DNA from: a virus | Reading direction: 5' to 3' (one strand) | IMG/VR virus record: IMGVR_UViG_3300021341_000069 | Coordinates: 1 to 20,421 of that record | DNA length: 20,421 bases | Part shown: one piece after another, positions 1-20,421 of the stretch | Position numbering within the stretch: position 1 is the stretch's first letter | Layout: every line of letters begins with the position of its first letter | The notes under the pieces: model-generated | What the model was told of the DNA's origin: nothing | What the model saw: only the letters and a program-made list of their open reading frames with translations | The model's database searches: none | Program-made: the position numbers and the translations under genes

Positions 1-366
1 CTACGCCGGAGCGGCCTCCCGGGGCTTCAGCCGCACCCCGAACCCGAGCACGCGAGCTCGCCGCAGGCGCCTCCCGGCCGCCATCCGACCCTCGGCCGCA
101 CGCACGAAGGGGTCCCGCTCCTCCAGCCGAGCCTTGCGGCTGTCCTCATCCTGCGCGCTCACCCAGGCGTCACGAGCCCACTCGACCACCAGGCGTAGCG
201 CGATGTCCGAGCCGACCTCCAGCACCGGCCCAATGCCGGGAACGCGCTCCAGCGGGAGCAACACGTCGCCCAAGGCGATGAGGGCCTCTGCGGCTTCAGG
301 GGTGCCCACGGCTGCCTCAGCAAGCTCATCGGCAAGGGTCTGCATCCACTTCGGGACGTTCATCAT
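1..366 (-). CDS. Unrecognised gene at the distal end of the late operon
   Basis: About 121 residues. The frame is open to a GTG at 435, overlapping the lysin gene, but the tandem ATG ATG at 366 and 363 has a GAGGAG at 376-371 on the minus strand, four and seven bases upstream. I therefore start at 366 (363 is equally good). The sequence shows an N-terminal helix (PKWMQTLADELAEAAVGTPEAAEALIALGDVLLPLERVPGIGPVLEVGSDIALRLVVEWARDAW), partly hydrophobic but without a clear membrane span, then a highly basic Arg-rich stretch (RRLRRARVLGFGVRLKPR). It ends with TAG at the first base of the window. A lysis helper or DNA-associated protein are equally possible; I cannot name a family. The 37-base gap to the lysin gene holds the ribosome-binding site. 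Confidence 0.6.
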   Translation of the reverse strand: MMNVPKWMQTLADELAEAAVGTPEAAEALIALGDVLLPLERVPGIGPVLEVGSDIALRLVVEWARDAWVSAQDEDSRKARLEERDPFVRAAEGRMAAGRRLRRARVLGFGVRLKPREAAPA

Positions 367-403
367 GGTGCTCCTCGGCGTCATTCTCGCCGTTTCGGGG
401 TCC

Positions 404-838
404 TCAGAATCGCAATTCGTAGTGGGTGCCGTCACGGCTCCTCCACTTTCCGCCCCAGACGAGGCGTTTAGCGGCCACCTTTCCGGTCAGTTTAAGCGTA
501 AAGAAGACCCTCAGAATGTGAGCGGAAAGGCGCTCATAGCGTTCCCATTCCCACGTCACCTCGCCGTTATGGCGAATGACGACGTCGACCGCGAGGGACG
601 GGATCTTGTTGTGCAGCGACTTGGGGAACTTCAGCGAGCTCCACCCGTTGTCGACCATGTACTGCTGCTGACGGGCGTTCCGGTGGCCCCACGAGACGTC
701 GAAGTCTTCGGGGCACGCCGGGTGAGCGCGAGCGGTGCGCATGATGAGCTGCAGGTCTTCGTGCGCGGTCGAGACCTTGAGCTCGCCCGCGGCCGTGAGC
801 CCGCCGGGCATGCCGGCCTCGAAGTCCAGCCCGGCCAT
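404..838 (-). CDS. Endolysin, M15-family zinc peptidase
   Basis: 144 residues, ATG at 838 sharing one base with the fibre gene stop. Phage lysins of the M15 type cut peptide cross-bridges in peptidoglycan (L-Ala-D-Glu or D-Ala-D-Ala type bonds). Visible features: RTARAHPACPEDFDVSWGHRNARQQQYMVDNG in the N half; the zinc site SLHNKIPSLAVDV (His76 and Asp85); WEWERYERL at about 96-104; and the end LVWGGKWRSRDGTHYELRF, with WGG and the third ligand His139. The His-Asp spacing is two residues longer than in the usual SxHxxGxAxD form, but phage versions with SxHNxxPSxAxD exist. There is no signal peptide, so a holin would be needed; none is visible in the window. The exact bond cut cannot be told. 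Confidence 0.85.
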   Translation of the reverse strand: MAGLDFEAGMPGGLTAAGELKVSTAHEDLQLIMRTARAHPACPEDFDVSWGHRNARQQQYMVDNGWSSLKFPKSLHNKIPSLAVDVVIRHNGEVTWEWERYERLSAHILRVFFTLKLTGKVAAKRLVWGGKWRSRDGTHYELRF

Positions 839-1464
839 CAGTAGTGCTCCTGCTTCGGACTGAAATCGATCTTGGCCACAATGCGGCCGTTGTTCGAGGT
901 GTAGGGCGACATCTTCATGCAGAGGTTTCCGTCGTCGCGGACGTACACCCGCAGGCGTTCGAGACCAGTGACAGTGGCATTTGCGTCGGCCGTGGGCGTC
1001 GTGGTGCCGGGGTAGCCAGCCTCACTGTAGAAGTACCCGTGAATGCCCACACCAGGCGCTGCGACGTCGTTGAGGTCGTAGCTGACCGTGTCGTCGGCCG
1101 GGTCGCCTGGAAAGGCGAGGTTGGCGGCCAGGTCGACCACCCCAGCCACGATGATGTGCCGGTCACGCCAGTCGATGGAGTTGTCGAGCACCACGACCGT
1201 GACGCCCGTGGTCACAGCCTCAATCCAGATGGAACCACCGCCATGAACGTCCGGGGACGGGCTGTCGGTCAGGTTCTTCGAGGACGACCGCGACGGCGCA
1301 ACCTTGCCGAAGGCCGCAAAGAGCTGGTCGCTCGTAAGCACCACCCCATCCTGAATTGCGTTGAGGTCGGATGACGCGACCTGGTCACCCGGTGAGTAGT
1401 TGTGGGTCTTCGTGGGGTAGGTGGGCGCGGCCGTGAGGCCGTTGCCGGTAGGACCAGTGGACAT
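838..1464 (-). CDS. Probable small tail fibre or receptor-binding protein
   Basis: 208 residues, ATG at 1464 immediately after the gp48 stop. The N terminus (APTYPTKTHNYSPGDQVASSDLNAIQDGVV) resembles the start of phage appendage proteins, where a Y-x-x-G-D..T/S-x-x-L-N-x-I/L-x pattern is common. The rest is beta-rich and polar: SIWIEAVTTGVTVVVLDNSIDWRDRHIIVAGVVD, GYFYSEAGYPGTTTPTADANATVTGLERLRVYVRDDGNLCMKM. Its place directly after the baseplate genes is where Mu has its tail fibre S. It is much shorter than Mu S, and no fibre chaperone follows. I infer a receptor-binding role from position; I do not recognise the family. Confidence 0.6.
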   Translation of the reverse strand: MSTGPTGNGLTAAPTYPTKTHNYSPGDQVASSDLNAIQDGVVLTSDQLFAAFGKVAPSRSSSKNLTDSPSPDVHGGGSIWIEAVTTGVTVVVLDNSIDWRDRHIIVAGVVDLAANLAFPGDPADDTVSYDLNDVAAPGVGIHGYFYSEAGYPGTTTPTADANATVTGLERLRVYVRDDGNLCMKMSPYTSNNGRIVAKIDFSPKQEHY

Positions 1465-2064
1465 TCAGGCCGCCAAGAGGTCGAGGTCGACGATGGAGAG
1501 GAAGTCATCGCACCGGAAGTCGTCGCAGCGAGTCCGACCGATGACGTGAGCTGGCTTGATGCGGCCGATTTCGTACTCGACTGCCGGCCTGTCGAGAGGC
1601 AGCGCGCGGGCGGCCACCTCGTCGAACTCGATGAAGAAGACGAGCGCCCCATCCAACACCACCAGGTCGCTCCCGTTGCACACACTGGAGGCGTCGTCGC
1701 ACCGGAAGGGCGCCGGCTCGACCACGTTGATGTCCAGGCCGGCCATGCCATCGAGGATGGTGTCGATGGTCGCTGGCCGGGAGTCAGGCAGGTAGCGGCG
1801 CCGCGCGATGATGCGTTCTCGACGCTGCTCGGTGGTCAGGCCGGTAGTCCGATGCAGGTCGTAGGCGGCCTCCCAGCGCGACAGCAGGGCATCGGCGCGG
1901 TCGGGGAGCAGCTCGTCGGCAAGCGCAATGGCCTGCTCCCAGCCGGTGTCGAGTGCCTCACCGAAAACCTCGAGGTCCCCATAGACCGTGCTGCCCGGCC
2001 GCAGGTCTTCGACGCCGACAGGGTGCAGGCGCACGAGCAATTTGGTGTGGTCGCGGGCAATCAC
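1465..2064 (-). CDS. Baseplate/tail fibre connector (Mu gp48, DUF2313-like)
   Basis: 199 residues from a GTG at 2064 inside a GTGA overlap with the gp47-type stop. The N-terminal half matches gp48/YmfQ-type proteins: EVFGEALDTGWEQAIALADELLPDRADALLSRWEAAYDLHRTTGLTTEQRRERIIARRRYLPDSRPATIDTILDGMAGL, a pattern of helices ending in a conserved R-R-x-x-x-x-R-R segment. The second half is beta-rich and contains three RCDD motifs (one at about 120, two adjacent at about 181-190). Such proteins link the J-type wedge with tail fibres. The next gene starts immediately at the stop codon (TGA then ATG). Confidence 0.88.
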   Translation of the reverse strand: MIARDHTKLLVRLHPVGVEDLRPGSTVYGDLEVFGEALDTGWEQAIALADELLPDRADALLSRWEAAYDLHRTTGLTTEQRRERIIARRRYLPDSRPATIDTILDGMAGLDINVVEPAPFRCDDASSVCNGSDLVVLDGALVFFIEFDEVAARALPLDRPAVEYEIGRIKPAHVIGRTRCDDFRCDDFLSIVDLDLLAA

Positions 2065-3149
2065 AGCAGGCTCACCGACACCGTGCCGGGCACGAAGATG
2101 GACACATCGGTCGCCGCGCCCGGCTCCGTGCGTGTCGCGGTCGGAGCGTCGAGCGAGTAGTCCCGCACACCCACCACAGAGGCGATGGCTCGGCCGAGCT
2201 GGGTCAGGAAGGCAGTCTCATTGGTGCGGTGACCGTAGATGTAGGCATCGATGGCGGCCTCGACCGCGGCCTGCACCTCGGTCGGCTCGAAGCCTGGCTC
2301 GACCTCAAGCGAAGTCACGGTGACGTCGAGGGGTGCTTCGACCACCGCTGGCACGTCCACAGTGGCCGTCACAGGCCGCACGGTGTCCAGGTAGGCGAGG
2401 ACCGAGGCGCGCAGGGCGGCGCTGCCCTGAGCCCGGAAACCGCCCGCACCGAGGCTGTAGACGGCCACCGTCACGGTGCCAGGCCCCAAACGCGTGGGCA
2501 GGCAGTGCGCCTCGATGACGCCGTCGATGGTCAGGGCCCACTGTTCGTAGTCGGCGAGGGTGCCACCGGCGTTGCCCTTGCGCATGCGTTCGAGCACCCG
2601 GGCGGCGAGGTCCTCATCGGACTCGTCGTCGGTGCCGCCGCTGGGCGACACCACCACACTTGCAGCCGCGTTGATGCCGGTCGGCGGGCTGGAGAGCTGC
2701 AGGACCGCACCGGTGCTCTTGTTGCCGGCGGCGCCCGCTGAGACCGCGTCCAGGTCGACAACCAGGATGCCGATACCGGCGACTGTGCCGCCGCTCGTGG
2801 TCACGAACTCGGTCCCGTCGGCATGGAAGGCGGTGAGCCCGGAGCCCACGACTGTGCCAGGCGTGCCCCAGAGGGACAGCGAGCCACCGGCCGCGACCGT
2901 TGGCGCCTTCCGGGCCATGTCGTACATGGCGGCGTGCCGCTCGACGTTGTCACTGTCCGCGGTGTCGGGGAAGACCTGGTCCTCGACGCTCCGGACGCCG
3001 TGGCAGACCTGTGTGGTTGCGGCTGCAGCCACGCTGGCTCGTGCGAAGATTTCCGAGGCGGGCGAGGTGTCAGCCCCGGCGAACTTGCCCCGGTACACGT
3101 CGAGGAGCTGGTCCCTGACGTCGGTCTCGGCGGGTGGCGCGTAGCTCAT
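2061..3149 (-). CDS. Baseplate J-type wedge protein (Mu gp47)
   Basis: 362 residues, ATG at 3149 with a modest AGGTG upstream, three bases after the gp46 stop. It fits the baseplate J family: an N-terminal helical region (ETDVRDQLLDVYRGKFAGADTSPASEIFARASVAAAATTQ), a beta-rich GGSLSLWGTPGTVVGSGLTAFHADGTEFVTTSGG (residues about 89-122), and the family hallmark EDLAARVLERMRKGNAGGTLADYEQWALTIDGVIEAHCLPTRLGPGTVTVAVY at 181-235. The C-terminal part, TVDVPAVVEAPLDVTVTSLEVEPGF followed by an amphipathic helix and RAIASVVGVRDYSL, is also typical. Length equals that of Mu gp47. It completes the wedge with gp46 and gp48. The stop overlaps the next start by four bases (GTGA). Confidence 0.93.
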   Translation of the reverse strand: MSYAPPAETDVRDQLLDVYRGKFAGADTSPASEIFARASVAAAATTQVCHGVRSVEDQVFPDTADSDNVERHAAMYDMARKAPTVAAGGSLSLWGTPGTVVGSGLTAFHADGTEFVTTSGGTVAGIGILVVDLDAVSAGAAGNKSTGAVLQLSSPPTGINAAASVVVSPSGGTDDESDEDLAARVLERMRKGNAGGTLADYEQWALTIDGVIEAHCLPTRLGPGTVTVAVYSLGAGGFRAQGSAALRASVLAYLDTVRPVTATVDVPAVVEAPLDVTVTSLEVEPGFEPTEVQAAVEAAIDAYIYGHRTNETAFLTQLGRAIASVVGVRDYSLDAPTATRTEPGAATDVSIFVPGTVSVSLL

Positions 3150-3152
3150 GGT

Positions 3153-3524
3153 CTACACCTGCACCCAGCTCGGGATCCGGAACGGGCGCTGCAGCGCGTC
3201 CACCGCATCGACGACGAAGTCCACGCGGCCGGGGACCTCAGACGACCGTTCGGCGGAAACCACCAGGTGGCTAATCTCGCCTGCCTCGACCATCGGCCGG
3301 AGCGCACCCTTGACGGAAGCCTCGACGCGCTGCGTCGTCTGGGCGTCCAGGGTGCGAATCTCGTGGAGGGTCGAACCAAATTCGACATCCCAGACCACCG
3401 ACCCGCGGCGGGTGGCAAGTCGGCGGTGGGCGTGGGCCGCAGCGGGGTTGTCTGCCTGCTGGAGGTCGCCGCTCAGCGTGAAGGCCGCATCCCGCGTGAG
3501 CGGATCGATGAACAGACCGCCCAT
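3153..3524 (-). CDS. Baseplate wedge protein, gp25-like (Mu gp46, GPW_gp25 family)
   Basis: 123 residues, ATG at 3524 sharing one base with the spike stop (TGATG). The pattern fits gp25-like wedge proteins: DPLTRDAAFTLSGDLQQ at the N terminus, then RRLATRRGSVVWDVEFGSTLHEIRTLDAQTTQRVEASVKGALRPMVEAGEISHLVVSAE and a final RVDFVVDAVDALQRPFRI. In the family the G-S/E-x-x-W-D-x-E-F-G motif is common, and here it is GSVVWDVEFGS. These proteins form the inner baseplate wedge near the tail tube and nucleate the sheath. Position between spike and J-type wedge is the usual order. Confidence 0.9.
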   Translation of the reverse strand: MGGLFIDPLTRDAAFTLSGDLQQADNPAAAHAHRRLATRRGSVVWDVEFGSTLHEIRTLDAQTTQRVEASVKGALRPMVEAGEISHLVVSAERSSEVPGRVDFVVDAVDALQRPFRIPSWVQV

Positions 3525-4111
3525 CAGCCCGCCAGCACGGAGGTGGACCCAGAGGTCACGGAGCCGTTGGCGGCCACGCCGGGCGGGGTCGCTCCGGAGC
3601 CCGAGCCGGGCGCCACAAGGCCCGCTGCCACCATCTGGGCGGCGAGTGCGGTGATGGCTGCGGTGTCCAACACGACCTGCACGGTGTCTCCAACACGCGC
3701 CACAGGCGCGCCCGGGCCATTCAACAACACCTGCCCAGTGAGGGTGGCCGTGACCTGCGCGCCGCCCAGACTGTAGAGAGCAGCCTCACCGGCGAGCAGC
3801 CCGGCGGCTGGCCGCGCCACCCGGTCGAGCTCGCCGACAATCACGAGGTGGGCAGAGCTCCCACCGACGGGGACGGCGACAACCTCGGTGCCTGGTGGGG
3901 CGACCGAGGCGAAGCCGAAGTGCTGGGCCACCTCGACGTCGACCCCGGCCTCGCCGGCCCGGAACATCGCCTGCGCACCGACCCCGGACATGGCGGCGAG
4001 CAGACCCCGTACTGGCCGAGCTGCTCGGCCGAGCTCGCGCCGCACCTCGTCGCGGAGCCGGGCGAAGAAGCGACGGTCAGACAGAGGATTGCGCTGCAGG
4101 TCGTCAGCCAT
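3524..4111 (-). CDS. Tail spike / baseplate puncturing protein (Mu gp45, gpV-like)
   Basis: 195 residues, ATG at 4111, two bases after the hub stop. N-terminal helices (RRFFARLRDEVRRELGRAARPVRGLLAAMSG) lead to an OB-like domain: VEVAQHFGFASVAPPGTEVVAVPVGGSSAHLVIVGELDRVARPAAGLLAGEAALYSLGGAQVTATLTGQVLL, which follows the gp45 pattern (FGF.S.P.PG.EVV..P.GG....V.VG..D.R..GE..LY...G). The C terminus is Gly/Ser/Thr-rich with a short hydrophobic end (SVTSGSTSVLAG), shorter on beta-helix content than usual. Length matches Mu gp45 (197). It punctures the outer membrane when the sheath contracts. I do not see the HxH iron-binding motif that caps the Mu spike. Confidence 0.88.
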   Translation of the reverse strand: MADDLQRNPLSDRRFFARLRDEVRRELGRAARPVRGLLAAMSGVGAQAMFRAGEAGVDVEVAQHFGFASVAPPGTEVVAVPVGGSSAHLVIVGELDRVARPAAGLLAGEAALYSLGGAQVTATLTGQVLLNGPGAPVARVGDTVQVVLDTAAITALAAQMVAAGLVAPGSGSGATPPGVAANGSVTSGSTSVLAG

Positions 4112-4113
4112 GG

Positions 4114-5175
4114 CTACACCGGGGGAAGCAGGGTGCCGGCGGGATGAAGGGTCAGTGCGGCCCGCGTGCCCTGCTGGCGGTCACGGATGAGGCGGCGACC
4201 GGACACCCACCAAAGCCCGGTGACGCCGGCCACTTCGTCGACCACCGTCACGGTCTGATTCGGGGCCCACAGGACCTTGCGTGCCGGCCCGTGGCCAGGC
4301 ACCACGCAGGAGTACTCCTGCCCGCGGTAGGCCCGCGTGGAGACCTCCCAGCGGGCGCGGTCCGTGGCTTCGGTGACGCTGCCCACCTGGCCATCATCGA
4401 GCACCAAGGGGCGGTGCACACCCAGTGCCACCAGGGCGGGGTCGACGGCCGCGCCGACCAGTTGCCCGGCGCCGAGCTCGCCGAAGAGAGACCCGCCACC
4501 AGCCGACTGCCCGAGCACCGTCACCTGACTGAATCGCTGTGCGATGTCGCGGGTGTAGCTGACCTCGAGGACGTTGGTCTGGTTGGCGGTGGCCGGGGTG
4601 GCACCATGGAACAGCGCCGCCACCGGCGGCGTGATGTAGTCAGGCCGCCCCAGCGAGAGCACCCCAGCAGGGGTCATCGTAGGCATCAAACGGAGCCGGC
4701 GACAGTACCGGGTGAGCATCTGCCAGTAAGTCTCGCCAGGCTCGGCCTTGATGATCGACATGGGCACCAGCGCCTCTGGCGAAGGCTTCACGATGGCCGG
4801 AACGCCGAGCTCGGCGAGCGCCTTGGTGGCGGCCACAGCCAGAGACGTCGTCGGCAACGACCAGGTGGGCCCCGGGCAACAGTCCACCAGCGGGCCAGCA
4901 AGGTCCCGGCCCGAGAGGGCGAGCGTGAGCCCACCGGCTCGGCTGCGCCGGACCTCCACCCGCTCCAGCCATCCGCGCAGCGCAGGGACCGAGTCCACCA
5001 GCATCACAACGGGGAGACCAGGCGTGAGGGCCGCCACATGGGCCGCGGTGGGGTTGGCCACCTCGACGCTCCAGGAGTCCGCAGGCGCTTCGTAGTCGGC
5101 CTCCAGTTCGTAGCGGGTCCAGTTGGACCAGGAGAATGCCCCCACGATGAGCGTGGCCTCTGGGCTACCGGGCAC
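4114..5175 (-). CDS. Baseplate hub protein (Mu P/gp44)
   Basis: 353 residues, GTG at 5175, overlapping the LysM-like gene by 11 bases. Features of Mu P-type hub proteins (T4 gp27-like) are visible: LIVGAFSWSNWTRYELEADYEAPADSWSVEVANPT near the N terminus, VVMLVDSVPALRGWLERVEVRRSRAGGLTLALSGRDLAGPLVDCC at about 56-100, then KALAELGVPAIVKPS and YWQMLTRYCRRLRLMPTMTPAGVLSLGRPDY. The C-terminal third is beta-rich (VLEVSYTRDIAQRFSQVTVLGQ, RRLIRDRQQGTRAALTLHP). Length fits Mu gp44 (379). It would form the ring at the base of the tube, holding the spike. The Shine-Dalgarno site is weak, and coupling from the upstream gene is likely. Confidence 0.9.
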   Translation of the reverse strand: MPGSPEATLIVGAFSWSNWTRYELEADYEAPADSWSVEVANPTAAHVAALTPGLPVVMLVDSVPALRGWLERVEVRRSRAGGLTLALSGRDLAGPLVDCCPGPTWSLPTTSLAVAATKALAELGVPAIVKPSPEALVPMSIIKAEPGETYWQMLTRYCRRLRLMPTMTPAGVLSLGRPDYITPPVAALFHGATPATANQTNVLEVSYTRDIAQRFSQVTVLGQSAGGGSLFGELGAGQLVGAAVDPALVALGVHRPLVLDDGQVGSVTEATDRARWEVSTRAYRGQEYSCVVPGHGPARKVLWAPNQTVTVVDEVAGVTGLWWVSGRRLIRDRQQGTRAALTLHPAGTLLPPV

Positions 5176-5587
5176 GGGCCACCACCGTGGTGCCAGGCGC
5201 GATGAAGCCCGGATGCCGGATGCCGGGATTGAGCGGCGCGAGCTCGGTCCAGCGCGAGCCGTCGCCGTAGAGGCTCACCGCGAGCTCGACGAAGGATGTC
5301 TCACGGTCGGCCACCACTTCGACGGTCGCGGTGGTGTCCGCGATGGCGCGGTGCAGGTCCACCAATCGGGCAGCGAGGGCCCGGAGCGCGCTCACAGCCG
5401 GCCACGCCTGGACACCCCAGAGGGTGTCGAGCTCGCCGATGAGAGCAGCGATGTCGCGCCGGATGTCGTTGGCCTCCCGTTCGTACTCCTGGGAGCTGCT
5501 GAAGCCGCCTGCAGCGGCCTTGTCGATGGTCGCCCCTGCGGTGCTCAACACCTCCCGCAGCATGGCGAGGGCCTCGGTGCGGGTCAT
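5165..5587 (-). CDS. Probable detached C-terminal part of Mu gpN, with LysM-like tail segment
   Basis: 140 residues, ATG at 5587 one base after the gpN-domain stop (TGA G ATG). The N-terminal 60 residues are helical (TEALAMLREVLSTAGATIDKAAAGG, EYEREANDIRRDIAALIGEL) and fit the helical middle of gpN. The C-terminal part SFVELAVSLYGDGSRWTELAPLNPGIRHPGFIAPGTTVVARAR has the LysM-like pattern Y-G-D..W-x-x-L..L-N..I-x-x-P-x-x-I..G-x-x-V seen at the end of phage tail proteins of the gpN and gpX types. The frame is not continuous with gpN; joining the two would need a +1 or -2 shift. The Shine-Dalgarno site is weak, so translation probably depends on the close stop of gpN. It may instead be a separate baseplate-hub LysM protein. 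Confidence 0.75.
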   Translation of the reverse strand: MTRTEALAMLREVLSTAGATIDKAAAGGFSSSQEYEREANDIRRDIAALIGELDTLWGVQAWPAVSALRALAARLVDLHRAIADTTATVEVVADRETSFVELAVSLYGDGSRWTELAPLNPGIRHPGFIAPGTTVVARAR

Positions 5588-5588
5588 C

Positions 5589-6062
5589 TCAAGCCCCCAG
5601 CGCGGCGGCAGCGGCGGCGGCAGCAGCAGCAGCAGCGGCAGCAGCAGCAGCGGCAGCAGGAACCGACGAGGTCACCGCGAAGGCGAAGGTGGTGACCTGC
5701 GCCTCGGTGAAGGTGAAGCGCACCACGGCGTGGTTGTGGGTCTGGTCGGAGTGGACGATCTGCAGGTTGCTGACCACTCCCCACAGCTCACCCCAGAAGG
5801 GATGCACAAAGAGACCCGGGCCGAGTGCGAGAGGCGCGGCGACGACGGCCTTGAGGCCGTTGACCTGAACCCACCAGGTGGCGCCGAAGTACTCGGCCTC
5901 CACCTGCAGGCGAAGGGGGCCGGCCCCGACGTCTTCGAGCTCGACGGAGTCCCGGCCTGGGTAGGCGTGCTCCACCCAGACGCGCCCGACAGAGTCCGTG
6001 ATGCGAACGACCGGGATGGGGACGCCTTGGTAGCTGCAGGGAAGTGGGGCCGGCGTGCGCAT
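5589..6062 (-). CDS. DNA-circulation protein N-terminal domain (Mu N/gp43) ending in poly-alanine
   Basis: 157 residues, ATG at 6062 sharing one base with the tape measure stop. The protein is the N-terminal DNA_circ_N domain of Mu gpN: GVPIPVVRITDSVGRVWVEHAYPGRDSVELEDVG, then LRLQVEAEYFG and GLFVHPFWGELWGVVS, with the family's L-V-H-P-x-x-G pattern and a final FTEAQVTTFAFA. In Mu, N is about 490 residues and goes on with a long C-terminal part. Here the gene stops after a 19-alanine run (5657-5601, encoded mostly by GCT and GCC) and LGA. The second half appears to be carried by the next gene. In Mu-like phages gpN is a tail/baseplate component needed for DNA circularisation and tail assembly. 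Confidence 0.85.
   Translation of the reverse strand: MRTPAPLPCSYQGVPIPVVRITDSVGRVWVEHAYPGRDSVELEDVGAGPLRLQVEAEYFGATWWVQVNGLKAVVAAPLALGPGLFVHPFWGELWGVVSNLQIVHSDQTHNHAVVRFTFTEAQVTTFAFAVTSSVPAAAAAAAAAAAAAAAAAAALGA
5601..5657 (-). repeat. GCN triplet repeat encoding 19 alanines
   Basis: Nineteen consecutive alanine codons at the end of the gpN-like gene, mostly GCT and GCC, with one GCG. Triplet gain or loss would change only the alanine count, not the frame. Confidence 0.95.
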
Positions 6063-7843
6063 CAGGTGGCCCCGTCGCGGGACCAGGCGCGCTGGACATC
6101 ACCAGCTCGCACCTCGGTCGTGGTGACCCCGTCCTTGTCAACGTGGACGTTGATGTCGAGGCGCTCGAAGAGCCGATTCAGGGACTCATCCCGGGCATTC
6201 CGCCGGTCGTCGCGACTCGACCCGCCGAGGCTTGCCGCCCCACCGCTCAAGGGATCGATGAGGGTCCACTGCGCCATCCAAGCCTGAATGGCATCCTCTG
6301 CCCACGACCCCTTGATGAGCCCCTCATTGATGGCCGTGCCGACACCAGCGCCCGCCAGCCCAGCAGCACCAAGGGCACCAGCCCGCCCAACTGCGCCGAG
6401 GGCCGCCCCACCCTTGGCGCCACCAGGGAGCCCACCCGCAAAGCCGAGCTCGGCCGGCCAGTTGGTCACGAAGACCGGTGTGGTGCCAGCCGCGGCCTCT
6501 GCCGCCTTGCCTGCAGCGACTCCGCCGGCCGTGCCCAGCAGCGCACGGAGCAGGCCGGCCCCACCAGCGCCCTGCAGGCCCTTCGAGAGGCTGAGGCCAC
6601 CGCGGAGGAGCTGCGCCAGGCCGAACGCGCCAGCGGCGCCCACAGCCCCCATGGCGCCGTATGAGACACCCTGCGCGATGCGTGGGTCTGCCTCGACTGT
6701 TGCAGCCAGGCGGCCCAACGCATCGTTGGCCATCTGGGCGCCCTCGGTGAGCGGCTCAAGGGCTGGCTCAAAGAGCGCGGCCATGAGGGTCCGTTGTGTG
6801 CCACCGAGGGCGTCGGCCGACGCCCCGAAGGTGCCTGCACGAGTCGAGACCCGGTCCTCGAGGGAACGGGCCGTGGCCATTTTCTGCATCGTGTCTTCGA
6901 GGCTGCCCGCCCCGGTCTGCAGCATGGCCAGCGCGAAGCGGGCGCCCTCGTCGCCAAATGCCTTGGACAGGGCAACCTGCTGTTGCTGCTGGGTCCGGCC
7001 TTCCATCTGCCCGCGGAGCGCCTCAGCGGCCCGCTGCAGGCCGACGAACTCACCGCCCTCATACAGCCCCATGCCGTACTTCTGGTCACTCTTGGCGGCC
7101 ATCCGGAGGAAGGCGTTGAGCGCCGTCCCCGCCGACCCACCCTTGATTCCCATGTTGCCCATCACACCGAGCGAGGCGAGCGTCTCGTCACGCTCCAGGC
7201 CGAGCGCGCCGGCTGTCGGCGACTGCGCCAACGCCTCAGCGAGCTGGCGCGGGTTGACGGCCGCGGCACCACTCGCGCGCACGAGCTCGTCGGCGGCCGA
7301 TGCAAATTGGTCGCCAGCCAGGCCGAAGATGGACCCCATGGTGAGGACTGCTTGGGTCGCTCCGGAGGCGCCAAGGTCGCCCTCTGCGGTCGCGAGCTGG
7401 GCGACGGCCTCAGCGGCGCCGCCCTTGCCAAGAATCGCCGAGCCACCCAGCCCGGCTTTCGACAGGTCGGTCTGAATGCCCACCACGTCTTCTTGAGAGA
7501 AGGCCGTCGGAGACGCCACCCGCGCCGCATCGCTGCGGGCGTCGGCAAGCTGGCGCTTGAGGTCTTCGACCGAGTCCGCGTTGAGCGTGACCTCAAGCCC
7601 CGTGAGCGCCGACTGCAGCGATGCGGCGGCCTCGACACCAGGGTCCACCAGCTCGGTCTTGAGCTGGCGAGCCACCGAGAGGCTCCGCATGCCCGACCGG
7701 AACTGGTCCACCGCGCGGGACATGTGCTGAAACGCCTGCTCGCCCTCTTCACCGAGCCCACGCAGCGACGAAGCGGCACGACGCGCCACAGCGGATGCGC
7801 CGTCGATGAGGAGCAGCTCCATCACCATGCGGGAAACGGCCAC
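6062..7843 (-). CDS. Tape measure protein
   Basis: 593 residues from a GTG at 7843 preceded by a strong GAGGAGGAG; the GTG shares one base with the chaperone-extension stop (TAGTG). Tape measure proteins set tail length and fill the tube before DNA passes. Seen here: N-terminal helices (VARRAASSLRGLGEEGEQAFQHM), a central region typical of TP901/PhageMin tail proteins (LQSALTGLEVTLNADSVEDLKRQLAD, QEDVVGIQTDLSKAGL, ALGLERDETLASLGVMGNMGIKGGSAGTALNAFLRMAA), and from about residue 390 a run of Gly/Ala-rich hydrophobic segments (GAMGAVGAAGAFGLAQLL, ALGAAGLAGAGVG) that probably insert in the host membrane. A five-glutamine run lies near residue 285. At about 1.5 angstroms per residue the length suggests a tail near 90 nm, which is only a rule of thumb. 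Confidence 0.93.
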   Translation of the reverse strand: MAVSRMVMELLLIDGASAVARRAASSLRGLGEEGEQAFQHMSRAVDQFRSGMRSLSVARQLKTELVDPGVEAAASLQSALTGLEVTLNADSVEDLKRQLADARSDAARVASPTAFSQEDVVGIQTDLSKAGLGGSAILGKGGAAEAVAQLATAEGDLGASGATQAVLTMGSIFGLAGDQFASAADELVRASGAAAVNPRQLAEALAQSPTAGALGLERDETLASLGVMGNMGIKGGSAGTALNAFLRMAAKSDQKYGMGLYEGGEFVGLQRAAEALRGQMEGRTQQQQQVALSKAFGDEGARFALAMLQTGAGSLEDTMQKMATARSLEDRVSTRAGTFGASADALGGTQRTLMAALFEPALEPLTEGAQMANDALGRLAATVEADPRIAQGVSYGAMGAVGAAGAFGLAQLLRGGLSLSKGLQGAGGAGLLRALLGTAGGVAAGKAAEAAAGTTPVFVTNWPAELGFAGGLPGGAKGGAALGAVGRAGALGAAGLAGAGVGTAINEGLIKGSWAEDAIQAWMAQWTLIDPLSGGAASLGGSSRDDRRNARDESLNRLFERLDINVHVDKDGVTTTEVRAGDVQRAWSRDGAT

Positions 7844-8434
7844 TACTCCTCCTCATGCCCGGCGGGAACAACGCCGAGTTCAGCCCAAACCGCTTTGACG
7901 TCGTCGGGCACCTGGTCGTCATCGTCAGGTCGGCCGCCCTCGACCTCGAACCCACCCGAACCGATGCCGTTGTGGGCCCGCACCAAGGCGTCGGCGTAGC
8001 CAGCCACCTCGTGCATCCGCAGCGCGCCCACGCGCTCAGGCGACCAGTTCAGCGCCCTCGCCATCATCGCCACAGTCATCCGATGCGCCTGCACCGACCG
8101 CCTGCGCTCGAAAGGACTCGGCGCGCGAGGCCACCTCCTTCGAAGCATCGAAGAGGTGCCCAGCGTCGGCCTGGTACACGTCTGCCACTTCGGTGACGGT
8201 GAGGCAGCGGTCCAGCGTGGGCACCCAGACCTGACGGGCGAGCTCGGCGAGCTTCTCCCATGCCTTCTCCGTGAAGCCGGCGGGCCGCGGGTTGGCCGCA
8301 GCATCCACCATCGAGGACATCACCTCGTTGAAGGTCAACGGCCTGACCTCGACCTCGAAGTGCCGAGCACCGTCGATGACGACACCGACCTCAAGCGCCA
8401 CGGTCACGGTGAGCAGCTCCGGAAGGGCCGTCAT
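7843..8434 (-). CDS. Predicted frameshift fusion product of the tail assembly chaperone gene (gp41/gp41')
   Basis: A second open frame ends in TAG at 7845-7843 and is open from beyond 8300, overlapping the zero-frame gene by more than 200 bases. Going from the first frame to the second needs a +1 or -2 shift, which is the direction Mu uses for its tail chaperone. A -2 slip at CGC_GCC (8125-8120) gives a protein of 197 residues; a +1 slip at TTT (8113-8111) gives 196. The extension after the shift reads PSPFERRRSVQAHRM (or ERRRSVQAHRM) and then TVAMMARALNWSPERVG, MHEVAGYADALVRAHNG and a C-terminal DDDDQVPDDVKAVWAELGVVPAG. The helix-rich middle and the ADALVRAHN segment look like real protein and occupy what would otherwise be a coding gap before the tape measure. 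An independent start at the ATG at 8079 is the alternative, but it has no good Shine-Dalgarno site. Confidence 0.7.
8036..8434 (-). CDS. Tail assembly chaperone, zero-frame product (Mu gp41)
   Basis: 132 residues, ATG at 8434 (a GTG one codon earlier is unlikely because the ATG shares one base with the tube stop). The start ALPELLTVTVALEVGVVIDGARHFEVEVRPLTFNEVMSSM resembles Mu gp41-type tail assembly proteins: a beta segment followed by an E-V-R-P-L-T motif and then helices (AWEKLAELARQVWVPTLDRCLTVTEVADVY). It sits between tube and tape measure, where tail chaperones that coat the tape measure protein are encoded. The C-terminal 25 residues (acidic, GDDGEGAELVA) lie in the region where a second frame is open, and a programmed shift is expected to make a longer form. 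Confidence 0.85.
   Translation of the reverse strand: MTALPELLTVTVALEVGVVIDGARHFEVEVRPLTFNEVMSSMVDAAANPRPAGFTEKAWEKLAELARQVWVPTLDRCLTVTEVADVYQADAGHLFDASKEVASRAESFRAQAVGAGASDDCGDDGEGAELVA
8108..8140 (-). promoter_or_regulatory. Candidate programmed frameshift region: internal Shine-Dalgarno plus slippery codons
   Basis: Minus strand AAGGAGGT at 8140-8133 is a perfect ribosome-binding sequence inside the chaperone gene with no start codon at usable spacing. Seven bases after it, the zero frame reads CGC_GCC (8125-8120); slipping back two bases re-pairs these codons to CGC and GCG. Eight bases further, TCC_TTT_CGA (8116-8108) offers a +1 slip of Phe-tRNA from TTT to TTC. The TTT is conspicuous because the other Phe codons checked in this gene are TTC. 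Confidence 0.55.
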
Positions 8435-8820
8435 CACTTCGTCCCCACGCGCAGGAGACCTTGGAACTCGATGGTGCGCATGGCCTGGGACTCTTCTTCG
8501 TAGGTGTCGCCCACCTTGGTGACGAAGACGCCGACAATGGTGTAGTTCGGCGCGACGCCGACCTGGTTGACGGTGATGACGCCGGACGGGAGTAGGCCGC
8601 CGATCTGAATCCAGGGGACGTCCCCCGTCTTCGGGATGTAGACCTGCAGCCGGCCCGACACCTTGATGGGAGCATCGGTATGGCCGATGGGCGTGCCCAG
8701 CGGGTTCATGCCGATGACGAGCTTGCGGGCGGCCTCCTCATCGACAGAGACGCGCTTGGCGTGGACGACGGGGAGGCCATTGACGGCCAGAATGACGCGG
8801 GAGACAAAGACGCCGCTCAT
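8434..8820 (-). CDS. Tail tube protein (Mu M/gp40 position)
   Basis: 128 residues, ATG at 8820 with GAGGAG upstream. It is predicted to be almost entirely beta strands, as tube proteins are: SGVFVSRVILAVNGLPV, a KVSGRLQVYIPKTGDVPWIQ segment, ITVNQVGVAPNYTIVGVFVTKVGDTY and FQGLLRVG. The gene lies immediately after the sheath, and next to the tail assembly chaperone, which is the fixed place of the tube gene in Mu and other myophages; the length fits Mu M (118). The stop shares one base with the chaperone start (TGATG). The name rests on order plus beta character, because I do not see a diagnostic motif. Confidence 0.85.
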   Translation of the reverse strand: MSGVFVSRVILAVNGLPVVHAKRVSVDEEAARKLVIGMNPLGTPIGHTDAPIKVSGRLQVYIPKTGDVPWIQIGGLLPSGVITVNQVGVAPNYTIVGVFVTKVGDTYEEESQAMRTIEFQGLLRVGTK

Positions 8821-8831
8821 GGGGAGGCTCC

Positions 8832-10271
8832 TCAGCCGAAGATGAGATTCAGCTCAGCGCCGAACACATGGGCCCCGTCGACGATGTCGGCGGGAATGGA
8901 GGCGTTGAGGCGGGTCGGCACGCTAGGGTCCCGCTCCACCACCAACAGGTCGGCGTGGTCCTCGACCCGTTCGAGGTAGCCGATGGACTCGTAGCCGTAG
9001 AGCACACCCAGGATGACGCCCCGGACCTTGGTGGGGTCGGTCGTGTTGGCAGACACCGCCACGTCGGCGAGCTTGGTCTGTCCCAACTCCTGCTGCAGCT
9101 TCACCCGCACGCCGTAGCGGACGGCGTCCAGCACGCGGATGGTCTGCAGGTCGAGCAGCGTGTCATCTGCGGAGCCGAAGGCATCCTCGACGTAGCTGGT
9201 GACGCTGCGGACGATGGCGACCGTGTTGCCCGGGGCCTCTTCGAGGGGCGCAACGCCGTTGTAGAGGCACGACTCCTGCTCGGTGCGGGTGAGCAGGTCG
9301 GAGCGGGTGCGGGGCACCGCCACGGGCTTCAGCACGACGTTGTTGAGAGGGCGGGCCCGGTCCGGCTCGGCCGCGATGGCAGCAGCGAAGGCCGCGCCAA
9401 TTTCCATGGGGTGCGTCAGCGTGCCCCGCATGTAGGGGAAGGCCATCCGGCCGCTGTTGCGGGCGCTGGCGAGCGTTGTGGCGGCCGACAGGGTGCCCGT
9501 GAGGCCCGTCACCGAGACGCCGGGCCGCTGCTCGATGGGGCCGGCGACCGTGTCCAGGTGGGTCTTGATGGCCGTCAGCGAGGTGGCGTCCTTGAACTCG
9601 GCGCAGATGAGGTCGAACTGCGTGGACTCGACCGCATCGAGCGCATCTTGCACGTCGGGGTCGGTGGCGCCGCTGCTCGGCTGGACCGTGGTGAGCGTCA
9701 GGCCGGAGCCAGTGAAGTCGTCGGCCCACACCCAATCGTTGCCGGCAGTGCCCTTGCACTTGGCGGTCAGCGTGACGACCGCGAGCAGCGAGGTCGCCGA
9801 GAAGGGGAGCGCCGCGTCGGCCGTGATGGCCGCGGCGATGTTCGTGGCAATGTCGGATTCGGAGTCGGTGGACGCGATGCCCACCCGCACCAGGTGGCGC
9901 CCGACATAGAGGTAGAGGGTGCCCGCAGTGAGGCTGGAGATCGCGACAGTGATGGTGCCTGCGGCTGCGACCGCGCCGACCGCCTCATCCTGCGGAACGC
10001 ACCACAGCTCGGAGAGGGCGGGGTTCTGCTCCAGTGCCGCCGCAGCCATCAGGGCCAGCGGGGTGCCGGAGCCGAAGTACTCGCGGGCCTGGCCGGGACT
10101 GAAGACCTGCACGGGCACGTCCGCAACGGCCGTTCCGCCGGAGCGGGTACCGATGAGCAGGAGCTTGTCGATGGTCACCGGGAGGCCGGTCTTAGCACCC
10201 GCGGTGTTGATGTTGATGTAGGTGCCCGGCTTGCGAATGGTGGGCGCGACACCAGTGACGGAGATGGTCAT
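8832..10271 (-). CDS. Contractile tail sheath protein (Mu L/gp39)
   Basis: 479 residues, ATG at 10271. It forms the outer contractile tube that drives DNA injection. Evidence: an N-terminal ISVTGVAPTIRKPGTYININTAGA segment like other Mu-type sheaths; KLLLIGTRSGGTA and VFSPGQAREYFGSGTPLALMAAAALEQNP at 37-85; a central beta-rich inserted domain (TAGTLYLYVGRHLVRVGIAST); FPYMRGTLTHPMEIGAAFAAAIA and RPLNNVVLKPV at about 280-315; and a C-terminal domain with LQTIRVLDAVRYGVRVKLQQELGQTKLAD and VVERDPSVPTRLNASIPADIVDGAHVFGAELNLIF, which is the conserved intertwining end. The length is close to Mu L (495). A short 11-base gap leads into the tube gene. This gene fixes the phage as a myovirus. Confidence 0.95.
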   Translation of the reverse strand: MTISVTGVAPTIRKPGTYININTAGAKTGLPVTIDKLLLIGTRSGGTAVADVPVQVFSPGQAREYFGSGTPLALMAAAALEQNPALSELWCVPQDEAVGAVAAAGTITVAISSLTAGTLYLYVGRHLVRVGIASTDSESDIATNIAAAITADAALPFSATSLLAVVTLTAKCKGTAGNDWVWADDFTGSGLTLTTVQPSSGATDPDVQDALDAVESTQFDLICAEFKDATSLTAIKTHLDTVAGPIEQRPGVSVTGLTGTLSAATTLASARNSGRMAFPYMRGTLTHPMEIGAAFAAAIAAEPDRARPLNNVVLKPVAVPRTRSDLLTRTEQESCLYNGVAPLEEAPGNTVAIVRSVTSYVEDAFGSADDTLLDLQTIRVLDAVRYGVRVKLQQELGQTKLADVAVSANTTDPTKVRGVILGVLYGYESIGYLERVEDHADLLVVERDPSVPTRLNASIPADIVDGAHVFGAELNLIFG

Positions 10272-10447
10272 GGGCTGTCCTCAGAGGTCTGGGGGGCGAG
10301 CACCAGGTCACCGTCGCGCAACTGGCGACGGTAGTAGGCGGAGGATTCGACGACCACTGCTGCGGCGTCGGTGATGTGGCGGCGGGGTGCGCCCTGACGG
10401 GGCACTCGGATGCCGGGACGCGCCTTCACGCGCAGCAACCGGGTCAT
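10268..10447 (-). CDS. DUF2635 miniprotein (Mu gp38 position)
   Basis: 59 residues from the ATG at 10447, overlapping the gp37-type stop as ATGA. The frame extends a little further up but that part is inside the neighbour. The sequence follows the DUF2635 pattern closely: a basic start with LLRVKARPGIRVPRQG, then a hydrophobic VVVESSAYYRRQLRDGDLV, matching the family's Y/W-x-RRLxDGDV ending. Its function is unknown; it always lies just before the sheath gene in Mu-like phages. The 3' end overlaps the sheath start by four bases, so all three genes gp37-gp38-L are linked by ATGA overlaps and likely translated in a fixed ratio. Confidence 0.85.
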   Translation of the reverse strand: MTRLLRVKARPGIRVPRQGAPRRHITDAAAVVVESSAYYRRQLRDGDLVLAPQTSEDSP

Positions 10448-11070
10448 GGGACCTCCAGGTCTGAAACGGTGTCGGCGGAGACCTCGACCCATGTGGTCGG
10501 CCCGCCGGTCTCGTCGGGATTGGCGACGTCGTAGGTGGCAGCGATGGTGCTCAGGTCGTCGTCGGGTGCCGGGCTCACCAGGTCGATGGTCGAGGTGAAC
10601 ACGCAGGTGTAGACGGCCGCGCCGTTCGTGGGCCGCGACGGGCCCTTGAGCCGCACCGGGAAGACCTGTTGAGGCTCCAGTGCGCCCAGCCCATCGACGC
10701 CGAGGTCTGCCCGACCCAGGACCCGCGTGACGTCTTGGACCATCTCGTAGGCGCCAACCTCGGCGCCCTCGGTCCGTCGACCGGAACGCTCAGCGCGGAG
10801 GTTCCGGGCAGCGACGACGACGTGCCACTCCGCGACGTGGACTGCGCCTGCAGCGCCGCGCGCATCCATCCGGCCGCCGACGTAGACCACCAGGATGCTC
10901 GGCCACTGCTTGAGCACATCACGCCGCGCCTCATCCCAGGTGCCCGCGAAGGCGATGACCTGCTTGATGTAGGCGGCAATGACCGGGTCGGCAGCCAGGG
11001 CGCCGGTGATGGCGTCCTCGCACTCGCCGATGGTCGGCCCGAACTGGAGCCGCAGCGCGTAGAGGCTCAT
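10444..11070 (-). CDS. Mu gp37-type tail protein (DUF1834)
   Basis: 208 residues, ATG at 11070, overlapping the previous stop by four bases (ATGA). The first half shows the usual pattern for this family: a helix ending in an IGECEDAITGALAADPVIAAYIKQV segment, then WPSILVVYVGG, an HVAEWHVVVAARNLR strand with EGAEVGAYEMVQDVTRVLGRADLG, and a final stretch LEPQQVFPVR ... AAVYTCVFTSTIDL. Members sit immediately before DUF2635 and the sheath gene in Mu-like phages, as here. They are thought to be tail terminator-like or tail completion proteins on the basis of fold resemblance to gpU-type proteins; that is inference. The C-terminal 30 residues (acidic, ATYDVANPDETGG) seem to be an extension. Confidence 0.82.
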   Translation of the reverse strand: MSLYALRLQFGPTIGECEDAITGALAADPVIAAYIKQVIAFAGTWDEARRDVLKQWPSILVVYVGGRMDARGAAGAVHVAEWHVVVAARNLRAERSGRRTEGAEVGAYEMVQDVTRVLGRADLGVDGLGALEPQQVFPVRLKGPSRPTNGAAVYTCVFTSTIDLVSPAPDDDLSTIAATYDVANPDETGGPTTWVEVSADTVSDLEVP

Positions 11071-11660
11071 GCGGCGTCACCGAAGAGGTAGTCGACCACC
11101 GCACGCTCGGCGTAGGCGATGTCGTCGTCTTGGAACATGAGGAAGGGCCGGGGAGGCTGTTCGACGCGAGCTCGCAGCACGAAGCGCGGCACGAAGTCCT
11201 CGCCCTCGGTGGTGCCGAGCAGGCCGCGGGCATCGATGTCGGTGTCGCGGGTCGGAGCCCAGTCGAGCTGGTCGCCCCAGGCGCGGGGCCGGCGCATCGA
11301 GGTCGGCAGCCCCGGGAGCGGGATGGCCAGCGCCTTCGCCCGCGTCGGGCGAAGCTCGCCGCCGAAGTGGCGCTGTGCGGCGTAGGCCACGTTGGTGCCC
11401 ACGGTCAGCTTGCCGTCGGCCACCTCGAAGTCGATGGAGTTGAGGAGCCGGGACGAATCCCGCATCAGGTCGGCGTGCGACCAGGCCGAGCCCGGCCAGC
11501 GGTTGGGCCGGCCACCAGCCCGGAAGTTCTCCGGGATGGAGTACTCGACCATGCGCCCGCCGACGTCTTCGAGAACGTCGGCTGCATCTTCGGCCCGGTC
11601 ACCGAGCTCGGTCACTGCCGAGACCACCACACCGGCGGCGCTGCGGTACTCCAGTCGCAT
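11067..11660 (-). CDS. Virion morphogenesis protein (Mu G/gp31 family, tail completion)
   Basis: 197 residues from the ATG at 11660, preceded by AAGGGG and sharing one base with the gp36 stop; a GTG two codons upstream is less likely. Signature features of the phage virion morphogenesis family are a helical N terminus (VVSAVTELGDRAEDAADVLEDVGGRMVEYSIPENFRAGG), the strand LTVGTNVAYAAQRHFGG at about 87-105, a loop with IPARGL-like content, and the C-terminal RPFLMFQDDDIAYAERAVVDYL. In Mu this gene lies between F and I; here it lies between gp36 and gp37, where many other myophages place their tail completion gene. It probably acts at the head-tail joint. An insert of about 35 residues (TSMRRPRAWGDQLDWAPTR and following) lengthens the loop compared with the usual protein of about 150 residues. 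Confidence 0.88.
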   Translation of the reverse strand: MRLEYRSAAGVVVSAVTELGDRAEDAADVLEDVGGRMVEYSIPENFRAGGRPNRWPGSAWSHADLMRDSSRLLNSIDFEVADGKLTVGTNVAYAAQRHFGGELRPTRAKALAIPLPGLPTSMRRPRAWGDQLDWAPTRDTDIDARGLLGTTEGEDFVPRFVLRARVEQPPRPFLMFQDDDIAYAERAVVDYLFGDAA

Positions 11661-12097
11661 CACCACCCCTTGAGCGAGTCGCGGCTGAACACCTTGGTGT
11701 GCTTGGTGACCAGCGCGATGCGCTCGGGGTTGGCGGTCGGCGCCGGCTGGGCACCGAGCGTCGGGATGCCCTTGGCGAGCCCTTCGAGGGTCCGCATGAC
11801 GGCCTTCTGGTCAGCCACCACCGAGTCGGGCAGATCGGTGGGGTAGCGGCGGCGGTAGAGCTTGAACAGCGTGAGCCGCGCGCTGAGGTCGACGACCAGG
11901 GCCGGTGGCGTAGAGAGAGGCACCGTGTAGCGGTGACCCAAGTAGCCATCGATTTCGCCATCGGCCCGCGCCCGCAGCCCTTCGTAGACGTCGGTGTCCA
12001 CGGTCGCCCCGCCAGCATCGTTGGTGAGCTGCACCAAGTCGGCCTCGGGCACGTAGTCGGGCACCAGGTCGGCAATGCTGTGGTAGGGGTGGGCCAC
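11660..12097 (-). CDS. Head-tail connector-type protein (Mu gp36, DUF1320)
   Basis: 145 residues from a GTG at 12097. Features fit DUF1320: an N-terminal SIADLVPDYVPEADLVQLTND, then VDTDVYEGLRARADGEIDGYLGHRYTVPLSTPPALVVDLSARLTLFKLYRRR, which in the family is a helical bundle with a conserved YLxxRYxxPL pattern. The C-terminal tail ERIALVTKHTKVFSRDSLKGW also resembles the family ending. Its position directly after the capsid gene agrees with Mu gp36. Proteins of this family probably sit at the head-tail joining region, like other small connector proteins. The Shine-Dalgarno site is poor, which is odd because the upstream gene ends 56 bases away and coupling is therefore unlikely. The stop shares one base with the next start (TGATG). 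Confidence 0.88.
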   Translation of the reverse strand: MAHPYHSIADLVPDYVPEADLVQLTNDAGGATVDTDVYEGLRARADGEIDGYLGHRYTVPLSTPPALVVDLSARLTLFKLYRRRYPTDLPDSVVADQKAVMRTLEGLAKGIPTLGAQPAPTANPERIALVTKHTKVFSRDSLKGW

Positions 12098-12125
12098 GGG
12101 TCAGGCTCGAAGGGCGAGAGGGAAG

Positions 12126-12151
12126 ACGGCGAGAACGCCGTGAGAGGCGTT
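12126..12151 (-). promoter_or_regulatory. Two competing hairpins just downstream of the capsid gene
   Basis: On the minus strand AACGCC (12151-12146) can pair with GGCGTT (12139-12134), while ACGGCG (12141-12136) can pair with CGCCGT (12131-12126) around a TTCT loop. Both stems are six perfect base pairs and share the GGCG, so only one can form at a time. There is no U-tract after either, so this is not a classical terminator. It begins three bases after the capsid stop codon. A 3'-end protector for capsid mRNA or a partial attenuator are both possible. Confidence 0.4.
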
Positions 12152-12153
12152 GC

Positions 12154-13062
12154 TCAGGTGGTGCCGTCGGAGCCGTAGGCCGCGTGGTAGGCGCCGTACC
12201 CGACCTTGCCGCGGTAGTCGACGCCCCACATGAGCATGCGCTCCATGAACACGTTGGTGTCGTCGACCTTCGTGAGCGCCACAAGCTGCGGCTTCTTGCG
12301 AGTGACGTTGATGAACGGCCGGAGCATCGAGTTCTCGCCACCCAGCGTGATGAACCACTTGGTGGGGTGTCCGCTCAGGCGCCCGTCCACGACCACCTTG
12401 GCGGCGTTGTAGTTGGGGTTGTCGCCACCGGCCGCGAGAGTGCGGACCGCCACGATGGCCTTGGCGGTGGCTTCGAGCTGGGGCGGGACGATGAGGTGGG
12501 CCTCTGCACCGTAGTCGAAGGGGTCGACCGCCTCGCCCTCGGCGTTCTTGAGCGAGCGCAGCGCGGCCATGCCGGCCTCGAAAGCCGTGGCGTCGAGGGC
12601 GGCGGTGCCCTTGTTGGACTGCGTGCCTCCCCGGTAGGGGTGGGCCGTGCTGAAGAAGGTCTCGCCGTCGAAGCACTCGGCGGTGAAGCCGTTGATGAGG
12701 AGCTCGCTGGTGCGCTTGTCCGGGTCGAGCTCGGCTTGCATGCCGAGGCCCTTGACCTCTTCGGCGTACATGCCCACCTCGTCGTCCTCGAAGTGGTCGC
12801 GGTCGACGGCGATGGTGAGCTCATAGTTGCTGTTGGGGAGCTCGGTCACGAACAGCTTGAGCGACTTGACGTGGCGCTCGCCGACCCACTTGCGCAGGCC
12901 GGGAAGCCCACCACCCACCAGCACCTTGGTCGAGGAGCCGGTCGAGGTCATCTGGACCATCAGGTGGGTGTACTTGGCCTTGGCCTTGTTGGCGCCCATA
13001 GTGAAGAGCTTGCGGAAGCCCGTGGTGACAGCGGCGAGGCCGGCGGCGTTGAGCTGGGGCAT
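12154..13062 (-). CDS. Major capsid protein (Mu gpT family)
   Basis: 302 residues, ATG at 13062 with GAGGA seven or so bases upstream. The N terminus NAAGLAAVTTGFRKLFTMG is typical of gpT-type capsid proteins, which start with a short helix before the HK97-like fold. Other family features are SLKLFVTELPNSNYELTIAVDRDHFEDDEVGMY (split here only for description: about residues 67-99), FFSTAHPYRGG at about 136-146, and HLIVPPQLEATAKAIV at about 189-204. Length matches Mu gpT (about 305). It forms the icosahedral shell and should be the most abundant protein made from this operon. A 56-base leader separates it from the decoration gene, and two alternative hairpins lie just after its stop codon, perhaps allowing separate control of dose. 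Confidence 0.93.
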   Translation of the reverse strand: MPQLNAAGLAAVTTGFRKLFTMGANKAKAKYTHLMVQMTSTGSSTKVLVGGGLPGLRKWVGERHVKSLKLFVTELPNSNYELTIAVDRDHFEDDEVGMYAEEVKGLGMQAELDPDKRTSELLINGFTAECFDGETFFSTAHPYRGGTQSNKGTAALDATAFEAGMAALRSLKNAEGEAVDPFDYGAEAHLIVPPQLEATAKAIVAVRTLAAGGDNPNYNAAKVVVDGRLSGHPTKWFITLGGENSMLRPFINVTRKKPQLVALTKVDDTNVFMERMLMWGVDYRGKVGYGAYHAAYGSDGTT

Positions 13063-13118
13063 GGAATCCTCGAGGAAGTCGGTCGGAGAGGGTCAGGGGT
13101 GCAGACGAAGCGCGCGGC

Positions 13119-13823
13119 CTACCGGACGAGGTAGCCGATGAACGAGATGAGCAGGGTGTTTGCGGTCTCGTCGTTCACCGTCGAGATGACGCCGGCCGCC
13201 AGCGTCCAGTCGGTGGTTGCCACACGGTTCGGCGGCGTCGCCCATGCGTTGGAGCTCGTGACGATGGCGAGCATGGACACGACCGACTCCACGCGGAAGC
13301 CGGCGCCGCCGTAGTCGACCGCGGCGGCGCTCAGATCGATGGCCGCGGCGTTGGGGCCAGCCACCGAGACCGTGAACGGCCGGAGCGCGGCGCGCGCCGT
13401 GACGCCACTGTGGTCGTTGATGGCGACCCATGCCTTGCCATCCTCGAAGCCGACGATGGTGCCGATGGGGATGCCGGTCGAGTTGGCGTTGGTGGCGAGA
13501 CACACGGTGGCGTTGTCGACCAGGTACGCCTCTTTGCCCACGTCGGCGGCGACGATGGTGTCCACCGCCAGCAGGAAGTCGCCCTCGGTGTAGAGCTCGA
13601 CATCCTCGTCACCGGCGGCGCCGGTGCTGTTGTCGACGCCGACGCGCACGACGCCCGCGAAGTCGTAGCCAGACACCGAGGAGCCGTCCTCGGGGTTGAC
13701 CACGTAGCCGCCGCTGATGCAGGCGAGGGTGAGGGTGAAGAGCGCCGTGGTGGCGGCCACCGGAAGGTCGGCCAGGGCACCGGCGCGGCGAGGGGTTTGC
13801 AGGTCGGCGGAGGCTTCGGACAT
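13119..13823 (-). CDS. Probable head decoration/cement protein (between protease and capsid)
   Basis: 234 residues from the ATG at 13823 (MSEASADLQTPRRAG); a GTG three codons earlier is possible. Neither start has a purine-rich Shine-Dalgarno sequence. The middle of the protein reads like small beta-barrel capsid decoration proteins of the DUF2190 kind: DFAGVVRVGVDNS, then GDFLLAVDTIVAADVGKEAYLVDNATVCLATNA and GIPIGTIVGFEDGKAWVAI. The C-terminal third is a separate beta-rich segment, including SMLAIVTSSNAWATPPNRVATTDW, that I do not recognise. Its place between the I-type protease and gpT equals that of Mu gp33 (J), and decoration proteins commonly lie beside the capsid gene. The product would bind the outside of the head lattice. 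The role is inferred from pattern and position and not from a signature motif. Confidence 0.6.
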   Translation of the reverse strand: MSEASADLQTPRRAGALADLPVAATTALFTLTLACISGGYVVNPEDGSSVSGYDFAGVVRVGVDNSTGAAGDEDVELYTEGDFLLAVDTIVAADVGKEAYLVDNATVCLATNANSTGIPIGTIVGFEDGKAWVAINDHSGVTARAALRPFTVSVAGPNAAAIDLSAAAVDYGGAGFRVESVVSMLAIVTSSNAWATPPNRVATTDWTLAAGVISTVNDETANTLLISFIGYLVR

Positions 13824-13979
13824 CAGGAGCACCGTGGCGGCGAGGGAAGGGGTGCGGCCTCTGCGGTGGAATCGAGCAAGCGAGGCCGCAAACCTGCTCG
13901 TCGTTGGGGTGCGGCGCTTTGACGAGGTCGGGGAAGGAAGGGTGGACCGGGCCGCGAGCCCACCCTCTTGGCGGAGGGC
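13824..13979 (-). other. Largest intergenic gap, with nested inverted and direct repeats, upstream of the decoration gene
   Basis: 156 bases without a convincing gene, the only such gap in the window. A 10-base direct repeat GGGGTGCGGC (plus-strand reading) lies at 13849-13858 and 13906-13915. Between the copies is a 9-base perfect inverted repeat, TGCGGCCTC at 13853-13861 and GAGGCCGCA at 13882-13890, with a 20-base spacer. A second 6-base inverted repeat, CGAGCA 13873-13878 and TGCTCG 13895-13900, overlaps it. A 5-base stem with a 6-base loop (13963-13978) sits just past the protease stop. No sigma-70-like -35/-10 pair or T-run is evident. It could be a structured leader, an operator or an internal late promoter for the decoration and capsid genes. 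Confidence 0.5.
13963..13978 (-). terminator. Weak hairpin just after the protease gene
   Basis: CCCTC and GAGGG flank a six-base loop directly downstream of the protease stop codon. There is no U-tract, so at most it slows transcription or protects an RNA end. Confidence 0.2.
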
Positions 13980-15098
13980 CTACTTGTCGGCGGCGAGCTG
14001 CTCGGCGTACTCGGCATCGGTCAAGCCAAGCTGGCCAGCCACGCTGCTCTGTTCGTCGGTGAGGGCGACCGCAGAACCGCCAGCAGCCCCAGCGGCGGGG
14101 CCCTTGCGGTCCTTGGCGGCGCCCGGGAAGCTCACGGGAGCGGACTCGACCCACTTCTCGGCGGCAGCCAGGTCGGACAGCGCCCAGCCCTTGAGCCAGT
14201 CGCGCTGTGCCTGGGTCACCTTGCCCGCGGCTTCGGCCTGGTCCACCAGGCTGCCTGCCTTGAGCTCGGCCAGCTCGGTCTTGACCGCATCGTGGTCGGA
14301 CAGGGCGACGTAGCCGGCATGACCGAGAGCAGGCGGCAGCGCGGTGACGGCCGCCTCGGCGGTGGTGCCGTCGGGCAGGTGGCTCAGCGCGACCTCGCCC
14401 ACCTTGGCGTTGGCCTGCAGCGCCTCCACCGCGGAGGTCACCTCGGCATCGGTCGCGGTCAGGGGAAGCCCGAGCCGGGCCCGGACATCGCTTGCGCCTG
14501 CGGACAGCGCCCGCACCCGCCCCAAGGCGTCGTCGGCCGTGGAGGTCGTCGAGAGAGCCAGGATGGCGCACAGGGAGGGGAGCAATTCCATGGTTTCAAT
14601 CTCCGAGGCGGGGTCGTCGCTGGCGGCGATGGCCGGGAGCCCCTCAAGAAACGGGCTGTTGGTGAGGGCCACCGAGTGGAGCACCGCTCCGATGGGTGCT
14701 CCGGTCCGCTTGTCGCGGCGGTCGAACAGAATGACCGGACTCAGGTAGAGATACTCGCGGTTGCCGATGGCGGTGGCCGTTGCCTGCGTCCACTCGGGGC
14801 GCACCTCCAAGGCGTGCCCACCGTCGTCCGTCGCGACGACCCGCACCTCCAGGCCCCAGCCGGCCGCAGGTGCTGGCTGGCCGTTGCTCTTGCTCCGCAG
14901 CGTCTGGTGCTCGAAGTCGAAGACCACGCGGCCACCGCTGTAGCGATGGAAATTGGCGGCCATCTGCTGCAGGTGCTTGACGGTGAGCTCGAAGGGCCGG
15001 GCATGCCCGCGCCACTGGCCGGTCAAGGCCACCTGCACCCACTCATGGGGCGTCGTCTGTCCGTCCTGCAGCAAGCTCAGGGCCAGTGCTTTCAACAT
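13980..15098 (-). CDS. Head maturation protease/scaffold (Mu I protein family)
   Basis: 372 residues from the ATG at 15098 (MLKALALSLLQ), preceded by GGGAGAG; the frame is open 14 codons further up but that part overlaps the portal gene. The N-terminal half carries the Mu I hallmark FDFEHQTLRSK (residues 60-70), with WGLEVRVVATDDGG, REYLYLSPVILFDRR and VALTNSPFLEGLPAI further on, as in Mu-like prophage I proteins. The C-terminal third is helical and scaffold-like (EVTSAVEALQANAKVGEVAL, AELKAGSLVDQAEAAGKVTQAQRDWL) and ends LTDEQSSVAGQLGLTDAEYAEQLA. In Mu the full protein is the protease and its C-terminal part, translated separately as gpZ, is the scaffold. I see no clear internal start for a separate scaffold here: the few in-frame Met codons lack obvious Shine-Dalgarno sequences. 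The stop is followed by a weak inverted repeat and the 156-base gap. Confidence 0.9.
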   Translation of the reverse strand: MLKALALSLLQDGQTTPHEWVQVALTGQWRGHARPFELTVKHLQQMAANFHRYSGGRVVFDFEHQTLRSKSNGQPAPAAGWGLEVRVVATDDGGHALEVRPEWTQATATAIGNREYLYLSPVILFDRRDKRTGAPIGAVLHSVALTNSPFLEGLPAIAASDDPASEIETMELLPSLCAILALSTTSTADDALGRVRALSAGASDVRARLGLPLTATDAEVTSAVEALQANAKVGEVALSHLPDGTTAEAAVTALPPALGHAGYVALSDHDAVKTELAELKAGSLVDQAEAAGKVTQAQRDWLKGWALSDLAAAEKWVESAPVSFPGAAKDRKGPAAGAAGGSAVALTDEQSSVAGQLGLTDAEYAEQLAADK

Positions 15099-15109
15099 CG
15101 TCTCTCCCG

Positions 15110-17455
15110 TCAGGCGGCCACGCCGAGGGCGTCGCGCCACTCGAAGGGGAAGCCGCTGAAGTCGAATTCATGGGGTTCCATGCCGGGGTTCCGTCGCCAT
15201 CCGTGGTCCGGCACGGCGGGCTCCGACACCACCCGACCGTCGGCGAGGGTCTGCCGGATGCGGGGCAGCGCGTCGGAGATGGTGAGGCCCATCTGAGCGA
15301 CCTCCGCCGCCGTCAGGGCACGCACTCGGCACCGGCAGTTGTGGCCGTTGAGCGGGTACCAGGTCTGCCAAATTGGATGCCCCACCGGGTAGACCTTCCG
15401 GTCCATCGCCGCATGCGTCGGGCGAGCGTTGAACATCGCGTCATAGAGCAGGTAGGGACGGCGCTTTGCCTGCCTGGGGCTCGACTGCTGCGCCCACCGG
15501 CCGCCGTGGTAGGCGCTGTTGGTGTTGTTGCGGAACACCAACTGCACCCGGTGAGGGGCGCGGCCCTCCATCCCGTGGGCCGACAACGTGCTGTCGAAGC
15601 GGTCCTCGAAGTCCGCGATGGTCATGCCTTCTTCGATGACAGCGCGCTGAAGGTCGGCGATGGCCTCGACGGCCTGCAGCGAGGTGAAGCCAGCGATGGA
15701 GAAGGCGCGGGCGGTGTGCTCCTCGCCGAGGGCCCGGAAGGCGGCCGACGTCATCGGCACCTTCTGCCGCCACCACTTCTCCGCCTTGAGCGGGTTCACT
15801 TTGGGCCACTCGCCCAGCGCCACGTCCCCGAGCTCCACCTGTGCGCGGCCGACGAGCTCGCCGGTCAAGGTCGCCGCAGCGACCTCCGAAGCCAGGTGGT
15901 CAAGATCGAGCTGACGCAGGGCGGCGACCAGTCGGGCCGAGATGTCGCCCAGCGACGAAGCCTGCTGCACATGGCGCCGGAGGTGCTCCAGCACGTCTTC
16001 CCAGGCTCCGTAGCCGCCGTGGTTCAGCGCCCTGCGCACCACTGCCACCACGTCGGCCCCAAGGGCGTCAGTGGGGTCGGCGAGCGCCAGTCCGCACTCT
16101 GGCCCGTGGATGTGGTCTGAGGCGGCCACCTGGTCGTCGCCCTTGGCGTCGGTGTCGGTGTCTGGCTCTTGGGGCGTGCCGTAGGTCTCGGCGCCCGCGT
16201 CGGGCTCCGGCACCCCGAAGGTCTCGTGGACGTGGCCCTTGTCGAAGCGCACCCCGATTTTCGCCAAGTCCACGTACAGCTTGGCGCGGGCGGCGAGGTC
16301 CTCTGCGGGCTCGGCCACCAGGCGGAACTTTGGATACCGCCGCTGCGGCCCGAACTGGAATTGCACCAACGGCCGCACGAGCTGCGCCGTGATGGTCTCC
16401 GACACCTGCTCGGCGTCACTCTCGAGAAGGTCTTGCCGCACGTCGGCATGCACCGAGCCGAGCGCCTGTGTGCCGTGCTGGCCCTCCGACGTGGTGAGCG
16501 TCTGACCGAGCACGGCCACGGCGTACTCAGCGGCGCCCCACTCCACCAGGCTGCGGTAGACGTCGACGCTCGCGCCCTTGTTCTGGGCAGCCGGAAACTC
16601 GATGCTGCAGCCCTCGGGAATGATGGCCGCCGCGTCGACCCCAAGGTGCTGCAGCGCCTGGTAGAGCACCCTGCGGTCAGTCTCCGAGGTGCCCGGCCGG
16701 TAGCGACCCACGCGCAGCGGAGCGCCGTAGGTCTCCGCGAAGATGAGCCAGTCTTTGAGCGTGTAGGACCGGAACAGGAACACCCAGGCGAGCGCTCGAC
16801 CGAGGGCACCGCCGGCCGCCGTGGACCCCGAAAGGGCGGTCATCTCGTGCCACACCCAGGCGTTGGGCTCCAGGGCTTCTGCGTTGCCCGAGTCGTTGAC
16901 GATGCCCCAGACGTCGGGGCGCTCGGCCGTTGGTCGGAACCAGTGCGCAGGCCGGTGGAGGAGGCCGTTGATGGTGGTCAGCCCGCCGCCCTGTCGCCAG
17001 TCGATTTCGAGGCCCGAATAGCCCTTGCTCACGGCGTCCATCATGTGGATCAGCGAGGTCCGAAACGCGGGAATCTCCGCGAAGACGTCCTCGACGTACT
17101 GCGAGATGCGGGCATCGGTGCGCCGCTCGGAAGGCGGCACGATGCGGTACGGAAGGCCCGCGAGCGCCCGCTTTCGGGTGCCCAGAACACTCATCAGGCG
17201 GGTGTCCCGGCCTTCGATGTCGCGGAGCAGCTCCGCTTGCGCTTGGGGGTCGCCGTCTTCGGCCTGGCGCAGGTAGGCCGCGAGCCGTTGCGGGGTCAGC
17301 CCGACCGTGCGGGCAGTGCTGCCCACCGACCGCATGCCCGACCAGCTCGGGTGGTGGCTGGCCTCCACGGGCTGCCTGGTGGTCCGGGTGTCCGCCAGTG
17401 CCAGCGACACCGGCGAACCGGCCATGAGGCCCCACATGTCCTTGAGCCAGCTCAT
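15110..17455 (-). CDS. Portal protein (DUF935, Mu gp29) fused to Mu F-type head morphogenesis domain (gp30)
   Basis: 781 residues. The frame is open further upstream, but the ATG at 17455 (MSWLKDMWG) has a GAGGAG eight bases before it and shares one base with the terminase stop, so I take it as the start. Residues about 40-410 read as a DUF935 portal: AYLRQAEDGDPQAQAELLRDIEGRD, SKGYSGLEIDW, KDWLIFAETYGAPLRVGRY and a SVHADVRQDLLESDA segment. An acidic linker of about 420-455 follows (TPQEPDTDTDAKGDD). The C-terminal part matches the Mu gpF/SPP1 gp7-type minor head domain: NTNSAYHGGRW at about 640, then HAAMDRKVYPVGHPIW and LNGHNCRCRVRAL at about 700-711. In Mu these are two genes. There is no stop or frame change between them here. 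The portal is the DNA entry ring; F is a minor head protein needed for assembly. Confidence 0.92.
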   Translation of the reverse strand: MSWLKDMWGLMAGSPVSLALADTRTTRQPVEASHHPSWSGMRSVGSTARTVGLTPQRLAAYLRQAEDGDPQAQAELLRDIEGRDTRLMSVLGTRKRALAGLPYRIVPPSERRTDARISQYVEDVFAEIPAFRTSLIHMMDAVSKGYSGLEIDWRQGGGLTTINGLLHRPAHWFRPTAERPDVWGIVNDSGNAEALEPNAWVWHEMTALSGSTAAGGALGRALAWVFLFRSYTLKDWLIFAETYGAPLRVGRYRPGTSETDRRVLYQALQHLGVDAAAIIPEGCSIEFPAAQNKGASVDVYRSLVEWGAAEYAVAVLGQTLTTSEGQHGTQALGSVHADVRQDLLESDAEQVSETITAQLVRPLVQFQFGPQRRYPKFRLVAEPAEDLAARAKLYVDLAKIGVRFDKGHVHETFGVPEPDAGAETYGTPQEPDTDTDAKGDDQVAASDHIHGPECGLALADPTDALGADVVAVVRRALNHGGYGAWEDVLEHLRRHVQQASSLGDISARLVAALRQLDLDHLASEVAAATLTGELVGRAQVELGDVALGEWPKVNPLKAEKWWRQKVPMTSAAFRALGEEHTARAFSIAGFTSLQAVEAIADLQRAVIEEGMTIADFEDRFDSTLSAHGMEGRAPHRVQLVFRNNTNSAYHGGRWAQQSSPRQAKRRPYLLYDAMFNARPTHAAMDRKVYPVGHPIWQTWYPLNGHNCRCRVRALTAAEVAQMGLTISDALPRIRQTLADGRVVSEPAVPDHGWRRNPGMEPHEFDFSGFPFEWRDALGVAA

Positions 17456-19101
17456 CACCACGCTCCTCGACCGAAGCCGGCCGCTCGTCTCTTGATGCGC
17501 TGCAGAAGGCCCACCCCGCCGCCGCGACGCGATGCCCGCCGCATCCGGCGCCACCCCATCTCCAGGGCATCGAGGCCGTCGCGCTTGCCGTCTGGGTAGT
17601 CCTCAGCCTGCACCTGCAGGTTGCGGCAGCTCCGGTCGTCGGGAATGCGCACCCGGCCCTGATTCCAGGCCGGCGCCATCCCGCGCAGCCGCAGGTCTTT
17701 GTTCTCGGTCTGGGACTCGATGGTCTCCCAGCCGGTCAGCATGCCCCGGGTGCCCGCGTCGTCGACCAGCATCACTTCCATCAGGAGCTGAAAGCCGATG
17801 GCCTCGATGACGAGGTGGTCGGGGTCCTCGAAGGCCACGATGTCGTTGATGTAGCGGATGAGCTCGCGGGGGTCGCCGATGCGCAGCAGCTCACAGCGGT
17901 GGACCAGCACCCAACCGTCGGCCGTGGGGCCGCGAAGGATGACAAGCGCCTGATAGTCAGACTTGTCGGTCTTCCCGAGCGCAGGGTCGAAGATGAGCAT
18001 CGATGGAAGGTCGACGCCTTCGAAGTCCGCCCGCGCGTAGTGGTGCGTGGTGTGGAAGGGCTTCCCGGTCGACGGCGGGACGTCCATCATCTCCATCAGG
18101 AAGGCTTCAGGGTCGTCGGCCTCCTCGTCGCGGAGCTGCTCCAGGGTCCACCGCTCGGGCCACAGCACGGTCACACCATCGGGGAGGATGGCGGCGTAGC
18201 GCATCTTGTGCCACCGCTCGAACTGCCCATCCCGAGTGAAGCGGCACACCTGGCAGTCGGGGTGCAGCGGCGTGCCCACCATGAACACCCGGCCGACACC
18301 GGGCTCCAGACCGTAGTTCACGGCCGCCGTGATGTTCCGGGTCATCCGGTCGCGCACAGCCACGGTGCCCACGGTGCGCTTGCTGTCGGGGTCGTCGAAA
18401 ATGGCGAGGCGGGGGCGCCACTGGCGGTGCTTGCCCCCTCGAATCGAGCCGTCCATCCCGAAGGCGCGCACCCGCACGTTGGTGGCGCTCACAAAGTCGC
18501 GGTCAGACTGGCGCCCCTCCAGCAGCACCCGCCCGCCGTCGTCGGAGTCGAGGCCCCAGTCATACAAGAGGAGCGCGTTGTCTTGGAGCTCCTGCTTGAT
18601 GGCCGCGGTGAACTCGATGGCGGTGTCGAGGGTGACCGCGATGATCTGGATGTAGGGGTCCCAGAACAACTTGGGAGCGGCATCCCCCGCCTCGGCGAGC
18701 ACCTCGACGATGGCGGCGTAGAGGTCCGGGTCTTCGTCTTCGAGGCGCCCTTCTTCCCAGGCCCGCAGCACCGGCGCACACACCACCTGGTGCAGCGGGT
18801 AGGCGAAGGTGATGGTGGTGCTCTTGGCGTGGCCACGGGGGGCCCGAGCGACGATTCGCGCCTTCTGCTCAAGCGCCCGGTACATGTCGCTGTGCATCGG
18901 CGAGGGGGCGCAGCGGAAGTAGTGGGGCAGGTAGCTCAGGTTGAACCGCTCGGGCCAGACGACAGCCTCAGCCTTTCGCCTGAGCTGGCGGGCGTTGTCG
19001 TCGCCATCGAACTTGGCGCCGCGCACCTCGGCGGTACGGGCGGCGGTCTCGATTCGGTCCCAGAAGCGCTTCTGGGTGAGCGCCTTCACCGGGGCCGCCA
19101 C
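17455..19101 (-). CDS. Terminase large subunit (Mu gp28-like)
   Basis: 548 residues, GTG start at 19101 with GGAGG four bases upstream. This is the ATP-driven DNA packaging motor with a C-terminal nuclease that cuts host-flanked DNA for headful filling. Visible motifs, in order: Walker A-like APRGHAKST at about 87-95; Walker B LAIFDDPD at 232-238; coupling motif VGTPLH at about 275-280; RNase H-fold nuclease residues in LIFDPALG (Asp372), LVIEAIG (Glu433) and a later Asp in RDGLDAL (508-511). A CX2C pair lies at HPDCQVC just after the coupling motif. The C terminus is basic (RRMRRASRR, RIKRRAAGFGRG). Length is normal for Mu-like large terminases. The stop shares one base with the portal start (TGATG). 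The call is firm. Confidence 0.95.
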   Translation of the reverse strand: MAAPVKALTQKRFWDRIETAARTAEVRGAKFDGDDNARQLRRKAEAVVWPERFNLSYLPHYFRCAPSPMHSDMYRALEQKARIVARAPRGHAKSTTITFAYPLHQVVCAPVLRAWEEGRLEDEDPDLYAAIVEVLAEAGDAAPKLFWDPYIQIIAVTLDTAIEFTAAIKQELQDNALLLYDWGLDSDDGGRVLLEGRQSDRDFVSATNVRVRAFGMDGSIRGGKHRQWRPRLAIFDDPDSKRTVGTVAVRDRMTRNITAAVNYGLEPGVGRVFMVGTPLHPDCQVCRFTRDGQFERWHKMRYAAILPDGVTVLWPERWTLEQLRDEEADDPEAFLMEMMDVPPSTGKPFHTTHHYARADFEGVDLPSMLIFDPALGKTDKSDYQALVILRGPTADGWVLVHRCELLRIGDPRELIRYINDIVAFEDPDHLVIEAIGFQLLMEVMLVDDAGTRGMLTGWETIESQTENKDLRLRGMAPAWNQGRVRIPDDRSCRNLQVQAEDYPDGKRDGLDALEMGWRRMRRASRRGGGVGLLQRIKRRAAGFGRGAW

Positions 19102-19547
19102 GTCGCCTCCAACTGCTCCACGAAGGGTCGGACATGCGGCGCCACAGCTTCGAGCGCGGTGCGGTCCTCACGCTCCAGGTAGGCCACGAGCTCCTCGATG
19201 AACTCCACCAGGTGGGGCGAGCGGAACCGGTTCCCGTCCTCGGTCTCGCCGTAGCGGTGCTCGGGAAACACCTGCTCGATGGCCTTCCAGGCGTAGACCT
19301 TCTGGGGGTCGACGTTGCCCTCGGCGTCTATGCAATCGGCAAGGGCCTGGCGCTTCATGGCAGCGACCTTGGCGGAGTAGCCAAGGTCGTGCGCGCGCTG
19401 GTCCTGCCAGCCCTCTCGGGCCGCACGCTTCTGGAGCGTGGACAGGGGCAAGCCGGTCTGCTCGGCGACATCGGCGTAGGCGAGACCGTCTTCGACCACC
19501 ATGAGCCGAGCAATCCGCCACGCCTCTTCACGGGTGGTTTTGGGCAC
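19086..19547 (-). CDS. Terminase small subunit (Mu gp27 position, DUF3486-like)
   Basis: 153 residues with a GTG start at 19547, preceded by a clear GGAGG on the minus strand. Residues 5-48 contain a helix-turn-helix of the kind found in small terminases (EEAWRIARLM, then YADVAEQTGLPLSTLQKRAAREGW). The middle and C-terminal parts are helical and charged (VEFIEELVAYLERED). In Mu-like phages the gene directly before the large terminase recognises DNA and loads the motor, and the position and HTH agree with this. The 3' end overlaps the large terminase start by 16 bases, so the two subunits are probably translated together. Assignment to DUF3486 is from gene order; the HTH also resembles generic small-terminase HTH domains. 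Function confidence is fair, family confidence moderate. Confidence 0.75.
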   Translation of the reverse strand: MPKTTREEAWRIARLMVVEDGLAYADVAEQTGLPLSTLQKRAAREGWQDQRAHDLGYSAKVAAMKRQALADCIDAEGNVDPQKVYAWKAIEQVFPEHRYGETEDGNRFRSPHLVEFIEELVAYLEREDRTALEAVAPHVRPFVEQLEATWRPR

Positions 19548-19556
19548 GGCCCCTCC

Positions 19557-19856
19557 TCAGTCGAGGTCCTCGAAGTCGACACCGGGGTCTTCGATGCCCT
19601 TCTCGACGAGCTGCATGCCGGTGGGGGCGATGGTCCACGAGGTGACCTTGACGCCGGCGAGCTCGGTCACCTTCTTCTGGGTGTGGCCGAGCTGGTGCAG
19701 GTAGGACAGGTCGCGCACGAACTGCTTGGCATCGGCCGCATAGAACGCCTTTAGCTGGCGGTAGAGCAGCTTCTCAGCGATAGGGTGCGGCGCGTTGGCG
19801 TAGAGACTGTTGAGGATGAAGCCGCGCATGAGGCGGGTGAGCGTCGGGTCAGCCAT
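19557..19856 (-). CDS. Small winged-helix-like phage protein (Mu gp26 position)
   Basis: 99 residues starting MADPTLTRL. A longer open frame extends upstream, but that part lies inside the coiled-coil gene and reads as low-complexity shadow, so the ATG at 19856 is chosen. The layout suggests a winged helix: helical N half (residues 5-60, with an RQLKAFY...VRDLSYLHQLGHT segment), then a short beta-like tail (WTIAPTGMQLVEKGI) and a DPGVDF end. Small phage proteins of this shape between gp25 and the terminase small subunit are common in Mu-like phages and are often annotated as ArsR-like or VpaChn25_0724-type proteins. I recognise the family only by shape and position. The gene overlaps its upstream neighbour by 8 bases and ends 9 bases before the next start, so it is probably translated by coupling; the Shine-Dalgarno match is weak. 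Confidence 0.7.
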   Translation of the reverse strand: MADPTLTRLMRGFILNSLYANAPHPIAEKLLYRQLKAFYAADAKQFVRDLSYLHQLGHTQKKVTELAGVKVTSWTIAPTGMQLVEKGIEDPGVDFEDLD

Positions 19857-20421
19857 TGGAGTCCCCCAGGATGGCGAGAATGGCGGTGGTGTCGGAGTGG
19901 ACGGCGGCGACCTCGGTCTTGACCTCGGCGACGTCTGCCTTGACCTCAGCGACCTCCGCCTTGAGGGTGACCACTTCGGCTCGGAGCTCATCGAACTGCG
20001 CCTGCAGGTGAGCGACGTCCTGTTGGGTGGCCGACTCGGCGCGCACCTCTTCGATGGCGGCCTGCAGCTCATCCCGGCGCTCGTCAGACCGCTTTGACAC
20101 GCCCCCCACCCACGAGCGGGTGTCCTTGATGCGGTCTTCCAGGCGGGCCATCTCGCCAACCATCTCGGCCCGCGCTGCGGCGACTTCGCCATCAAGCTCG
20201 GCGCGGGCGGTGGCCAGGTCGCCCGTGATTTGGGCCTTGGTGACATCCACCGCTCCCTTCCGGCCCGCGAGCAGCCAGCCAACGCCGAAGACGATGACCA
20301 GGGCGACCAGCTCGGGCACACCGTCCGGCAGTCGGGAGTAGAGGCCCTCCCCGGCCCACGCGGAGCCAGGGAGAGCCAGAAGGGTGACCACCACAACCAC
20401 CCAGGAGATCAATCGAGCCAT
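19849..20421 (-). CDS. Membrane-anchored coiled-coil protein at the start of the head module (Mu gp25 position, DUF2730-like)
   Basis: 190 residues. Residues 1-23 look like a signal peptide or first membrane segment (positive MAR, then a VVVVV-rich core ending AWA). A second hydrophobic stretch follows at about 33-52 (VALVIVFGVGWLLAG) and then a charged segment. From about residue 60 to 175 the protein is a continuous heptad-like coiled coil, with repeated units such as EVAEVKADVAEVKTEV. In Mu-like phages the gene before gp26/gp27 and the terminase is a small membrane coiled-coil protein of the DUF2730 type, and this gene sits in exactly that place. The start ATG is the last codon of the window, so regulatory sequence upstream is out of view; the signal-like N terminus supports this start. 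The 3' end overlaps the next gene by 8 bases. The function is not known; a role in lysis, or in tethering head assembly to the membrane, is speculation. Confidence 0.75.
   Translation of the reverse strand: MARLISWVVVVVTLLALPGSAWAGEGLYSRLPDGVPELVALVIVFGVGWLLAGRKGAVDVTKAQITGDLATARAELDGEVAAARAEMVGEMARLEDRIKDTRSWVGGVSKRSDERRDELQAAIEEVRAESATQQDVAHLQAQFDELRAEVVTLKAEVAEVKADVAEVKTEVAAVHSDTTAILAILGDSNG

Follow-up and report, generated by a model that had tools for sequence, protein, structure and literature searches.

Introduction

Frameshifted tail chaperones, +1 shifts in phage tail genes, slippage on UUU_Ynn in bacteria and the UUU_CGN class of shift sites are all already known, each separately (PMC5009743, PMC3498833). 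Among chaperones, -2 shifting is established for gp41 of phage Mu (Xu, Hendrix and Duda 2004, as cited in PMC5009743 and PMC3498833), and among sites, UCC_UUU_CGU of influenza virus has been proven by mass spectrometry to direct a +1 shift (Firth et al. 2012, PMC3498833). The proposal of a UUU_C class drew mainly on eukaryotic viruses (PMC3498833), and UUU_Ynn is reported to be +1-prone in bacteria (PMC5009743). Other +1 shifts have been described in genes of tailed phages, namely Listeria PSA, A118 and A500, SPP1, and HSTV-2 (PMC5009743, PMC3498833). The PRFect paper states that a general slippery motif has yet to be identified for forward shifts (PMC10885494).

Here we analyse the tail assembly chaperone gene of a 20.4-kb viral record; the whole of this stretch is referred to as the window. 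An earlier note on this DNA had proposed that the gene contains a programmed frameshift, with two candidate sites, CGC_GCC and TCC_TTT_CGA. Our comparison of related loci supports the frameshift and makes it very likely that a programmed +1 shift at TTT_CGA yields a short and a long product from this one gene.

Results

Tail module and reading frames

The window carries a Mu-like head and tail module on its minus strand, to which all features described below belong. The tail sheath gene (8832-10271) matches PF04984 (E = 3.7e-18) and phrog_165 (E = 6.6e-127), and the tail tube gene (8434-8820) was assigned from a weak match to phrog_185 (E = 0.0018) and from its position between sheath and chaperone. 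The chaperone gene (8036-8434) lies between the tube gene and the tape measure gene (6062-7843; PF10145, E = 1.3e-21; phrog_28, E = 2e-31), in the position of lambda gpG and Mu gp41. Its zero frame runs from ATG 8434 to TGA 8036 and encodes a protein of 132 aa that is homologous to known chaperones (phrog_508, E = 2.5e-8). Other members of the module are the major head protein gpT (PF10124) and a DNA circularisation protein (PF07157).

Two further features of the window are recorded here as side observations. The DNA-circularisation/baseplate-hub protein encoded at 5589-6062 aligns to phrog_184, a profile of 411 positions, over positions 10-155 only, and its C terminus is a long alanine run encoded by GC-rich repeats; the neighbouring gene at 5165-5587 appears to encode a distinct protein with a LysM-like end, and the two are possibly a split gene with an alanine linker. 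An 814-aa open reading frame at 15110-17554 resembles a Mu gp29-like portal fused to a Mu gp30/gpF-like minor head protein.

A second frame within the chaperone region is open from 8318 to TAG 7843, where it overlaps the GTG start of the tape measure gene by one base (TAGTG). Its phase relative to the zero frame is +1, which is equivalent to -2. In all of this the description given in the earlier note holds, and the three motifs that it singled out, an SD-like AAGGAGGT (8133-8140), CGC_GCC (8120-8125) and TCC_TTT_CGA (8108-8116), are in place and all lie in the zero frame.

The second frame bears a coding signal of its own. GC by codon position is 0.70/0.44/0.87 in the zero frame before TTT 8113 and 0.78/0.46/0.82 in the second frame after it, and the zero frame loses this pattern beyond the TTT (0.88/0.60/0.56). 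In many relatives the chaperone is followed by a domain to which the second-frame product is homologous (HMM E = 2e-9, 30.7 bits).

Collection of related loci

Direct searches with the chaperone or the tube protein of the window returned no relatives, and we therefore used the tail sheath as an anchor. At each sheath-anchored locus the tube, the chaperone, the tape measure and the second-frame domain were located, the last by HMM. Once near-copies had been removed, the +1/-2 phase was represented by 53 loci, the window among them, and the -1 phase by 32. Two further scans, scored with the second-domain HMM frozen, supplied a held-out set of 12 +1-phase and 25 -1-phase loci.

We read by eye the 23 loci left unclassified by the automatic pipeline. 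Three of them (L028, L047 and L062) are additional +1 cases with TTT_CGA or TTT_CGC that the automatic gene calls had missed; of the others, most have another chaperone family or are laid out for a -1 shift, and in a few no chaperone could be called. No counter-example, that is, a locus with the layout of the window and TTC at the site, was seen among the 23. The window itself is one of the most diverged members: its sheath is at most 45% identical to that of any relative and forms a very long branch on the sheath tree (1.27 changes per column).

In seven sheath relatives (L005, L015, L016, L030, L046, L063 and L064) the chaperone is of an unrelated type (LLEKLKAG...) and appears to shift by -1 at A-rich runs, which suggests that chaperone modules have been exchanged between phages with similar sheaths.

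Conservation of the slip site

At the frame switch, all 53 +1-phase loci have an in-frame TTT_Y, and 52 of them have TTT_C. The site reads TTTCGA in 36 loci, TTTCGC in 10, TTTCAA in 4, and TTTCGT, TTTCCC or TTTTGC in one each. A Mu-like prophage of Desulfobulbus elongatus DSM 2908 (L092) is among the carriers of TTT_CGA. TTT_CGN is found in 12/12 held-out +1-phase loci, and together with the three loci read by eye TTT_Y is present in 68 of 68. Elsewhere, in-frame TTT_C accounts for 0.1% of codons. The three T are invariant, and the flanks average 43-45% pairwise identity. Re-pairing at +1 is possible at the TTT in every one of the 53 loci and at any other codon column in no more than 8. When the limits of the open frames of all loci are combined, the shift must fall between two codons before and five codons after the TTT.

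The window conforms to this pattern. TTT 8113 is the sole TTT among the five Phe codons of the chaperone gene, in line with what the earlier note had seen in the Phe codons that it checked; the main genes of the window contain 16 TTT versus 136 TTC, and CGA provides 27 of their 392 Arg codons (7%).

It might be argued that TTT_CG is kept by the overlapping proteins, which would need Phe-Arg in one frame, and not by slippage. The pair is indeed common, with an Arg codon after the TTT in 47 of the 53 loci. However, TTC encodes the same zero-frame Phe but does not allow a +1 slip with re-pairing, and it outnumbers TTT in the rest of these loci (320 TTT, 526 TTC), yet the site has TTT in all 53 cases and TTC in none (Fisher 6e-22; the loci are related, so that p overstates independence). 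CGA likewise makes up 36 of the 47 Arg codons at the site versus 81 of 1937 (4%) elsewhere (Fisher 2e-37, with the same overstatement through kinship). In addition, the A-site residue varies among loci (R, Q, P, C), which shows that the codon is constrained and not the peptide, and E, A, K and P are all found among the +1-frame residues that follow the shift. We regard protein constraint as very improbable, and as the least probable of the readings considered here. The TTT site is present across deep branches of the sheath tree, and the argument for it as the putative slip site rests as much on this spread and on the held-out test as on the Fisher p-values.

A separate translation start is the second reading to be weighed. 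Without any frameshift, the second frame could be a small gene of its own, translated from an internal start (ATG 8079 or GTG 8073) or by translational coupling. ATG 8079 does lie in the second frame of the window, and phage D108 and others have a short, separate ORF in their annotation. Nevertheless, ATG 8079 has no SD upstream, and in 16 of the 53 relatives the second frame lacks ATG, GTG and TTG alike between its opening and 45 nt past the TTT; in 25 of the 53 it lacks ATG there. A separate gene would also leave unexplained both the invariant TTT_C and its replacement by A_AAA_AAG in the -1 phase. A separate start is thus very improbable. The pattern that the earlier note had named as evidence against a frameshift, a conserved second-frame start with no conserved slip codons, was not seen in these loci, which lack a conserved start codon and keep the TTT_Y throughout.

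The remaining question is which of the two candidate sites is used. A programmed, Mu-like -2 shift at CGC_GCC, aided by AAGGAGGT seven bases upstream, would give the right phase; CGC in the P site re-pairs with CGC at -2, the SD-like motif is nearby, and Mu itself shifts by -2 (PMC5009743). Against this, CGC_GCC occurs in 1 of the 53 loci, the window itself, and TTT_Y in all. A shift four codons upstream of the TTT is impossible in two of the relatives, whose second frame is open for just 2-3 codons ahead of the shift point. Mu-type phages, moreover, have CGG_GGG_CGA and not CGC_GCC, and no slip codon that re-pairs at -2 is conserved in the relatives of the window. We consider a shift at CGC_GCC highly unlikely and reject it as the site. 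The preferred candidate is a +1 shift at TCC_TTT_CGA, the one of the two sites that all relatives of this phase have conserved. Since tRNA-Phe on TTT_C re-pairs only at +1 and TTT offers no -2 pairing, the window is predicted to use +1 slippage and not the -2 shift of Mu, and the -2 interpretation in the earlier note is not supported, nor is its parallel with Mu.

Conserved downstream RNA structure was not seen (mean z -0.19; control 0.09), and no natural in-frame fusion of both chaperone frames, of the kind that would indicate a need for the long form, was found among the fetched loci.

An SD-like element upstream of the site

SD-like 5-mers are found 17-24 nt upstream of the TTT in 21 of the 53 loci (4.3 expected from synonymous codon resampling) and 3-9 nt upstream in 11 (1.9 expected), although kinship between loci may inflate this enrichment. 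In the same 53 loci they are not enriched at 10-16 or 25-35 nt upstream of the TTT, and they are not enriched in -1-phase loci. Among the 15 extra loci, five have the far element and three the near one. The short spacing fits the known effect of the SD in prfB. AAGGAGGT of the window lies in the far band, 19 nt from the TTT. The importance given to this motif in the earlier note is therefore probably justified, in that relatives again have an SD-like element some 20 nt ahead of the TTT, but its role as a helper of CGC_GCC is not; AAGGAGGT is probably a conserved accessory of the shift at the TTT.

Other shift directions in the same gene

In the -1-phase sister loci, A_AAA_AAR is found at the switch in 29 of 32, and the exceptions include G_GGA_AAG runs. 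Six -1-phase loci (L170, L181, L185, L194, L199 and L109) have a GGA_AAG run (CGG_GGA_AAG or GAG_GGA_AAG), that is, a G_GGA_AAG heptamer and not A_AAA_AAG. A_AAA_AAR is present in 20 of the 25 held-out -1-phase loci; one has a TTT_C, a coincidental one beside its A_AAA_AAR. The window, with its +1 phase, has no A_AAA_AAR in the overlap of its frames and does not belong to the X_XXY_YYZ type. The two annotated phages of the sheath clade that we checked, Klebsiella ST405-OXA48phi1.1 and SuMu, are both of the -1 type.

The Mu-type phages D108, B23 and MuM16-2 (L128, L132 and L133) share CGG_GGG_CGA in the overlap of their chaperone frames, and its GGG re-pairs at -2. This motif also places CGA in the A site, as in the window. 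In B23 and MuM16-2 the second-frame gene is absent from the annotation.

When the labels +1, -1 and -2 are placed on the sheath tree, nine changes are required, a count obtained on a quick tree with long branches, for genes (sheath and chaperone) that may have recombined. Judging from the sites and phases, one chaperone gene is decoded by +1, -1 or -2 shifts in different lineages.

Proposed mechanism

Most ribosomes would read the chaperone gene to TGA 8036 and make the short, 132-aa G-like protein. A minority would pause at the slip site (8108-8113) with TCC (8116-8114) in the E site and UUU (8113-8111) in the P site, while the A site holds the zero-frame CGA (8110-8108), a slowly decoded codon; AAGGAGGT may add to the pause. 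tRNA-Phe (anticodon GAA) would then move one base forward, from UUU to UUC, so that C 8110 is skipped and reading resumes in the +1 frame at GAG 8109, continuing to TAG 7843. We infer the slippage itself, its P-site model and its efficiency, and with them a minority 196-aa GT-like fusion with the junction ...AESF|ERRRSVQ..., the last 88 aa of which (7843-8109) would be the second-frame domain.

The gene has three features of the G/GT type: it lies between the major tail protein and the tape measure, its zero-frame product is a chaperone homologue, and a conserved second frame is reached via a conserved slip site. By analogy with lambda, the two products would load the tail tube protein onto the tape measure.

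Discussion

The reading frames, the homology of both domains and the near-absolute conservation of TTT_C(G) are apparent in the aligned loci, which contain no conserved alternative site or start codon. What appears to be new is the clade-wide use of a UUU_CGN +1 site in bacterial phages; in the open literature consulted, we found no report of a UUU_CGN +1 site in tail chaperones or of its conservation over a phage clade. We go further with some reserve, and slightly favour the view that, in a large clade of environmental Mu-like phages, the UUU_CGN +1 site together with an SD-like element, placed upstream at a fixed spacing of about 6 or about 20 nt, constitutes a distinct bacterial +1 recoding signal, and that the same chaperone gene has switched direction (+1, -1, -2) several times with both domains kept.

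The 68 natural variants of one +1 site, along with sister genes that shift by -1 or -2 at the same point, form a natural test series for which codons and upstream elements set the direction and efficiency of shifting on the bacterial ribosome. The analysis also provides an annotation rule: the chaperone pair, which often appears in annotations as two ORFs or a single truncated one, should be joined.

Comparison with known systems

Mu gp41 resembles the window chaperone in gene position, in the phase of the two frames, in the A-site CGA (CGG_GGG_CGA in D108) and in the presumed pair of products. It differs in its slip codon, GGG versus TTT, and in the direction of the shift, -2 versus +1, so that the product differs by one residue. 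The lambda G/GT pair and the FluMu-type -1 chaperones (A_AAA_AAG, G_GGA_AAG, T_TTT_TTG) share the gene and the logic of its products, and in 32 of the sister loci the second domain is homologous; unlike the window, they shift by -1 at a heptamer and have the second domain in the other phase.

Among +1 systems, the tail and capsid genes of Listeria PSA, A118 and A500, of SPP1 and of HSTV-2 have the direction of the shift in common with the window. The Listeria sites, however, use CCC codons, those in tail genes beside a stop, and none of these other shifts is reported (PMC5009743, PMC3498833) as a clade-wide UUU_CGN chaperone site. The UUU_Y +1 shift of Yersinia YopN-TyeA (PMC5009743) is likewise a bacterial UUU_Ynn slip without a stop codon, but in an unrelated gene and a single system. 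The closest parallel in the site itself is influenza A PA-X, which has the same UCC_UUU_CGN context, the same P-site change from UUU to UUC and a slow A-site Arg codon, and for which no downstream stimulator has been found either. It differs from the window in that the latter is a phage chaperone read by the bacterial ribosome, with upstream SD-like elements and with CGA or CGC in place of the CGU of PA-X. The chaperone site has two marks of the UUU_C(GN) +1 class, a P-site UUU followed by C, on which tRNA-Phe can re-pair with UUC (TTT_C in 52 of 53 loci, TTT_Y in all 53), and an A-site Arg codon that is rare or slow (CGA in 36 of 53).
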